A DNA stretch of 64,000 nt from Kangiella shandongensis (GTDB lineage: Bacteria > Pseudomonadota > Gammaproteobacteria > Enterobacterales > Kangiellaceae): positions 1 through 64,000 of the forward strand of contig NZ_JACNML010000006.1 of the NCBI RefSeq assembly GCF_020005365.1, in the 5' to 3' direction. The notes beneath the pieces were generated by a model. That model saw nothing but the letters and a program-made list of their open reading frames with translations, was not told where the DNA came from and made no database searches. A program made the translations under genes and the position numbers. Shown here piece after piece: positions 1-64,000 of this stretch; within the stretch, counting starts at the first letter, position 1; every line of letters starts with the position of its first letter.

Positions 1-45
1 AAAGAACGTCTTGGTGAAGAACTCGCTTCACTCAAGTGGGCGCAC

Positions 46-73
46 ATTATATATCGCCCCAACCTCCTGTCAA
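46..73 (-). promoter_or_regulatory. rRNA-type promoter, nearest to the presumed rRNA operon
   Basis: The minus strand reads TTGACA (68-73), a 16-base spacer, then TATAAT (46-51) followed by GTGCGCCC. Upstream is an A/T-rich tract to about 120. The last bases before the window edge on this strand end in GTTCTTT, which could be the start of a boxA antitermination site, but the window stops there. Confidence 0.75.
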
Positions 74-172
74 TACATTTTGATAATTTTTTTAAGCTCT
101 TGTTAAACTTAACAATTATCTGCCGGCTTCCTGCCTTAAATCGCCCCAGCTTTTCGCTTCAGAGCGGCGCGC

Positions 173-200
173 ATTATAAAGCGCTCACACTCCCTGTCAA
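173..200 (-). promoter_or_regulatory. rRNA-type promoter, third of four
   Basis: The minus strand reads TTGACA (195-200), a 16-base spacer, then TATAAT (173-178) followed by GCGCGC. An A/T-rich block at about 201-235 precedes the -35 box. Confidence 0.75.
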
Positions 201-298
201 CACATTTTTTAAAACTTTTTAAACCGTTTTAAAAACCGCCCTTCCCGGGCTTTCTTTCGGTGCTCCCGGCCTCGCCGATTGCCTCAAAAGAGGTGCGC

Positions 299-326
299 AT
301 TATATAGCGCCTCAACCTCCTGTCAA
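299..326 (-). promoter_or_regulatory. rRNA-type promoter, second of four
   Basis: The minus strand reads TTGACA (321-326), a 16-base spacer, then TATAAT (299-304) and a GCGC discriminator. An AT-rich tract that could act as an UP element lies upstream, at about 327-360. Confidence 0.75.
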
Positions 327-423
327 CTAACTTTTTAAATTGTTTTTCAACCATTTAAAAACGCTCTCCCTGAGCTTCCTTCGTGGCGTTTCGAATGTTT
401 CGTTTGCCTCGAAAGTGGTGCGC

Positions 424-451
424 ATTATAAGTGCTATAAGTCACTTGGCAA
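424..451 (-). promoter_or_regulatory. rRNA-type promoter, most upstream of four
   Basis: On the minus strand the -35 box is TTGCCA (446-451) and the -10 box is TATAAT (424-429), with a 16-base spacer. The downstream discriminator begins GCGC. This copy has the weakest -35 box of the four. Confidence 0.6.
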
Positions 452-460
452 GCGGTTTTT

Positions 461-644
461 TGCAGTTTTATTAAATAATCTTCAGATCCGCTTAATTCTC
501 ATCCATTGTGCTTATTATTCAGACAAAAAACGTCGTTTTTTGTTCCTACATGCAAAAAAATTAACCTCTCAATAGCCACCGTTCGAGGTCAGTTTTTGCA
601 GATTTATAGTTTAATTCAAGTTCCTCGCCTACTTATTACCTATT
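461..644. other. Gene-free AT-rich stretch
   Basis: This stretch lies between the promoter array and the 3' end of chaB. A forward open frame runs through it but has no recognisable protein character and continues antisense into chaB. I see no RNA gene or clear terminator here. Confidence 0.4.
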
Positions 645-875
645 TCAGCCTATCTTTACCCATTCACCGTCACCACTTTTTTCATAAACTTTCTTTACTG
701 CCGCCCATGCTACCTTATGAGCGACCTCTTCTCTTGAAGTGTCGTTTCTGCGTCGAGCTCCATCTCGATACTTTTGCCATGCGCTATTAAATGCCTCCTT
801 ATAAATCTCCTGGGCATGCTTTGGTAAATGGTTCCGCACCGAATCTGGTAGCTGCTTAATAGAGTTATAGGGCAA
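645..875 (-). CDS. chaB: ChaB family protein
   Basis: A 76-residue protein matching the ChaB family, which is annotated as a cation transport regulator although the biochemical role is poorly defined. The family core is clear: LPDSVRNHLPKHAQEIYKEA near the start, then a SREEVAHKVAWAAVK segment. I chose the TTG at 875 because AAGGAG sits five bases before it and the product then starts MPYNS, like the 76-residue E. coli protein. It is the last gene of a leftward operon, 11 bases after the isochorismatase-like gene. E. coli chaB sits beside chaA, but no antiporter gene is present here. Confidence 0.85.
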   Translation of the reverse strand: MPYNSIKQLPDSVRNHLPKHAQEIYKEAFNSAWQKYRDGARRRNDTSREEVAHKVAWAAVKKVYEKSGDGEWVKIG

Positions 876-886
876 AGGAACTCCTT

Positions 887-1642
887 TCAATCACGACCCG
901 TTGCCAGGGCTCCCTTATATTTTTCTATGGCTTCTTTAGTTGTCGATACCCGGGCGTATCGCTCTTTCACCGTCAAAATAGCTGCTCGGTGCAGCTCCGG
1001 CGTTATTGCCGCTGTCGCATCTGATAACAAAGTTACGTTATACCCCAGATCGGCAGCACTTCTAACCGCACTGCTGACACATTCATTAGTGTAGACCCCA
1101 GCAACCAGCAAGTCGGTAATATCTAAATTCCTCATAACATAATGAATATTAGTCGAGTTGAATAACCCGCTGGCCGTCTTATTGATAATCAACTCGTCAC
1201 CTTGTGGTGCTACATCCGGTAAGAACTCTGCTAACTTTGAACCCGGAGCAGCATGCAGCCCCAGCCTTTTATGCTCCCAGCTGCGGTCGCGCCCATCCTG
1301 AGTCAAGCTCTGAATGCGAGAGTGAATAATTTCCTGGCCCATTTCCCTAAATGTCCGTTGTAAGGTCACGACATTCGGGATCACGGTACTCCATACGCGA
1401 TCGAGATAATACTCGATTGCACCTTTTGAAATTCCCGACTGCCGCTGTTTTTCAAAAATGCCATAACCTTCAATAGCGCCAAGAAATTGCAGGTCGATAC
1501 ATAACAGTGCCGGCTTACCCAGTGAACGTTCATCACTACGCTTAAATTTCCCCTGCATTTCAGGCGGTGGCTCATACTCCCGAACAGGTTTGCGCCCCCC
1601 TTCATCCTGTCTGTTTTTTTGCTCTGAATTTTTCTTGCTCAT
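887..1642 (-). CDS. Isochorismatase-like cysteine hydrolase
   Basis: A 251-residue cytoplasmic hydrolase of the isochorismatase superfamily. The expected catalytic triad is visible: Asp in LLCIDLQ (about residue 50), Lys in INKTASGLFNSTN (about 155), and the nucleophile Cys in YTNECVSSAVRSA (about 188). The N-terminal 35 residues are charged and probably disordered. Members cleave isochorismate, nicotinamide, biuret, ureidoacrylate or N-carbamoyl compounds, and sequence alone does not decide which. The position 13 bases after carbamate kinase makes a carbamoyl-type amide substrate attractive, because its hydrolysis would give carbamate. That link is inference. Confidence 0.8.
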   Translation of the reverse strand: MSKKNSEQKNRQDEGGRKPVREYEPPPEMQGKFKRSDERSLGKPALLCIDLQFLGAIEGYGIFEKQRQSGISKGAIEYYLDRVWSTVIPNVVTLQRTFREMGQEIIHSRIQSLTQDGRDRSWEHKRLGLHAAPGSKLAEFLPDVAPQGDELIINKTASGLFNSTNIHYVMRNLDITDLLVAGVYTNECVSSAVRSAADLGYNVTLLSDATAAITPELHRAAILTVKERYARVSTTKEAIEKYKGALATGRD

Positions 1643-1655
1643 AACAATTAGTCTC

Positions 1656-2573
1656 TTATCGAGTTATCCTGGTTCCGGCATGTCCCTTTATTAACTGCGC
1701 TAGATCTTTCAAGGCGCCAATCGTTGCCGAACGGCCTGTACTCCTCACAAACTGACAGGCGGCATCCACTTTAGGCTGCATCGAGCCCTCTTCAAATCTA
1801 TAAGCAGCCATTTGTTCCACTGTCGCCTCTTTAATGAGTCGTTGCTCAGCGGTCCCCCAATGCTGATACACACCATCAGCTTCCGTCGCCAGTATCAATT
1901 GACTGATATTTATCTGGCTGGCGAGTAAGGCACTGGTCAAGTCTTTATCAATAACAGCCTCAACGCCTCGGTAGCCATCACCGTTTCTTAGTACAGGAAT
2001 TCCTCCTCCCCCTGCACAAATTACCACCGTATCACTTTCCAACAGGTTTTTGATCGCTTCTAACTGCAGAATCTTTTGCGGGTGCGGTGATGCAACGATT
2101 CTGCGCCATTGTTGAGCAAACTGCTTAAAGCTCCAGCCTTTGTTATGCTCCAGCTGTTTCTTTGCTGCCTCGCTATAATAAGGTCCGATAGGTTTGGTGG
2201 GCCGGTATAGGGCAGGATCATCGCTATTGACTTCAACCATGGTCAATATGGATGCAGTCGCTCTATCATCAGGCAGCTGGTTTAACAACTCCTGCTCAAT
2301 CAGGTAAGCGAGTAACCCTTCGGTTTCAGCGCTGATCTCATCCAGCAGATAAGCGGACATATTAGGATAGTTGCTGGCCTGCTCGGCTAACAACCCGACC
2401 TGCGGCCCATTGCCGTGAGTGATGAGCAGTTTATGTTCTTTGGCAAGCGTAGCAAGCTCCTTCACGGCTGCACGTATATGTCGCCGTTGCGTCTCCATCG
2501 TAATGCTCTCTCCTCTTTGAACAAGCGCATTACCACCGAGAGCAACCAAAACTGTTTCCGACAAGCATTCCAT
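1656..2573 (-). CDS. arcC: Carbamate kinase
   Basis: A 305-residue amino acid kinase family enzyme that makes ATP and carbamate from carbamoyl phosphate and ADP, or the reverse. Seen here are VLVALGGNALVQRGE at the start, ITHGNGPQVGLLAEQ near residue 50, VVICAGGGGIPV near 205 and DKDLTSALLA near 235. Length is normal. There is no arcA or arcB nearby, so it is not part of a classical arginine deiminase operon. It leads the arcC-hydrolase-chaB operon. The ATG at 2573 has a weak ribosome site; a TTG three codons downstream (product MSETVLVAL) is an alternative. Confidence 0.9.
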   Translation of the reverse strand: MECLSETVLVALGGNALVQRGESITMETQRRHIRAAVKELATLAKEHKLLITHGNGPQVGLLAEQASNYPNMSAYLLDEISAETEGLLAYLIEQELLNQLPDDRATASILTMVEVNSDDPALYRPTKPIGPYYSEAAKKQLEHNKGWSFKQFAQQWRRIVASPHPQKILQLEAIKNLLESDTVVICAGGGGIPVLRNGDGYRGVEAVIDKDLTSALLASQINISQLILATEADGVYQHWGTAEQRLIKEATVEQMAAYRFEEGSMQPKVDAACQFVRSTGRSATIGALKDLAQLIKGHAGTRITR

Positions 2574-2656
2574 AATTCGTCTTACGTTGGGTTGTCCTTC
2601 ACTAGTACTACTATAAAAGACGAGTCACAGCAACGCCTCGACATTCACTGGGCAAT

Positions 2657-2685
2657 AAAAAAGCCCGCAAATAGCGAGCTTTTTT
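2657..2685 (-). terminator. Rho-independent terminator of tyrS
   Basis: Stem AGCTCGC / GCGGGCT (one G-U pair) with a short loop, followed on the minus strand by six T. It lies 55 bases beyond the tyrS stop codon and upstream of arcC, so it separates the two leftward units. Confidence 0.7.
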
Positions 2686-2739
2686 ATATCAAACACCTTT
2701 TGGGTAGTGTTAATAGTACCGACAAAAGAAAAGTCGTAT

Positions 2740-3936
2740 CTACCTAAGTGTTACATAAGCAATCTTCTTTTTGCCTGCCTGAATCAGGTATTTACCCGGC
2801 TTCATCATTAACGATGGCTCGACCACTTCCCAATCGACTTTAACACGCCCATTCTTGAGCATGTCCTTTGCCTGCGCCGAATTTGCCGCCAAACCGGCAC
2901 GGTTGATGATCGCTCCTATCGGGAACTGCTCAGCTCCTTCAAGACTGACCTCGACTTCGGGCGTTCCTTCCGGCACTTCGCCTTCTTTAATAATGTTACC
3001 CGCACCTTTATGCGCATTGGCTGCCGCTTCTTTGCCATGGAAGCGCTCAATGATCTCTAATGCAAAGGCTTTTTTTACTTCCTGCGGGTTCTTACCGTTC
3101 TCAACATCTTGCTTTAACTGCTCCACTTCCTCTAACGACTTAAAAGATAACAGCTCATGGTAACGCCACATCATACTATCCGGTAATGACAGTAACTTCT
3201 GATACATCACGCCCGGCGTTTCCGTAATCCCGACATAATTATTCAGCGACTTGGACATCTTATTAACGCCATCCAGTCCCTCCAGTAATGGCATCATTAA
3301 GACAGTCTGCGGTTTCTGACCATAATGCTTCTGTAATTCACGTCCCATTAACAAGTTAAAGCGCTGATCGGTACCGCCCAACTCAAAATCGGACTCCAGC
3401 GCAACCGAGTCGTAGCCCTGTACTAATGGGTAAAGAAATTCATGAATAGCGATAGGCTGTTCGTTAGAGTAACGCTTCTTAAAGTCATCACGCTCCAGCA
3501 TACGGGCGACGGTGGAATGAGAGGCGAGCTTGATCATGCCGGCAGCGCCTAGCTCTTCACACCACTCCGAATTAAAAGCGATAGTCGTCTTTTCTGGATC
3601 CAGTATTTTAAAGACCTGCTCTTTATAGGTTTCCGCATTCTTTAATACGTCTTCACGGGTCAGCGGCTTACGCGTTGCATTCTTACCCGTCGGATCACCG
3701 ATCATCCCAGTGAAGTCTCCGATCAGGAATATCACTTCATGCCCATATTGCTGAAACTGCCGCAGCTTGTTAATAAGAACCGTGTGCCCCAAATGCAGAT
3801 CTGGTGCAGTCGGATCAAACCCCGCCTTAATCTTCAGCGGACGACCTGACTTTAACTTTTCCAGCAATTCTTCTTCTGGCAATATCTCATCAGCTCCACG
3901 TTTGAGCTCTTCAAACATGGTCTCTAATTCGCTCAT
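2740..3936 (-). CDS. tyrS: Tyrosyl-tRNA synthetase
   Basis: Class I synthetase that charges tRNA-Tyr. The ATP-binding motifs are present: HLGHTVL (HIGH type, near residue 45) and KMSKS (near 230). A C-terminal S4 RNA-binding domain (about 330-398) contains [21 protein letters not shown] placed the start at the ATG at 3936, giving [17 protein letters not shown] and 398 residues, the length of the Pseudomonas-type enzyme. An upstream ATG at 3996 would add 20 residues without family support. It is divergent from the murein peptidase gene. No T-box is seen, as expected for this class of bacteria. Confidence 0.95.
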
Positions 3937-4030
3937 AAAGGGTATTTCTCTCAAATTTCGATGGCTCAAAGATACACGAATTGTCATAGTATGCAACGCT
4001 TTCAGAGCAAAAAGAACGTACTGACGTTTT

Positions 4031-4060
4031 TTGTCGCTTATAGACTCAAAGGTGTAAAAT
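4031..4060 (+). promoter_or_regulatory. Possible promoter of the mepM-anmK unit
   Basis: TTGTCG (4031-4036), an 18-base spacer and TAAAAT (4055-4060) lie in the tyrS-mepM divergent gap. The match is moderate and was found by eye. Confidence 0.35.
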
Positions 4061-4124
4061 AACCTGACTTATTCACATTTTTGCATATAAATATAAAAAA
4101 AATACTCTTTTACCCTTTTTTACA

Positions 4125-5732
4125 TTGACCAATATTCCTCATAAGGTTATGGTTATTGCGCAAAAACTATTCAACCAATTTCTTAAGTTAACTATGATAA
4201 ACCGTGATTATAAGGGTTTAAGCAGAGGGAAACCTTTGTTTGCCAAAAAAAAGAGCCGACGAAAGGGCGCGATCATAACGATCTCAGCGCTGTCGGTTGT
4301 ATTCGCGGCAGTATCCTACCTCGCTTTGGCTCCAGGAGATGAGTCATCCACTCAAGAAACAGAACAAGAAACATTGTCACTTCAACTATCATCGGACGAC
4401 ACAGAAGGCGCCACTACACTCGATAATAATGACCAAACATCAGGCAATCTAGCCATAGTAGAGAGTGGCGAACTTGAGACAACCGAGCAGGCTTCTGCCA
4501 AAAACACAACAACTCAAGCATCACAAGAATCAAATAAAGCAACAGATGCCCTAAAAGATTTTGTAAAAACAGCAACCCGACCTACTTATGAGTGGGAAAA
4601 GGTGACCGTGGCTAAGGGGGAAAGCCTCGCCCGAATCTTTAATAAAATGGGCTTCAGCTCTAAAGATCTGCACTATATGATGCGTGCGGACGATCAGGTC
4701 GAGATCCTGAAAAAGATTCGCCCAGGGCATACCCTGGAATTCGCTAAAACTGATGATCAGGAATTTCATGGCCTACGTTATCCATTTAATTCCAGCGATA
4801 CTCTGGTTATCACCAAAGCCGGCGATAAACAATTCGATGTTACTCTCGACAAAAAGCCGATTGAGTACAAAAAACGTTTTGCCACTGCGACCATCGACAG
4901 TAGCTTTTACGTTGCCGGTAAAAAAGCTGGGTTACCAGATGGCGTCATTATGGAATTGGCTGGCGTTTTTGAGTATGACATCGACTTCGCGCTAGAAATT
5001 CGAAAAAACGATAGCTTCTCCGTGCTTTATGAAGAGAAGTATATTGATGGTAAGAAAGTAGGCTACGGTAGTATTCTTTCGGCTGAGTTTAATAATATGG
5101 GCGACCATTTTGCTGCAGTACTCTATACCGATACCAATGGTCGTACAGCTTACTATACACCAGAAGGCAATGCTGTCCGTAAGTCATTCTTACGGGCACC
5201 GTTACAGTTCAATTACGTCAGCTCGAACTTTAACCCAAAACGCTTCCACCCGATTCAGAAGCGAGTTAAACCACATCGAGGCACTGACTATAGGGCACCG
5301 ATAGGTACGCCGGTCAGAGCGTCAGGTGATGGCCGAGTGGTGAAATCAAGCTACAACCGTTTCAACGGTAATTACGTGTTCATCCAACACGGCGGTAATA
5401 TCACCACCAAGTACTTACACTTTTCCAAGCGCGCAGTCAGAGCGGGTGAACGAGTCAAACAGGGTCAGATCATTGGCTATGTCGGCTCTACCGGTATGTC
5501 ACAAGCACCACACCTGCACTACGAGTTTGTGGTCAATGGCGTTCACCGTAATCCTCGTACTGTGAAGTTGCCACAAGCAGCTCCAGTACCCAAAACTGAA
5601 ATGGCTCGTTTCCAGAAACATTCAAAGCCATTGATGGAGCGTCTGGAAACAGAGCGTACAACCTACTTCGCTCGTCTAAACGAAGAAGAGTCAAGCGCCA
5701 ACAACGGTTCTTCCAGTAAGTTACAGAAATAA
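4125..5732 (+). CDS. mepM: M23 murein DD-endopeptidase, membrane-anchored
   Basis: A 535-residue (at most) cell wall hydrolase that should cut peptide cross-links in the periplasm. Order of parts: short basic cytoplasmic tail, one membrane segment (about residues 48-68), an acidic Ser/Thr/Gln-rich linker to about 145, an OapA/LysM-like segment with VAKGESLARIFNKMG (about 155-215), a middle domain, and the M23 domain with PHRGTDYRAP (zinc His/Asp, about 384) and HLHYEF (about 464). The start is unclear: TTG at 4125, ATG at 4149 or ATG at 4194, none with a good ribosome site. anmK follows 20 bases later, joining wall cleavage to recycling. Confidence 0.85.
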   Translation: MTNIPHKVMVIAQKLFNQFLKLTMINRDYKGLSRGKPLFAKKKSRRKGAIITISALSVVFAAVSYLALAPGDESSTQETEQETLSLQLSSDDTEGATTLDNNDQTSGNLAIVESGELETTEQASAKNTTTQASQESNKATDALKDFVKTATRPTYEWEKVTVAKGESLARIFNKMGFSSKDLHYMMRADDQVEILKKIRPGHTLEFAKTDDQEFHGLRYPFNSSDTLVITKAGDKQFDVTLDKKPIEYKKRFATATIDSSFYVAGKKAGLPDGVIMELAGVFEYDIDFALEIRKNDSFSVLYEEKYIDGKKVGYGSILSAEFNNMGDHFAAVLYTDTNGRTAYYTPEGNAVRKSFLRAPLQFNYVSSNFNPKRFHPIQKRVKPHRGTDYRAPIGTPVRASGDGRVVKSSYNRFNGNYVFIQHGGNITTKYLHFSKRAVRAGERVKQGQIIGYVGSTGMSQAPHLHYEFVVNGVHRNPRTVKLPQAAPVPKTEMARFQKHSKPLMERLETERTTYFARLNEEESSANNGSSSKLQK

Positions 5733-5752
5733 CGTTCCGGGTGAACCCTTAA

Positions 5753-6859
5753 GTGGCACTCTATATTGGATTGATATCAGGGACCAGCGTCGATGCCATC
5801 GACGCTGTTCTCTGCGATATTAGCAGCTCTTCTCCGAACACTATTCAGCTTCTGAATATGCTCAACTTTCCTTTTCCTAAAGTACTAAGGGAAGAGCTGC
5901 TTCTCTTTGGCAAGCTGCAATACCAGGGCGACGGCATTGACCAGTTAGGCCAGCTAGACCGGCAGGTCGGGCAATGTTTTGCCCAGGCCGTAGAACAGTT
6001 GCTAACCAGCAGTTCTCACCAGGCCGACAATATCGTTGCCATTGGCAGCCATGGCCAGACCGTTCGTCATCGCCCACAGCTATCCCACCCCTTCACACTG
6101 CAAATCGGTGATCCTAACATCATTGCAGCCGAGACTGGCATTACCACCGTCGCAGATTTCCGTCGTAAAGATATGGCCTATGGTGGCCAGGGTGCCCCTT
6201 TTGCCCCAGCGTTTCACCGAGAGTTTTTTACGTCTACAGACGAGCCTCGAGCAGTGGTCAACCTCGGTGGTATAGCCAACATCACTTTATTAAAACCAAA
6301 CCAGAACACCATGGGGTTTGACACAGGCCCAGCCAATACACTGATGGATCAATGGATACAGCAACATCAGGGACTAAGCTACGATCACAATGGTCAGTGG
6401 GCTATGAGCGGCGATGTTATTCCGCAACTGCTGGAGGAACTATTGAAAGCCCCCTATTTCCAGACAGTTGCCCCTAAAAGTACAGGCTGCGAATACTTTA
6501 ATCTGGACTGGTTGAACGGCTTCCTGAACTTCCGCTATCGAGCGCAGGACGTGCAACGTACCTTGTTAGAATTAACGGCCACAACCGTAGCGAATGACAT
6601 TCAGCGCTATATGACATCAGGCAGTATCTACCTTTGTGGTGGCGGGGCCCACAATCAGGCCGTGCTAACCAGGTTACAGCAGCTCCTCGCCCCCATATCT
6701 GTCGAGACTACCGATAGCCTGGGCGTTCACCCTGACTGGGTTGAGGCTCTGGCCTTCGCCTGGTTTGCTCATAAAACGATGCGCCGTGAAAGCGTTGACC
6801 TTAGCACCATCACCGGTGCCCAACGTAACACCACTCTCGGTGGTATTTACTACCCATAA
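5753..6859 (+). CDS. anmK: Anhydro-N-acetylmuramic acid kinase
   Basis: A 368-residue sugar kinase that converts 1,6-anhydro-MurNAc and ATP to MurNAc-6-phosphate in peptidoglycan recycling. Signatures are GLISGTSVDAIDAV at the start, GSHGQTVRHRP near 100, NLGGIANITLL near 165 and GFDTGPANTLMD near 188. Length is that of the family. The start codon is GTG, 20 bases after mepM, so the two are probably co-transcribed. The same pairing with tyrS and erpA is known in Pseudomonas. Confidence 0.95.
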   Translation: MALYIGLISGTSVDAIDAVLCDISSSSPNTIQLLNMLNFPFPKVLREELLLFGKLQYQGDGIDQLGQLDRQVGQCFAQAVEQLLTSSSHQADNIVAIGSHGQTVRHRPQLSHPFTLQIGDPNIIAAETGITTVADFRRKDMAYGGQGAPFAPAFHREFFTSTDEPRAVVNLGGIANITLLKPNQNTMGFDTGPANTLMDQWIQQHQGLSYDHNGQWAMSGDVIPQLLEELLKAPYFQTVAPKSTGCEYFNLDWLNGFLNFRYRAQDVQRTLLELTATTVANDIQRYMTSGSIYLCGGGAHNQAVLTRLQQLLAPISVETTDSLGVHPDWVEALAFAWFAHKTMRRESVDLSTITGAQRNTTLGGIYYP

Positions 6860-7180
6860 CCAGTCTCGTCCAACTATCGCAGGCTTTAACCATATTAGTC
6901 ATCGGCACCCTCCACGATATAGCACGCGGTATGTTATAGAAACTTGAAAAGCAACGCATAGGAATTACCATACTGACCAGCAGGGCAGTCTGGCCAGACT
7001 CGGCAACAGCGGGGCCAACAACTCATCAAGCAAGCCATGCAGCGCTCAATTCGGGCATAACCAACACAACCCATACTCCCGAATTAACGGACAAGGATGA
7101 TATTAGAAGAAACCGATAGAAATATGTTTAACGACAAGAGGGGGTTCCATGCTCAGCAAGCCAGCCAAGCACGGTTACCA
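6860..7180. other. Gene-free gap between convergent anmK and erpA
   Basis: About 320 bases between two convergent stop codons. I find no convincing open frame, RNA gene or strong terminator hairpin. It may be eroded sequence. Confidence 0.5.
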
Positions 7181-7507
7181 CTAGATAGAAAATGAAGAAC
7201 CGCAACCACAGGTCGTCTTTGCCTGTGGGTTATTAATAGTAAAACGAGATCCCTGTAGACCTTCGGTATAGTCCACTTCAGAGCCCATCAGGTATTGAAA
7301 ACTCAAGGAATCGATCAGGATTTTCACGCCATCCTGCTCGATAGCCATATCGTTATCCTTTTGCTCTTCATCAAATGTGAAGCCGTACTGGAAGCCTGAG
7401 CAGCCACCACCTGTGACGAACACACGTAGTTTCAAATCCTGGTTTTCTTCTTCCTGAATTAGCTCTTGAACTTTTTTACTTGCTGCTTCTGTTACGGTAA
7501 TTGACAT
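7181..7507 (-). CDS. erpA: Iron-sulfur cluster insertion protein ErpA
   Basis: A 108-residue A-type Fe-S carrier of the HesB/IscA family that delivers clusters to apoproteins, including those of isoprenoid synthesis. The three conserved cysteines are present in [11 protein letters not shown] and in the C-terminal CGCGSSFSI. The C-terminus and the neighbours favour ErpA over IscA. It reads leftwards, downstream of the bactofilin gene with a 77-base gap. Confidence 0.93.
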
Positions 7508-7584
7508 ACAGTCACCTATTTAATCGAACACCCTATCATTATACCCGAAAATGGGGGCCCATCCGCAATATATCAAGCCCAGAC

Positions 7585-8049
7585 TTATGCTTTTGCAGGT
7601 TCAGCTTCTACCGACTGCTGCTCAGCCTCAAATGATTCTTCTTCGGATGCATCCTGCTGACCAACCTGCTCGGCTTTATGCTCCAAAGCTTTTGGATCAC
7701 CGACCACCACCATTTTACCATTAACTTCAGCCCCGGCATTCATCTCAATGACCTTATAGTAAAGGTCACCGTTGATTTTAGCGCCCGGCTTCAGGTCGAT
7801 TTTCTCAGTAACGTAAACATCCCCATCTACGTGGCCAAAGATCACTGCGTATGGCGTTGAGATGTTACCTTTAACCTTACCGTGAACCCCAATTGATAAG
7901 ACTGACTGCTTATCACTATCCCCTTTCACTTCTCCGGTAATCTCACCATCAACAAATAAGGCGCCGGAAAAGGTTAAATCCCCATTAATGCAGGTTCCAT
8001 CAGCAATTAAAGTATCCACATTATTAGATTTACGTTTATTCTTTCGCAT
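7585..8049 (-). CDS. Bactofilin family cytoskeletal protein
   Basis: About 154 residues with the bactofilin beta-helix core: TLIADGTCINGDLTFSGALF, repeated glycine-hydrophobic turns (GEVKG, GKVKGNIS, GHVDGDV, GAKINGDLYY, GAEVNGKMVV), then an acidic Gln/Glu-rich tail. Bactofilins polymerise without nucleotide and scaffold cell wall or polar proteins. I chose the ATG at 8049 (MRKNKRKSNN); an in-frame ATG at 8067 is possible. Either way it overlaps the end of the upstream coiled-coil gene, suggesting coupled translation. Confidence 0.85.
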   Translation of the reverse strand: MRKNKRKSNNVDTLIADGTCINGDLTFSGALFVDGEITGEVKGDSDKQSVLSIGVHGKVKGNISTPYAVIFGHVDGDVYVTEKIDLKPGAKINGDLYYKVIEMNAGAEVNGKMVVVGDPKALEHKAEQVGQQDASEEESFEAEQQSVEAEPAKA

Positions 8050-8776
8050 TCGATTTTTCAACCTCATCGCTTGAATTTACAGGCTTCCAAGTAAAGTCCT
8101 GGAGAACCGATTTTGCATTTCGTCCCGATGTTGCAACAACAACTCTAACAAAACTAGGTTCAAAGCCATCCGGTACTTCAAAAGTCCCGGTGTGGGTTGA
8201 GACATAGGTAAAATCAAACTTGCTGTTGTGGTTATCCGTTCCCTTCAGTTGTTCAAAGTTATAACTCTTCCTATCGCCAGCCTCCTCGCCGACAACAGAG
8301 ATTTTTATACTTCCTCTTAAGTTGCCATTTTGCCGCTTGGCCTGGATCAGCATCAAACGGTATTGGTAGACGTCGGGAGTCACCTCTTCCCAGTACATAC
8401 TGGCAACTTGTAACCCAGAGTCTACCGCATCAGGATCGAAAATTCTTTGCAACGCTTCGCGCTCTTTTTCTAAACCTTTATTTTGACGATGCAATTTATC
8501 CAGCTCAGTTTTCAGTTGCTGAGTAATCTCATGCTCGATCTGGTATTGCTGTTGCCAGTGCGTTTGCCCAGCTTCAGCTTCGGTCAAACGCTGCTGTAAC
8601 TCATCGAAGCGTTCTTGAACCGTCTCCGTCATACCGTGCTGACGTTTATTCAGCCAATAACCCACGGCCATTGCAGCAAGCAAGGTAAAGAGAATGATCA
8701 GCGTCCAGGTCCAATACCAGGTGCCGCTGCGCCTCTTGCGAATGATATAATCTGGTTGATTCGGATCTTTAGCCAT
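8036..8776 (-). CDS. Membrane-anchored coiled-coil protein (DUF6776-like)
   Basis: About 246 residues: a basic N-terminus (MAKDPNQPDYIIRKRR), one membrane helix (about residues 22-42), a long heptad coiled coil rich in Gln/Glu/Leu (about 50-110), then a globular beta-rich domain (about 115-235) probably in the periplasm. I believe it belongs to the DUF6776 family found beside erpA in pseudomonads; the function is unknown. The ATG at 8776 gives a sensible N-terminus, while an in-frame ATG at 8839 adds 21 residues. Its overlap with the bactofilin gene suggests the two products act together at the envelope. Confidence 0.65.
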   Translation of the reverse strand: MAKDPNQPDYIIRKRRSGTWYWTWTLIILFTLLAAMAVGYWLNKRQHGMTETVQERFDELQQRLTEAEAGQTHWQQQYQIEHEITQQLKTELDKLHRQNKGLEKEREALQRIFDPDAVDSGLQVASMYWEEVTPDVYQYRLMLIQAKRQNGNLRGSIKISVVGEEAGDRKSYNFEQLKGTDNHNSKFDFTYVSTHTGTFEVPDGFEPSFVRVVVATSGRNAKSVLQDFTWKPVNSSDEVEKSNAKE

Positions 8777-8933
8777 AAATCGTTGAAATTGTTTGTTGTT
8801 TGCGTCACACTTTCTTATTATGTAAGTCGTTGATGACATTGGCTATTATTGCAACCAAAGTCGACACTCCTGTCGCATTAAAACAGAATTTGTAGCCGAA
8901 GGGAATAGAAGTATTCACAATGCTGAGTGACGA

Positions 8934-10778
8934 ATGACACTGATTGATCGCCTTAGATTACGCCTCGGAGGCTTTGATGCTCTCGCTTTGATGGCCGTTA
9001 TTGGCCTTATTTGCGGCATTCTTGCTGGTGGCTCCAATATTCTGTTTCGTTACTTCACCGAAAGCTCCTATGTACTATGGGCGACCGATAAAACCAGCGG
9101 TTTTGACTTTGAAAACGCCGACTGGCTATTCCGCTTATTATTGCCAACGATAGGTGGGCTGGTAGTCGGTCTGATCCTGCAACAATTCAATCCAGACACC
9201 CGCCGAGTCGGTGTCTCACACGTCCTGGAGCGTATGGCCTACCACCAGGGACATTTGCCACCGAAGAATGCGATTGTACAGTTCTTCATCGGTGGGTTGA
9301 CCATTGCCTCGGGACAATCGGTGGGTCGTGAAGGCCCGGGGATTCACCTCGGCTCAGCCACCGGCAGTTATATCGGACAAAAGATTAAGCTTCCCAATAA
9401 CAGTATCCGTATTCTGGTTGGCTGTGGCTGTGCCGCGGCCATATCAGCTAACTTCAACACACCACTGGCTGGCGTAATCTTCGCCATGGAAGTGGTCATG
9501 ATGGAATACGCCGTCGCCAGCTTTATTCCGATCATTTTAGCCTCCGTCTCAGGCGCAGTCATGAGCCGCATATTTTTTGGCTCCGATCCTTCTTTCGACG
9601 TACCGTCAGCCATGGATGTACAGTCCTTATGGGAAATGCCCTACTTCCTGCTGCTCGGTTTTATCAGCGGTATTGTCGCCAGTTTGTTTATTATGTTTAC
9701 CAGCAAGGTGCGCCGGGTCTCTCGTGAATGGCCCGTTTGGCTCAAAACAACCATTGCCGGTACCAGCGTCGGTATTATCGCACTGGGTATACCGCAGGTC
9801 ATGGGAATTGGTTATGACACCGTCAACGCTTCATTACACGGAGAGCTGTTACTGACCATACTGGCTCTCAGTCTGGCAGGAAAATTCCTTGCTACCATTA
9901 TCTGTTCCGGATTGTCGCTGCCCGGTGGAGTATTGGGCCCCACCCTGTTTATGGGAGCCATGCTCGGCGGTGTTATGGGTAACCTGGGAGGACAGGTGTT
10001 TCCCGATCATGCCAGTTACGAAGGCTTTTATGCCATTATTGGCATGGCGACACTGATGAGTGCTGTATTACAGGCACCGCTCGCCGCACTCATGGCATTG
10101 TTAGAACTAACTAATAACCCCAATATCCTTCTTCCCGGCATGTTCTCCATCGTTATTGGCAACATGGTGGTCAGTCAGTTATTCAAGCGAGAATCCTTTT
10201 GGGAAACTCAGATGAAAGATCGGGGCATGCGCTTAAAAGTCAGTCCAATGAAACAGGTATTGCGCAGTATCGGAGTGGCCGGCGTCATGACCCGAAGCAT
10301 TACCTACCTCAGAAACATGTCGACCCCACAGGAAATTTCTGTTGCTCTAAAAGATAAGCCTCGCTGGATCCTAATCAAAAACGAACAGGACGAAGTCATA
10401 TCGCTAATGGTAGCGAGCGATCTGGGCCGTTTCTTAATTGAGAAAGAGGAAGAGCAGGAGCGCAAAAAAGCTAAACAAAAACCTGCAGCAGCAGAAGATG
10501 AAAAAGCCGAAGCACCGGAAAAGGTTGAAGACATTATTGAAGAAGAAATAATACCCGAGGCGATAAATCTGATGGATATTCCGGCCAACCGCCAGGAGCT
10601 TGTCGCCATTGATTTACAAGCCACGCTGGAAGAAGCCTACGACAAAATGGAACAACGTAAAATTTCAGCAGCTTATGTCTATCGCATCACACATAATAAA
10701 GAAGAGCGTATTTACGGTATTGTGACCCGCGATATGATTACGGATCAGTATATTTTCTCAAAAACACAGGTTGATTAG
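8934..10778 (+). CDS. ClC family chloride channel/transporter with CBS domains
   Basis: A 614-residue inner membrane protein: ClC core (about residues 15-430) followed by a charged linker (about 500-545, Lys/Glu/Ala-rich) and CBS-type segments. The gating glutamate is present in GREGPG (Glu133). The proton-glutamate position of E. coli ClC (Glu203, in IIEEM) aligns with Val187 in FAMEVVMM, a channel-like residue. The selectivity motif GSGIP aligns with a segment reading VGVSH (92-96), so the central serine is not in its usual place. These suggest altered coupling or ion preference. The hemJ gene follows after 3 bases. Confidence 0.85.
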   Translation: MTLIDRLRLRLGGFDALALMAVIGLICGILAGGSNILFRYFTESSYVLWATDKTSGFDFENADWLFRLLLPTIGGLVVGLILQQFNPDTRRVGVSHVLERMAYHQGHLPPKNAIVQFFIGGLTIASGQSVGREGPGIHLGSATGSYIGQKIKLPNNSIRILVGCGCAAAISANFNTPLAGVIFAMEVVMMEYAVASFIPIILASVSGAVMSRIFFGSDPSFDVPSAMDVQSLWEMPYFLLLGFISGIVASLFIMFTSKVRRVSREWPVWLKTTIAGTSVGIIALGIPQVMGIGYDTVNASLHGELLLTILALSLAGKFLATIICSGLSLPGGVLGPTLFMGAMLGGVMGNLGGQVFPDHASYEGFYAIIGMATLMSAVLQAPLAALMALLELTNNPNILLPGMFSIVIGNMVVSQLFKRESFWETQMKDRGMRLKVSPMKQVLRSIGVAGVMTRSITYLRNMSTPQEISVALKDKPRWILIKNEQDEVISLMVASDLGRFLIEKEEEQERKKAKQKPAAAEDEKAEAPEKVEDIIEEEIIPEAINLMDIPANRQELVAIDLQATLEEAYDKMEQRKISAAYVYRITHNKEERIYGIVTRDMITDQYIFSKTQVD

Positions 10779-10781
10779 CGC

Positions 10782-11201
10782 ATGCAATGGGTTAAAACAT
10801 TTCACTTATTTTTTATGGTTGCCTGGTTCGCAGGAGTTTTTTATTTACCCAGAATTTTTGTCAACTTGGCGCAAACTGAAAATGATGGTGCATTCAACCA
10901 GTTGAATATCATGGCGCGTAAACTCTACCGCTTTACCACGCCCTTTATGATCCTGACAGTGATTTTTGGTCTGTGGCTGGCTTCCTATAATTGGGAATAC
11001 TACCTCCAGTCGGGATGGTTCCACGCCAAAATGGCTATCATCGTATTACTGATTATCTACCACTTTATCTGCGGCATGTATCAAAAACAGTTTGCCGATG
11101 GCCGTTGCGATAAAAGCCATACCTACTTCCGTGTGTTTAATGAAATCCCGGTTTTATTTTTACTCGGTGCCGTGATTCTGGCTGTAGTAAAGCCGTTTTA
11201 A
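10782..11201 (+). CDS. hemJ: Protoporphyrinogen IX oxidase HemJ
   Basis: A 139-residue membrane protein with four hydrophobic helices, of the HemJ (UPF0093) family that oxidises protoporphyrinogen IX in haem synthesis. The N-terminal motif KTFHLFFMVAWFAGVFYLPR, with the conserved His, is clear. Length is typical. It sits 3 bases after the ClC gene and is probably co-transcribed. HemJ genes occur near erpA/argC in pseudomonads, consistent with this neighbourhood. Confidence 0.88.
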   Translation: MQWVKTFHLFFMVAWFAGVFYLPRIFVNLAQTENDGAFNQLNIMARKLYRFTTPFMILTVIFGLWLASYNWEYYLQSGWFHAKMAIIVLLIIYHFICGMYQKQFADGRCDKSHTYFRVFNEIPVLFLLGAVILAVVKPF

Positions 11202-11426
11202 GGATATAAAACCATGAAATACCTTTGTCCCTATTGTCCTTACATTATCAATTTTAGGCTGTGACTCGTCATCACCAAAAACACTCATAAAGAATATCAA
11301 AAGTCGATAGCATCAAAAGATTTATCAAAACTTCAAAGCCTCTATGCAAAAGGCCACTACCAATGCAACCTTAACACAATTAATTTTCCTGATACTGTAG
11401 AGCAATTCCAATTCGAGCTAAGTAGC

Positions 11427-11945
11427 ATGACAAATGAAGATATAGAAAAATATAAAAGGATTAACAGCTCAGAAGTGACCAAAGAAATTAAGTTTGCAGA
11501 ATATTTACAGAAGGGGTTAAGCTACCGAGAAGTTGGAAAAGAAACCTTTAAATACCTAACTAAAGAATCCAGCCCAAGAATACCGCCGGAATTTAGGCTC
11601 ATTCCGAGTCATCAAGCAAAAATCACCATGCAAATTACTCAAAATAATGATAAGGATATCTGCACAAACAACACTACTAAACGTATGACACTTTATATTA
11701 GCCAGTTCCAAGGCGAGTATAAATTTATAGAACCAATGTGTGATGTGCAATTAGCTGCAGCAAATGCGACGGCTGTTAGTGAAAAATTTCAAAAATCTTT
11801 TGCTAAAAAAATTAACCTAGACTCACTGAAAGATAAGTACAAAAATGAAGGTCTAATGGGGATAAAAAACTATGCAAAGGAAACCAATATCCCACAAGCC
11901 ATTGTTTTTGAAACCTATAACACTCGAATTTACCCTAGTTTCTAG
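11427..11945 (+). CDS. Hypothetical protein, remnant of a decayed lipoprotein gene
   Basis: A 172-residue open frame of unknown function, lysine-rich and AT-rich compared with its neighbours. The same frame is open back to 11265, and an ATG at 11214 is in this frame but is cut off by a TGA at 11262. A lipobox-like LSILGC lies in another frame at about 11245-11262. This suggests the intact gene began near 11214 with a lipoprotein signal now broken by small indels. The ATG at 11427 has no clear ribosome site, so the frame may not be translated. Confidence 0.4.
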   Translation: MTNEDIEKYKRINSSEVTKEIKFAEYLQKGLSYREVGKETFKYLTKESSPRIPPEFRLIPSHQAKITMQITQNNDKDICTNNTTKRMTLYISQFQGEYKFIEPMCDVQLAAANATAVSEKFQKSFAKKINLDSLKDKYKNEGLMGIKNYAKETNIPQAIVFETYNTRIYPSF

Positions 11946-11960
11946 TCTTAAAACCTTACC

Positions 11961-11988
11961 CGTCATTCCCGCCTTCGCGGGAATGACG
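11961..11988. repeat. Palindromic element, GTCATTCCCGC type
   Basis: A near-perfect inverted repeat: GTCATTCCCGC, a short loop, then GCGGGAATGAC. It lies between the convergent hypothetical gene and msrAB. A second copy with a different loop is at 39021-39048. It may double as a bidirectional terminator, though T-tracts are poor. Confidence 0.7.
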
Positions 11989-12037
11989 AAAAATATGTGG
12001 TAAATGACAAAATAGTTTGTGTTGAATAATACAGTAT

Positions 12038-13363
12038 TTACGAAGACTTTCTCGGCACAAACTCCAACACGGTGGCATTAATACAGTAGCGTGGTTTGCC
12101 ATTAGGACCATCATCAAAAACGTGTCCTAAGTGAATACCTGAAGATTTAGAGCGTATTTCTGTCCGCTTCAAACCAAAGGCATTGTCTTCATGATAAGTA
12201 ACAGAACCGTCAACAGGTTTAGTGAAAGATAACCAGCCGGTACCGGAATTGAATCGGTCTTTGGTATCGAACAGCGGCTGCCCACTAAGCTTATCGATAA
12301 ATACCCCTGGTGGCGTATCCTTAAAGATATCGTATTCTTTACAGAAGCGGCTGTCGGTTCCCTGCTGAAACGCCACATCATAAGCTTCGCTATCCCCTAG
12401 CTTAAATTTACCTAACACCGCATAAAATTCTTCCGGAGTTAAATACCCTCGGTGACCGAACACCTCTTCTCCATTCTCTAAAAATAGAATGGTCGGCGTA
12501 GCCCAGGTTTCTGTTTTAATTGTCAAACCATCAAGCTGACTTCCCAGGCGCCAGGTTAATGGAATCGTTCCCTTGTAATCATTGGTCACGTTTTCCTTAA
12601 ACTTTTCACAGTAAGGACAGAAAGATTGCGGCTCGATAACCACGATCTGCTTACCCTGCTGTAATGCGCTATTATCCACTTGTGGGGCTTTGTCCTTTTC
12701 GTTAAAAACTACGCCTGTCGAGTGATCGGGACAGTATCCATTTGGGTTCTTAACTAAATAATCCTGGTGATATTCTTCAGCAGGGTGAAACTGATCTAAC
12801 GGTTTAATGATTGTCGCAATATCACCGTAGCCAGCTTCCGATAATAACACCTGATACTCAGCCTTAACTCGCTGCGCGATATCCTGCTGCTCGGGTGAGT
12901 TGATTAAAATCGTTGAGCGATATTGGGTGCCGATATCATTACCCTGACGATTGACCTGCGTCGGATCATGCCCTTCAAAATAGTTTTGTAGAATAGCGTC
13001 TAAACTAACTTGATTCTTATTGAAAGTAACTTTGACCACTTCCGCATAATTATTGGGATCCATACGGTATTTGGACTTAATGATTTCCCTATATTCCGGC
13101 TTAATCCCCGAGCCATCGGCATAGCCGGAAACGGCATCAATCACACCATCAATCGCCGCATAGCGCTTTTCCGCACCCCAGAAACACCCCGCACCGAGCA
13201 CAATCGAGTCCAGATGTTTGGTTGCAGGCATCTCGGCATTCTGTTCCATGCTGGTTGTTTGCGGAGCCTCTGATGCCACAGGACTCATACCCACACCTGT
13301 CAGCAGCCAGCCCACTCCGGCAACAATACCAAGAAATAACAGGGACTTATAAATCAATTTCAC
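12038..13363 (-). CDS. msrAB: Exported methionine sulfoxide reductase, MsrA-thioredoxin-MsrB fusion
   Basis: About 441 residues with three repair modules. An N-terminal hydrophobic anchor (about 4-25) is followed by MsrA with catalytic Cys in GAGCFWGA (Cys60), a thioredoxin-like domain with CPYC (about 249-252), and MsrB with GTGWLSF, IHLGHVFDDGP and catalytic RYCIN (about 426). MsrA reduces S-epimers and MsrB R-epimers of oxidised methionine. The product is probably periplasmic. I chose the GTG at 13363, which has AGGAAGG six bases upstream. Neisseria PilB has the order Trx-MsrA-MsrB; here the thioredoxin domain lies in the middle. It follows ybjQ and may be in the sigma-factor operon. Confidence 0.88.
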   Translation of the reverse strand: MKLIYKSLLFLGIVAGVGWLLTGVGMSPVASEAPQTTSMEQNAEMPATKHLDSIVLGAGCFWGAEKRYAAIDGVIDAVSGYADGSGIKPEYREIIKSKYRMDPNNYAEVVKVTFNKNQVSLDAILQNYFEGHDPTQVNRQGNDIGTQYRSTILINSPEQQDIAQRVKAEYQVLLSEAGYGDIATIIKPLDQFHPAEEYHQDYLVKNPNGYCPDHSTGVVFNEKDKAPQVDNSALQQGKQIVVIEPQSFCPYCEKFKENVTNDYKGTIPLTWRLGSQLDGLTIKTETWATPTILFLENGEEVFGHRGYLTPEEFYAVLGKFKLGDSEAYDVAFQQGTDSRFCKEYDIFKDTPPGVFIDKLSGQPLFDTKDRFNSGTGWLSFTKPVDGSVTYHEDNAFGLKRTEIRSKSSGIHLGHVFDDGPNGKPRYCINATVLEFVPRKSS

Positions 13364-13468
13364 ACCAACCACCTTCCTCGCTAACTCCAATAGATCACGA
13401 CAACCGCACAACTTTATCGTGATCGGCTTAATAGTTAGATGGTGCGAAACGTCAAATGTTACAGCGAA

Positions 13469-13804
13469 TTATGACTCTTTGGATAACACCACTGCCGTGC
13501 CAAAAACCAGTAACTCCGCCGCCGAACTCGCAACCATCGAAGTGGTAAAACGTGCGCCGATAATCGCGTTAGCACCAAGCAGTCGCGCCTCATCCAACAT
13601 CCGATCTATCGCCTGCTCGCGACTTTCCGCCATCAGTTTGGTGTATTCGTTAACTTCCCCACCGACGATATTACGCAGCCCGGCCAATATGTCCCGGCCG
13701 ACATGACGTGCTCGAACCGTATTGCCTCGTACCAGCCCCAGTACTTTGTCGACTTTATATCCAGGGACTTCCTCTAAGGTGTATAGCTCTATATCATGAC
13801 TCAT
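13469..13804 (-). CDS. YbjQ/UPF0145 family protein
   Basis: A 111-residue protein of the YbjQ family, a small fold of unknown function sometimes labelled heavy-metal-binding. Family features are VLGLVRGNTVRARHVGRD near residue 25 and GANAIIGARF near 83. It shares a 4-base stop/start overlap with the anti-sigma gene, so translation is coupled. The link to the sigma factor is positional only. Confidence 0.8.
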   Translation of the reverse strand: MSHDIELYTLEEVPGYKVDKVLGLVRGNTVRARHVGRDILAGLRNIVGGEVNEYTKLMAESREQAIDRMLDEARLLGANAIIGARFTTSMVASSAAELLVFGTAVVLSKES

Positions 13805-14238
13805 AATTTCACATTCCTGTATTTATCTGTTTTTCTAGCGATTAGCCGTTGCCTCAGCACACTGATGAAGAGTGATAGAACACCGAGTTCTATTAGAAAC
13901 ACACCAACTTTTACCCATGTCACAATACCTGGTTCGGTGTAAAACATAAAAAGTTGCCAGACCATAAAACCTAACAAACCGACAGTTAGACATAACCAGC
14001 CAATCACACTCAAAATCTTTGACGTAGGTTCATTCATTAATTGCTCAATCTTGGACTCTTCACATTCCGGGTATTTCAACTGCCCCATTTCTTGCCGAAT
14101 AGCGACAATATCGTCATAAATTTTCCGACAACTGTCACACTCTTTCAGATGCAGCCGGACTCGCTGTGCTTTTTGCTGACTGAGTTCATGATCGATATAA
14201 CCGCTCATTAACTCCTGAATATGTTCACATTGATTCAT
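13801..14238 (-). CDS. Zinc-finger anti-sigma factor, membrane-bound
   Basis: About 145 residues. The N-terminal zf-HC2-type zinc domain has Cys4, a helix and HLKECDSC (H-x3-C-x2-C), typical of ZAS anti-sigma factors that bind an ECF sigma factor. Two hydrophobic helices follow (about 78-98 and 108-130). I chose the ATG at 14238 with GAGG six bases upstream; the GTG just before it is also in frame. It lies directly after the sigma gene, and ybjQ overlaps its end. Confidence 0.8.
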   Translation of the reverse strand: MNQCEHIQELMSGYIDHELSQQKAQRVRLHLKECDSCRKIYDDIVAIRQEMGQLKYPECEESKIEQLMNEPTSKILSVIGWLCLTVGLLGFMVWQLFMFYTEPGIVTWVKVGVFLIELGVLSLFISVLRQRLIARKTDKYRNVKL

Positions 14239-14241
14239 CAC

Positions 14242-14760
14242 TTACCTCGCTTCAAATGATGTATCTTTTGATTCATTGTTCAAGGCTTCACGTAACGCTA
14301 ATCTTGCACGATGAAGCCGTGACATGACGGTACCTTTGGGTATCGATAAAATTTCTGCGATATCGTCATAACTATGACCATGGTAATCGCGCAACACCAC
14401 TAACTCTCGATGATGGACAGCCAATGTTTTGAGAGCTGCACTTAACCGCAATCGAATCTGCTCACGTTCGAGCTGGCGTTCCGGGGATTCTTGTTCCGGC
14501 TGCTCGACGGATATATTCACATCATCAATAGTCGTTTCCCGCGACCGCTGGCGAAGTCGATCGATAGCGGCATTCCTCACCACCCGATACAACCATTTCT
14601 GCAGGTCAATACCACTTTTCGGAGCTTTGGGGTGAGCTAGAACTTTCTCGATACTCGACTGAACCACATCCTCAGCATCCGACTGGTTACCCAGTAATTG
14701 CACAGCAAAAACCAGACTTTTGCGGCAATAATCCTCAAGCTGGGGGGTGGTTTGAGACAA
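14242..14760 (-). CDS. ECF RNA polymerase sigma factor
   Basis: A 172-residue sigma-70 family factor of ECF type with only regions 2 and 4. Region 2 contains GNQSDAEDVVQSSIEKVL and WLYRVVRNAAIDRLRQ; region 4 contains YDDIAEILSIPKGTVMSRLHRARLAL. The start is TTG at 14760 with GGAG six bases upstream. It is first in the operon sigma/anti-sigma/ybjQ, with msrAB about 105 bases beyond, so the trigger may be oxidative or envelope stress. That trigger is an inference from context. Confidence 0.9.
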   Translation of the reverse strand: MSQTTPQLEDYCRKSLVFAVQLLGNQSDAEDVVQSSIEKVLAHPKAPKSGIDLQKWLYRVVRNAAIDRLRQRSRETTIDDVNISVEQPEQESPERQLEREQIRLRLSAALKTLAVHHRELVVLRDYHGHSYDDIAEILSIPKGTVMSRLHRARLALREALNNESKDTSFEAR

Positions 14761-15003
14761 ATGAAACTCCTTACAATGAACTAAACGATAACCCTGTGTA
14801 TTAATTTAACGAGGAACTCAGCGCTTTATTCCAGTCGTCGGTTACTTTTTCACCACTACTGTTATAGCACGTTGGTTTCAGAAGGCACAAAGCCAGGCCC
14901 ATTAATATCATGTAACAGATGCTTATAGTTCATTAATTGATGTAAAAACAATTAGTTACTATACTCCCTGAGCAATCATTAACAATAAACAGGGAAAAAA
15001 GAC

Positions 15004-15756
15004 ATGACTATTTTTAAAGACTTGGGGAAGGGATTTTACACGCTACTCTTTGTCGCACCGCTCTTCTGGATTGTTCCAACCATGGTCGAAGGCCTACAGC
15101 ACCTGGTTGAAGTTCAGCTTGGCTTTTTCACCGTTGGTGATGGCGTTAAAGGCAATACCGAGACCGCTATTCGTCTAACTTTCGGCTTCTTTAAAGTCAT
15201 GAGTATTTTAGTTCCCGTTCTTCTCATCTTAAAACTGTCGGGCAACGACTGGGATAAAAGTAAACTGTTTCCGCTGGTTAACTTGGAGAAGAAAACTATC
15301 GTCATCACCGCCATAACCATTCTGGGCTTACTTATTTTTCTGGGCTTCTTCAGCGAACCCTTTACCCGCTGGCTAACAGGCCTGATTAAAATCCCAGAGG
15401 ATATGGTTCCGTTTACACCACTTTTAGTGCTCCTGGCACTTGTCGCAATTTTTAGAGCTCCGATCACTCGTTCCATGCTAACCATCGCCGGAGTTAAATT
15501 GGAAGGAAAGCTCAGTGTTAAATCCTACGGTTACGAACTGCTCAATATTATCTATTTAACGGTTCTGGTTGCCGGCCCAATGTATTTACACTATCAAATT
15601 GACGGCTGGGCCAGAGGCACGGACGGCTGGGAATTGTTTGGTCTACTCACGCTGGACTCATTGCTGGTCGGTCTTATGGTCCTGCTTATCGGCCTCGCCA
15701 TGCGCCTGGCTATCGTCAGTGTCTACTCCAGAGATCTCAAAGCTGGTATCGCTTAA
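15004..15756 (+). CDS. Hypothetical multi-pass membrane protein
   Basis: A 250-residue integral membrane protein with about six hydrophobic helices (about residues 12-32, 55-78, 95-118, 140-155, 175-195, 215-240) and no motif I recognise. A soluble-looking loop (about 35-50) carries GDGVKGNTET. It stands alone between the divergent sigma-factor operon and yghU. Codon use looks native. I cannot assign a function. Confidence 0.6.
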   Translation: MTIFKDLGKGFYTLLFVAPLFWIVPTMVEGLQHLVEVQLGFFTVGDGVKGNTETAIRLTFGFFKVMSILVPVLLILKLSGNDWDKSKLFPLVNLEKKTIVITAITILGLLIFLGFFSEPFTRWLTGLIKIPEDMVPFTPLLVLLALVAIFRAPITRSMLTIAGVKLEGKLSVKSYGYELLNIIYLTVLVAGPMYLHYQIDGWARGTDGWELFGLLTLDSLLVGLMVLLIGLAMRLAIVSVYSRDLKAGIA

Positions 15757-15865
15757 CTAACACAATATGTGAATGACTCATAGCAGTCATTCATATGGCT
15801 ACATTGACACAGGCCTGTTAGTGGCGTTTCAATAAAGCTACCCTTATTCAGAGTCAGGCATACAC

Positions 15866-16732
15866 GTGAGTCAAAATAAGAACTACACCCCTCCCAAGGT
15901 TTGGACATGGGATTCTGAAAGTGGTGGCGAATGGGCCAACATTAGCCGCCCTGTTTCGGGCGCTACCCACGACAAAGCTCTCCCCACCGGTAAGCACCCG
16001 CTGCAACTGTACTCTCTAGCCACACCCAATGGGCAAAAAGTGACCATTATGCTTGAAGAGTTATTGGCGCTTGGCCATACAAAAGCCGAATACGATGCCT
16101 ACCTGATAGATATCAGCGAAGGTGATCAGTTCGGCAGCGGTTTTGTAGCAGTAAATCCTAATTCAAAAATTCCGGCATTAATGGATCATGCACCAGCAAG
16201 CGGCAACTCACCTCAGCGAGTTTTCGAGTCTGGCGCCATTTTGTTGTATCTGGCGGAGAAGTTTAACGACTTACTGCCTGAAAACCCCGGCAAGCGCACC
16301 GAAGCATTATCCTGGCTGTTCTGGCAGATGGGTAGCGCGCCCTATGTCGGCGGCGGCTTTGGTCACTTCTATAAATACGCGCCGGAACCCATCGAATACG
16401 CCATAGACCGCTTTACCATGGAAACGAAGCGTCAACTCGATGTACTCGATAAACATTTAGCGGATAATGAGTACATGGCAGGAGACGAATACTCCATCGC
16501 TGACATCGCCATCTGGCCTTGGTACGGCAGTCTGGTATTGGGCTATGCCTACGATGCAAAAGAGTTTTTAGATGCTGAATCGTATAAACACCTCTTGCGC
16601 TGGGCGAAACAAATCGACACCAGAGAAGCCGTAAGACGTGGGCGTATCGTCAATAAGACCTGGGGCGATGATAATGAAGTGCAGCTACGCGAACGCCATG
16701 ACGCTGCCGATATTGATAAGATATTGAAATAA
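15866..16732 (+). CDS. yghU: Glutathione S-transferase-like YghU
   Basis: A 288-residue protein very close to E. coli YghU, a Nu-class GST with disulfide-bond reductase activity that binds two glutathiones. Shared features are PPKVWTWD at the start, ANISRPVSGATHDK, KHPLQLYSLATPNGQKVTI in the thioredoxin-like domain, and VNPNSKIPAL near residue 95. Length is identical to the E. coli protein. The start is GTG at 15866. Cytoplasmic. Convergent with the rubredoxin genes. Confidence 0.93.
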   Translation: MSQNKNYTPPKVWTWDSESGGEWANISRPVSGATHDKALPTGKHPLQLYSLATPNGQKVTIMLEELLALGHTKAEYDAYLIDISEGDQFGSGFVAVNPNSKIPALMDHAPASGNSPQRVFESGAILLYLAEKFNDLLPENPGKRTEALSWLFWQMGSAPYVGGGFGHFYKYAPEPIEYAIDRFTMETKRQLDVLDKHLADNEYMAGDEYSIADIAIWPWYGSLVLGYAYDAKEFLDAESYKHLLRWAKQIDTREAVRRGRIVNKTWGDDNEVQLRERHDAADIDKILK

Positions 16733-16751
16733 GCACCTGGAGCAGGCCTGT

Positions 16752-16925
16752 TTATTCCTCCGTAACTAACTCGAAGTCTTCTTTACTGGCCCCACAGTCC
16801 GGGCAATACCAGTCATCCGGAATATCTTCCCAGCGCGTGCCAGGAGCAATGCCGTCTTCTTCCCAGCCTTGCTCCTCATCATAAATAAAGTCACAGACTA
16901 AACATCGATATTTCCTGTATTCCAT
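16752..16925 (-). CDS. Rubredoxin, copy 1
   Basis: A 57-residue rubredoxin, a one-electron carrier with a single iron held by four cysteines: CLVCDF and CPDCGAS. The start is the ATG at 16925 with TAGGG upstream. It is nearly identical in protein and DNA to the second rubredoxin at 17044-17232; the ends differ ([11 protein letters not shown] here). Electron acceptors could be an alkane hydroxylase or a peroxide-reducing system, but none is adjacent. Confidence 0.93.
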
Positions 16926-17002
16926 TATTCAGCCCTATTTTCACCAAAATCTAGATTCAGTATAACAAGTTTCACCCGGCTTGCTTAAAGCCAACAGACC
17001 AC

Positions 17003-17029
17003 AAAAAAGCCTCCACAGGAGAGGCTTTT
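17003..17029 (-). terminator. Rho-independent terminator of rubredoxin copy 2
   Basis: Stem AAGCCTC / GAGGCTT with a short loop, followed on the minus strand by six T. It lies between the two rubredoxin genes, so copy 1 probably has its own promoter or is reached by read-through. Confidence 0.75.
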
Positions 17030-17043
17030 CAATTCATACTGCC

Positions 17044-17232
17044 TTATAGACACTTCTTGAATTCGTCGGTCATCAATTCAAAGTCTTCTTTACCGACACC
17101 ACAATCCGGGCAATACCAGTCATCCGGAATATCTTCCCAGCGCGTGCCAGGAGCAATACCGTCTTCTTCCCAGCCTTGCTCTTCGTCATAAATAAAGTCA
17201 CAGACTAAACAACGATACTTTCTATATTCCAC
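17044..17232 (-). CDS. Rubredoxin, copy 2
   Basis: A 62-residue rubredoxin with the same CLVCDF and CPDCGVG iron site as copy 1 and a slightly longer tail (MTDEFKKCL). I chose the GTG at 17232, which has AGAGG five bases upstream and gives a start EYRKYRC matching copy 1. A longer frame to 17301 is unlikely. The extra C-terminal Cys is unusual. Divergent from pyrB. Confidence 0.92.
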   Translation of the reverse strand: MEYRKYRCLVCDFIYDEEQGWEEDGIAPGTRWEDIPDDWYCPDCGVGKEDFELMTDEFKKCL

Positions 17233-17340
17233 AATAACCTCTAATCTTGGTGCTTTCATCAATTTCGCGCCCATTTTAAGCATTTCTGGGCGAATTTCCA
17301 CTTTCTGCGTATCAAATTTGACTACATACTGGATTGTTCG

Positions 17341-17349
17341 TGTTAGAAT
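17341..17349 (+). promoter_or_regulatory. Possible extended -10 promoter of pyrB
   Basis: TGTTAGAAT fits an extended -10 element (TGnTATAAT with one mismatch). A TTGACT at 17318 is 20 bases upstream of the -10 hexamer, longer than usual. Found by eye only. Confidence 0.35.
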
Positions 17350-17390
17350 TGCGTCCCAAGTAGCTTAGCAATAAGAGTTTGGGTAAACGA

Positions 17391-18404
17391 ATGGCATTTC
17401 AAGGGCAGCACATACTTTCCATTGATCAACTGGACCGTGACGCGGTTGAGCACATCATTCAAATCGCTGATAATATGACGCCCTACGCCACTCGCGAAAA
17501 ATGCTGTAACGTCCTCGACGGCGCCATCCTTGCGAACTTATTTTTCGAACCCAGTACTCGCACGCGGATCAGTTTTGGCACCGCCTTTAACCTGCTTGGC
17601 GGCCACGTGCGCGAAACTGTCGGCATGACCACATCATCATTATCCAAAGGGGAGTCGCTGTACGACACCGCCCGGGTTACGGCCAATTATGCCGATGTCA
17701 TCGCCATGCGCCACCCGGAAGTTGGTTCGGTAGCCGACTTCGCTCGCGGTAGTAATGTGCCTGTGATTAATGGCGGCGACGGGGCTAACGAGCACCCCAC
17801 TCAGGCATTACTCGACCTGTATACCATTCACAACGAACTGGAAGCCCTGGGTAAAAAGAAGGACACCATTAAAATTGCCATGATTGGTGATTTAAAGAAT
17901 GGCCGCACGGTGCACTCACTGACGCGCCTGCTATGCCTTTTCCCTAACATCCAGTTTACCTTTATCTCACCACAGGCCCTGGCCATGCCAGATAAAATAT
18001 TGGATACCTGCCATGATGCGGGACTAAACTACAGTATTTCCGAAGACTTCCATTACGGCCTCAAGAACCAGGACGTGATTTACCTGACTCGTGTTCAGGA
18101 AGAGCGCTTCACGACGCAGGAAGAAGCGAATCTATATCGCGGCAAGTACTGCTTAAACCAGAGCCTGTACCAGCAACACTGCGATAAAAACACCATCATC
18201 ATGCACCCCTTACCGCGTGACTCACGTCCTGAAGCAAACGAACTCAGCGACGACATGAATGATAACCCGAACCTGGCTATCTTCCGCCAGACCCATTACG
18301 GCGTCAAAGTCCGTATGGCGTTATTTGCGCTGGTTCTTGGTGTCGAAGATAAACTATCCCACTACGAAAAACCGATGAACTGGTACTCCCCGCGCCATTC
18401 ATGA
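17391..18404 (+). CDS. pyrB: Aspartate carbamoyltransferase catalytic subunit
   Basis: About 337 residues. It joins carbamoyl phosphate and aspartate in the first committed step of pyrimidine synthesis. Motifs are FFEPSTRTRISF (carbamoyl phosphate site, near residue 50), HPTQALLDLYTI (near 135) and HPLPRDSRPEANEL (near 275). The protein is longer than the 311-residue E. coli subunit, and no pyrI follows. The ATG at 17391 is preferred over a TTG four codons upstream. hemL follows after about 45 bases. Confidence 0.93.
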   Translation: MAFQGQHILSIDQLDRDAVEHIIQIADNMTPYATREKCCNVLDGAILANLFFEPSTRTRISFGTAFNLLGGHVRETVGMTTSSLSKGESLYDTARVTANYADVIAMRHPEVGSVADFARGSNVPVINGGDGANEHPTQALLDLYTIHNELEALGKKKDTIKIAMIGDLKNGRTVHSLTRLLCLFPNIQFTFISPQALAMPDKILDTCHDAGLNYSISEDFHYGLKNQDVIYLTRVQEERFTTQEEANLYRGKYCLNQSLYQQHCDKNTIIMHPLPRDSRPEANELSDDMNDNPNLAIFRQTHYGVKVRMALFALVLGVEDKLSHYEKPMNWYSPRHS

Positions 18405-18450
18405 TGGCACTCATCGGTAAACTCTCTCAAATTTAAGAAGTGTGACCAAT

Positions 18451-19728
18451 ATGACCATTTCCGAACAACTCTATACTCGAGCCCAGGAACATATTCCCGG
18501 CGGCGTTAACTCTCCTGTCCGAGCCTTCACCGGTGTCGGTGGTACGCCTGTATTCGTCAAGTCAGCCGATGGCGCCTATTTTACCTCGGCCGATGATAAA
18601 CAATATCTGGACTACGTAGGCTCCTGGGGACCGATGCTACTCGGCCACAACCATCCGGCCGTGCTGGATGCCGTCATTGATGCGGCAAAGCGCGGTTTAA
18701 GTTACGGTGCACCAACCGAAATCGAAGCCGAAATGGCAGAAAAAATCTGTGAGCTTATCCCGTCGCTGGATATGGTGCGTATGGTTAACTCCGGCACCGA
18801 AGCCACCATGAGCGCTATCCGTCTGGCTCGTGGCTTTACTGGCAAAGACAAATTAATCAAATTCGAAGGCTGTTACCACGGTCACGCCGACTGCCTGCTG
18901 GTTAAAGCGGGTTCCGGTGCTTTAACGCTAGGTGAACCGACGTCGCCGGGGGTGCCTGCAGACTTCGCTAAACACACTCTGACCGCTGAGTTTAATAATT
19001 TAGACAGCGTAGAAGCGCTACTCAAAGCCAACAAGGATGACGTGGCCTGTATCATCGTCGAGCCAATTGCCGGTAATATGAACTGCATTCCTCCGGTTGA
19101 AGGCTTCCTGCAAGGACTACGTTCACTGTGCGATCAATACGGTGCAGTACTGATTTTTGATGAAGTCATGACCGGCTTTCGCATGGGTGTTGATGGCGCG
19201 CAGGGCTATTACAAAGTCCAGCCAGATCTCACCACCCTGGGTAAAGTTATCGGTGGCGGTATGCCGGTAGGTGCCTTCGGCGGCAAAAAAGCCATTATGG
19301 ATCACCTGGCTCCAGTCGGTCCTGTTTATCAAGCCGGCACCCTGTCGGGTAACCCGGTCGCCATGGCCGCGGGGTTAGCAACGCTGAATGAACTGTCCAA
19401 ACCCGGCTTTTATGAACCGCTCTTCGCTTATACCGAAGCACTGGTTAAGGGGATGCGCAAGATCGCCAGTCAAAAGGGCATTCCTTTCACCACCAACCAT
19501 GTTGGTTCAATGTTTGGCTTCTTCTTTAACGAGGCTGACACGGTGACCAACTACCAGCAGGTGACCAACGGTGATATGGAACGTTTTAAAAAATTCTATC
19601 ACGCAATGCTTGATGAAAGTATCTACCTATCACCATCGGCATTCGAAGCCGGATTTGTCTCCGCAGCCCACGGTGATCAAGAGCTACAGTTGACGTTGGA
19701 AGCTTTTGAACGAGCTATAACTAGATAA
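18451..19728 (+). CDS. hemL: Glutamate-1-semialdehyde 2,1-aminomutase
   Basis: A 425-residue PLP enzyme that makes 5-aminolevulinate for haem. Motifs are [19 protein letters not shown] at the N-terminus, [10 protein letters not shown] near 140, FDEVMTGFR near 235 and the PLP lysine in [11 protein letters not shown] near 262. The ATG at 18451 matches the family N-terminus; a GTG three codons upstream is possible. hemJ, another haem gene, lies 7 kb upstream in the same orientation. Confidence 0.95.
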
Positions 19729-19809
19729 TTTTACAATTTTTTTGATATATTGGGTCTAAGGCAATATAAAATCCTTAGCTTTATAACCAATAAGGAATAG
19801 CCTAACGCA

Positions 19810-21498
19810 ATGAGCCTAGGCCCATTTTTCAAATCGAAGCGTTCCATCTTGTTGTGGATAGCTCTTATTAGTGCTGTCCTCTCAATTGTTTTTTATCAGC
19901 AATACCATTACTTTGACACTCACTACAGTATTCTGCCGCAGGCAGGGAAAGCACCAAGCTATGCGAAAGATACCAGCCAGTTACTGGTAAAGCGACAACA
20001 CCCAAACGGATTTTTTGTTAATAACCCCGATCTCTTTACCGAACCCTCGGTGTTGAATCTGGAAAGTCTGCGCCTGTCCCGTTACGCCGTTGAGACGCTG
20101 GATCAGCTAGGGACTTTAAACCATATAAATAAAAAAGCACTAACTCAGTTCGTATTAAGAAACTATAAGGCACCCAGTAATGCCATAGGTAACCTGAAAG
20201 GATTTTCTGCGCTTCCAAACAGTTCTGTTAATATTCGCGCCACCATGGACTCAGTGATTATCCTCAAGCATTTGAACGCGCTTGAACAGGTCGACAGCAA
20301 TGCCATTGCACAACTCATATTAGCCTATCAAAATGACGACGGTGGCTTCTGGGATCCCGGCTATCCCGAGTTTGAGCAACAATCCACCGTACAGGCGACT
20401 TCTTTTGCTATACGGACATTACTCCACCTCAATAAAGTAGACCTGCTCAGTACGATGCAACAACAGAGTATCAATCAATTTATTCAACGCTCCTGGTCGA
20501 GTGACATTAGAGCTTTCGCACCGTTTCCTGAGCATCCAGCAGTTAGCAGTTATGACAGCTTTCGTGCATGGATCAGCGTTTATTATTTGCCTATAAACCA
20601 GGGAGACCCACAAAAAATCAACAATATTCTTCACTTGCCAGAACTGCTGACAACGCTCAATACCACCTTTTTAACCACCGAGCAGATTTACAGTGAAGAA
20701 GGGGAATCACAACGTAACTCATTAAAAGCGTCATACCTTATCGTCTGGATGTTAAGCGAGCTTGACCAGTTGGAGCAGACCCCAGCCTGGAACATTATCC
20801 GTTTCATCAAAGACTATCGTGACTCCCATGGCGGCTTCTCCGGTGACATCTACTCGGTTTACTCGGTGGTCAAGACTTTGAAATACCTGTCACCCACGCG
20901 AATGTCAAATCAGTTACTGATATATCAGGTGTTAACTTACACGACACTTGGATTAATGGTGTTGAGCCTCCTTGCTTTATTTATCATTCGAGGTGAAGTT
21001 CAGCGTAGAAGACGTAGTGCCCTGGTGCACAAAGCACAAACGGATCGCCTGACCGGCCTGCATAACAGGGAGTTTTTAGAGAAGCGCTATGTCAGTTATC
21101 AGACCAATAACTCGCACATCGCACTTTTATTACTGGACGTCGATTACTTTAAAAATATCAATGACAACTATGGCCACCTGACTGGCGATGAAGTACTGAT
21201 CGAGCTTTCTCATTTACTCAAAGACAATATCCGAAAGACCGACACTTTAGCGCGTTGGGGGGGCGAAGAATTTGCCATACTTTGTCCGGCAACAGAGCCC
21301 GGTCAGGCCAAAACTTTTTCAGAAAAAATGCGTAACCTTGTCGCCAATCATCAGTTCAGCAAAGTAAACTCCATCACTTGCAGTATCGGCGTTTCCTGTT
21401 CACATCAAAATGAGTCATTAAAAAATTTATTTGCTCGTGCCGATAAAGCCCTGTATGACTCAAAACATAATGGCCGCAACCGTGTAACCTACGTTTAA
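19810..21498 (+). CDS. Membrane diguanylate cyclase with prenyltransferase-like alpha/alpha toroid sensor
   Basis: A 562-residue protein. One membrane helix (about 13-30) is followed by a large extracytoplasmic helical domain (about 45-365). This domain carries repeats of the kind in protein prenyltransferase beta subunits and squalene cyclases: QNDDGGFWDPG with STVQATSFAIRTLLHL, and YRDSHGGFSGD with YSVVKTLKYL. A second helix (about 372-397) leads to a GGDEF domain with DVDYFKNINDNYGH, an inhibitory RxxD (475-478) and active GGEEF (484-488). It should make cyclic di-GMP in response to an extracellular ligand. The ligand is unknown. The toroid assignment rests on pattern recognition. Confidence 0.8.
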   Translation: MSLGPFFKSKRSILLWIALISAVLSIVFYQQYHYFDTHYSILPQAGKAPSYAKDTSQLLVKRQHPNGFFVNNPDLFTEPSVLNLESLRLSRYAVETLDQLGTLNHINKKALTQFVLRNYKAPSNAIGNLKGFSALPNSSVNIRATMDSVIILKHLNALEQVDSNAIAQLILAYQNDDGGFWDPGYPEFEQQSTVQATSFAIRTLLHLNKVDLLSTMQQQSINQFIQRSWSSDIRAFAPFPEHPAVSSYDSFRAWISVYYLPINQGDPQKINNILHLPELLTTLNTTFLTTEQIYSEEGESQRNSLKASYLIVWMLSELDQLEQTPAWNIIRFIKDYRDSHGGFSGDIYSVYSVVKTLKYLSPTRMSNQLLIYQVLTYTTLGLMVLSLLALFIIRGEVQRRRRSALVHKAQTDRLTGLHNREFLEKRYVSYQTNNSHIALLLLDVDYFKNINDNYGHLTGDEVLIELSHLLKDNIRKTDTLARWGGEEFAILCPATEPGQAKTFSEKMRNLVANHQFSKVNSITCSIGVSCSHQNESLKNLFARADKALYDSKHNGRNRVTYV

Positions 21499-21570
21499 GC
21501 CCTTAGGCCATTCCCGTTACCGCTTAAATATGCTTAAATATTCGTTTTAAGCAACGAGATAGACAACCTT

Positions 21571-22362
21571 ATGAATTTATCGCTTATTGGAAAAACAGCA
21601 CTTGTCTGTGGCTCAAGCCAGGGCATGGGAAAAGCCATCGCAAAACAATTATCGGAGCAGGGAGCCAATGTTGTGCTGCTCGCTCGCAATAAAGAAAAGC
21701 TGGAAGCGGTACAAAAAGAGCTGGATCATTCACAGGGGCAAGACCACCATCTCTTGGTTGCTGATTTCTCTAAACCGGAAGAAGTCCATAAGGCCGTTGA
21801 TGATTACTTGCAAGCGCCTGATGCATCAATACATATACTGGTTAACAATACCGGTGGCCCACCACCTGGCCCGGCTAACAGTGCAGAAACTGAAGATTTC
21901 TTAGCCGCTTTCCAGCAACACTTAGTGTGTAATCACGAGTTAATGAAGTTGGCGCTGCCCGGCATGAAGAAAGATGGTTTTGGTCGTATTATCAACGTCA
22001 TTTCAACCTCAGTTAAACAGCCGCTACACGGCCTCGGCGTTTCCAACACAGTCCGTGGCGCGGTCGCTAACTGGGCTAAAACCCTGGCTAACGAACTGGG
22101 TGAGTTTAATATTACGGTCAATAATGTACTACCCGGCGCAACCAATACGGTGCGATTAGAAGCCATCATTCAGAACAAGGCTAAAAAGAAAGGTGTTTCC
22201 ATTGAAGAAATGGAACAGGAAGAAAAGTCGATTATTCCGATGAAACGCTTTGGTACCCCACAGGAGTTCGCGGATGCCGTTGGTTTTTTAGCGTCTCCCG
22301 CTGCCAGCTATATCACCGGCGTGAATCTACCGGTAGACGGCGGACGTACTGGCTGTCTATAG
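21571..22362 (+). CDS. Short-chain dehydrogenase-like protein with a degenerate active site
   Basis: A 263-residue SDR-fold protein. The nucleotide motif is GSSQGMG (near residue 14) and NNTGG is present near 92. The catalytic YxxxK is absent; the aligned place reads SNTVRGAVANWAK (about 157-169), as in the subgroup of atypical ketoacyl-reductase-like SDRs whose activity is uncertain. It is followed 18 bases later by an aldehyde dehydrogenase of the aminomuconate type, so a role in kynurenine-pathway degradation is likely but not shown. Confidence 0.75.
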   Translation: MNLSLIGKTALVCGSSQGMGKAIAKQLSEQGANVVLLARNKEKLEAVQKELDHSQGQDHHLLVADFSKPEEVHKAVDDYLQAPDASIHILVNNTGGPPPGPANSAETEDFLAAFQQHLVCNHELMKLALPGMKKDGFGRIINVISTSVKQPLHGLGVSNTVRGAVANWAKTLANELGEFNITVNNVLPGATNTVRLEAIIQNKAKKKGVSIEEMEQEEKSIIPMKRFGTPQEFADAVGFLASPAASYITGVNLPVDGGRTGCL

Positions 22363-22380
22363 TCTGGCAAGGAATAATCC

Positions 22381-23826
22381 ATGCAGTTAATCAAAAACTA
22401 TATTGCCGGTGAACTGAAAGAGCCGCTGAAAAAGCAGTATCTTGATAATATCGAACCTGCTACCGGGCAAGTATATAGCCAGATCCCGAACTCGACGAGT
22501 GAGGATCTGGAAATGGCTGTTGAAGCCGCGCAGAAAGTGCAGCCTGCCTGGGCAGCACTTTCCTTAGAGAAGCGTGCCGAAATACTCATGAAGGTAGCCG
22601 ATGCGATTGACGACCATTCCAATCAGCTGGCAAAAGCTGAAGCTATCGATAATGGCAAGCCCTTCAGTTTAGCCAAAACAGTCGATATCTATCGTGCTTC
22701 AGCCAATATCCGCTTCTTTGCTCAGGCAATCACCCAGTTCTCCAGCGAAAGTCACGCCATGAGTGACGAAGCCATAAACTACACCTTACGCGATCCTATC
22801 GGTGTGGTTGGTTGTATTTCACCCTGGAACCTTCCGCTGTATTTATTTACCTGGAAGATAGCCCCAGCACTGGCATCGGGTAATGCTGTGATTGCGAAGC
22901 CCTCTGAAGTCACCCCCATGACCGCTTTCCTCTTTTCAAAAATCTGTATCGAAGCGGGACTACCAGCAGGGGTATTGAATATTTTGCATGGTGATGGGCC
23001 ATCAATTGGCGATCCGCTCACAACCCACCCCAAAATTAAAGCCATAAGCTTTACCGGCGGCACATCAACAGGCGCTCATATCAGCAAAGTCACCGCCGGA
23101 ATGTTTAAAAAATTATCGCTGGAACTTGGCGGCAAAAACCCTACTCTGGTATTCGCCGACTGCGACTTCGAGAATACAGTTAATAGCGTGGTACGCTCTG
23201 CCTTTGCAAATCAGGGACAAATCTGCCTCTGTGGCTCTCGTATTTACATCGAACGCCCAATTTATGAAAAGTTTAAGCAGGCCTTTGTACAGAAGGTTCA
23301 GGCATTAAACATTGGCGATCCGCTAGACGAAGATACAGAGCATGGTGCTCTGGTTTCCAAACCACACATGGAAAAGGTTTTATCCTATATCGCACTGGCT
23401 AAGAAGGAAGGCGGCACCGTATTAACTGGCGGTAAACAAATTTCGCTAGAAGGTCGCTGTGAAAACGGCTACTTTGTTGAGCCTACTGTAATCGAAGGTC
23501 TGGATAACGACTGCCGCACCAATCAGGAAGAAATTTTTGGTCCAGTGTGTACTATTATGCCTTTTGACTCGGATAAAGAAGCCGTCGAGCTTGCTAACGG
23601 CACTCAGTATGGCTTAGCTTCCAGTGTCTGGACTAACGACTTAAAACGAGCACACCGAGTGGCAAAACAAATCGAGGCTGGGATTGTCTGGATCAACTGC
23701 TGGTTGTTGCGTGATTTAAGAACACCTTTTGGTGGCGTCAAAAACTCCGGAGTTGGTCGTGAAGGAGGCCTGGAAGCTTTGCGTTTCTTCACCGAAGCAA
23801 AAAATGTTTGTATTAAATATAATTAA
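22381..23826 (+). CDS. Aldehyde dehydrogenase, 2-aminomuconate/2-hydroxymuconate semialdehyde type
   Basis: A 481-residue NAD-dependent aldehyde dehydrogenase. Visible motifs are SPWNLPLYLFTWKIAPAL (near 140), FTGGTSTGAHI (near 222), the general base in LELGGKNP (near 245) and the catalytic Cys in GQICLCGSRIYI (near 280). The cysteine neighbourhood and overall similarity point to the ALDH8/AmnC group that oxidises 2-aminomuconate 6-semialdehyde. This fits the 3-hydroxyanthranilate genes starting 5 kb downstream. The start has AAGGA seven bases upstream. It forms an operon with the SDR gene. Confidence 0.85.
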   Translation: MQLIKNYIAGELKEPLKKQYLDNIEPATGQVYSQIPNSTSEDLEMAVEAAQKVQPAWAALSLEKRAEILMKVADAIDDHSNQLAKAEAIDNGKPFSLAKTVDIYRASANIRFFAQAITQFSSESHAMSDEAINYTLRDPIGVVGCISPWNLPLYLFTWKIAPALASGNAVIAKPSEVTPMTAFLFSKICIEAGLPAGVLNILHGDGPSIGDPLTTHPKIKAISFTGGTSTGAHISKVTAGMFKKLSLELGGKNPTLVFADCDFENTVNSVVRSAFANQGQICLCGSRIYIERPIYEKFKQAFVQKVQALNIGDPLDEDTEHGALVSKPHMEKVLSYIALAKKEGGTVLTGGKQISLEGRCENGYFVEPTVIEGLDNDCRTNQEEIFGPVCTIMPFDSDKEAVELANGTQYGLASSVWTNDLKRAHRVAKQIEAGIVWINCWLLRDLRTPFGGVKNSGVGREGGLEALRFFTEAKNVCIKYN

Positions 23827-23847
23827 CAAAAGACAGGGCCATCTCCA

Positions 23848-23879
23848 TAAACAAGCCTCGCTTAGGCGAGGCTTGTTTG
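23848..23879. terminator. Bidirectional terminator hairpin
   Basis: A strong stem, ACAAGCCTCGC / GCGAGGCTTGT, with a tiny loop between the convergent aldehyde dehydrogenase and DUF885 genes. Short T runs follow on both strands. Confidence 0.75.
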
Positions 23880-23890
23880 TCTTTAACAGT

Positions 23891-25816
23891 TTATTTTTTA
23901 TTCTCTATCCAGTTTGCAATTTTCTCATTCAAGACAGACATTGGCACAGCCCCACCTAGAAGGACCAGATCATGAAACTCTTTAATATTGAATTTCTCTC
24001 CCAGTGCTTCTTTTGCTTTCGCACGCTGTTTAACAATATTCAGCATACCGAGTTTATAGCCCAGAGCCTGACCCGGCCAAGCCATGTATCGCTCAATTTC
24101 TGAGACTACATCAGAATGAGCCGTTCCCGTGGTACTTTCCATATAATCGATCGCTTCCTCACGAGTCCATTTTTTATGATGAAGACCGGTATCCACCACC
24201 AGACGAACCGCACGAAATAGTTCCGCTTTCAAACGCCCCAGATCTCCATACGGGTCATCCTCATACATGCCCATCTCCCAGGCTACTAGCTCGGAATATA
24301 GTGCCCAGCCTTCAACATAAGCGTTATAAGGTGCGATACGGCGCAACATTGGCAAGCTTTCCTGCGCCATGTTTAAGGCAATCTGCCAATGATGTCCAGG
24401 GTTGGCTTCGTGATAGGTTAAGGTTTTTAGATCAAATTTAGCATTCGCTTTCATGTCACGTAAATTGATCCAGTAGATGCCAGGCTCAGAGCCATCCAAC
24501 GGTGGTGGTGTATATTGTCCTCCAGGCGCACCGTCCTGACGCTCAATCGGAATCCGCCGAATTTCCACCTCATAAGGAGGTATCGTAGCAAACTGTGTCG
24601 GCATCACTTTATTGATGTCATCAAGCATGCCATTTAAGTCATTGAGTAACTTCTGGCGGCCTTCATCAGAATCTTCATAGATGAAACGGTCTTCTTCATT
24701 TAACGCCGCCATTCGCTCGCCCACGGAGCCCTTTTCATAACCTTCAGACTTTAAAATGGCATCCATTTCGTCCGTGATTCTTGCTACCTCATCAAGTCCT
24801 ATCTGATGCACTTCTTCCGGAGTCAGATCGGTATCACCTAATTGACGTACAGCATCACGATAAAACTCTGCACCATTTGGTTGAACCCATATTCCTGACT
24901 CTTCTGGTGCTTTATCCAGCAAACCTTCCATTGTTTTGGCGAGCGTTTTATAGGCAGGATAAACCGTCGTTTTGGTCAGGCTAACGGCGTCTGAGACCAT
25001 GGCTTGTTTTTGCTTGGCTGGTAACTCCAACGTCTCAAGTTTATCTCTTAGATTGTTCACTAAGGCATGCTGCTCTGGCTCAGCTTTAACAAAGCCATAT
25101 AAGAAATTCAGAGCACCTTTGATAATAATTTTAGGAGGGATCCAACCCTGCTTTGCATCCGCTTTAACCTTCTCGTCCACGCTGTTAATCAAGTCACCAA
25201 ACTGTTCGAGTCGGGCAAGATAGTCTTGAGCATTTTGTGCCGTTTTTATCGGGTGATTATTTTGCAACAAATTTGGCACATCAATCGCTGGCCCATTAAT
25301 CTGACTAACGATAAAGGGAGTATGGCCCATCCAAAGATCGATATAGCCAATGTCAAAGTTAGGCTCCCCTGAATAATAACGCGTCAGATTAGCAACCACC
25401 TTACGGTTTTCTTCACCCTGCACACTATCCGCTTTAAGCCCCTGCAGTGTTTTTGAGTAAGTTCTAAGCTCTTCTCTCAGCGCAGCTTCGCTCTCAGGGG
25501 AAAATTCGGGAAGCCTATCCTGATAATATCCTCCTGCCATGTCTTCGCTGACACCATACATGGACGCATTCATTGGTCGTGCTTTAAACAAGGCAGTTGT
25601 AGCCTGTTCGAATACCGCTTCAGGTTTTATCGCAGCCGTTTTATCCGCCTGCTTCTCAGGCTGGCTAACAGCCTCGTCTTGCGATGTTTCTTGAGTCTGT
25701 TGTTCTTGTGTTTGCTCTTCCTGCTCGCAACCTGTGGTTAATAATGCGGTAGCAACCAGCAAGCTTGTAAGGGTTGCAGGAACCCCTTGAATGCGTTTAG
25801 ACATAGACATTGACAC
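23891..25816 (-). CDS. DUF885 family lipoprotein, predicted metallopeptidase
   Basis: A 641-residue exported lipoprotein: signal peptide with lipobox LLTTGC (Cys near residue 29), a Gln/Glu-rich linker, then a DUF885 domain. The domain's zinc-type motif YHEANPGHHW (near residue 475) and the region VEGWALYSELVAWEMG (near 510) are present. DUF885 proteins resemble M32-like and other gluzincin peptidases. Three in-frame ATGs start the frame (25816, 25810, 25804). It lies among tryptophan catabolism genes and other proteases, consistent with peptide use as carbon source. Confidence 0.88.
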   Translation of the reverse strand: MSMSMSKRIQGVPATLTSLLVATALLTTGCEQEEQTQEQQTQETSQDEAVSQPEKQADKTAAIKPEAVFEQATTALFKARPMNASMYGVSEDMAGGYYQDRLPEFSPESEAALREELRTYSKTLQGLKADSVQGEENRKVVANLTRYYSGEPNFDIGYIDLWMGHTPFIVSQINGPAIDVPNLLQNNHPIKTAQNAQDYLARLEQFGDLINSVDEKVKADAKQGWIPPKIIIKGALNFLYGFVKAEPEQHALVNNLRDKLETLELPAKQKQAMVSDAVSLTKTTVYPAYKTLAKTMEGLLDKAPEESGIWVQPNGAEFYRDAVRQLGDTDLTPEEVHQIGLDEVARITDEMDAILKSEGYEKGSVGERMAALNEEDRFIYEDSDEGRQKLLNDLNGMLDDINKVMPTQFATIPPYEVEIRRIPIERQDGAPGGQYTPPPLDGSEPGIYWINLRDMKANAKFDLKTLTYHEANPGHHWQIALNMAQESLPMLRRIAPYNAYVEGWALYSELVAWEMGMYEDDPYGDLGRLKAELFRAVRLVVDTGLHHKKWTREEAIDYMESTTGTAHSDVVSEIERYMAWPGQALGYKLGMLNIVKQRAKAKEALGEKFNIKEFHDLVLLGGAVPMSVLNEKIANWIENKK

Positions 25817-25953
25817 CTAGTTAGTAAATATTCAGTCTACCGATTATTAACAATTCAAACGCAAATGTCACATCCAGAAAAGCCAAGTGACTAGCGCAGT
25901 GGCTTTTTTTGCCTATAATGCAGCTATGATCTTCAATTTTGAGAATTCGAACT

Positions 25954-26439
25954 ATGCCATCTTTTGATATTGTGTCCGAAGTGGACAAACATGAAATTAC
26001 CAATACGGTAGATAATGCGAACCGCGAATTAAGTACACGCTTTGATTTTCGTGGTGTCGAAGCCAGCTTTGAACAGTCAGGCGATACCGTCAAAGTAACG
26101 GCCGAAGCAGACTTCCAAGTCGATCAAATGATTGATATTTTCTACCGTTGCTGCACTAAACGTAGTATTGACGTTAATGCCTTAGACATCACCGACGAAG
26201 CTACACATTCCGGTAAAACCTTTTATAAAACGATAACGTTTAAACAGGGGATTGATAAAGAAACGGCCAAAAAGCTGGTTAAGTTGATTAAGGAAACCAA
26301 GCTGAAAGTACAAGCTTCCATTCAGGGTGAACAGGTTCGTGTCACTGGTAAGAAACGCGATGATCTGCAAACCGCTATGGGAACTGTACGTCAGGCAGAG
26401 TTAGGCCAGCCATTTCAGTTTAATAACTTTCGAGATTAA
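25954..26439 (+). CDS. yajQ: YajQ family nucleotide-binding protein
   Basis: A 161-residue UPF0234 protein. It starts [20 protein letters not shown] and contains [14 protein letters not shown], both family hallmarks. Members bind cyclic di-GMP or other nucleotides in some bacteria, where they affect gene expression. I chose the ATG at 25954 as the family start. It is divergent from the DUF885 gene. A TATAAT at 25914-25919 may be its -10 box, with no clear -35. Confidence 0.92.
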
Positions 26440-26463
26440 AAAAAGCCCTGCACAGCAGGGCTT
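26437..26463 (-). terminator. Terminator of the metzincin operon
   Basis: Stem AAGCCCTGC / GCAGGGCTT, followed on the minus strand by a run of seven T. It lies 16 bases beyond the protease stop codon and overlaps the end of yajQ, for which it may also work. Confidence 0.75.
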
Positions 26464-26478
26464 AACTTTTATTGGCTA

Positions 26479-27591
26479 TTAGTAAGTACGGATTGGAATA
26501 TAGGTTGCGTTATTGTTTTCTTCTTTTTCCGCAAGGCTCTTATTCGGATCCATAATCGCACCCAACCAATAATTTTGCCCAACGTTAAGGCTCGACGGGA
26601 TCGTCACCGTACGCGTGGCCGTATACACGCTACCTTCAGGATTCAAGGTAAATGCGGTAGACGCGATCAAAGTATCATAGGTTGTAATCAAACTATTGGT
26701 CGATACCACATAATGGATCGTTGGATACTGTGATGACTCACCACTATTCTCGTAAGTGAACTCTGCTCGTACCGTTTGACCTGGGTACACATAGTAGCGG
26801 CGCTCACCATTCACCGTGTTGTAAGACAGCTCATAGCCCGATGTATTGTACAGTTTGGTTCGAATATGAGAACTGTAGGCACCGCGGGCACCATTGTACT
26901 TCCAGTGAACGACACCAACGTCCTGCACATTGCTGGACGAATTATTACCGTATAGCTGACGTAATGCATAGTTAGCATCTTCGCCCAGGTAAGCCAGAGC
27001 ATAAACGTAATTACGATGGATATGATCCCAGTCCTGTCCCATAATGCTGTAACGACCATTCTCATGACCTAAACCGGCACCATGACCAAATTCATGCAGT
27101 GCTGTTGTCTTGAAAGGTCTTGAAGAACCACCGTAAGGGAACAGATTAGTTGCGTTACCGCGAATACCATATTCCACGTTAGGGGTATAGTTAACCGTGT
27201 TTTTGAACACAATATCAGACTCAGTAATTTTATGTTTCCAGCCAAACGACCAATAACACGACTTCCAGGTATAGGCCACGGCTGGTGCTCCTAAATCACT
27301 GGTCCACCACACCTCATTCTCACCATTACCCATGCCGACAGAAGCTTCATCGTATTGCATTGAGAAACGGATATTACTCGCATTCTTATTAAACTGAGTA
27401 ATCACATGACCCAGCGCCTTTCTGTAATCGTTACCCGATGGAAAACCAACCGCACTCGCACGATAGGTTACGTTGTTACTGTGCCACTTTTTATAAACCC
27501 CATTACAAGAGTCATCAAGCGACGCCGCTGTCGCGTCATTCGTAAAAGCAGCAACGACACACATTGCCGATAATAAGATTAATTTTTTCAT
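26479..27591 (-). CDS. Secreted metzincin zinc protease with C-terminal CARDB-like domain
   Basis: A 370-residue exported protein. A signal peptide (about 1-22, ATAA cleavage region) precedes a matrixin-like catalytic domain (about 25-215). This has the extended zinc motif HEFGHGAGLGH and a Met-turn in YSIMG shortly after. The C-terminal half (about 230-365) is beta-rich, with LNVGQNYWLGAIMDPNKS and EKEENNNA, like CARDB adhesion domains. Likely an extracellular protease acting on proteins or peptides. The gene 24 bases upstream encodes a small exported partner. Confidence 0.85.
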   Translation of the reverse strand: MKKLILLSAMCVVAAFTNDATAASLDDSCNGVYKKWHSNNVTYRASAVGFPSGNDYRKALGHVITQFNKNASNIRFSMQYDEASVGMGNGENEVWWTSDLGAPAVAYTWKSCYWSFGWKHKITESDIVFKNTVNYTPNVEYGIRGNATNLFPYGGSSRPFKTTALHEFGHGAGLGHENGRYSIMGQDWDHIHRNYVYALAYLGEDANYALRQLYGNNSSSNVQDVGVVHWKYNGARGAYSSHIRTKLYNTSGYELSYNTVNGERRYYVYPGQTVRAEFTYENSGESSQYPTIHYVVSTNSLITTYDTLIASTAFTLNPEGSVYTATRTVTIPSSLNVGQNYWLGAIMDPNKSLAEKEENNNATYIPIRTY

Positions 27592-27615
27592 AAGACTTTC
27601 TCCCTAAAATCTGAA

Positions 27616-28350
27616 TTACTGAACGTCCTGTTCAATGATTGTCTTTTCTTTTTTCGCTCGTGGCGGAAGCTTTGGTGCTGGCATAGCCATCATCGCCGCA
27701 GCATGAAAATCCTGCGACATATCTGCACTACGCAAAGTTTTCGCTGATTTTCCTTTCATCAGCGTAACGACTTTTCTCTTAAAGGCTTTAAGAGACATAC
27801 TTTGCTTTGGCTGACGTACCGGCTTACGCGCCTGACTTTGGCTCTCACCAACAGCTTCAACCATAGGTTGTGGTTGTTTGCCTTTGCCAACGGCTAAAGC
27901 TTTCCCAGTATGATCAAACACCTGATCGTTCTTCACTCGAAACAAACCATTCGAGCACTGAACCAGAGGGCATTGACCATCATCTTTCTGGCTTAAAAAC
28001 ACAATATCTCGCGAACCTTTTACAAACTCAGGAACGTTCGAGACCTCGAGCGTTTTATAGTGCTTTTCGCTGATTTTCTTTACTCCGCCAATAAAACGTA
28101 AGGTTACCTCGCGTCCGGCATTGCCCGAACCGAAATCATCTTCGATACGGTATGTCACAAAAGTGTGGGGGATACCTTCTACCGAGTCCTTATAGTCAAT
28201 ACCGACAACCTCACCTTGAAATGCAGCTGAAGCTTGTTTGCTGATGTTGGCAAGATCAGTTGAATCATTGATAGATGCTATGGTGGATAATGAAGTCGCT
28301 GACAGTCCAGCAAAAGCAGCTGCCAACCATAATTGTTTATTCCTTTTCAT
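27616..28350 (-). CDS. Exported hypothetical protein paired with the metzincin
   Basis: A 244-residue protein with a signal peptide (about 1-24). A globular part (about 28-150) contains GEVVGIDYKDS, PHTFVTYRIEDDF and a Cys pair (CPLVQC). The tail (about 155-244) is basic, Pro/Lys-rich and low-complexity. No family is recognised with certainty. Close coupling (24 bases) to the protease gene suggests a chaperone, inhibitor or surface partner. That role is inference. Confidence 0.6.
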   Translation of the reverse strand: MKRNKQLWLAAAFAGLSATSLSTIASINDSTDLANISKQASAAFQGEVVGIDYKDSVEGIPHTFVTYRIEDDFGSGNAGREVTLRFIGGVKKISEKHYKTLEVSNVPEFVKGSRDIVFLSQKDDGQCPLVQCSNGLFRVKNDQVFDHTGKALAVGKGKQPQPMVEAVGESQSQARKPVRQPKQSMSLKAFKRKVVTLMKGKSAKTLRSADMSQDFHAAAMMAMPAPKLPPRAKKEKTIIEQDVQ

Positions 28351-29083
28351 AAATATAACTCCTTCTTTAGTGAAGCCTACGTCATGTAAGCAACTACCAG
28401 CTTATAGAGGACTCTTACGATTACAAGACACTCATTTGTTTTCTTATAAATAAAATCAATGAGTTATTGTTTATATTCACACCATTTTCAGAAAAATCAT
28501 CATCGACATTAAGAGATAGCTTACACCCGATGGCCCCGACACTCTTACCTTCGGCTATTATTCACCGCTGTCTTCCTAACGTGCCTGCAACCTTGAATAA
28601 GTCCCATGTTTCAGCTATAAATACCGCATGCACTATTTCCCACACCAAAAAACATCCGGGTTTATCTTCGCCAATCAGGGCGGATGCAAATGGATCCTGG
28701 ATTGAAACCTCTTTCCTTATAGCGCTAATTTCTGCGCTTTGGCGTTTGCACGCGCCTGTAATACTCAGGCCTGTTGCTCATTCATAAAACGCCTCTGTTG
28801 TGTATAAAATGTCGTCAATCGCGGCGGAAGATGTTAAGATTTAGTCATTCTAAATCAACAACTTACAACAAAGAGTGACAACATTTTAAACACAACCCAA
28901 AGGGCTGAGGCTATTTTCGCCCAGCAGAGATATTTTATGAATGATCAACAGACCGTAATATTTTCTTTAGATTCGTTTATAAAACATACAGCCGTTTGAT
29001 TAGGATTTTGTCATAGAACTAAATCCGTATATACAACGAAGAGCTTTAGCAAACGGTTAAAAAGTCAAATGCTTGAGGAATTT
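28351..29083. other. Long divergent intergenic region upstream of the kynurenine operon
   Basis: About 730 bases between the exported protein gene and the deaminase gene. It holds a minus-strand open stretch without start codon (28562-28777), a perfect 7-base inverted repeat (28838-28856), and a 20-codon open frame at 28937-28999. No gene is supported. Promoters for both flanking operons must lie here. Confidence 0.5.
28838..28856. promoter_or_regulatory. Possible operator palindrome for the kynurenine operon
   Basis: GATTTAG, five bases, CTAAATC: a perfect 7-base inverted repeat about 230 bases before the first gene of the kynurenine operon. The size fits a dimeric regulator site. No regulator gene is adjacent. 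Confidence 0.3.
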
Positions 29084-29500
29084 ATGTCAGAAAAAATTGT
29101 ATCCAGCAAAGCCCCTGAGCCTGTCGGTCTTTATCCCCACGCACGCCGCGTCGGCAACCTGCTATTTTTATCAGGCGTCGGTCCACGCCAGAAAGGGAGC
29201 AAAGACATTCCCGGCGTAACACTGGATGATAATGGCAATATTATCGATTATTGTATTGAAACCCAGTGTCGTAGCGTCTTTGATAATATTCGATGGATTC
29301 TGGAAGAGTCGGGCTCCAGCTGGGAGCAACTGGTCGATGTCCAGGTGTTCTTGACCAACATGAAAGATGACTTTAAGACCTATAATAAAGTTTACGCTGA
29401 GTATTTCGCCGACAACCAGCCCTGCCGTACCACCATTGAGATCAGCTCGCTACCGACACCGATAGCAATTGAGCTGAAGTGTATCGCGACCATTGAATAG
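29084..29500 (+). CDS. 2-aminomuconate deaminase (RidA family)
   Basis: About 138 residues of the RidA/YjgF fold, closest to AmnD/NbaF deaminases that turn 2-aminomuconate into 4-oxalocrotonate. Shared features are LYPHARRVGNLLFLSG near the start, FLTNMKDDFKTYNKVY near 100 and ELKCIA at the end. I chose the ATG at 29084, with GAGGA five bases upstream, over the ATG at 29069. First gene of the kynurenine operon. Placement next to the dioxygenase supports the specific role over general RidA housekeeping. Confidence 0.85.
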   Translation: MSEKIVSSKAPEPVGLYPHARRVGNLLFLSGVGPRQKGSKDIPGVTLDDNGNIIDYCIETQCRSVFDNIRWILEESGSSWEQLVDVQVFLTNMKDDFKTYNKVYAEYFADNQPCRTTIEISSLPTPIAIELKCIATIE

Positions 29501-29518
29501 GATAACCGGAGGATAGTC

Positions 29519-30061
29519 ATGAGTGAATCAACAGCAAAGCCAGTAGCTCCTTTTAATTTCCAACAATGGATTGATGAACACCGTCATCTATTGCAACCGC
29601 CGGTGTGTAACAAACAGGTATTTGAGCAGGATGACTTTATTGTGATGGTCGTTGGTGGGCCTAACGGACGTCGAGATTTTCATTACGATGAAGGGCCAGA
29701 ATTTTTCTACCAACTGGAAGGTGAGATGGAACTTCGAACCATTCAGGATGGCAAGCGCGTCGACTATCCGATTAAAGCTGGCGAGATCTTCTTATTACCT
29801 CCCCAAGTGCCGCACTCCCCGGTTCGCTTTGCAAACTCCATTGGCCTTGTGGTCGAGCGTAAACGCTTGCCCCATGAAAAAGATGGCCTGATGTGGTTTT
29901 GCGAAAACTGTGATAACAAATTGTATGAAGAATATTTTCCATTAACCAATGTGGAAAAAGACTTCCTCCCCGTTTTCGAGCGCTTTTTAGAGAGCGAAGC
30001 ACACAGAACCTGTGATCAATGCGGCACTGTCATGCCAAAAGAAAATAAATTGGATCTATAA
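29519..30061 (+). CDS. nbaC: 3-hydroxyanthranilate 3,4-dioxygenase
   Basis: A 180-residue cupin enzyme that opens 3-hydroxyanthranilate to 2-amino-3-carboxymuconate semialdehyde. Iron ligands lie in [19 protein letters not shown] (near residue 50) and PPQVPHSP (near 95). The C-terminal CENCDNKL and CDQCGTVMP form the second, rubredoxin-like iron site typical of bacterial enzymes. Strong GGAGG ribosome site. The product is the substrate of the decarboxylase encoded next. Confidence 0.95.
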
Positions 30062-30066
30062 CGTTT

Positions 30067-31086
30067 ATGAACCCACTTAAAATTGATATTCACACTCACA
30101 TACTGCCGGAAAACTGGCCTGACTTGAAAGAAAGATATGGCTACGGTGGCTTTGTACAACTCGATCACCATAAATGTGGCTGTGCACGCATGATAGTTGA
30201 CGGTAAGTTCTTTAGGGAGATTGAGGAGAACTGCTGGTCACCGGAAGTACGTATGAAAGACTGTGACCACCACGGTGTTCATGTGCAAGTGTTATCGACG
30301 GTGCCCATCATGTTTAACTACTGGGCAAAAGCCGAAGATACTCACGACCTGTCACGTTTCCTCAATGACCATATTGCAGGCATTGTCGAAAAGTACCCGA
30401 AACGTTTTATTGGTCTCGGCACGTTACCGATGCAGGCTCCCGATCTAGCGGTTAAAGAGCTGGAGCGCTGTGTCAAAGAAATAGGTCTGGCCGGTGTGCA
30501 GATTGGCTCGCATGTCAATGGCTGGAACTTAAATGCACCTGAGCTTGAAGAGTTCTTTGCCGCGGCCGAAGAGCTGGATGCAGCGGTCTTTGTTCACCCG
30601 TGGGACATGGTCGGTAAGGAAAAAATGCAAAAGTACTGGATGCCCTGGTTAGTGGGCATGCCAGCCGAAACATCGCTGGCCATTAACTCTATGATTTTTG
30701 GCGGCGTTCTGGAGCGTCACCCGAATCTGCGCGTGGCTTTTGCTCACGGTGGCGGTAGCTTCCCAGCAACCATTGGCCGAATCGAGCATGCTTACAATGT
30801 TCGCCCTGACTTGATGGCGGTCGACAATCCGCATAATCCACGCAAATATCTCGACCAAATTTACCTTGATACTCTGGTTCATGACCAGGGCATGTTGGAC
30901 TATATCGTCAACCTGATGGGTCCAGAAAAATTAGCTCTAGGTACTGACTACCCTTTCCCTCTGGGAGAACTGGAACCAGGCAAGCTTATCCAGTCGATGA
31001 ATTATGAGCGTTCGGTAGAAGATCGCTTACTGCATGGCACGGCATTAGAGTGGCTGAAACTGAATAAGCAGGACTTTATGCCATGA
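30067..31086 (+). CDS. nbaD: 2-amino-3-carboxymuconate-6-semialdehyde decarboxylase
   Basis: A 339-residue amidohydrolase-fold zinc enzyme (ACMSD) that removes CO2 to give 2-aminomuconate semialdehyde. Metal-binding features are DIHTHILP at the N-terminus, the His in VFVHPWDM (near 175), FAHGGGSFPATIGR (near 225) and LGTDYPFP (near 295). Length is typical. It starts 5 bases after the dioxygenase and overlaps the next gene by 4 bases, so all three are tightly coupled. Confidence 0.95.
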   Translation: MNPLKIDIHTHILPENWPDLKERYGYGGFVQLDHHKCGCARMIVDGKFFREIEENCWSPEVRMKDCDHHGVHVQVLSTVPIMFNYWAKAEDTHDLSRFLNDHIAGIVEKYPKRFIGLGTLPMQAPDLAVKELERCVKEIGLAGVQIGSHVNGWNLNAPELEEFFAAAEELDAAVFVHPWDMVGKEKMQKYWMPWLVGMPAETSLAINSMIFGGVLERHPNLRVAFAHGGGSFPATIGRIEHAYNVRPDLMAVDNPHNPRKYLDQIYLDTLVHDQGMLDYIVNLMGPEKLALGTDYPFPLGELEPGKLIQSMNYERSVEDRLLHGTALEWLKLNKQDFMP

Positions 31087-31922
31087 GCACCTTTGTCGAG
31101 TTCGATGGCCACACCTACCAGCTGGAGCTGTCGCAAGCCAGCTCCATCGCCATACCGCTAGCGTTTGACAAAGCTCAGCCAAATCACTTTGGTGCTAACC
31201 AGGCGAAAAAAGAAATCCTACAGGGCGATGGTTTTATTGGCGATACCAGCAAGGGCGGCAGTTGCAATGTCAGTAGCATTGAAATGGTGCCGCACTGTAA
31301 TGGTACTCACACCGAGACCGTGCATCATATTATTGATGAGCTGGTTCCGGTGGGCAATGCTCTGACCAGCTCACTAACAAGCTGTTATGTCCTGTCAGTG
31401 ACGCCGCAACGCGCCAGCGACACCAATGAACACTACCGCCCCAATCGTGAAGATAATGATCTTCTAATTACGCGACAAGCGTTAGAGCAGGAATTATCGA
31501 GCCAGGATCTGGATTTGATGGGTGCTGTCGCTATTCGTACGCTACCCAACACTCGAGACAAGCGTAGCCGCGTTTATGGGGAGTCGGAGCAGCCGCCCTT
31601 TTTCTCGACTGAAGCTATTGAGTGGTTAAGCCAGTCAAATATTCACCACCTGTTAGTCGACTTCCCGTCGATCGATAAAATGTTCGACGAAGGCCAGCTG
31701 CATAACCATCACACCTTTTGGAATGTCCCTCACGGCACACACCAACTGACAGACACCACACTAATCCATCGCACGATTACCGAAATGGTCTTCGTTGACG
31801 ATGATATTACCGATGGACTCTATTGGCTCAACTTGCAACTGCCGCACTTTCAGCTGGACGCCGCGCCGAGTCGCCCGGTGTTATACCCGTTAACTGACAT
31901 CACTGAAGCCAGCGATGTCTGA
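31083..31922 (+). CDS. Cyclase-family hydrolase, putative kynurenine formamidase
   Basis: A 279-residue member of the cyclase family (KynB-like metal hydrolases). The metal motif appears as PHCNGTHTETVHHI (near residue 78), a variant of HxGTHxDxPxH. It is longer than standard KynB (about 210 residues), so it is a separate branch. Its place directly before kynureninase makes hydrolysis of N-formylkynurenine the natural guess. It is coupled to the decarboxylase gene by an ATGA overlap. Confidence 0.75.
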   Translation: MSTFVEFDGHTYQLELSQASSIAIPLAFDKAQPNHFGANQAKKEILQGDGFIGDTSKGGSCNVSSIEMVPHCNGTHTETVHHIIDELVPVGNALTSSLTSCYVLSVTPQRASDTNEHYRPNREDNDLLITRQALEQELSSQDLDLMGAVAIRTLPNTRDKRSRVYGESEQPPFFSTEAIEWLSQSNIHHLLVDFPSIDKMFDEGQLHNHHTFWNVPHGTHQLTDTTLIHRTITEMVFVDDDITDGLYWLNLQLPHFQLDAAPSRPVLYPLTDITEASDV

Positions 31923-31937
31923 GTTTGGAATACAAAA

Positions 31938-33227
31938 ATGAGTACTATTTTCAGTTTAGATTATGCCAAAAACCTGGACAGCCAGGATCCTTTAAAGGCC
32001 ATTCGTGATGAATTTGCTATCCCCAAACAAAGCAATGGCGATGACGAAATTTATCTGTGTGGTAACTCTCTTGGTTTACAACCGAAATTAGCAGCTGAGT
32101 ACGTTAATGATGAATTAACACAGTGGCGTAAGCTTGGAGTGAAAGGACACTTTTCCGGCGACTACCCCTGGATGCCGTATCATGAATTTTTGAGTCAGGG
32201 TTTTGCCGATCTGGTTGGTGCTAAAACCTCTGAAGTAGTGAGCATGAATACACTAACCGCTAACCTGCACTTCATGATGGTTAGCTTTTATCGCCCGACA
32301 CCAACTCGCCATAAAATTATCATTGAGGATCATGCCTTCCCTTCCGATCACTATGCGGTGGAGTCGCAAATAAAGTACCACGGCTTCGACCCGACAGAGA
32401 GCATGATTTTACTCAAACCTCGCGACGGTGAAGAAATCCTGCGTGATAACGATATTTTGCAGGCGATCCAAGAGCACGGTGACTCAACAGCCTTAATCCT
32501 GCTACCCGGAGTACAATATTACACGGGACAGGTTCTGGATATGGAAGCGATCACCAAAGCCGGACACGCCAAAGGCTGTTATGTCGGATTCGATCTGGCT
32601 CACGCTGCCGGGAATATCCCAATGAAACTCCATCAATGGGGACCGGACTTTGCCGCCTGGTGTACTTATAAATACCTTAACTCAGGCCCAGGCTCTGTTG
32701 CCGGCTGTTTTGTGCATGAACGTCATCACAAAGATAAAGCTCTTCCTCGCTTTGCCGGCTGGTGGGGTCATGACAAAGAGTCACGCTTTAAAATGGAAAA
32801 CAGTTTTGTGCCGACGGAAAGTGCCGAAGCCTGGCAACTATCCAATCCGCCAATCTTATCGCTGGCAGCCATTCGCGGCTCACTGGATACGGTAGCTAAA
32901 GCAGGCGGCATCGAAAAGTTACGTGAGAAGTCGCTGAAACTAACCGCCTATCTGCGTCAGTTATTGGAAACAGAACTGTCTGAAGAAGTCAATATTCTGA
33001 CACCTAAGTTAGAAAAAGCGTCGGGCGCCCAGCTGTCACTGACTATTAACTTGCACGGTACTGACGGTAAAACGATCTTTGATGCCATCGAAGCGGCTGG
33101 CGTTACCTGTGACTTCCGTTACCCCAACGTGATACGGGTTGCGCCCGTGCCGCAATACAACTCGTTTGAAGACTGTTACCGTTTCGTCGACATCCTAAAA
33201 CAAGCGATTGAGGGAGCAAAAGCATGA
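31938..33227 (+). CDS. kynU: Kynureninase
   Basis: A 429-residue PLP enzyme that cleaves (3-hydroxy)kynurenine to (3-hydroxy)anthranilate and alanine. Features are YLCGNSLGLQPK near residue 38, GVQYYTGQ near 192, GFDLAHAAGN near 215 and the PLP lysine in WCTYKYLNSGPGS near 242. Length matches the family. It overlaps the monooxygenase gene by an ATGA stop/start. Confidence 0.95.
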   Translation: MSTIFSLDYAKNLDSQDPLKAIRDEFAIPKQSNGDDEIYLCGNSLGLQPKLAAEYVNDELTQWRKLGVKGHFSGDYPWMPYHEFLSQGFADLVGAKTSEVVSMNTLTANLHFMMVSFYRPTPTRHKIIIEDHAFPSDHYAVESQIKYHGFDPTESMILLKPRDGEEILRDNDILQAIQEHGDSTALILLPGVQYYTGQVLDMEAITKAGHAKGCYVGFDLAHAAGNIPMKLHQWGPDFAAWCTYKYLNSGPGSVAGCFVHERHHKDKALPRFAGWWGHDKESRFKMENSFVPTESAEAWQLSNPPILSLAAIRGSLDTVAKAGGIEKLREKSLKLTAYLRQLLETELSEEVNILTPKLEKASGAQLSLTINLHGTDGKTIFDAIEAAGVTCDFRYPNVIRVAPVPQYNSFEDCYRFVDILKQAIEGAKA

Positions 33228-34597
33228 GCGATAAAAATCATATCACCTTAATCGGTGCTGGCCTGGTTGGCTCGTTGATGAGCATTTATCTCGGTCAACG
33301 CGGCTACCGGGTTAATGTCTATGAAAAGTTACCGGACATTAGAAACACCTCTATTCCAGCAGGCCGCTCGATCAATTTAGCCCTGGCTAATCGAGGTATT
33401 CGTGCACTGGAACAGGTCGGTATTATTGACAAGGTTAACGAGCTATTAATTCCAATGAAAGGTCGCATGCTGCATGATGTTGCAGGGAAACTCACGCTGC
33501 AACCGTATGGGCGTAAACCAGAAGAAGTCATCTACTCGGTATCACGGGCAGGGCTTGTGAGCTTACTGCGTGATGAGGCGGAGGCAACTGGTAACGTTAC
33601 CTTCCACTTTGAGCAAGAGCTGACGGATATCAGCCCTGATAATAAAACTGTCAGTATCCAAAATGAGAAAACCAACGAAGAAGAGACGCTGGAATACGAT
33701 ATCCTATTAGGTGCTGACGGGGCTGGCTCACAAACCCGACAGACGCTGGAAAGACTCGGTGTCGATGGTTTCTCTTCAGAGCTACTGAAACACTCCTATA
33801 AAGAATTAACCATTCCTGCTGGAGATAGCAAAACACCATTCCAAATCGAAAAAGAGGCGTTGCACATCTGGCCTCGTGGCGGCTATATGTTAATCGCATT
33901 ACCTAATCTGGACGGCTCCTTTACCGTTACTCTGTTTATGCCGAACGAGGGGCCGGTAAGCTTCGACGCTTTTGACAGCAAAGAAGCAGTTGAGGCCTTT
34001 TTTCAGGAACAGTTTTCCGACGTTCTGGAGCTCATCCCCAATCTGGCAGACGATTACTTTAACAATCCGACCGGGATATTGGGCACGGTTCGCTCCAAGC
34101 ACTGGAGCTACAAGGATATCCTCCTCTTTGGCGATGCCTCTCACGCCATCGTGCCGTTCCATGGTCAGGGCATGAATTGTGGTTTTGAAGACTGTTCTGA
34201 ATTACACCGTCTGCTCAACAAACACTCGGATGACTGGTCAGCTGTTATGCCAGAGTTTGAGGCGGTGAGAAAGGAGAATGCCAATGCCATCGCCGACATG
34301 GCCTTAGAGAATTATGTCGAGATGCGTGATTCGGTGCGTGACCCGAAGTTTCAACTGAAAAAACAGATTGCCTTTAAACTGGAAGAACTCTACCCGACAA
34401 CCTTTATCCCGCGTTACTCCATGGTGATGTTCCACCATATGCCGTATGCAGAGGCTTACCGACGTGGTAAAGTTCAAAACGATATCCTGAACCAACTAAC
34501 AGAAGGCCATGATGAGATTGAGCATATTGACTGGAAACTTGCTCATGAGTTGGTTCAACAGAACCTGGAGCCTTTCTCAAAGGAGTTACTACATTGA
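33224..34597 (+). CDS. kmo: Kynurenine 3-monooxygenase
   Basis: A 457-residue FAD enzyme that hydroxylates kynurenine using NADPH and O2. Seen here are the FAD motif GAGLVGSLMSIYLGQRGY at the start, RSINLALANRG near 50, ADGAGSQTR near 168 and GDASHAIVPFHGQGMNCGFED near 305. The C-terminal region may contact membrane, as in other KMOs. Ribosome site GAGGGAG. It overlaps both neighbours. Confidence 0.95.
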   Translation: MSDKNHITLIGAGLVGSLMSIYLGQRGYRVNVYEKLPDIRNTSIPAGRSINLALANRGIRALEQVGIIDKVNELLIPMKGRMLHDVAGKLTLQPYGRKPEEVIYSVSRAGLVSLLRDEAEATGNVTFHFEQELTDISPDNKTVSIQNEKTNEEETLEYDILLGADGAGSQTRQTLERLGVDGFSSELLKHSYKELTIPAGDSKTPFQIEKEALHIWPRGGYMLIALPNLDGSFTVTLFMPNEGPVSFDAFDSKEAVEAFFQEQFSDVLELIPNLADDYFNNPTGILGTVRSKHWSYKDILLFGDASHAIVPFHGQGMNCGFEDCSELHRLLNKHSDDWSAVMPEFEAVRKENANAIADMALENYVEMRDSVRDPKFQLKKQIAFKLEELYPTTFIPRYSMVMFHHMPYAEAYRRGKVQNDILNQLTEGHDEIEHIDWKLAHELVQQNLEPFSKELLH

Positions 34598-35625
34598 AAT
34601 ATTTAATTAAAACGATACTGCTGCTAATAGGATTTTCGGTTCAAGCCGAAGCTGACGACAGTGAATCAAAGTCAAATATCCAGCAAGCTGAGCAATGGAT
34701 GCACTACCTTGCTCATGATGATCGCCAGGGACGTCTTACCGGCAGCGAGGAAAGCAAAGCCGTTCAGCAATGGCTAATTAAACGTTTTAAAGAGATCGGT
34801 ATCAAGCCCTTACCAGGACAGGAAGGTTATCTACAGCCATTCACGGCAACCAACCGTCAGGGTGAGCCACGCCAGGCGGCCAACGTGATTGGTTATATCC
34901 CCTGTCGCTGTGACAGTGAGCGCTTTTTTATGATCGGCGCGCATTATGATCATATTGGGACTAACTCCAAACTTGATGGTGACACCATCTTTAACGGCGC
35001 GGACGACGATGCCAGCGGCGTAGTTGCCTCGCTGGTGTTAGCTCAGGCGCTCCAACAATATGAAACGCTCCCATTCAATATCATCATCGCGGCCTGGGAT
35101 GCGGAAGAAATGGGACTGCAAGGCTCTAAATATTTTGCTCAGAATCCGCTGATAGATTTAACGCAGATTGAAAGCGGCTTTATGTTTGAGTTAGTTGGCG
35201 TGCCACTAAAAGATAAGCTCAACAGCGCCTGGATGACGGGCGACAAGTACTCCAGTTTGTATCCATTACTGCAAAAACAGTTAGCGCAGCAGGGGTGGCA
35301 GCTGGATCCGGTTTTGGATCCTAAAATGGGCTTATTCTTCCGCTCCGATAACGCCCCTTTTGCCTTAATGGATGCCGATAGCGAGGTCATCAAGAAAGCG
35401 TTTGAAGGCAAAGAAAAAGCAAAAGTAACAGGCATCCCCATGCATGCCATTTCAGTCTGGCGCGGACAGAACCATTACCACCAGGTTCACGATGAAGCTG
35501 AGCTGATCGATATTCCCAACTTGGTTTCACTGGCAGAAGCACTGGCAGCGGCTCTGAGTAGCCTGCCCACCGATACCCAGATCGAATGGCACGACAACTC
35601 CCAGTTCAATTTTTCACGCCCGTAG
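34594..35625 (+). CDS. Exported M28 family aminopeptidase
   Basis: A 343-residue zinc peptidase with a signal peptide (about 1-20, QAEA). Zinc ligands of M28 are visible: GAHYDHIG (near 110), NGADDDASG (near 133), DAEEMGLQG (near 170), and a late His in NHYHQVHDEA. It should release N-terminal amino acids from peptides outside the cytoplasm. The start is TTG, overlapping the kmo stop codon, with AAGGAG upstream, so translation is coupled to kynurenine degradation genes. A link between peptide breakdown and tryptophan use is inferred. Confidence 0.9.
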   Translation: MKYLIKTILLLIGFSVQAEADDSESKSNIQQAEQWMHYLAHDDRQGRLTGSEESKAVQQWLIKRFKEIGIKPLPGQEGYLQPFTATNRQGEPRQAANVIGYIPCRCDSERFFMIGAHYDHIGTNSKLDGDTIFNGADDDASGVVASLVLAQALQQYETLPFNIIIAAWDAEEMGLQGSKYFAQNPLIDLTQIESGFMFELVGVPLKDKLNSAWMTGDKYSSLYPLLQKQLAQQGWQLDPVLDPKMGLFFRSDNAPFALMDADSEVIKKAFEGKEKAKVTGIPMHAISVWRGQNHYHQVHDEAELIDIPNLVSLAEALAAALSSLPTDTQIEWHDNSQFNFSRP

Positions 35626-35631
35626 TAATTA

Positions 35632-36060
35632 TTATAACGCTTGGTAAGAAGGATGATGGCTCAGTACTTTATTGAGTCGAGTCATCATCGTCTTTAAGGT
35701 ATGTTCCGAATACGGTTTTGCTGCCACTTTCCCCCACACAGGTCCCGGCCATGCCGCATCATTCTTAAAGCGGGCGACATGATGTACGTGTAGTTGAGGA
35801 ACCATATTCCCCAATGCGGCCTGATTCATTTTATCGGCCGCGAACTCTTCACTCATTGCCTTCAACACAAAACTCGACTCTTCAGCCAGTAACCGCTGTT
35901 GTGGCTCCGATAACTCAAATATCTCGCTAATATCGGCCACCCTTGGTACCAAAATTAGCCAAGGATAATGCTTGTCATTCATCAGTAACACTTGTGACAG
36001 CTCAAAATTACCGATAACAACGCAGTCCTGCGACAATACCGGATCCAGTTTAAAAGCCAA
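35632..36060 (-). CDS. HIT domain protein
   Basis: About 142 residues of the histidine triad family, nucleotide hydrolases or transferases. The triad is in QLHVHHVARF (near residue 95); the following WPGPVWG is typical of a proteobacterial branch related to Ap4A hydrolases. The start is TTG at 36060 with GGAGGG upstream, inside the end of mrcB (11-base overlap). The longer frame to 36210 merely runs antisense-free through mrcB and is not supported. Confidence 0.85.
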   Translation of the reverse strand: MAFKLDPVLSQDCVVIGNFELSQVLLMNDKHYPWLILVPRVADISEIFELSEPQQRLLAEESSFVLKAMSEEFAADKMNQAALGNMVPQLHVHHVARFKNDAAWPGPVWGKVAAKPYSEHTLKTMMTRLNKVLSHHPSYQAL

Positions 36061-38359
36061 GGATACCCTCCTCAGCCTCAGCCTGACAATTGGCCGTTTC
36101 TTCCGGAGCCGTACCTCGAATAAATGGAACCTCGATGGCATCACTACAACCATCCCCGGCGATAAAGCCAGTTTCAGGATCGACCAACTGCCACTCAATA
36201 TTATCATCATATCCCAGCTTTAAAGATTCCGTGGGCACGCCATTAAAAATATCGGTAAAAACCGGTAACGCTGCCGATGAACCGGTAATGTTGGCTTCCT
36301 TATTGTCATCACGCCCCACCCAGACCACGGCCAAATGTTCGCCAGAGAAGCCGGCAAACCACGAATCTTTCAAATCATTGGTGGTACCGGTTTTGCCCGC
36401 AAAATTAGTAAACGGATTTTGCTTATGCAGATAGCGCGCAGTACCTTTTTCAACGACTAGCTGCATTCCCGCCTTGACTAGATAGGTATTGAGTTCAGAG
36501 GCAATGCGCTCCGAATCAATTGGGAAGCGCTCCAGTAAGGAGCCCTGGTTATCCGTGACTGCAGTAATCGCCGATGGTTTAATCTTGAGCCCGCCACTGG
36601 CCAGCGACTGATACAAGCCAGCCAACTCAATAGGCGTTAACTCCAATACTCCAAGCGGTAAAGCATCCAAAGCTCGCACTTCCTCTTCCACTCCGGCCTG
36701 TTCAATAAACTCAGCCACAGTATCGATACCGACTTCTTGTCCCAGCCGCGCCATGGCGATGTTATAGGACTTCATCAGAGCCACAAACAGCGGCACCTGC
36801 CCATGATAGCGGCGATCATAGTTACGCGGCTGCCACAGGGTGCCATCACGTTGCTTAATAGACAGCTCTTCATCACTCAGTATCGTCGCCAGATTATAAT
36901 CTTCATTATTTTCAAGTGCGGCCAACACCACATACGGTTTAATCACTGAACCAATTTGGCGCTTTGCGTCAATGGCCCGGTTAAAGCCCGCTCGGCCAGC
37001 GTGTCGATCGCCTACTAACGCTAAAATATTACCCGTCTCGCTGGACGTAATAATGACCGCCGTCTGTAGTGAATCTTCCTCGATACCTTTTGAACGTTCT
37101 ATACCATCCAGCGTACTCTGCACTTTTTCTTCGGTGTAGCGTTGCATCACCGGATCAAGCGTGGTGAAAATTCGTAAGCCTTCTGATTTTAACTCTGCTT
37201 CCGAATAGGACTTCTGTAACTGTCGACGCACCAGATCCATAAAAGCCGGTACGCGTGATAATTTCAATGACGGCTTACTCACCACCGATAAAGTGGTTTC
37301 ACGCTGCTGCTTGTACTCCCGCTCCGTCAAATGCTTCTGATCATACATAATCTTCAGCACCTGATTACGACGCTGTAACGCGGCTTCCTTATTGCGACGC
37401 GGGTTATAGCCGGTTGGACTTTTCAACATACCTACCAATAACGCCGACTGAGCCGGAGTCAGATCACGCGCCCGTTTATCAAAGAAATACTGGCTGGCAA
37501 GACCGACCCCATGAATCGCACGACCACCATCCTGACCAAAGTAAACTTCATTAAAATAGGCCTGAAGAATATCGTCTTTCTCATAACGAACCTCGAGGAT
37601 CACCGACATAATGGCTTCTTTAAATTTACGCCATAAAGTCCGCTCATTGGTTAAGAAGTAGTTTTTAACCAACTGCTGAGTAATGGTACTGCCACCCTGG
37701 GCGCGTCCATCACTGGTGATGTTATGCCACACCGCACGAGCAACGGCTTTAACTGAAACACCGCTGTGCTGATAGAAATCTCGATCTTCTACTGCTAACA
37801 ATGCCTGTTTTAAATGCTCAGGGATATTATCCAGATGCACCAGAATACGATCTTCCAGACGATTCGGGTGGAACTGACCGATCAATAAGGGATCCAGGCG
37901 TGCCATTTGCAAAGATTCGCCGGTATCTCGGTTCTTTAGATTAGCAATTCGCCCTGACTTAATACTGAATGAAACCGGTAATGGTTCCTGTAAGCTATCC
38001 CAAAACTGGAATTCACGGATGTAAATAAAAAACGAATTCTGATAATTCTCGTAATCACCCTGTCGCGTTGCTTTAACCACTTTACGATAACCCAGCAATT
38101 CCAGTTCCTGACGTAATCGCGTCGGCGTCATCGACTTACCGTTCGCCAGCTCGAGCGATTGCGCATAGACCCGTGCCGGTAGTTGCCAGCGATTTTCTTT
38201 AAACTTACTTTGGATGACCGAGTCTAAGTAAAGAGTAAAACCTGCAAACAATACGACAAAGATCAGGGCGAGCTTCCACAGCAGGGAGCGCCATTTTTTT
38301 CGACGAGCCAGTTTCGCTTTATTATTCTTACTGGTTTTCTTTCGAGGCTTTTTTGACAT
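36050..38359 (-). CDS. mrcB: Penicillin-binding protein 1b
   Basis: A 769-residue bifunctional class A PBP. Order: Lys/Arg-rich cytoplasmic tail, membrane helix (about 28-48), UB2H-like region (about 60-145), glycosyltransferase domain with EDRDFYQHSGVS and GGSTITQQLVKN (about 190-240), and transpeptidase domain. The latter has the active Ser in GSVIKPYV (near 460), SYN (near 520) and KTGTTND (near 645). It polymerises and cross-links peptidoglycan at the inner membrane. It is slightly shorter than the 844-residue E. coli protein. The HIT gene overlaps its end. Confidence 0.95.
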   Translation of the reverse strand: MSKKPRKKTSKNNKAKLARRKKWRSLLWKLALIFVVLFAGFTLYLDSVIQSKFKENRWQLPARVYAQSLELANGKSMTPTRLRQELELLGYRKVVKATRQGDYENYQNSFFIYIREFQFWDSLQEPLPVSFSIKSGRIANLKNRDTGESLQMARLDPLLIGQFHPNRLEDRILVHLDNIPEHLKQALLAVEDRDFYQHSGVSVKAVARAVWHNITSDGRAQGGSTITQQLVKNYFLTNERTLWRKFKEAIMSVILEVRYEKDDILQAYFNEVYFGQDGGRAIHGVGLASQYFFDKRARDLTPAQSALLVGMLKSPTGYNPRRNKEAALQRRNQVLKIMYDQKHLTEREYKQQRETTLSVVSKPSLKLSRVPAFMDLVRRQLQKSYSEAELKSEGLRIFTTLDPVMQRYTEEKVQSTLDGIERSKGIEEDSLQTAVIITSSETGNILALVGDRHAGRAGFNRAIDAKRQIGSVIKPYVVLAALENNEDYNLATILSDEELSIKQRDGTLWQPRNYDRRYHGQVPLFVALMKSYNIAMARLGQEVGIDTVAEFIEQAGVEEEVRALDALPLGVLELTPIELAGLYQSLASGGLKIKPSAITAVTDNQGSLLERFPIDSERIASELNTYLVKAGMQLVVEKGTARYLHKQNPFTNFAGKTGTTNDLKDSWFAGFSGEHLAVVWVGRDDNKEANITGSSAALPVFTDIFNGVPTESLKLGYDDNIEWQLVDPETGFIAGDGCSDAIEVPFIRGTAPEETANCQAEAEEGILGF

Positions 38360-38418
38360 ATTATCAGTACTATTCGTTTCAATGATGCCATCTTAACAAA
38401 TTCAAACTAAATAATTAT

Positions 38419-39006
38419 ATGTCTTCTATTGCAAATTCTGGTAAAAAAATGGCAAGACTCTTCTTCGCTATTGAGTTACCACAGCCTCTGAAAAACCAGC
38501 TGGAACTACTACAGCAAACGAATCCAGTGTTTTTAGGTCGTGCGGTCAAAGTGCATAACTTCCACATTACCTTACAATTTCTGGGTGCCATCGCTCCAGA
38601 TGATATCGATGATTTAATCGAAGCGATTCAAATCCCCAGCATAAAACCCTTCTCGGCCAGTATCGACCATTACGCCTATTACCCGAAAAATGAAATCGGT
38701 TGTGTGGAAATCGTTGAAGGCAAACAACAGCTGAGCGACTTAAAAGAACATATCAATCGTTGTCTGGCGAATGCTGGGCAACATTTTGCCAAAGACAGAC
38801 ACTCCTTTAAGCCACATGTCACCTTATTCAGAGACTGTCAGCCAGTCGCCGACATCGAGCGGTTGGTGGATCTTAACTTTGAAATTGATCATTTTTGCCT
38901 GATGCAGTCGCATCAAAATCACAAAGGGATCTATTATGAAGTTCTGGAAGAGTGGCCTACCTACGAACCCAGCATAAAAGAACAGCTTTTTGGGATTAAA
39001 GAATAA
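38419..39006 (+). CDS. thpR: RNA 2',3'-cyclic phosphodiesterase (2H family)
   Basis: About 195 residues with the two HxTx motifs of the 2H phosphoesterases: HNFHITLQFLG (near residue 50) and FKPHVTLFRD (near 133). Members hydrolyse 2',3'-cyclic phosphate ends of RNA and can ligate 2'-5' in vitro. The start may be ATG 38419 or ATG 38449 (product MARLFFAIELP, matching the family N-terminus). Divergent from mrcB and convergent with pepB. Confidence 0.9.
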   Translation: MSSIANSGKKMARLFFAIELPQPLKNQLELLQQTNPVFLGRAVKVHNFHITLQFLGAIAPDDIDDLIEAIQIPSIKPFSASIDHYAYYPKNEIGCVEIVEGKQQLSDLKEHINRCLANAGQHFAKDRHSFKPHVTLFRDCQPVADIERLVDLNFEIDHFCLMQSHQNHKGIYYEVLEEWPTYEPSIKEQLFGIKE

Positions 39007-39020
39007 TAAGGTCGAGCCTA

Positions 39021-39048
39021 TGTCATTCCCGCACCAGCGGGAATGACA
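39021..39048. repeat. Palindromic element, GTCATTCCCGC type, second copy
   Basis: Inverted repeat TGTCATTCCCGC / GCGGGAATGACA around a short loop, the same family as the element at 11961-11988. It again lies between convergent genes (thpR and pepB), where it may end transcription from both sides. Confidence 0.7.
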
Positions 39049-39055
39049 GGAAAAG

Positions 39056-40327
39056 TTAACTTCTCAACAGCTTAGCAGCAATGGTCCTAAAGCCTAACCC
39101 GGTACCGCCCGCCGACCACTTAGGCGTAGGGCTGTCGTTATAGGCCGATGCCAAGTCGATATGCAGCCAGCCCTTACCCTCGTTCGGCACAAAGCGAGAC
39201 AGGAAGCCTGCAGCATTACTGGCGCCGCCAGGACCACCACCTTTCACCGCTTTGCTGTTCGCGGTATCGGCAAAATGCGAAGGACAGCGGTGGGCGTGGA
39301 AAGGCTCGAGTGGTAAAGGCCAGTGCTTTTCCTGCTCTTCCTGAGCAATATCTAAATACTCACTGCTGGCTTCCTGATCCAGAGCAAAGACTGCATTATA
39401 GTCACTACCCAAGGCCGTTACCGCAGCGCCGGTCAAAGTCGCGGCGTCAATAATTACGTCGGCACCCGACTCACCTGCCAATAACAGACCATCGGCCAGC
39501 ACCACACGACCTTCAGCGTCGGTATTATGAATTTCAACGGTTAAGCCATTCGGATAGGTTAAAATATCGCCCAACTTATACGCATGACCGCTAATCAGGT
39601 TCTCGGCACAACATAAATACAGGTTAACGGGGTTCTCCAAGCCACGTAGAATGGCCAAACCTAAACCACCGGTCACTGTTGCCGCACCGCCCATATCGGC
39701 TTTCATATGCAACATACCAGCGCTCGGTTTAATACTGTAACCACCACTGTCAAAAGTAATGCCTTTACCCACTAGTGCCGCAGCAGGTTTGTCGCCATTG
39801 CCTTTCGGATCATATTTTAATTTTAATAGTGCTGGTGGACGCTTGGAACCGCGCCCCACTTCCCAGGTACCGATATGACCTTGTTGCTCCAGCTCCTCAC
39901 CCGCCACAATCTCATAGCTGACATGATCAGGTGCCAGACTTTGTACAAATTGTGCTGCTTCTTGAGCTAGCACTTCTGGTGCCAGCACTTCAGGCGTTTC
40001 ATTCACCATCGAACGCATCCAGCGGCTGACCTGAATACGCGCGTCTAATTCGCTACTCTCCGCTTCAGCCAGTTCGGCAAAATCGATCTGAACATCGACT
40101 TTCGGCTCATAAGCACCTTGAAAGAAACTCCACTGCTGTTCCAAAGACCAGTCACCTTTCAAAGCAAAAAACGATAGGCCCTGAGTAATCAGACGACGCG
40201 CAGCGACCTGCACTAATTCAGGATCTTGAGTATGAATGGTTACGCTATCATCTTTAAAACTTAACAGGGCGCCTTCGCCCCATTGTTCTGGCGCACTATC
40301 ATTGGATAGATAAATATCTAAAGTCAT
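39056..40327 (-). CDS. pepB: M17 leucyl aminopeptidase, PepB type
   Basis: A 423-residue cytoplasmic di-metal aminopeptidase. Metal and catalytic motifs are GKGITFDSGGYSIKPS (near 185), KADMGGAA (near 208) and the M17 signature NTDAEGRVVLAD (near 265). Length and N-terminus match PepB (427 residues in E. coli) rather than PepA. It would complete intracellular peptide breakdown. The ribA gene lies 36 bases upstream in the same orientation. Confidence 0.92.
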   Translation of the reverse strand: MTLDIYLSNDSAPEQWGEGALLSFKDDSVTIHTQDPELVQVAARRLITQGLSFFALKGDWSLEQQWSFFQGAYEPKVDVQIDFAELAEAESSELDARIQVSRWMRSMVNETPEVLAPEVLAQEAAQFVQSLAPDHVSYEIVAGEELEQQGHIGTWEVGRGSKRPPALLKLKYDPKGNGDKPAAALVGKGITFDSGGYSIKPSAGMLHMKADMGGAATVTGGLGLAILRGLENPVNLYLCCAENLISGHAYKLGDILTYPNGLTVEIHNTDAEGRVVLADGLLLAGESGADVIIDAATLTGAAVTALGSDYNAVFALDQEASSEYLDIAQEEQEKHWPLPLEPFHAHRCPSHFADTANSKAVKGGGPGGASNAAGFLSRFVPNEGKGWLHIDLASAYNDSPTPKWSAGGTGLGFRTIAAKLLRS

Positions 40328-40363
40328 AAGAATCCTTATTGATTTTGTATCGCCGGGGTGCGA

Positions 40364-40945
40364 TTAGAATAAATGCCCCAGCTTTGATTGTTTGGTCGAC
40401 AGATACATCGCATTATGTGGGTTCTGCCCAAACTTCAATGGCACACGCTCCACCACATCAATGCCAGCATCTTTCATTGAACTCACTTTGCGCGGATTAT
40501 TAGTCATCAGGCGTATTTTTTTAATACCCAAAATATCCAGGGCATCAGAAGCCACCTTAAAGTCACGCTCATCGGCACCAAAACCAAGATGTTCGTTTGC
40601 CTGCACCGTATCCATACCTTGATCCTGCAGAGAGTAAGCACGAATTTTATTGGTCAGGCCAATACCGCGTCCCTCCTGGCGTAAATACAACAGCACACCA
40701 GAGCCTTGCTCGGCAATTTTTTCAAGCGCTGCCCGAAGCTGGAAACCACAATCGCAGCGTAAACTAAACAGGGCATCGCCTGTGAGGCACTCAGAATGAA
40801 TACGAGCCAGCACAGGCTCCTCACCTTCCCAATCACCATACGTCATGGCAATATGCTCTTTACCATCATCAGTTTCGAGGGCGTGAATGACAAAATCTCC
40901 CCAAGGGGTGGGAAGCTTGGCCTGTAGGCTATCTTGTTGGTTCAT
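40364..40945 (-). CDS. ribA: GTP cyclohydrolase II
   Basis: About 193 residues. It converts GTP to the first riboflavin intermediate. Motifs are [10 protein letters not shown] at the start, the zinc cysteines in [19 protein letters not shown] (near 55-70), RQEGRGIGL (near 90) and LTNNPRKV-type MTNNPRKV (near 150). I chose the ATG at 40945; an ATG at 40984 adds 13 residues. No FMN riboswitch is seen upstream. Confidence 0.92.
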
Positions 40946-41052
40946 TAGATCAGTTTTACCACTATCTGTCGGAAACCCCATCATTTTACACTAACTGTCA
41001 AATTAGCAACAGCCTGTATCCCAGTACCTCCTCCAATTAATTGAAAGAGGTA

Positions 41053-41871
41053 CTAGACCGAACGGTTATTCTCGAGCAGCCTGGCGACAGTGACCCAGAA
41101 TTCATGCCAGTCATCCGGTGTATCGGCATGCCCCGTCGAATAAATCCGGTGTTCGGCATCCTGTTTTGCCGCCAATAGCTTGGTTAAGGCATTGATAGGA
41201 ACCGTTTTATCGGTTTTGCCATGAATCATATATGCCAGGCCATTGTAATCTTTCAAAGCAGAAACATTATCAAAAGGATCACGAACCAGAAAATGCGGCA
41301 CCCAACGCTGGCGCGCTAAATCCGTCACACTGGCATAAGTCGACATCAACACTACGGCATAAGGATTTTTTTCTGACAGCACGCTTAACACTGCACCGCC
41401 ACCCATCGAGCGGCCCAACAGTGATATATGCTTTGAATCCAATTGCGGATGCTGCTCAACCCATTCATAAGATTTCAGCATGCACTCCTTAATGGTGTCA
41501 TAACTTGGCCGCCCGTCCGAACGACCATAACCCGGATACTCAACCAGCACTACGGCAAACCCCCGCTCACGAACATAATCTACCCGCTGCGCCCAGTCAT
41601 CAATAATATTGCCATTGCCATGAGCCAACATAATAACCGGAGCTAACGCGCCAAATCGTTGACGCAAGGGGGGCATATAAGCCAGTTCAAACTCACCCTG
41701 CGAAAAAGGCAATCGAATCAACTCACCACCAGCTTGAGTAATCAGCTCGGCATTAGGTTCAGGTAACTCATGAGTTGGAAACAACATACGACGCTGTAAA
41801 ATGTAAAAAAATAGAACATACAGCAAGTAACTTGCCGAAAGTCCAATTAGCCCCCAAATCACGATATGCAT
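41053..41871 (-). CDS. Membrane-anchored alpha/beta hydrolase
   Basis: A 272-residue protein: N-terminal membrane helix (about 5-27), then an alpha/beta hydrolase domain. Features are the oxyanion motif LAHGNGN (near 82), EYPGYGRSDG (near 110), the nucleophile in GRSMGG (GxSxG, near 153), an Asp in HGKTDKTVP (near 220) and a late His. It resembles the BEM46/YfhR group, whose substrates are unknown. Divergent from the Rieske gene. Confidence 0.85.
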   Translation of the reverse strand: MHIVIWGLIGLSASYLLYVLFFYILQRRMLFPTHELPEPNAELITQAGGELIRLPFSQGEFELAYMPPLRQRFGALAPVIMLAHGNGNIIDDWAQRVDYVRERGFAVVLVEYPGYGRSDGRPSYDTIKECMLKSYEWVEQHPQLDSKHISLLGRSMGGGAVLSVLSEKNPYAVVLMSTYASVTDLARQRWVPHFLVRDPFDNVSALKDYNGLAYMIHGKTDKTVPINALTKLLAAKQDAEHRIYSTGHADTPDDWHEFWVTVARLLENNRSV

Positions 41872-42003
41872 AATTCTTAAATATTGCGTCTATTTTTTAT
41901 ACTGTTAGAATTCTACCATTCTAACATCTTGTTACCGGTCTTTCGCCACAAAGCTGCCGATCGGTATGTTAAAATAAAAGTATTACTGAAATTGGGTTTT
42001 GAT

Positions 42004-42333
42004 ATGTCACATTTATGTTTGGTCACTGACATCAAAGACGGACAGGCAAAAGCATTCCCGCACCCTTCTGCTACAGAAGATCGCGACCTCATCATTGTCC
42101 GCCGTGGACTGAATGTTTATGGCTACGTCAACCGCTGCCCGCACGCCGGCACCAACCTCAATTGGCAGGAAGACGAATTCATGACCGATGATGAAAATTA
42201 TCTGATGTGCTTTACTCACGGCGCGCTGTTCGAGCCCGACACTGGCAAATGCGTTGCCGGCCCCTGCGCTGGTGCTGGTTTAAGTGAAGTTAAGCTCGAA
42301 GTTGAAAACGGTAAAGTGTATTACTCGGGATAA
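42004..42333 (+). CDS. Rieske [2Fe-2S] protein
   Basis: About 109 residues with one Rieske cluster site: CPHAGTNLNW and CFTHGALFEPDTG (C-x-H and C-x2-H). It is a small soluble ferredoxin-type electron carrier, or the ferredoxin of an oxygenase system whose partner is not in the window. I chose the ATG at 42004 (MSHLCLV); the frame upstream to 41884 lacks support. Confidence 0.85.
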   Translation: MSHLCLVTDIKDGQAKAFPHPSATEDRDLIIVRRGLNVYGYVNRCPHAGTNLNWQEDEFMTDDENYLMCFTHGALFEPDTGKCVAGPCAGAGLSEVKLEVENGKVYYSG

Positions 42334-42404
42334 TTCTTTCTAATATCCACCCCGTAAGAGCTCATGATGTTAGATCAGAGCCTGAATAACTAACCACTTA
42401 CAAT

Positions 42405-43403
42405 TCAATAAGTTAGTAAGACCTTGAGTTCAGACTCATCAAGTTTATTTTTATTCAACAAACTTAGTATTTGCTTCCTACTCTCATCAATCTTATTCCA
42501 TTTGGCTTTTCTATAATTTCTTTTATATAAATCCTTTAAACTACTATTAGACGGCAAACACTCCTTTCCCGTTCTAACTCTAATTGAGCAGCTTGCTGCC
42601 CACCCAATTCTTTCACTTAAAGTGATAGGGTAACATTGTGCACCTAAGTCACAGGCCGCTAAACGCCAAGCTGTACGGGGTTGCTTAACTAAAGCAGCTA
42701 CACCTGTAAGCGCATATGGATTATTCGACTGAATTACCTCAATAATCAATTGACTTTTTTGCTCACTGTTAAGTTTATCTACAGACTGTATTAGCTCATC
42801 AACCATCCGCTCATTATCTCCATCACTGTTACTGGCGTTTTTCGCCAAAAGTAAAGTATCTACCACAGCAACAGGATAACCTTTATCAAATGATTCCTTT
42901 AACCAGCCTAGTTTCCCCTTAGGGTGCTCAAAAGCTTTTCTTGTCTGCTCATTAAAGTTATTACATCGTATTGTTAATTCTTGATAGACCCCTGTTATTA
43001 TTGAGATATCTGAGTCAATCTCTTTCTTAAAGCCTTCAATTAATTCTGGGTAACAAACTTGGCTTACTTTATATAGAAGATATTGTGCCTCAGGCTCCCC
43101 TCTTTTAGCTTTTGGCAGCATTTCATTAGCTAATGAATAAAGATCATGGCTTTCATAAAACTGATATATAGCTGTTTTAGACCAGTCCGACTTATTAGCT
43201 GACTCGACTGTTGACTCTATATCCGTGTTACGGTGTTCTGCTTCCAGAGAGCTGGACTTTTTTTGTATAGTATTTGCTAATAATTTTTTATTACCCTCAC
43301 TTCGCTTGCTATCAGCTCCTTTATAGAAATATAAAAAGCTACCTAACAGTAAAGTTAAGGCTGTAAATACCAAAATAATTGATATATTTCTTTTCATAAT
43401 CAT
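42405..43403 (-). CDS. Hypothetical exported or membrane-anchored protein
   Basis: A 332-residue protein with one N-terminal membrane segment or signal (about 7-27) and a helical, Lys/Ser-rich body. A GEPEAQYLLYKV stretch near residue 110 recalls a Sel1/TPR helix, and several Cys could form disulfides. No family is recognised. Base composition is more AT-rich than the surroundings, as in the next gene, suggesting acquired DNA. An ATG two codons downstream (MKRNIS) may be the true start. Confidence 0.55.
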   Translation of the reverse strand: MIMKRNISIILVFTALTLLLGSFLYFYKGADSKRSEGNKKLLANTIQKKSSSLEAEHRNTDIESTVESANKSDWSKTAIYQFYESHDLYSLANEMLPKAKRGEPEAQYLLYKVSQVCYPELIEGFKKEIDSDISIITGVYQELTIRCNNFNEQTRKAFEHPKGKLGWLKESFDKGYPVAVVDTLLLAKNASNSDGDNERMVDELIQSVDKLNSEQKSQLIIEVIQSNNPYALTGVAALVKQPRTAWRLAACDLGAQCYPITLSERIGWAASCSIRVRTGKECLPSNSSLKDLYKRNYRKAKWNKIDESRKQILSLLNKNKLDESELKVLLTY

Positions 43404-43445
43404 GAAGCTCTGGTGGGTAATATAATACCCACCATTACGAATAGT

Positions 43446-44294
43446 TTAGTATTGTCCTTCATCTTTTTTATCCTCTTGAGGTTCAACCGTTACATAGCCT
43501 CTATCCGTTGGACACTCACCATAGCAAACTATATCGCCATCTGGAATTTGGTAAGCTGTCCACCCACCGTCGTGCTGCCAACCTCCTCCTCCACTAGCAA
43601 CTTGTTTAGTTCCATTAGTGGTTAAAATAGCAACTTCATCTCCATTCTTATCAACGACTATAATAATTGGTAAGTCTTGAATCCCTCTCAAAACATCTTT
43701 AAATATGGCTTTCACTGTATTCAAGCCTAAAATAGCCGTATCTCCATTTGCAAATGTTATCGTCAATGCATCATAGCTAGCCCCGGCAAAAGCATCATTT
43801 ATATGAATATATGAAAGTACTGCTTGTTGTAAGAGGTCATAACCAGCATATTTATCTTCAAAGTCATTAAAACCTGTTACAGGCTGCACGCCATGATCCA
43901 ACAAATCACTATACTCTAATTCTAAAGTTCCTTTTTCTGCTCCGGAGGCCAAAAAGTTCAAGTACTTATTGTATGAATATTCGTGTTCAATCAACGTCGA
44001 AATTATTTTAATCTCTTTATACTCATAATTATTATCAGGGTTCGGGCTCTTCATATAAAGTGCTTCAACAGTTTTTAACGTATTATTCCTCTTATTAAAA
44101 ACTAACCAGTAAGTTCTCTCATTTGCAGGCATAAACTCTTTCACTGCATTTTTAAAATCAGCATTGGAATAACACTGATTACACTCTAAAGGAATAGCCG
44201 TCTCTTGGGTATTATTACCATATTGACCAGAGTATGCGATGCCTGAGAAGAGAGATAATGCTAATACGAACCCTATATAAATGATATGTTTCAT
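43446..44294 (-). CDS. Hypothetical secreted protein
   Basis: A 282-residue protein with a clear signal peptide (about 1-22, AYSG). Mature features are a CNQC pair near residue 40, a Tyr/Asn-rich middle, GGGGWQHDGGWTAY near 240, a CYGEC pair near 258 and an acidic tail. No family is recognised. AT-rich. It lies 42 bases upstream of the other orphan gene on the same strand, so the two may form one acquired unit. Confidence 0.55.
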   Translation of the reverse strand: MKHIIYIGFVLALSLFSGIAYSGQYGNNTQETAIPLECNQCYSNADFKNAVKEFMPANERTYWLVFNKRNNTLKTVEALYMKSPNPDNNYEYKEIKIISTLIEHEYSYNKYLNFLASGAEKGTLELEYSDLLDHGVQPVTGFNDFEDKYAGYDLLQQAVLSYIHINDAFAGASYDALTITFANGDTAILGLNTVKAIFKDVLRGIQDLPIIIVVDKNGDEVAILTTNGTKQVASGGGGWQHDGGWTAYQIPDGDIVCYGECPTDRGYVTVEPQEDKKDEGQY

Positions 44295-44779
44295 TCTAAT
44301 CGTCCTTAAAGTTATTAATTCTTGAAAAATATAAGCGCTAGCGAGTACTATACACCCAGCAGCAAAGCTTACCCTACGAGTATTATTTTTCTATTTCAAC
44401 AAATTTTATGTGTCAGTTTGCATCAATTAATAACCTGCAGAAATAAATCAAATATACATTAATCAGTATCTATGCAATCAGAAAATCTAAATTCCTAGTA
44501 TGCCGGTATAATATCCTTGTCCTTGTACAAAACTTACTCTCTACTACCATAAGAAATTTTAATGGATGATTTTAAGGAGAGTTATTTACTCCTTCAAGGT
44601 TAGATTTCTATTGCAGCTTCTTTTTCTGAGTACCAACAGCAGATTCGTCTGTAAAAAGATTGCCGCGTTCGTTTCACGAACTCGCAATGACGCGATTAAG
44701 TTCACTGCGATAACGTTTATTGTTCAATAATCCTTCTGTACAATGCGTTCACTTATTCACCAACAGCGATAGTTACCTT
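44295..44779. other. AT-rich gene-free region at the edge of the orphan island
   Basis: About 485 bases between the divergent orphan operon and sfsA. It includes an AAGGAG / CTCCTT hairpin near 44573-44598 and a palindromic repeat at 44659-44688. No gene is supported. Confidence 0.5.
44659..44688. repeat. Palindromic element, ATTGC...GCAAT type
   Basis: Inverted repeat ATTGCCGCGTTCG / CGAACTCGCAAT around a 5-base centre, followed by GACG. It resembles REP-like repeats common between genes in proteobacteria and differs from the GTCATTCCC type. Confidence 0.5.
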
Positions 44780-45520
44780 TTGAAACTCTCTCCACCTTTA
44801 ATCAAAACCACTTTACTCAAACGCTACAAACGCTTTCTGGCGGATGTGGTAAGCAATGAATATGGCGAGTTTACGGCTCATTGTCCGAATACGGGTTCGA
44901 TGAAGAATTGTTGGCAGGAGGGTGATACGGCGTGGTTGCTGGATTCGCAAAATCCAAAACGAAAGTACCGTTACACCTGGGTATTAAATCAGAATCAAGA
45001 TGGCGACTGGATTTGTATCAATACCCATTTGGCAAATCAAATCGTGCGCGAAGGTATCGAGGATGGCGTTGTCGAGGAGTTGCGGGGATATGATTCGTTA
45101 CAGCAGGAAGTAAAGTATGGCGAGGAAAACAGTCGGATCGATCTATTATTAACGGACAACAACAAGCCAGACTGTTATGTGGAAATTAAAACCGTGACTT
45201 TGCTTGAGTCTGGAATCAATAAAGAGTCCGGCGAGGAATTTGCCGCAGGCGCGGGGTTCTTTCCTGATGCGGTTAGCACGCGCGGACAGAAGCATTTACG
45301 CGAGTTAATTCACATGGTTGAACAGGGCCATCGAGCAGTATTGTTCTTTTTAGTTCAACACTCAGGGATCAAAACCGTCAGTCCCGCCGCCCATATCGAC
45401 CCCAAATATGCCGAATTATTGACCAATGCAGCACAAAAAGGGGTTGAAATTTATGCATATAATACCCATATCACTGCCGCAGAGGTTAATCTGCAACAGG
45501 CCTTACCAGTAATTCTGTAG
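44780..45520 (+). CDS. sfsA: SfsA family protein (DNA-binding, nuclease-like fold)
   Basis: About 246 residues of the sugar fermentation stimulation protein family. The start matches E. coli: KLSPPLIKTTLLKRYKRFLA. Further hallmarks are HCPNTGSMKNC (near 42), EVKYGEENSRIDLLL (near 120) and GQKHLRELI (near 175). A short insertion (about 150-162, with GINKESGEEF) makes it longer than the 234-residue E. coli protein. I chose the TTG at 44780. The exact role is unsettled. It precedes dksA as in enterobacteria. Confidence 0.92.
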   Translation: MKLSPPLIKTTLLKRYKRFLADVVSNEYGEFTAHCPNTGSMKNCWQEGDTAWLLDSQNPKRKYRYTWVLNQNQDGDWICINTHLANQIVREGIEDGVVEELRGYDSLQQEVKYGEENSRIDLLLTDNNKPDCYVEIKTVTLLESGINKESGEEFAAGAGFFPDAVSTRGQKHLRELIHMVEQGHRAVLFFLVQHSGIKTVSPAAHIDPKYAELLTNAAQKGVEIYAYNTHITAAEVNLQQALPVIL

Positions 45521-45547
45521 AAAATTCAACAGGTTGGCCAAAATAAA

Positions 45548-45567
45548 CGCAAAATTTGCGCTTTTTT
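45548..45567 (+). terminator. Possible terminator of sfsA
   Basis: A short stem CGCAAA / TTTGCG followed by C and six T, 28 bases after the sfsA stop codon. The stem is only 6 base pairs, so the strength is doubtful. Confidence 0.4.
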
Positions 45568-45692
45568 CGCAAATTCGGCTTTTCAATTGGTACTCATAGG
45601 GCTAATATCCCTCTTTCACTTTTCTAAAAGTTTGTCAATGCAGATTTGAAAAAGTGAACTGATTTACCATTAGTCATGGAGCATTAAATTCG

Positions 45693-46139
45693 ATGCCACG
45701 TAAAAAAACAGCTACAAACACAACGTTAGAAAAACTTGGAATTCAGCCTTATAAAGAGAAAAAAGGCGAAGAGTATATGAACGATGCTCAATACGAGCAC
45801 TTCCGTCATATCCTCAACGAATGGAAAAAACAGTTGATGGAAGAAGTTGATCGTACCGTGCACCATATGCAGGATGAAGCAGCGAATTTCCCCGATCCTG
45901 TGGACCGAGCGTCACAGGAAGAAGAGTTCTCGCTGGAGCTGCGCACGCGTGATCGTGAGCGAAAGCTACTGAAAAAAATCATTCAATCTTTAGGCAAGAT
46001 CGACGACGATGAGTACGGCTATTGTGAGTCATGCGGTATTGAGATCGGTATCCGTCGCCTGGAGGCTCGTCCAACCGCAGAGCTTTGCATTGACTGTAAA
46101 ACGTTAGACGAAATTAAAGAGCGTCAATACGGTAGTTAG
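45693..46139 (+). CDS. dksA: RNA polymerase-binding transcription factor DksA
   Basis: A 148-residue stringent response factor that enters the RNA polymerase secondary channel and works with ppGpp. The coiled-coil tip has [12 protein letters not shown] (DxxDxA), and the zinc finger cysteines are CESC and CIDC. Its targets in E. coli include rRNA promoters with GC-rich discriminators, like the array at 1-460. gluQRS follows 6 bases later, as in many relatives. Confidence 0.96.
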
Positions 46140-46145
46140 AGCGCG

Positions 46146-47114
46146 TTGCCCAAGCAGCCTGAAGATAAACAGCAGGATTCCCGAACTCATCAACCCCATG
46201 AGTTCGGTGGCGCTCTATCAACCTCACAAATAAACCTGATCCGTGGCCGTTTTGCGCCATCTCCTTCGGGGCCGCTTCATTTTGGCTCACTAATTGCCGC
46301 CGTCGGCAGCTTTCTCATCGCTAAAACATGTAATGCCGAATGGCAGGTTCGAATCGAAGATATCGATCCACCACGAGAAATCGAGGGCGCCACCGACACC
46401 ATTTTGCGCCAACTGGAAGCCTTTGGCCTGCATTGGGATGGCCCGGTCATCTATCAAAGCGAAAGTATTCCCCGCTTCCAGCATATTCTGGCGGAGCTAC
46501 AGTCCAATGACCTGCTTTATGCCTGCAATTGCACTCGCAAAAAAGTTAACGCTATCAGCGATAACGGGCGTTACCCGAATATCTGCAGCACGAAAGACTT
46601 AAGCTTCGATGGCGAAGTGGCGTGGAAACTGCGTCATGGTCAGGCAGACTATTCGTTTGTCGATCAAATTCAAGGAGCCTGCCACTTTGCCAATGATTTG
46701 TATCGGGAAGACTTCACCGTCAAACGAAAAGATGGGCTGATGGCGTATCAACTGGCGGTTGTGGTCGATGACATTGACGCTGGTATCGATCATGTCGTTC
46801 GTGGCAGTGACTTACTCGATTCAACACCTCGGCAGCTACGGCTATATGAGGTTTTGGGAAAAGAACCACCTCTGTGGTATCACCTGCCGGTTGCCATTAA
46901 TCAGGATGGAAATAAGTTGTCCAAACAAAATCATGCCGAGGCCATTACCGAACATCAAGCCAGTCAGTTGCTGGTTCAGGCATTACAGTTTCTAGGGCAA
47001 AAAGCTCCAGCCGAGCTGCAACATGAAAACGTTGAGTCCATTATTGATTGGGCACTGGAGTACTTTTCCATACAAAAGATTCCCCAAAAACAACAAATCC
47101 CTTATTTTGACTAA
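46146..47114 (+). CDS. gluQ: Glutamyl-Q tRNA(Asp) synthetase
   Basis: A 322-residue class I synthetase paralogue lacking the anticodon-binding domain. It attaches glutamate to queuosine in tRNA-Asp. Motifs are RGRFAPSPSGPLHFGSL (HIGH type, about residues 34-50), a zinc site including CNCTRK, and KLSKQNH in place of KMSKS. The start is TTG at 46146; no other start exists before the first motif. It lies between dksA and pcnB, the classical order. Confidence 0.93.
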   Translation: MPKQPEDKQQDSRTHQPHEFGGALSTSQINLIRGRFAPSPSGPLHFGSLIAAVGSFLIAKTCNAEWQVRIEDIDPPREIEGATDTILRQLEAFGLHWDGPVIYQSESIPRFQHILAELQSNDLLYACNCTRKKVNAISDNGRYPNICSTKDLSFDGEVAWKLRHGQADYSFVDQIQGACHFANDLYREDFTVKRKDGLMAYQLAVVVDDIDAGIDHVVRGSDLLDSTPRQLRLYEVLGKEPPLWYHLPVAINQDGNKLSKQNHAEAITEHQASQLLVQALQFLGQKAPAELQHENVESIIDWALEYFSIQKIPQKQQIPYFD

Positions 47115-47156
47115 CGCTTGTGCTATTATTGCACAACACGAACAAACGTATGATTT

Positions 47157-48500
47157 ATGAGCGCTTTTTTTTCAACTGTAAAAAAATGGTTTTCGAGACC
47201 GAGTCATGATATCCACAACAGTAGCAACACGCATTCAGCTATGACACAACCCAACCATATCATTACCCGCGACAATCATACGGTATCTCGCAAAGAAATC
47301 AGCGACAATGCCCTTAAGGTGTTGTATCGCTTAAGCAAAGCTGGCTACGAAGCCTTCCTGGTCGGTGGTGGTGTGCGAGATATTCTGCTTGGCTTACATC
47401 CGAAAGACTTCGATATCGCAACCAACGCGACGCCAGAGCAAATCAGAAAGTTATTTCGAAACAGCCGAATCATCGGTCGCCGTTTTAAGCTGGTACACAT
47501 CCTGTTCGGCCGTGACATGATTGAAGTCGCCACTTTCCGCGCGCACTGTGATCAAAACATTGAGCAGGCATCGGAAGGTATGATCATCCGCGATAACGTC
47601 TATGGCGATATCGAAGAAGATGCCGAACGTCGCGACTTCACGGTCAATGCGCTCTATTACAATATTAAAGACTTCAGCGTTCACGACTACTGCGGCGGTT
47701 TAACCGATCTGCGTAAGCGTCAACTGCGAATGATTGGTGATGCCGAAACCCGCTACCGCGAAGATCCGGTTCGAATGTTACGCGCTATTCGACTGGCGAC
47801 CAAACTCGATCTCACTATCGAACCGAATACACTCGACCCCATCGCCAAGCTGGCACCACTACTGGAGCAGGTGCCTGCTGCACGCCTGTGGGAAGAATAT
47901 CGAAAGATGTTCCTGTCTGGCAAAGGGCTGGCAACTTTTAAGGCTTTACAACAGCATGAACTGCTGCAAAAGCTTTTCCCAGTGACCGAACATTTGCTGC
48001 ACGAACATCCGGACTTTGAAGCTTTCATTGAGTCGGCGCTTATCAATACCGATAAAAGGCTGGCCGAAGACAAAACGGTCAACCCGGCATTTTTAATCGC
48101 GGTCATGTTATGGCAGCCGCTACTCGAACAGGCCCACCGGATGGAAACCAAAGGCGTGAACTTTAACGATGCGTTCTTTAAAAGCATGGGCAAAGTGTTA
48201 GGCAAACAGAGCCAGCACATTGCCATACCACGCCGCTATGGCCTCATCATCCGCGATATATGGGCTTTGCAGTTACGCCTGCCACAGCGTCGAGGGAAGA
48301 AAGTCTGGTCCATCCTGGAACACCCTCGCTTCCGTGCCGCCTATGACTTTTTAGTGCTGCGTGCGGAAGCGGATCCATCGTTGCGAGAAGTCGCGGACTG
48401 GTGGACAAAGTTCCAGGATGCGGATAAAGACACACAGCGCTCCATGCTGCCAAAACGCAAACGGCGCCAACCTAAGCGACGCAAGAAACCAAAGAACTAA
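47157..48500 (+). CDS. pcnB: Poly(A) polymerase I
   Basis: A 447-residue nucleotidyltransferase that adds poly(A) tails to RNA and promotes decay. The catalytic region has FLVGGGVRDILLGLHPKDFD (GG and DxD, near residue 65) and ERRDFTVNALYYN (near 160). The C-terminus is strongly basic (KRKRRQPKRRKK), as in E. coli PcnB. Start ATG at 47157. Confidence 0.95.
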   Translation: MSAFFSTVKKWFSRPSHDIHNSSNTHSAMTQPNHIITRDNHTVSRKEISDNALKVLYRLSKAGYEAFLVGGGVRDILLGLHPKDFDIATNATPEQIRKLFRNSRIIGRRFKLVHILFGRDMIEVATFRAHCDQNIEQASEGMIIRDNVYGDIEEDAERRDFTVNALYYNIKDFSVHDYCGGLTDLRKRQLRMIGDAETRYREDPVRMLRAIRLATKLDLTIEPNTLDPIAKLAPLLEQVPAARLWEEYRKMFLSGKGLATFKALQQHELLQKLFPVTEHLLHEHPDFEAFIESALINTDKRLAEDKTVNPAFLIAVMLWQPLLEQAHRMETKGVNFNDAFFKSMGKVLGKQSQHIAIPRRYGLIIRDIWALQLRLPQRRGKKVWSILEHPRFRAAYDFLVLRAEADPSLREVADWWTKFQDADKDTQRSMLPKRKRRQPKRRKKPKN

Positions 48501-48516
48501 AGCCGGTGCCAGTACC

Positions 48517-49038
48517 ATGCCATCTGTTAGCTATATAGCCCTGGGCAGCAACTTAAACAATCCCAAGCAACAGGTTAAACATGCCTTGCTCGCACTGGAC
48601 AGTTTACCTCACAGCTACCTGTTAGCTTATTCCAGTCTTTATCAAAGCGCTCCGATGGGACCACAGGATCAGCCGCCCTATGTCAACGCAGTCGCCAAGC
48701 TGGCCACAGAGCTGGCGCCGCTGGAACTGCTGGATGCGCTACAGTCTATCGAAAATGAACAGGGGCGCATCCGTGAAAAACGCTGGGGCGCTCGCACAAT
48801 TGATTTGGATATTGTTCTCTACGATCATACAATCATGCAGACGGAGCGCTTAACGTTGCCTCACTATGGCGCAAAAGAGCGCGATTTTGTGCTGCGACCG
48901 CTGGCTGAGATTTCCCCTCTCCTGATATTTCCCGATGGGGAATCCGTGCAACAGGCGTTACAGCAGTGCCACAGTTACGAGTTGGAAAAAATTACAACTG
49001 ATAATGACCAGGAGACAGTGAGTCGGCATGAATTATAA
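48517..49038 (+). CDS. folK: HPPK, folate pyrophosphokinase
   Basis: About 173 residues. It transfers pyrophosphate from ATP to 6-hydroxymethyl-dihydropterin in folate synthesis. Features are YIALGSNLNNP at the start, SAPMGPQDQPPYVNAV near 45 and the HPPK signature RWGARTIDLDIVLY near 88. I chose the ATG at 48517; the longer frame is antisense to nothing but overlaps pcnB without support. It overlaps the kinase gene by 11 bases. Confidence 0.94.
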   Translation: MPSVSYIALGSNLNNPKQQVKHALLALDSLPHSYLLAYSSLYQSAPMGPQDQPPYVNAVAKLATELAPLELLDALQSIENEQGRIREKRWGARTIDLDIVLYDHTIMQTERLTLPHYGAKERDFVLRPLAEISPLLIFPDGESVQQALQQCHSYELEKITTDNDQETVSRHEL

Positions 49039-49678
49039 AATTCCACATAATTTTATCGCAGTAGAAGGTCCGATTGGCGTCGGTAAAACAACACTGGCCC
49101 GTAAACTCTCCGAGGTCCTGGGTAGCGAATTAATATTAGAAGAAGCCGAAGAGAACCCTTTTTTGGAGCGCTTCTATCAGGACCCCAAAAGTGGAGCCCT
49201 GCCGACTCAGCTTTACTTCTTATTTCAGCGAACACGGCAGCTACAGGACGTTCGTCAATCCGACATGTTCACCCCCCTCAGGGTAGCCGATTACTTGATG
49301 GACAAGGATCGCTTATTTGCACGCTCCACTCTGGACGAAGAAGAGTTAAGATTATATGAACAGGTTTACGATAACCTGACCATTGATGCGCCGAAACCGG
49401 ATCTGGTGATCTATCTGCAAGCCGACGTTTCTGTTTTGGCTGATCGAATCAAAAAGCGCGGACGACGTGAAGAAGCGCCTATCGGGCAGGAATACCTACA
49501 GACCATATGCGATGCCTACACCGACTTTTTTTACTATTACCACGAATCGCCTTTGCTTATCGTTAATGCCTCAGGAATCGATCTGGTCGAAAATGAAAAA
49601 GACTTTGAGATGCTGCTGGAGCAAATCCACGCAACCACGTCTGGACGCAATTACTTTAACCCTCATCCCGCAGTTTAA
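49028..49678 (+). CDS. Deoxynucleoside kinase
   Basis: A 216-residue kinase of the dCK/dGK/TK2 family that phosphorylates deoxynucleosides for salvage. Features are the P-loop GPIGVGKTT (near residue 14), EEAEENPFLERFYQD (near 38), the DRLFARSTL substrate segment (near 95) and the lid RGRREE (near 146). The exact base preference is not visible. It overlaps folK by 11 bases and precedes panB, so it is embedded in a vitamin operon. Confidence 0.9.
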   Translation: MNYKIPHNFIAVEGPIGVGKTTLARKLSEVLGSELILEEAEENPFLERFYQDPKSGALPTQLYFLFQRTRQLQDVRQSDMFTPLRVADYLMDKDRLFARSTLDEEELRLYEQVYDNLTIDAPKPDLVIYLQADVSVLADRIKKRGRREEAPIGQEYLQTICDAYTDFFYYYHESPLLIVNASGIDLVENEKDFEMLLEQIHATTSGRNYFNPHPAV

Positions 49679-49701
49679 ACCGTACTGCCGAGAGAATTCA
49701 G

Positions 49702-50496
49702 ATGAAGTACACAAGCATTAGTCACATCGAACAGTTAAAAGCAAAAGGTGAGAAATTTTCCTGTTTGACGGCTTATGACGCCACCTTTGCCAGCCTGATG
49801 TCGGATATTGGCATCGACGTTATTTTGGTCGGCGATTCTTTAGGGAACGTTATTCAGGGTCAAAAAACCACGGTTCCGGTCACCCTTGAACATATGGAAT
49901 ACCATATTGAGTGTGTTGCCCGAGCTAATCGTCATTGCCTAATCATCGGCGATATGCCTTATATGAGCTATAGCACCTCGGAAGAAGCCTACCAGACGGC
50001 GCGCCGCATTATGCAGGCCGGCGCGCAGATGGTGAAGCTGGAAGGTGGCGCCTGGTTGGAAGACACCATCCGCGGCCTGACCGATCGCGGCATTGCGGTC
50101 TGTACCCATCTTGGTTTAACGCCACAGTCCGTGGATTCATTAGGTGGTTTCAAGGTTCAGGGACGGGATGATGACACCGCCAATACCATGCTAAAAGACG
50201 CCAAACGTCTTGAAGCAGCAGGAGCCCGTATGTTGGTGCTGGAATGCGTCCCAAGCAAGCTGGCAAAAGAAATCGCGGAGGCTTTAACCATTCCGGTAAT
50301 GGGTATTGGGGCCGGTGTTGACGTCGATGGGCAGGTTCTGGTTTTATATGACATGCTGGGCATTTCTCCATTCCGGGCTAAGTTCGTGCGTAACTTTATG
50401 GCTGACGCGCAAGGTGATATCAAGGCGGCTCTTCAGCTATACCATGACGAAGTCAAAGCACAGAACTTCCCCGCGGCAGAGCATTCATTCGAATAA
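49702..50496 (+). CDS. panB: 3-methyl-2-oxobutanoate hydroxymethyltransferase
   Basis: A 264-residue TIM-barrel enzyme that adds a one-carbon unit to 2-oxoisovalerate to make ketopantoate. Features are LTAYDATFASLMSDIGID near the start, VGDSLGNVIQG near 45, GDMPYMSY near 85 and KLEGG near 113. Ribosome site GAGAGAAT. panC follows after 16 bases. Confidence 0.95.
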   Translation: MKYTSISHIEQLKAKGEKFSCLTAYDATFASLMSDIGIDVILVGDSLGNVIQGQKTTVPVTLEHMEYHIECVARANRHCLIIGDMPYMSYSTSEEAYQTARRIMQAGAQMVKLEGGAWLEDTIRGLTDRGIAVCTHLGLTPQSVDSLGGFKVQGRDDDTANTMLKDAKRLEAAGARMLVLECVPSKLAKEIAEALTIPVMGIGAGVDVDGQVLVLYDMLGISPFRAKFVRNFMADAQGDIKAALQLYHDEVKAQNFPAAEHSFE

Positions 50497-50512
50497 CGGA
50501 TAGGACAATACT

Positions 50513-51379
50513 GTGAAGATCGTTCGCACCATCGCTGAGTTACAGGCAGAGCTAGCTGCCACTCGACGTGACAACAAAACTATTGGCTTTGTGCCTACCA
50601 TGGGCAACCTGCATCAGGGACACCTTAGCCTGATCGATAAAGCGAAAGAGCACGCGGCATGCGTCGTTGTTAGTATTTTCGTTAACCCAACGCAGTTTGG
50701 TCCTAACGAAGACTTCGATGCTTACCCCCGAACCTTTGAGCAAGACTGCGACAAGTTAAACGCTCAGGGAGCAGATATTGTCTTTGCACCAACCGTCGAC
50801 GACGTCTACCCGGATTATCAAAATACCCCCGCCCGCCCGAACCTAACTACGGTTCACGTCGCCGAATTAAGTCAAGATCACTGTGGCGGCTCTCGCCCCA
50901 CTCACTTCGATGGCGTTACCACTGTTGTCTGTAAGCTGTTCAATATGGTGCGTCCCGATATCGCCGTCTTTGGACAAAAAGATTTTCAGCAACTGGCCAT
51001 CATTAAGCGCATGGTTAAGGATCTCAATATTCCAATCGATATTGTTGGCGCTCCGATTGTGCGTGAACCCAACGGCGTTGCCATGAGCTCGCGTAATGGT
51101 TATCTAACGGAAGCTGAACTGGAGCAGGCGGCAGGTTTGCAGCAAACCTTGCAATGGGCCAAATCTCAGCTGGAAAATCATCTGCTCAATTTCGATCAGG
51201 TTGAACAAAGCGCAATTCAGCGCCTGGAAGAGCAGGGACTGCGTGTCGACTACTTTAATATCGCCAATGCCGAGACGCTGCAGGTAGCTGAAAAAAATGA
51301 TACAGACATTGTCATTCTAGCCGCGGTATTCCTCGGTAAAGTCCGACTGATAGATAACATGACCCTATCACTGTCCTAG
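50513..51379 (+). CDS. panC: Pantothenate synthetase
   Basis: A 288-residue ATP-dependent ligase joining pantoate and beta-alanine. Motifs are VPTMGNLHQGHLSLI (HxGH, near 28), FVNPTQFGPNEDF (near 57), FGQKDFQQL (near 150) and the KMSKS-like AMSSRNGYL (near 185). The start codon is GTG. No panD follows; beta-alanine must come from elsewhere. Confidence 0.95.
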   Translation: MKIVRTIAELQAELAATRRDNKTIGFVPTMGNLHQGHLSLIDKAKEHAACVVVSIFVNPTQFGPNEDFDAYPRTFEQDCDKLNAQGADIVFAPTVDDVYPDYQNTPARPNLTTVHVAELSQDHCGGSRPTHFDGVTTVVCKLFNMVRPDIAVFGQKDFQQLAIIKRMVKDLNIPIDIVGAPIVREPNGVAMSSRNGYLTEAELEQAAGLQQTLQWAKSQLENHLLNFDQVEQSAIQRLEEQGLRVDYFNIANAETLQVAEKNDTDIVILAAVFLGKVRLIDNMTLSLS

Positions 51380-51391
51380 CTTCCTCAAGCT

Positions 51392-51415
51392 GAGACATTC
51401 TGCGCTGAATGTCTC
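51392..51415 (+). other. Hairpin between panC and acs
   Basis: A perfect 9-base stem GAGACATTC / GAATGTCTC with a 6-base loop, 13 bases after panC. No T-tract follows on either strand, so it is not a canonical terminator. It may stabilise the panC mRNA end. Confidence 0.45.
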
Positions 51416-51493
51416 GGCCAACAACTTTCCCCTGTCTAAAATTTGGTTTATGCTGAAGTAATAATAAAAGTTATTAGCGTTAGGAGTCAGCGT

Positions 51494-53425
51494 ATGTCCG
51501 AAGTTAAAACCTATCCCATCATCAATAATCCGCAGCATAAGCCGCATATTGATGAAGAAAAGTATCACCGCATGTACCAACAATCGCTCCAGGATCCCGA
51601 TAAATTCTGGTCACGAATGGCACATCAGTTTATTGACTGGTTTGAACCCTGGGATGAAGTCAGTAACGTTGACTACCACAAGGCTGAAATTAGCTGGTTT
51701 AAGGGCGGCAAGCTGAACGTCAGTTACAACTGTATCGATCGCCACCTCAAAGACAAGGCCGACCATACCGCCATTATCTGGGAAGGTGACGAGCCGGATC
51801 AGCAGCGTTATATCAGCTTTCAGGAACTGCACGACGAAGTCTGTCAGTTCGCCAATGCCTTAAAGGCTCGCGGTGTGAAAAAAGGCGATCGGGTCTGTAT
51901 CTATATGCCCATGATCCCGGAAGTAGGGTTTGCCATGCTGGCCTGTGCCCGCATAGGAGCTATTCATTCGGTAGTCTTCGGCGGCTTCTCCCCGGAAGCC
52001 TTAAAGAGCCGTATTCTGGACAGTGACTGCCACGTTCTGATCACGGCCGATGCCGGTGTACGCGGCGGTAAACAGGTTCCGCTAAAAGCCAACGCCGACA
52101 CGGCGTTAGCAGGCTGCCCCGATGTTCATACGGTTATGGTGGTTAAAAGCCAGGACAATGATATCGAGTGGGACAGTGAGCGTGACGTTGATTATAACGA
52201 ATTTAAGAAAGACATGTCGACGGAGTGCAAGCCTGAAGTCATGGATGCCGAAGATCCATTATTCATTCTCTACACTTCTGGCTCTACCGGTAAACCGAAG
52301 GGCGTCATGCACACTTCTGGTGGCTATCTGCTCTATACCGCCATGACTCATAAATACGTCTTTGACTACCATGAAGGCGATATTTACTGGTGTACCGCCG
52401 ACGCCGGTTGGATTACTGGTCATTCTTATATTTTCTACGGCCCGCTGGCGAATGGGGCAACCACGCTCGTCTTTGAAGGCGTACCCAATTATCCGACACC
52501 ATCTCGCCTGTGGGAAGTGGTCGACAAACATAAGGTCACCATATTCTATACCGCGCCAACGGCTATTCGCGCCTTGATGGCCGGCGGCAATGAGGCAGTA
52601 ACCAAGACCTCGCGTCATTCACTGCGCGTTTTAGGAACGGTCGGCGAACCGATTAACCCGGAAGCCTGGGAATGGTATTTCCATGTTGTAGGAGACGAGC
52701 GCTGCCCCATCGTCGATACCTGGTGGCAAACCGAGACCGGAGGTATTTTAATTTCCCCCCTGCCCGGCGCGACACCACTAAAACCCGGCTCCGCAACCCG
52801 CCCTTTCTTCGGGATCGAGCCCGCACTGCTGGATAATGATGCCAACGAGCTTGATGGCGTTGCCAGCGGCAGTTTAGTCATGAAACACTCCTGGCCCGGT
52901 CAGATGCGCTCGGTCTGGGGCGATCATCAACGCTTCTACGACACCTACTTTTCACAGTTCCCCGGTTACTATTTCTCCGGCGATGGCGCACACCGCGATG
53001 GTGACGGCTATTACTGGATCACTGGCCGAATGGATGACGTGCTGAACGTTTCCGGCCATCGCATGGGAACGGCCGAGATAGAAAGTGCCCTGGTCCTTCA
53101 TCCGAAAGTTGCAGAAGCGGCGGTTGTCGGCTATCCACACGATATCAAGGGGCAGGGCATTTATGTCTACGTCACCTTGATGAAAGGTGAGCAGAGCTCG
53201 GATGCATTGAGAAGCAAACTGGTCGCACACGTTGCAAAAGAAATAGGCCCCATCGCCAAACCTGATAAACTGCAGTTTGCTGCTGATTTACCTAAGACAC
53301 GCTCCGGTAAAATCATGCGTCGTATCTTGAGAAAAATTGCCGAAGATGATGTCGAAAATATCGGTGACACATCAACGCTGGCCGAACCGGCGGTCGTCGA
53401 GAAATTGATTGAAGAAAAGCTATAA
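51494..53425 (+). CDS. acs: Acetyl-CoA synthetase
   Basis: A 643-residue AMP-forming ligase that activates acetate. Motifs are the P-loop [15 protein letters not shown] (near 265), WWQTETGG (near 412), [20 protein letters not shown] (near 495) and the acetylatable lysine in [14 protein letters not shown] (near 610). I chose the ATG at 51494, with AGGAG upstream, over an ORF start at 51443. Acetate produced by amino acid breakdown is a likely substrate. Confidence 0.96.
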
Positions 53426-53435
53426 TACTCGAATC

Positions 53436-54305
53436 TCAGGAAGGCTGAAGCACTCGTGCTTCAGCCTTTTCTAACCAATCCTCGGTAACAATAAAACCTC
53501 GCATCACTTCTACAGCCCCTCTCATCCCTACCACCTGTTGAATTTTCTGAAATGGGTAACGCTCGTTATGCCCATGAATAAGAAAGGTTTTTTTATCTAT
53601 AACTTTCAGTTCTGCTTTTTCTTCATCTGTGACATCTGATAACCAGTAGGTTTTGGGTAACAGAAACCACTCAATATCAGAGCTCAGCTGCAGGTGAGCA
53701 AAGTCCTGCCAGGTCGTCCAGAATCCCTTTAAATGCTTCGAGTTAACCTCTTTGGGGTAGGCAAAATCTTCCTCTATAAATGACTCAAGAGGATAAAATA
53801 AACGGCCTCGAGTCAGTACTTTTTTTTCATCAATGTAAATATCTTGCTGGCGTAACCAGTCTTTAATCGCCAGATCATCGGACAGCTTCATCTGATGAGA
53901 AAACAGACGGTGGTATTTACTATCAAACCGATCGCGCAGATTTGGCCCGACCCAGTCACTCAAGTTATCCCCCTGCCCCACCTGCAGATAAAACTTCACT
54001 GCCAGTTCACAATGAATACTGCAGTCAAAAACTTTGTCGTATAGGATGGAGTCAAACTCGCCAAAGGTATGGTTATCAATAATAACCTGTAGATTATGCG
54101 CGGTTACTTCGAGGCTGTCGCAGTGTGCCGTCAAATGTTGCCATAACTGTTCAAAATAGACCCCTAAGCGGTGCGTTTCCTTATAGTCAAAAGCGCCACG
54201 CAAGGACATACGGCTAACGAGCTCGGCAGTACTATGACGACGAGATAATGCCAATAAATCTGATGACTGAAGAAGCCAGGCTAAATCATTTTGGTAACGA
54301 GACAT
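53436..54305 (-). CDS. DUF1853 family protein
   Basis: About 289 residues, cytoplasmic, no signal or membrane segment. I recognise the DUF1853 pattern, with HRLGVYFEQLWQHL near residue 50, ELAVKFYLQVG near 115 and LTRGRLFYPLESF near 185. The function is unknown; the acidic, nuclease-like arrangement has been noted but not proven. I chose the ATG at 54305 (MSRYQNDLAWLL), preceded by GGAAGG. Its 3' end contains the acs terminator. Confidence 0.75.
   Translation of the reverse strand: MSRYQNDLAWLLQSSDLLALSRRHSTAELVSRMSLRGAFDYKETHRLGVYFEQLWQHLTAHCDSLEVTAHNLQVIIDNHTFGEFDSILYDKVFDCSIHCELAVKFYLQVGQGDNLSDWVGPNLRDRFDSKYHRLFSHQMKLSDDLAIKDWLRQQDIYIDEKKVLTRGRLFYPLESFIEEDFAYPKEVNSKHLKGFWTTWQDFAHLQLSSDIEWFLLPKTYWLSDVTDEEKAELKVIDKKTFLIHGHNERYPFQKIQQVVGMRGAVEVMRGFIVTEDWLEKAEARVLQPS
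53439..53471 (+). terminator. Terminator of acs, inside the end of the DUF1853 gene
   Basis: A perfect stem AAGGCTGAAGCA / TGCTTCAGCCTT with a 4-base loop, followed by TTTT on the plus strand. It encodes the last residues of the convergent DUF1853 gene on the other strand. Confidence 0.75.
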
Positions 54306-54411
54306 CCACCTTCCGCTGTAACTCTTCCATTTGGTTTTTGCTATCATACCAAAAAAAGCTCTCTCAGGAGCAGGGGCAGATATTGATCGGAAATAATAAC
54401 TACAGTCAGGC

Positions 54412-54446
54412 AAAAAAAGGGACCGCTTAATCAAGCAGCGGTCCCA
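54412..54446 (-). terminator. Orphan rho-independent terminator upstream of DUF1853
   Basis: Stem GGGACCGCT / AGCGGTCCC with a 10-base loop, followed on the minus strand by seven T. No coding frame ends just before it on that strand, so it must terminate a non-coding transcript or act as an attenuator for the DUF1853 gene. Confidence 0.75.
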
Positions 54447-54550
54447 ATTCACTAGAGGTATGAATCTTACAGGGGTAGTCTTAACAAGGAGAGAAAATTC
54501 ATACGAAGGTTTGAGGTTAATCGTTAGCTATAACCGCTTACCTTGACTAA
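54412..54550 (-). ncRNA. Candidate small RNA divergent from cpxR
   Basis: A possible 130-140 base transcript ending at the strong terminator at 54412-54446. A TATAGT -10-like box lies on the minus strand at 54552-54557, without a good -35 box. Within the candidate, GTATGAAT and ATTCATAC (about 54464 and 54505) can pair to form a second hairpin. No open frame longer than about a dozen codons is present. The evidence is structural only. Confidence 0.3.
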
Positions 54551-54590
54551 CACTATACCGCACAAAGTTGTTAAAATGTTTCTGTATTTA

Positions 54591-54636
54591 GTAAAAACTA
54601 AGAAAAGTTATGTAAAGGATACTGACTATTCTTTAC
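54591..54636. promoter_or_regulatory. Possible CpxR-type boxes upstream of cpxR
   Basis: GTAAA occurs at 54591 and 54612, and TTTAC (the same motif inverted) at 54632. The known E. coli CpxR box is a pair of GTAAA units about five bases apart, so spacing here differs. They lie between cpxR and the candidate small RNA and could serve autoregulation. Confidence 0.3.
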
Positions 54637-54724
54637 ACTGGGAGTCAGCGGTGCGTGGTAGTATTCGCTCATATACCGAGTAAATAAAGAGTATAATAAC
54701 CTCTGCTGTCACTAGGGAAAACTT

Positions 54725-55423
54725 ATGGCCAAATTATTATTAGCTGACGATGACATCGAACTTTGCCAACTGCTACAGGAATACCTGTCACAGGAAGGTT
54801 TTGACATAACAGTGGCCCACGATGGCGCGACTGCGGCACAACTGATCCTTAACGATACGTTTGATCTCATGATACTCGACGTCATGCTGCCAAACTTGAA
54901 TGGGTTCGATGTACTGAAAGAAGTACGCAAAGCATCTCAAGTTCCGATCCTGATGCTGACGGCCAGAGGCGATGAAGTGGATCGCATTGTTGGCCTCGAG
55001 CTGGGGGCTGATGACTATATTGGTAAACCGTGTAACCCAAGAGAACTCACCGCCCGTATTCGTTCAATCTTAAGACGTACTGAGACGGACTATAGCAGTA
55101 ACAAGAAAAAATTGCGCTCGATTCATCTGGACGATTTATATATCAATCCGGGCTCGCGCGAAGCATTGGTTAATAACCAGGCCATCAAGTTAACCGCAAC
55201 CGAGTTTGATATTTTATATCTGCTTACCAGTCAAGCCGGTGAACTGGTTAAACGCGACGACTTATCTGAAAAATGTTTAGGTCGCTCACTCGAGGCTTAT
55301 GATCGAAGTATTGATATGCATATCAGTAATTTAAGACGTAAGCTCGGTACCGATATCAAAGGCGAAGAACGTATCAAAACGGTCAGGGGCGTTGGCTATC
55401 AGTATGTTTCGCACGATACGTAA
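54725..55423 (+). CDS. cpxR: Response regulator CpxR
   Basis: A 232-residue OmpR-family regulator of envelope stress. The receiver domain has the acidic pocket ADDD (8-10) and phosphorylated Asp52 in LMILDVMLP, plus LTARGDEVDRIVGLELGADD, very close to E. coli CpxR. The winged-helix domain includes LTATEFDILYLL and VRGVGYQYV. One oddity is KPCNPREL, with Cys where CpxR usually has Phe. It overlaps cpxA by 20 bases. Confidence 0.93.
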   Translation: MAKLLLADDDIELCQLLQEYLSQEGFDITVAHDGATAAQLILNDTFDLMILDVMLPNLNGFDVLKEVRKASQVPILMLTARGDEVDRIVGLELGADDYIGKPCNPRELTARIRSILRRTETDYSSNKKKLRSIHLDDLYINPGSREALVNNQAIKLTATEFDILYLLTSQAGELVKRDDLSEKCLGRSLEAYDRSIDMHISNLRRKLGTDIKGEERIKTVRGVGYQYVSHDT

Positions 55424-56807
55424 GCTAACGCAACCAAGTTTATTCTGGAAAATTTTTCTATGGTTTTGGTTAGCCACCCTGCTAACCTTAACCAGTATTA
55501 TTTTTCTCTACAGCGTAACCTCTCAGGATACCCGCCTCGTACCGACCTCGCCGGAAGAGTCTGAGCTATTAAGGCAAACGGCGATTACGGTGCAGTTACG
55601 CCATGTCATCGAAGAGTACCAGAATGGCCTGCCCATTCAGCCGAGCGGGACATCGAAAGAACTCGATAATACGTTTATTCTCAATAATCAAGGCTATGAA
55701 ATATCCGATAAAGAAGTTCCGGACGTCATTTATCAACTAAGAGCTTACTATAAACAGCGTAATCGTCCTGCCACCGTTACCATCAACAACTACTCTTATT
55801 CAGGCCCCGAAATTGTTTTTAGTCGTGGCCAGTACTATTTATTATTCATCAAGAAAAAGAGTCAACAGCATTTCAGCACCCTCATTACCGAGTTTTATCA
55901 CAGCATCAGTATCTGGCAGTTACTGGCCGCTCTCGGTATCAGTTTCCTCGTCTGCTTTGCCCTCACCTGGTATTTAACGCGACCGATCCGGCAGTTGCAA
56001 AGAGCCACAAAAGCGATTGCCCAGGGCGATCTACAAGCACGAGCGAAAGACTATATTGGCAAGCGTGGCGATGAGTTCTACGATCTTGCCGAAGATTTTG
56101 ATCTGATGGCTGATCGCATTAACCGCATTATTATGTCGCAGAAGCGCTTATTGAGCGATGTCTCTCACGAGCTGCGCTCTCCCCTGACACGAATGCAGAT
56201 TGCGGCCAGCTTAGCGCAAAAGCACAGTCACTCAGAGTGTGCCAACCACATCGATCGGATTGAGCTAGAAGTTGAAAGATTGGATGAGCTGATTGGAGAG
56301 TTATTGCAAGTAGCCGCGCTGGAACGTGGCCATCAGCACGGCAACCCCGATACCTTTGTCGTCAATGATTTACTCGACGTCATCATTAGCGACGCACAGT
56401 TTGAGGCTAAAGCTAATAATAAAAAAGTGGAATTACTGGCTAGCCCCACCATCAGCTTCAAAGGATTTTATAATTTATTGGCACGCTCAATCGAAAATGT
56501 CATTCGCAATGCTATTCGCCATACTCCTGACGGCACCAAAATCACGGTACAGATCAAAGACGCTGGCCACCACTTCCTCATTATCATTACCGATCAGGGC
56601 CAGGGCATAGAGCAGGAACACCTCAATAAAATCTTTGAGCCGTTTTACCGCCCAACAGAAGCTCGAGAGCGAAGCTCTGGTGGCACAGGGTTAGGGCTCA
56701 CCATCGCTAAGCGTGGCGTTGAAGTGAATGGCGGCAGTATCAGTGCCGAAAATGCGCCAGATGGCGGCTTAAGAGTGACCATGACACTTCCTAAAAGCAT
56801 CATATAA
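55404..56807 (+). CDS. cpxA: Sensor histidine kinase CpxA
   Basis: About 467 residues. Membrane helices (about 18-40 and 170-192) flank a periplasmic sensor. HAMP follows (about 193-245), then HisKA with phospho-acceptor His in SDVSHELRSPLTR (near 255) and an ATPase domain with NVIRNAIRHTP (near 370), ITDQGQGI and GGTGLGLTIAKR (near 435). It senses envelope stress and phosphorylates CpxR. The ATG at 55404 lies inside cpxR. Its end overlaps the convergent LysE-family gene by 8 bases. Confidence 0.92.
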   Translation: MFRTIRKLTQPSLFWKIFLWFWLATLLTLTSIIFLYSVTSQDTRLVPTSPEESELLRQTAITVQLRHVIEEYQNGLPIQPSGTSKELDNTFILNNQGYEISDKEVPDVIYQLRAYYKQRNRPATVTINNYSYSGPEIVFSRGQYYLLFIKKKSQQHFSTLITEFYHSISIWQLLAALGISFLVCFALTWYLTRPIRQLQRATKAIAQGDLQARAKDYIGKRGDEFYDLAEDFDLMADRINRIIMSQKRLLSDVSHELRSPLTRMQIAASLAQKHSHSECANHIDRIELEVERLDELIGELLQVAALERGHQHGNPDTFVVNDLLDVIISDAQFEAKANNKKVELLASPTISFKGFYNLLARSIENVIRNAIRHTPDGTKITVQIKDAGHHFLIIITDQGQGIEQEHLNKIFEPFYRPTEARERSSGGTGLGLTIAKRGVEVNGGSISAENAPDGGLRVTMTLPKSII

Positions 56808-57468
56808 AACGACTGACGATATTCCATAAAAGAAACAGCGCCAGGGCAATCAGAAAGCCGCCCAGAATACGATCAATCCAATGCCCAAAATGGTTAAAGA
56901 AGCCTCTGACTGTATTGCTGGCCAAAATGTAAGAGAGGAACGTAAACCAGGCTGCTGTCGCAATGGCCATCCATACGCCGTAAAAACCCTGCACCGCGAA
57001 AGGGGTATCGGGTCCAATCAGCGTGGTAAACAGCGACAGAAAGAACAATGTTGCCTTCGGATTAAGGACATTGGTAATAAAGCCTTGCCGAAAGGCCTTA
57101 GCATCGGTCATCTGCACCTGTGGTGCCTTTTTCTCGACCTTTCCCAGCGTAGAATGCGCCTGAGAGCGTAATGCCCCCCAGCCAATGTAGGTTAAATAAG
57201 CGGCTCCAGCTAACTGGATCAAAGTAAAGAGCCACTCGGTGCTCTGGATGATCAAGCCAATACCCAGCACGGCATAAGCAACATGCACAAAAATCGCCAA
57301 ACCAATTCCCAGGCTGGTAATAATGGCGTAACGCCGCCCAAAGGTAATGGACTGGCGCATCACAATCGCAAAATCAGGGCCGGGGCTAGCCACGGCTAAA
57401 GCATGAGCCGAGGCTATCAGGACAAACTGCTGCCAGTACTGACCAAGTAAAGTAATAAAGTCCTGCAA
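56800..57468 (-). CDS. LysE/RhtB family exporter
   Basis: A 222-residue inner membrane protein with about six helices. The family signature is ASPGPDFAIVMRQSI near residue 28. GFITNVLNPKATLFFLSLFT (near 118) is also typical. LysE-family proteins export amino acids or related compounds. The substrate cannot be read from sequence; an amino acid from protein digestion is plausible. It lies 5 bases after the DedA gene in one operon. Confidence 0.88.
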   Translation of the reverse strand: MQDFITLLGQYWQQFVLIASAHALAVASPGPDFAIVMRQSITFGRRYAIITSLGIGLAIFVHVAYAVLGIGLIIQSTEWLFTLIQLAGAAYLTYIGWGALRSQAHSTLGKVEKKAPQVQMTDAKAFRQGFITNVLNPKATLFFLSLFTTLIGPDTPFAVQGFYGVWMAIATAAWFTFLSYILASNTVRGFFNHFGHWIDRILGGFLIALALFLLWNIVSRFI

Positions 57469-57473
57469 ACCAA

Positions 57474-58250
57474 TTACCCTATAACCTTCAATATTTTTTG
57501 CGATAGCTCAAACATCAGGGAGCCAAAGGAGCTGACAATAAGAAAGATAATAACAGCCACCAAAACGGTAATCGTCGCTGATAATTTTAATTCAAAATAG
57601 TTGCTTAACGCTGCTTTCTCACCTTGCCTGCTTAGTTTTCGGCGGAGCCATAACTGTTTCATATGACCACCCAGTAACCATAGGCAGACAGCCATGGTGA
57701 TAATACAGCTGAGTAAAACGATGACTTGTGTTTTCTCAAAACTCAGTGCTGCGCCCAATACAACTCCAGGCATTAAATAGACTGGTGCCCAAATCATGCT
57801 GGCGATCAGCACTGCGATTAAGAACTTCTTTGCGGGCATATCCAGAATGCCAGCAATTAACGAAATAACCGCACGGATAGGACCAATAAACTGCCCTATC
57901 AAAATACCGGCAAAGCCATGCCGCTTAAAAAAATCTTCTGCTCGATGCAACAATTTTTGGTGGTTTTCGACCCACGACCAGTGGTGGACTCGCTCTTTAA
58001 ACGCAACACCGACTAAAAATGACAATGACTGCCCTGAAGCCGCGCCGGCGAAACTGAAAAAAGCAATCGGCCAGAAACTCAGTGTTCCAGTTCCAATCAG
58101 GCTACCAACGCCAACCAGCAGCAACCACCCCGGCATCGCCAGACCGATAATGGCCAACGATTCTAGAAAGGCAATAGCAAATACTACCGCCCCGGCCCAA
58201 TGCGGGTTGGCTCGTATCCACTCAATGATATTATTTACGATCTCTTCCAT
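57474..58250 (-). CDS. DedA family membrane protein
   Basis: A 258-residue membrane protein with a DedA (SNARE-associated/VTT) core: FLESLAIIGLAMPGWLLL near residue 28, FFKRHGFAGILIGQFIGPIR near 110 with the conserved Arg, and IWAPVYLMPGV near 155. DedA proteins act in lipid carrier recycling and membrane potential maintenance. A C-terminal extension (about 190-258) adds two more helices. Some DedA genes are Cpx-regulated in E. coli, which fits the location, but this is only suggestive. Confidence 0.88.
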   Translation of the reverse strand: MEEIVNNIIEWIRANPHWAGAVVFAIAFLESLAIIGLAMPGWLLLVGVGSLIGTGTLSFWPIAFFSFAGAASGQSLSFLVGVAFKERVHHWSWVENHQKLLHRAEDFFKRHGFAGILIGQFIGPIRAVISLIAGILDMPAKKFLIAVLIASMIWAPVYLMPGVVLGAALSFEKTQVIVLLSCIITMAVCLWLLGGHMKQLWLRRKLSRQGEKAALSNYFELKLSATITVLVAVIIFLIVSSFGSLMFELSQKILKVIG

Positions 58251-58379
58251 GGGAGCTAATAATGAATAAAGTCTGACAAAAAGTCGACAACTATTTGTAA
58301 GCTTTTATTGCACAGCTCCCAATGGCTTATCTTTCTTGCTTATTTATTGAGGCTCGTTTATCGTTTGAATACTTCAGTT

Positions 58380-58853
58380 ATGGACTTCAAAACAGGTTTA
58401 AACACCATGAATGATAAATACAAAACGATAATCCAACAGCGCCAGCCACAGGACGTTGAAATTTTCCACAATGTGCACCCTGACGTAAAGCCACCCAAGA
58501 TGGAGCTGGACGAAATCTATTCCGATCATCAAAAGGTTAACGATTACCGTTCATCGGGAGAGCTGATTCGTAGTCTTGCACGAACTATTAAGAAGTGGCG
58601 ACTAAACATGCCCAAAGGCGCTCAACCAGTGATTGTTGCTATGCTCAATGGGGGCTTACAAATTAATGTGGCCAGGCTCGTTCAGGAATCATTCCACGGC
58701 ATTCGAATCGAAGGAACGTCCGGCGGCAACCCTTGCATGGTTCTTTCGCACCAAAGCAATGTCGAGCTATTGTGCTATATTCAGAAAGTACCGGAGGAGG
58801 AACCCGATAGACGCATTGGCTTCGTTATTGATGGCGAAGAAACCGAAGAGTAA
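58380..58853 (+). CDS. Hypothetical protein
   Basis: About 157 residues, soluble, no signal or membrane helix. Features include RSSGELIRSLARTIKKWR near 62, PVIVAMLNGGLQINVARL near 85, LCYIQKVPEEEPDRRIGFVIDGEE at the end. No family is recognised. The start may be ATG 58380 or ATG 58407. It lies alone, convergent with the ACT-like gene 16 bases away. Codon use looks native. Confidence 0.6.
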   Translation: MDFKTGLNTMNDKYKTIIQQRQPQDVEIFHNVHPDVKPPKMELDEIYSDHQKVNDYRSSGELIRSLARTIKKWRLNMPKGAQPVIVAMLNGGLQINVARLVQESFHGIRIEGTSGGNPCMVLSHQSNVELLCYIQKVPEEEPDRRIGFVIDGEETEE

Positions 58854-58869
58854 TGGTAAAAGCAGGGAG

Positions 58870-59472
58870 CTATATCGCTTCCTGCATATCCTCTTCATCG
58901 AGACGCAGCACCAGATTAATAGCCAAATCTTCAGCCACCAGCTGCAACTCCTTTTCCACCTCGCCCATATCAATAATGTAGTCCGTTGACACCTGCAGGC
59001 GCACTTTATACAGCGGCTTTCCAACATTATGCATGTAGCGCTTTCTCGATAGTTCATCAATGACTAACTGATTACGCGCCAGAGCTCGGAGCAACGCCAC
59101 GTCAACCGCGTGATCTTTCAAACCAAAAAGCTCCACTTCGAAGCGCACCCGATCTTGTTGCTTACTATCGAAATCTTCCGCGGGAGACAACTCAAAATTC
59201 AGCCGTTCTGAACTCAAACTGTCCAGACAAGCTCGGAATGAACCAAAATAGGCAGGATTTATAGAAATATAGAGCAAACCGTTAAATACATTGTTCATTC
59301 GATTAAAGCGTGACGCCTGTAATCGACCATTAAAACGGTTAATGATTTCCGACAATGTAATGATGATTTCTTCATTACCAGAGCCGGTCACCGAAACAAT
59401 CACATCAATATCCTTATATGATTGCTGAAATTGCTGCAAGCACTCTTCACTCATGTTATCGCCATCCATCAC
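58870..59472 (-). CDS. Predicted ACT-like regulatory protein (GcvR-like)
   Basis: About 200 residues. The layout suggests two tandem ACT-type beta-alpha-beta-beta domains: VIVSVTGSGNEEIIITLSEI with LQASRFNRMNN in the first (about 22-105), and VRFEVELFGLKDHAVDVALL with LYKVRLQVS in the second (about 108-185). Similar pairs occur in GcvR and in other amino-acid-responsive proteins. The match is by fold pattern, not close sequence, so the role is open. An ATG six codons in (MSEECLQ) could be the start. Confidence 0.5.
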   Translation of the reverse strand: MMDGDNMSEECLQQFQQSYKDIDVIVSVTGSGNEEIIITLSEIINRFNGRLQASRFNRMNNVFNGLLYISINPAYFGSFRACLDSLSSERLNFELSPAEDFDSKQQDRVRFEVELFGLKDHAVDVALLRALARNQLVIDELSRKRYMHNVGKPLYKVRLQVSTDYIIDMGEVEKELQLVAEDLAINLVLRLDEEDMQEAI

Positions 59473-59632
59473 TATTAATACTCCATTTAATTAGTAGGCT
59501 GTATAAAAAGTACTCTATTTGGCACAGTTTTTCAATCAAAGACAACTATTGTTAAATCTTTTCTATCAATCTTGTCATAATCATCCGTAGCTTCTACTAT
59601 AATTTAATACAATCTTGCCAAGGAGTCTCAAT

Positions 59633-60436
59633 ATGAGAAAGCATTTACTAACAGGACTGGCCGTTGCATTATTAACAGCCTGTGCAACATCACCTACCGG
59701 CCGCAATCAGGTTCTTGTGTTCTCAGAAACACAAATGGCAGAGATGGGCGCTGCAAGTTTCACCTCAATGAAGAAAAGCCAGACAGTCGATACCAGTCAG
59801 CGGCATAACCGTTATGTTCAATGTATTGTTAACGCCCTGATCCCTGAGCTCAACAAAAAAGCGCCTGATATGCGCTCTACGCGCTGGGAAACCAAGGTCT
59901 TTGTCGACGATTCGGCGAATGCTTTTGCCTTGCCAGGCGGCAAGATTGGCGTCCACACGGGGATGTTTAAGGTCGCCGAGAGTGCCGATCAGCTGGCGGC
60001 TGTAATAGGCCATGAAATTGGCCACGTTTGGGCGCGCCATGGTAACGCACGGGTCTCTAATCAGTTCTTAACCTCTACCGGCCTGCAACTGGCCGCCATT
60101 GCTGCTGGCGAACCTACCGCAGAAAAACAACAACTATTAGGCTTGCTCGGTGTCGGTACCCAAGTTGGTGTACTTCTGCCCTTTAATCGGGCCGATGAAT
60201 CTGAAGCCGATGAAATTGGGTTGGAATTAATGGCCCGGGCAGGCTTTGATCCGAGACAAAGCGTGGAGCTGTGGAAAAATATGGCGAAACAAAGCGGTAG
60301 CAGGACACCTGAATTACTGTCCACACACCCGGCGCCCCAAACCCGGATAAAAGCATTACAAGGCTTGATGAATAGAAATATGCCGCTCTATGAGCAGGCT
60401 CGGGCACAGGGAAAGAGACCAAACTGCCGTCTATAA
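59633..60436 (+). CDS. M48 family lipoprotein metalloprotease
   Basis: About 267 residues. A lipoprotein signal with lipobox LLTAC (Cys near 17) precedes an M48 domain with zinc motif GHEIGHVWARHG (near 130) and third-ligand region ESEADEIGLELMARAG (near 195). It resembles LoiP/YcaL, outer-membrane quality-control proteases. I chose the ATG at 59633 with AAGGAG upstream. Such proteases respond to envelope stress in E. coli. Confidence 0.92.
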   Translation: MRKHLLTGLAVALLTACATSPTGRNQVLVFSETQMAEMGAASFTSMKKSQTVDTSQRHNRYVQCIVNALIPELNKKAPDMRSTRWETKVFVDDSANAFALPGGKIGVHTGMFKVAESADQLAAVIGHEIGHVWARHGNARVSNQFLTSTGLQLAAIAAGEPTAEKQQLLGLLGVGTQVGVLLPFNRADESEADEIGLELMARAGFDPRQSVELWKNMAKQSGSRTPELLSTHPAPQTRIKALQGLMNRNMPLYEQARAQGKRPNCRL

Positions 60437-60463
60437 AGCACAGCGTCAGCTATTTGGCGGGGA

Positions 60464-61132
60464 TTAAAGATCCGCCAAATAGCCACCCCTTTCATAGATG
60501 CCTTCCATATACAGTTCTTCAAAATCTTCAACCACCGATTTTTGAACTTCTGGAAGGGAGAGCATATTATCTCGCCACTTTGAAATTTTCTTATAATCGC
60601 TCACCGGATCAATTCCGGTATTATCTGCAACAATCTGCGAGCGCATTAAAAATGGTGCAAAGGCACTGTCGACCAGGCTAAAGCTCTCACCTTCAAAATA
60701 CCCCTTGTCACCAACCTTACGCTCCAGAGGCGCTAACTTCTTAGTCAGATCTTCTTCAATCTTGAGGTACGTTTCTTCTCGTCTGGCCTGAGTTAACTGG
60801 TGCAGGGCGTTGAACAAACTGCTACTGAACTCTATCCAGGCGCGTTGCTCGGCTTTATCCAAAGGATCTTGCGACAACATGGGAGCACCATGCGTCTCAT
60901 CCAAATACTCATTAATCACGGCAGACTCGAAAAGAACGCGATCTTTAACACGCAACAACGGCACTTTACCGAGAGGGGAAATATCGAGAAACCAGTCCGG
61001 TTTCTTCTGAAGATCGATATACTCTATCGTGTAATCAATCTTTTTATGCAATAACGTAATTACCGCTCGCTGTACGAACGGACATAACTTAAAGCTTATT
61101 AAAATAGGTTGTTCTAAAGAAGCCATATTCAC
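60464..61132 (-). CDS. Glutathione S-transferase family protein
   Basis: A 222-residue soluble protein. The thioredoxin-like N-terminal domain has FKLCPFVQRAVITL (near 14-27) and ISPLGKVPLL (near 52). A helical C-terminal domain contains DSAFAPFLMRSQI (near 150). The CPF active-site form suggests a glutaredoxin-like or omega-type thiol transferase. Start ATG 61132 or two codons later. Convergent with the M48 gene. Confidence 0.85.
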   Translation of the reverse strand: MNMASLEQPILISFKLCPFVQRAVITLLHKKIDYTIEYIDLQKKPDWFLDISPLGKVPLLRVKDRVLFESAVINEYLDETHGAPMLSQDPLDKAEQRAWIEFSSSLFNALHQLTQARREETYLKIEEDLTKKLAPLERKVGDKGYFEGESFSLVDSAFAPFLMRSQIVADNTGIDPVSDYKKISKWRDNMLSLPEVQKSVVEDFEELYMEGIYERGGYLADL

Positions 61133-61211
61133 AACTTAAAGTTAGTATCTTAAGTTAATGTAAAACGGATTTAGTGGAAAAGCAACAATACTTTCCTGAT
61201 CTAAACCCCAT

Positions 61212-61240
61212 AAAAAAAGGCTTTCCGAAGAAAGCCTTTT
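61212..61240 (-). terminator. Rho-independent terminator of slyD
   Basis: Stem AAAGGCTTTC / GAAAGCCTTT with a 4-base loop and a run of seven T on the minus strand, 8 bases after the slyD stop codon. Confidence 0.85.
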
Positions 61241-61247
61241 ACCATAA

Positions 61248-61730
61248 TTAGTGCTCTTGACCGCCAGCACCATGGACGTGACCGTGAGAAAGTTCTTCTT
61301 CACTGGCATCACGAACCTCAACCACTTTAACGTCAAAGTTTAACGTAACGCCTGCTAATGGATGGTTACCATCAACCGTTACTGTATCGCCTTCAACTTT
61401 TGTTACCGTGATCAGTTGAGGGCCCTGTGGCGATTCTGCATTGAACTGCATACCCGGCTCAACTTTATCAACGCCCTGGAACGCTTGCATTGGTACTTCT
61501 TTGATCAGTTGCTCGTGGCGATCACCATAGGCTTCGTCAGGTGTTACCGTTACTGACAACTCGTCATCAACCGCTTTACCGACAAGAGCACTTTCCAAAC
61601 CAGGAATAATGTTTTTATGACCATGCAAATAGGCCAATGGCTCGTTACCTTCTGATGTATCAACCAATACACCCTCATCTGTTTTGACAGTGTATTCAAT
61701 CTTTACGACTTTGTTTTCTTCAATTTGCAT
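61248..61730 (-). CDS. slyD: FKBP-type peptidyl-prolyl isomerase SlyD
   Basis: About 160 residues. The FKBP domain has YTVKTDEGVLVDTSEG, PLAYLHGHKNIIPGLE and GHPLAGVTLNF-type NHPLAGVTLNFDV. An IF chaperone insert lies between. The His-rich tail is short (SHGHVHGAGGQEH) compared with E. coli SlyD (196 residues), so metal storage should be weak. Roles are prolyl isomerisation, chaperoning and nickel delivery. I chose the ATG at 61730; TTG at 61736 is in frame. Confidence 0.93.
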   Translation of the reverse strand: MQIEENKVVKIEYTVKTDEGVLVDTSEGNEPLAYLHGHKNIIPGLESALVGKAVDDELSVTVTPDEAYGDRHEQLIKEVPMQAFQGVDKVEPGMQFNAESPQGPQLITVTKVEGDTVTVDGNHPLAGVTLNFDVKVVEVRDASEEELSHGHVHGAGGQEH

Positions 61731-61736
61731 AATCAA

Positions 61737-62190
61737 CTCACTTACTATCTATAAAATTTTATCCAGACATTATGCAAACAATGCTGGATACGAAATACTA
61801 AACTCTGGAGAATAAAAGAATATGAAGTGGGAATATCGACAGGGAAACTCTTATACAGAGTAATCAAATTTTGGCTAGTCTTACACTAGTATTAAACATG
61901 GGGATGGTAAATTTAAATACAACCCCGGTCACTCAACAATTCACTACTGTCATTCTAAACTCGATTTGGAGTCTTATAGAAATCAAACAAGCTCCTGAAT
62001 CTAGTTCAGAATGACACAAGCTAATATTTTGCCTTAGAGTTAGAACAAGCTCCGAAAGGCATAAACGTAAGAAGCTAGATTTTTGTTCTAGAGCAAGGCA
62101 TTTGATTTTGAGAGTGAGGGAATATATATCTAACTACATAACCGAGCCCTTAAATTCAAATAACACAGCTCTAGGACAAAGAGATGCTTC
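61737..62190. other. Gene-free region between slyD and lipA
   Basis: About 450 bases. It holds the long inverted repeat at 61948-62016 and presumably the slyD promoter. I see no gene or known RNA. Confidence 0.5.
61948..62016. repeat. Long imperfect inverted repeat, GTCATTCT type
   Basis: Two arms of about 24 bases (61948-61971 and 61992-62016) are inverted copies with a few mismatches around a 20-base loop. Each outer end reads TGTCATTCT. It could be a small non-autonomous mobile repeat or a REP-like element, related in its outer bases to the GTCATTCCC elements. Confidence 0.6.
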
Positions 62191-63189
62191 TTAGCTGACC
62201 TTTTCTCCCGCCGCCTGTTGGTCTGCATGATACGACGACCGCACCATCGGTCCGCTCGCCACATTGGTAAATCCTAAATCCTCAGCAATCTTACCTAACT
62301 CATCAAACTCTTTTGGTGGCATAAAGCGCATCACCGGATGGTGGTACTTACTCGGCTGCAGATACTGACCTAGCGTTAACATATCTACGCCGTGTGCACG
62401 CAAATCTTTCAGCACTTCAATAATCTCTTCATTGGTCTCACCTAGACCAACCATCAAACCTGACTTCGTTGGGATCCCTGGGTAGCGTTCTTTAAACTGT
62501 TTCAGCAAATCTAAAGACCATTGATAGTCGGCACCGGGACGCGCCTGCTTATACAAGCGTGGTACCGTTTCCAAGTTATGATTGAAAACGTCAGGCAAAC
62601 CAGCTTCCATTTTATCCAGCGCCACTTCCATGCGACCACGAAAGTCGGGAACTAACACCTCAACCTTTAAGCCAGGATTTTGCTCTTTAGCGACGCGAAC
62701 ACATTCGGTAATATGCTCTGAACCACCATCACGCAGATCATCACGATCCACAGACGTAATCACCACATAATTGAGTTTCATCGACTTAACCGAATCCGCC
62801 AGATGCTGCGGCTCTTCCGGATCCAGCGGTAATGGACGACCATGCGCCACATCGCAGAAGGGGCAACGTCGAGTACAGATGTCACCCATGATCATAAAGG
62901 TTGCCGTACCGTGACCAAAACATTCAGGCAGGTTGGGACAGGAAGCTTCTTCACATACCGTGTGCAGCTTCTTATCACGCAACATATCTTTAATCTTGGT
63001 AATTTGATTGCCATTCGGTAGACGCACGCGGATCCAGTCCGGTTTACGCGGCATTTCTTCTGTCGGCATGATTTTCACTGGGATACGCGCCATCTTTTCT
63101 TCGGCACGCATCTTGTGTCCAGGAATGACTTTACCCGTAACTTTCTTCTTACGAGGAGATGTCTGGGCAACAGACTCTGGTTTTGACAT
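62191..63189 (-). CDS. lipA: Lipoyl synthase
   Basis: A 332-residue radical SAM enzyme that inserts two sulfurs into octanoyl chains on lipoyl domains. Both clusters are visible: [14 protein letters not shown] (auxiliary cluster, near 80-92) and the radical [11 protein letters not shown] (near 107-114). The C-terminal RSSYHADQQ is typical. Length is normal. It follows lipB with a 24-base gap. Confidence 0.96.
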
Positions 63190-63213
63190 AAAAAGTACTC
63201 AAACCTAACCCGA

Positions 63214-63867
63214 TTACTCAGGCAGGCCCTTCATTTCAAGACGGCTAGTATAACCTAATTTGCTGCATAATTGATCCACTAAGTCTGGCTTTACACGCTC
63301 CAGCGTCTCAGGACCACCACGCTCGGCGATGTGGGTCATCGCCATACCTTGATAGCCGCAAGGATTAATCCGTGCAAACGGCTCAAGGTCCATATTAACA
63401 TTCAAGGCCAAGCCATGAAATGACTTGCCCTTGCGAATTCTCAGGCCTAACGAGCAGATTTTAGCCTCATCGGTGTAGACGCCCGGTGCATCCGAGCGTG
63501 GATAGGCCTCAATACCGTACATTGCCAGAGTATCCACAATCGCGTTTTCAATCGCTGAGACCAGATCTCGTGGGCCCATACTTTTTCGGCGCAAATCGAC
63601 CATAAAGTAGGCCACTTGCTGTCCGGGACCATGATAGGTCACCTGCCCCCCGCGATCGACCTGTACTACAGGAATATCGCCAGGGAATAATAAATGCTCA
63701 GGCTTACCGGCCTGCCCCTGGGTAAACACAGGAGCATGCTCAACCAGCCAAATCTCATCGGTCGTTTCGGCATCACGTTCATCAGTAAAACGCTGCATCC
63801 TCTTCCACACCGGGACATAGGTTTCATGCCCCAGCTCACGGATAATTACCGTATTGTCGTTACTCAT
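63214..63867 (-). CDS. lipB: Octanoyl-ACP:protein transferase
   Basis: A 217-residue enzyme that moves octanoyl groups from ACP to lipoyl domains, giving the LipA substrate. Motifs are [12 protein letters not shown] (near 72-83), the lysine in [13 protein letters not shown] (near 140) and [11 protein letters not shown] (near 155). Start ATG 63867. Confidence 0.95.
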
Positions 63868-63880
63868 TGTCGCTTCTTAG

Positions 63881-64000
63881 TTACAAGGTCATTTTTACGC
63901 CTTCGACGGTATAAACCTCTTTATACATGGCATCCACCTGCTGACGGCTTTCCACAGTCACCATAAAGGATAAAGAGACATAATTACCATCACGGCTCAA
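63881..64000 (-). CDS. ybeD: YbeD family protein (DUF493), C-terminal part
   Basis: The last 39 residues of a leftward frame that runs off the window. The end SRDGNYVSLSFMVTV, then a helix and VEGVKMTL, matches the C-terminus of YbeD/UPF0250, a small ACT-like regulatory protein usually found before lipB. It ends 13 bases before lipB, matching the usual ybeD-lipB-lipA order. Confidence 0.8.
   Translation of the reverse strand: MSRDGNYVSLSFMVTVESRQQVDAMYKEVYTVEGVKMTL

Follow-up and report, generated by a model that had tools for sequence, protein, structure and literature searches.

Introduction

Membrane one-component diguanylate cyclases with Cache, CHASE or PBP-like sensors share the plan of the protein described here, in which a membrane helix, an outer domain, a second membrane helix and a cytoplasmic GGDEF domain follow one another. 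In prenyltransferases, which are built as rings of paired helices, the side of the ring where outer helices pass into inner helices bears the zinc and substrate site.

According to a 2022 review of the sensory domains of cyclic di-GMP signalling (PMC8846402), most diguanylate cyclases draw their sensors from relatively few folds, such as PAS, GAF, Cache and CHASE; the words prenyl, toroid, terpene and squalene are absent from its main text, and its supplementary Pfam-partner tables could name Prenyltrans. In PMC5735121, GGDEF and terpenoid cyclases stand as separate entries. No description of a toroid-GGDEF architecture was found in the open PMC literature searched by title or abstract start, in agreement with the first-pass annotation of this DNA, made from the sequence alone, whose author knew of no described sensor of this kind. 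The domain databases may already show the PF00432-GGDEF pair without its having been discussed by anyone.

On the basis of the structural model, the cyclase of a marine bacterium analysed here looks like a new kind of sensor: its outer part is predicted to be a helical ring of the type met elsewhere in lipid-handling enzymes. With a prenyltransferase-type toroid in this place, the sensors of diguanylate cyclases would gain a fold and perhaps also a new class of ligands, and the protein would be an example of an enzyme scaffold turned receptor.

Results and Discussion

Domain Organization of the Cyclase

The window is the whole stretch of DNA analysed, 64,000 nucleotides of Kangiella shandongensis (contig NZ_JACNML010000006.1). 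The features of the cyclase gene are collected in Table 1.

Table 1. Features of the toroid-GGDEF cyclase gene, with positions in the window and residues of the predicted protein.
Feature	Position	Strand	Description and evidence
Toroid-GGDEF diguanylate cyclase gene	19810..21498	+	562 aa; whole gene with its stop codon; open frame, homologues
First membrane helix	19843..19899	+	Residues 12-30, hydropathy; within helix 10-39 of the full-length model
Alpha/alpha toroid sensor domain	19942..20898	+	Residues 45-363; Pfam PF00432 (prenyltransferase alpha-alpha toroid), 47.7 bits against a curated cut-off of 26.5; AlphaFold model, structure and PDB-sequence profile searches
QNDDGGFWD, most conserved stretch of the toroid	20329..20355	+	Residues 174-182
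Second membrane helix	20905..21048	+	About residues 375-393, hydropathy; in the model one long helix 366-413 reaching the GGDEF domain
GGDEF diguanylate cyclase domain	21034..21483	+	Residues 409-558; PF00990, 148.4 bits against a curated Pfam cut-off of 23.8
RKTD, RxxD inhibitory site	21232..21243	+	Residues 475-478; sequence
GGEEF active-site motif	21259..21273	+	Residues 484-488; sequence

The two membrane helices around some 320 residues of toroid repeats, as proposed in the first-pass annotation, were confirmed by hydropathy, Pfam and the model, and the GGEEF and RxxD motifs, reported there as intact, were found together in all 19 aligned homologues. Each of these 19 proteins matched both GGDEF and Prenyltrans in Pfam at E ≤ 1e-3, the best Prenyltrans E-value being 1.2e-18. 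In the N-terminal flank of the first membrane segment, MSLGPFFKSKRS, three residues are basic and none is acidic; the second segment is followed by RGEVQRRRRSALVHK. Since both membrane helices have basic inner flanks, the toroid region between them is predicted by the positive-inside rule to be periplasmic, with the N-terminus inside. By its domain order the protein would be a one-component membrane diguanylate cyclase, and synthesis of cyclic di-GMP is predicted.

Over the toroid region no named sensor family (Cache, CHASE, PAS, MASE and others) was matched in Pfam or NCBIfam, and the expectation that no already named sensor domain would cover residues 45-363 was borne out in these two collections. 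At E ≤ 10, the Pfam matches were confined to Prenyltrans, families of the GGDEF type and a Cas10 palm below threshold, and every match to the 21 NCBIfam families began at residue 372 or later. The GGDEF half is ordinary, and the new part, as far as searched, is a sensor fold undescribed for such a role.

Toroid Fold and Loss of the Known Catalytic Residues

In the AlphaFold model the toroid consists of six inner and six outer helices, forming a closed ring of six helix pairs that spans the whole domain; helices were designated inner or outer after what is known of prenyltransferases rather than from coordinates. The full-length model had a pTM of 0.66, with pLDDT below 50 at the junction between helix and GGDEF domain (residues 408-417). 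Structure prediction and fold search gave the alpha/alpha toroid that had been proposed from the repeats, and a profile search of PDB sequences also backs this assignment.

Among the top 50 matches of the structure search with the toroid model were Rab geranylgeranyltransferase, farnesyltransferase and squalene-hopene cyclase; the nearest folds are all isoprenoid handlers. This speaks for a toroid that has kept the substrate class of its enzyme relatives and acts as a sensor of lipids, isoprenoids or terpenoids, for example of an outer-leaflet polyprenyl phosphate or a steroid- or hopanoid-like compound, and the position of the toroid at the membrane surface in the full-length model is consistent with this view. 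Chains of complement C3 and C5 were also among the structure matches, and Pfam TED_complement matched three of the 19 members; these point to a protein or peptide partner whose state the toroid would report, in the manner of the complement thioester domain or of the peptide site of prenyltransferases. Pfam SQHop_cyclase_C matched two of the 19 at E ≤ 1e-3.

The catalytic motifs of these relatives were sought in the toroids. The zinc ligands of protein prenyltransferases, Asp-x-Cys and His where inner helices 5 and 6 begin, were placed in register by the sequence repeat; in that register Asp-x-Cys is replaced by Ser304-x-Lys306, and His by Ser, Thr or Asn at position 349, in 19 of 19 toroids. 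The toroid of the window protein has no cysteine at all. DxDD was not found in the toroid of any of the 19 members, the sole occurrence in these proteins (locus L017, residue 557) lying inside the GGDEF part, and the CGEQ thioester motif, unlike in the thioester domain of complement and alpha-2-macroglobulin, is absent from all 19 toroids.

These absences bear on the idea that the toroid is still an enzyme of some activity and the protein bifunctional. The clustered invariant acids, bases and serine could form a catalytic site (S304-x-K306 is conserved in 19 of 19), and a different toroid-type protein from the survey of class genomes (L179) gave a weak score with Pfam GH127. Bifunctionality is improbable all the same, with zinc ligands, DxDD and CGEQ all missing, no other enzyme family found over residues 45-363 in Pfam or NCBIfam, and the placing of the toroid between two membrane helices, in fusion with a second-messenger enzyme, being the plan of a sensor.

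Conserved Residues on One Side of the Ring

Conservation was measured on 19 intact proteins, namely 14 of the 15 copies of the genus and those of genomes G191, G358, G408, G122 and G858. Of 319 toroid positions, 39 were invariant. In the QNDDGGFWD stretch eight of nine positions were invariant in all 19 sequences, the exception being residue 176; its Q174, N175, D177 and W181 belong to a turn of the GGF-type repeat and may be conserved for folding.

All 18 polar invariants fall within the outer-to-inner loops or among the first eight positions of an inner helix. Eight invariants are charged (D74, E78, R91, R143, D147, D177, D182 and K306). Counted over the whole outer-to-inner side, 18 of 95 polar residues were invariant, against 0 of 45 on the other side and 0 of 36 in outer helices (p = 7e-4, post hoc, as this definition of the side was picked after the result of a narrower first one). 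With the narrower definition, from six residues before to seven after the inner-helix starts, invariants occupied 10 of 84 positions versus 8 of 235 elsewhere (p = 0.01). In the outer helices one of 70 positions was invariant.

We read the toroid as a putative receptor with a polar, mixed-charge mouth, because the polar invariants lie on one side, the zinc ligands are replaced, and DxDD and CGEQ are absent; a lipid bound through its head group would be compatible with this reading. That a lipid of the kind handled by the enzyme relatives is sensed is nonetheless unlikely. The invariant basic residues R91, R143 and K306 could hold a phosphate, but five invariant acids (D74, E78, D147, D177 and D182) lie on the same side, and the diphosphate-binding Arg and Lys positions of prenyltransferases are non-basic here in the sequence register. 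The confinement of invariants to the loops and helix starts of one side, with the outer helices nearly free of them, tells against a protein partner as well.

Toroids can also be purely structural, and some Kangiella genomes do without the gene, as would fit a mere dimerisation or spacer module in an enzyme regulated otherwise, by expression or by feedback at RxxD. Such a role is very improbable, since a spacer would hardly need 39 invariant positions, of which 18 are polar and gathered on a single side.

At the start of inner helix 3, a second group of genus copies (L025, L018, L026, L019, L017, L022 and L023), together with L105-L108 and L127, has a cysteine (K-C-T-S-F-A or similar, often SCLKC), where the group of the window protein has alanine (QATSFA). 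As judged from the alignment, a redox or metal difference between subfamilies is possible.

Other Toroids in the Class

A Prenyltrans search of 369 genomes of the class gave 48 rows in 44 genomes, the row of the window having the best E-value. Of these, 46 were examined, the other two being one in a frame already examined and one the G408 cyclase. Among the rows covered, only the five members of the toroid cyclase family had GGDEF in the same frame as Prenyltrans. In 30 of the other 42 rows DxDD was present in the best-matching frame, as in squalene cyclases. The ten of these 42 that were scanned with Pfam had no signalling output domain at E ≤ 1e-3; L170, L181 and L182, which lay outside that scan, were likewise without DxDD in the best-matching frame. 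Toroids fused to other outputs, which the first-pass annotation had proposed to look for, were not found among the ten rows scanned.

In three large proteins (L172:1858-4338, L184:1860-7523 and L159:1-3441) a squalene-cyclase-like toroid region is combined with CarboxypepD_reg, CARDB or VWA domains, and a role of these toroids as non-enzymatic surface modules is possible. Their existence in other Gammaproteobacteria is a further point for a toroid that binds a protein.

A profile search with a permissive initial pass gave no second Prenyltrans match at E ≤ 1e-3 in the genome of the window (G000), and no sign of a squalene cyclase; of the five class-sample genomes with a toroid cyclase, only G122 has another Prenyltrans match, a DxDD protein. 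This counts against a lipid as the stimulus, and it is an indication that a self-made hopanoid is unlikely to be the general ligand.

Distribution and Inheritance

In a search of 61 relatives with the N-terminal 397 residues as query, the cyclase was found in 15 of 20 Kangiella genomes, in none of 17 genomes from other genera of the family and in none of 24 genomes from other families. Full-length homologues comprised 14 of the 15 copies of the genus and proteins of other Gammaproteobacteria. The class sample contained five positive genomes in 369, the window's own included, and the phylum sample one in 398, the window's own. Two of 96 genomes in the family of G408 had the cyclase, as did two of three in the family of G122 and one of three in that of G191. 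The genus of G408 gave three full-length matches in 22 genomes, and two more genomes matched the GGDEF part alone.

A scan of genome_contigs with the whole protein was dominated by GGDEF matches; among 80 of its loci, which are not a full census, the sensor was present only in L024 (Kangiella spongicola), L025 and L026, the first of these having the same identity and flanks as the copy in G009. In viral_contigs the sensor alignment produced 39 pattern matches, none of which was confirmed as a relative, and no copy was found by tblastn in 72,556 plasmids.

Distances between toroids and between GGDEF domains were correlated (r = 0.82, 0 of 2000 permutations), as would be expected of an old fusion passed on as a unit. 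Sequence and prediction together support the domain order, the toroid fold, the intact set of GGDEF motifs and this co-inheritance.

In the closest relative (G010, locus L010/L109; 72% identity) an in-frame TAA interrupts the gene, which shows up as one frame of 215 aa and another of 284 aa and is thus being lost there. Because it is missing from five of 20 genomes of the genus and broken in one, the gene is, to judge from the sequences, accessory, sometimes lost and not essential.

Genomic Context

In all 15 Kangiella genomes with the cyclase, the gene lies between a hemL-like aminotransferase and a short-chain dehydrogenase. Both flanking genes are also present in the five genomes without the cyclase, where the slot is taken up by 1.3-1.9 kb of small genes that vary from genome to genome (L133-L137). 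Some of these resemble XRE-type antitoxins, a RelE-like toxin or a REP-associated transposase, and genes may be exchanged at this slot as at a hot spot. At the loci outside the genus (L123-L126) no query gene of the window was found except the cyclase. Neighbouring genes vary between lineages and give no functional hint, and no conserved neighbour outside Kangiella offers itself as a partner for the toroid; taken with the absence of invariants from the outer helices, this makes a protein or peptide partner distinctly unlikely.

A DUF520 (YajQ-type) gene lies 4.4 kb downstream of the cyclase (window 25939-26439). The YajQ family is reported to bind cyclic di-GMP. As a specific partner of the cyclase the gene was dropped, being present in 20 of 20 genomes of the genus, with or without the cyclase. 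The window also encodes a DUF885 protein (23891-25816, reverse strand; 641 aa) whose N-terminus is lipoprotein-like; its gene is near the cyclase in some genomes of the genus and absent from the stretches analysed in others. The window's genome (2.8 Mb) has 14 GGDEF matches in all, 13 besides the toroid cyclase, and its cyclic di-GMP network is sizeable for a genome of this size.

Proposed Mechanism and Ligand

The best explanation of these data, which we consider probable, is a membrane diguanylate cyclase whose periplasmic sensor, a complete alpha6/alpha6 toroid of the prenyltransferase type devoid of known catalytic residues, serves as a ligand receptor. A ligand would bind where the N-termini of the inner helices line the mouth of the ring, and its binding would alter the packing of a dimer; the altered dimer would move the long second helix, which would in turn unite two GGDEF domains. 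The paired domains would convert GTP to cyclic di-GMP, subject to product feedback at RxxD. For the sign of the effect, the ligand and the dimer, this scheme draws on the way in which such cyclases generally behave.

A polar, mixed-charge ligand (sugar-, amino-acid- or osmolyte-like, or a polar lipid head) seems likelier than a plain terpene, because the invariant residues include the polar or charged N72, D74, E78, N83, R91, R143, T145, D147, D182, S304, K306, Y348 and others. We give a polar small molecule about an even chance of being the stimulus; a lipid with a polar or phosphate head is a lesser possibility, a peptide or protein is doubtful, and a toroid with no ligand at all is more doubtful still. 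The lipid, terpenoid or peptide suggested in the first-pass annotation was not borne out: the motifs of prenyltransferases, squalene cyclases and complement are absent, the genome of the window has no other Prenyltrans match at E ≤ 1e-3, and the invariants on the side where binding is presumed are polar or charged residues.

The toroid is a compact, soluble and confidently modelled domain, open to direct expression and screening, and in engineered cyclic di-GMP circuits it could serve as an input module.

Comparison with Known Systems

In our estimate the chances are even that these cyclases are the first bacterial receptor family to be based on the toroid of protein prenyltransferases: an ex-enzyme fold without its catalytic residues, lying outside the membrane and wired to cyclic di-GMP, whose conserved and polar cavity would receive a class of ligands new to this signalling. 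The beta subunits of protein prenyltransferases, foremost that of Rab geranylgeranyltransferase (type 2), are among the closest known systems; unlike them, the toroid described here is bacterial and is fused between two membrane helices to a GGDEF domain. Squalene-hopene cyclases and other class II terpene cyclases likewise have toroid repeats with GGF/QW-like turns, but squalene-hopene cyclases are made of two domains with some 650 residues in all, whereas here a single toroid of about 320 residues is present. The thioester domain of complement C3/C5 and alpha-2-macroglobulin, recovered as a structural match, offers the parallel of a toroid that lies outside the cell and is without prenyl chemistry. 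Compared with the diguanylate cyclases that carry Cache, CHASE or PBP-like sensors, the difference lies in the outer domain, which is here a toroid of the prenyltransferase type.
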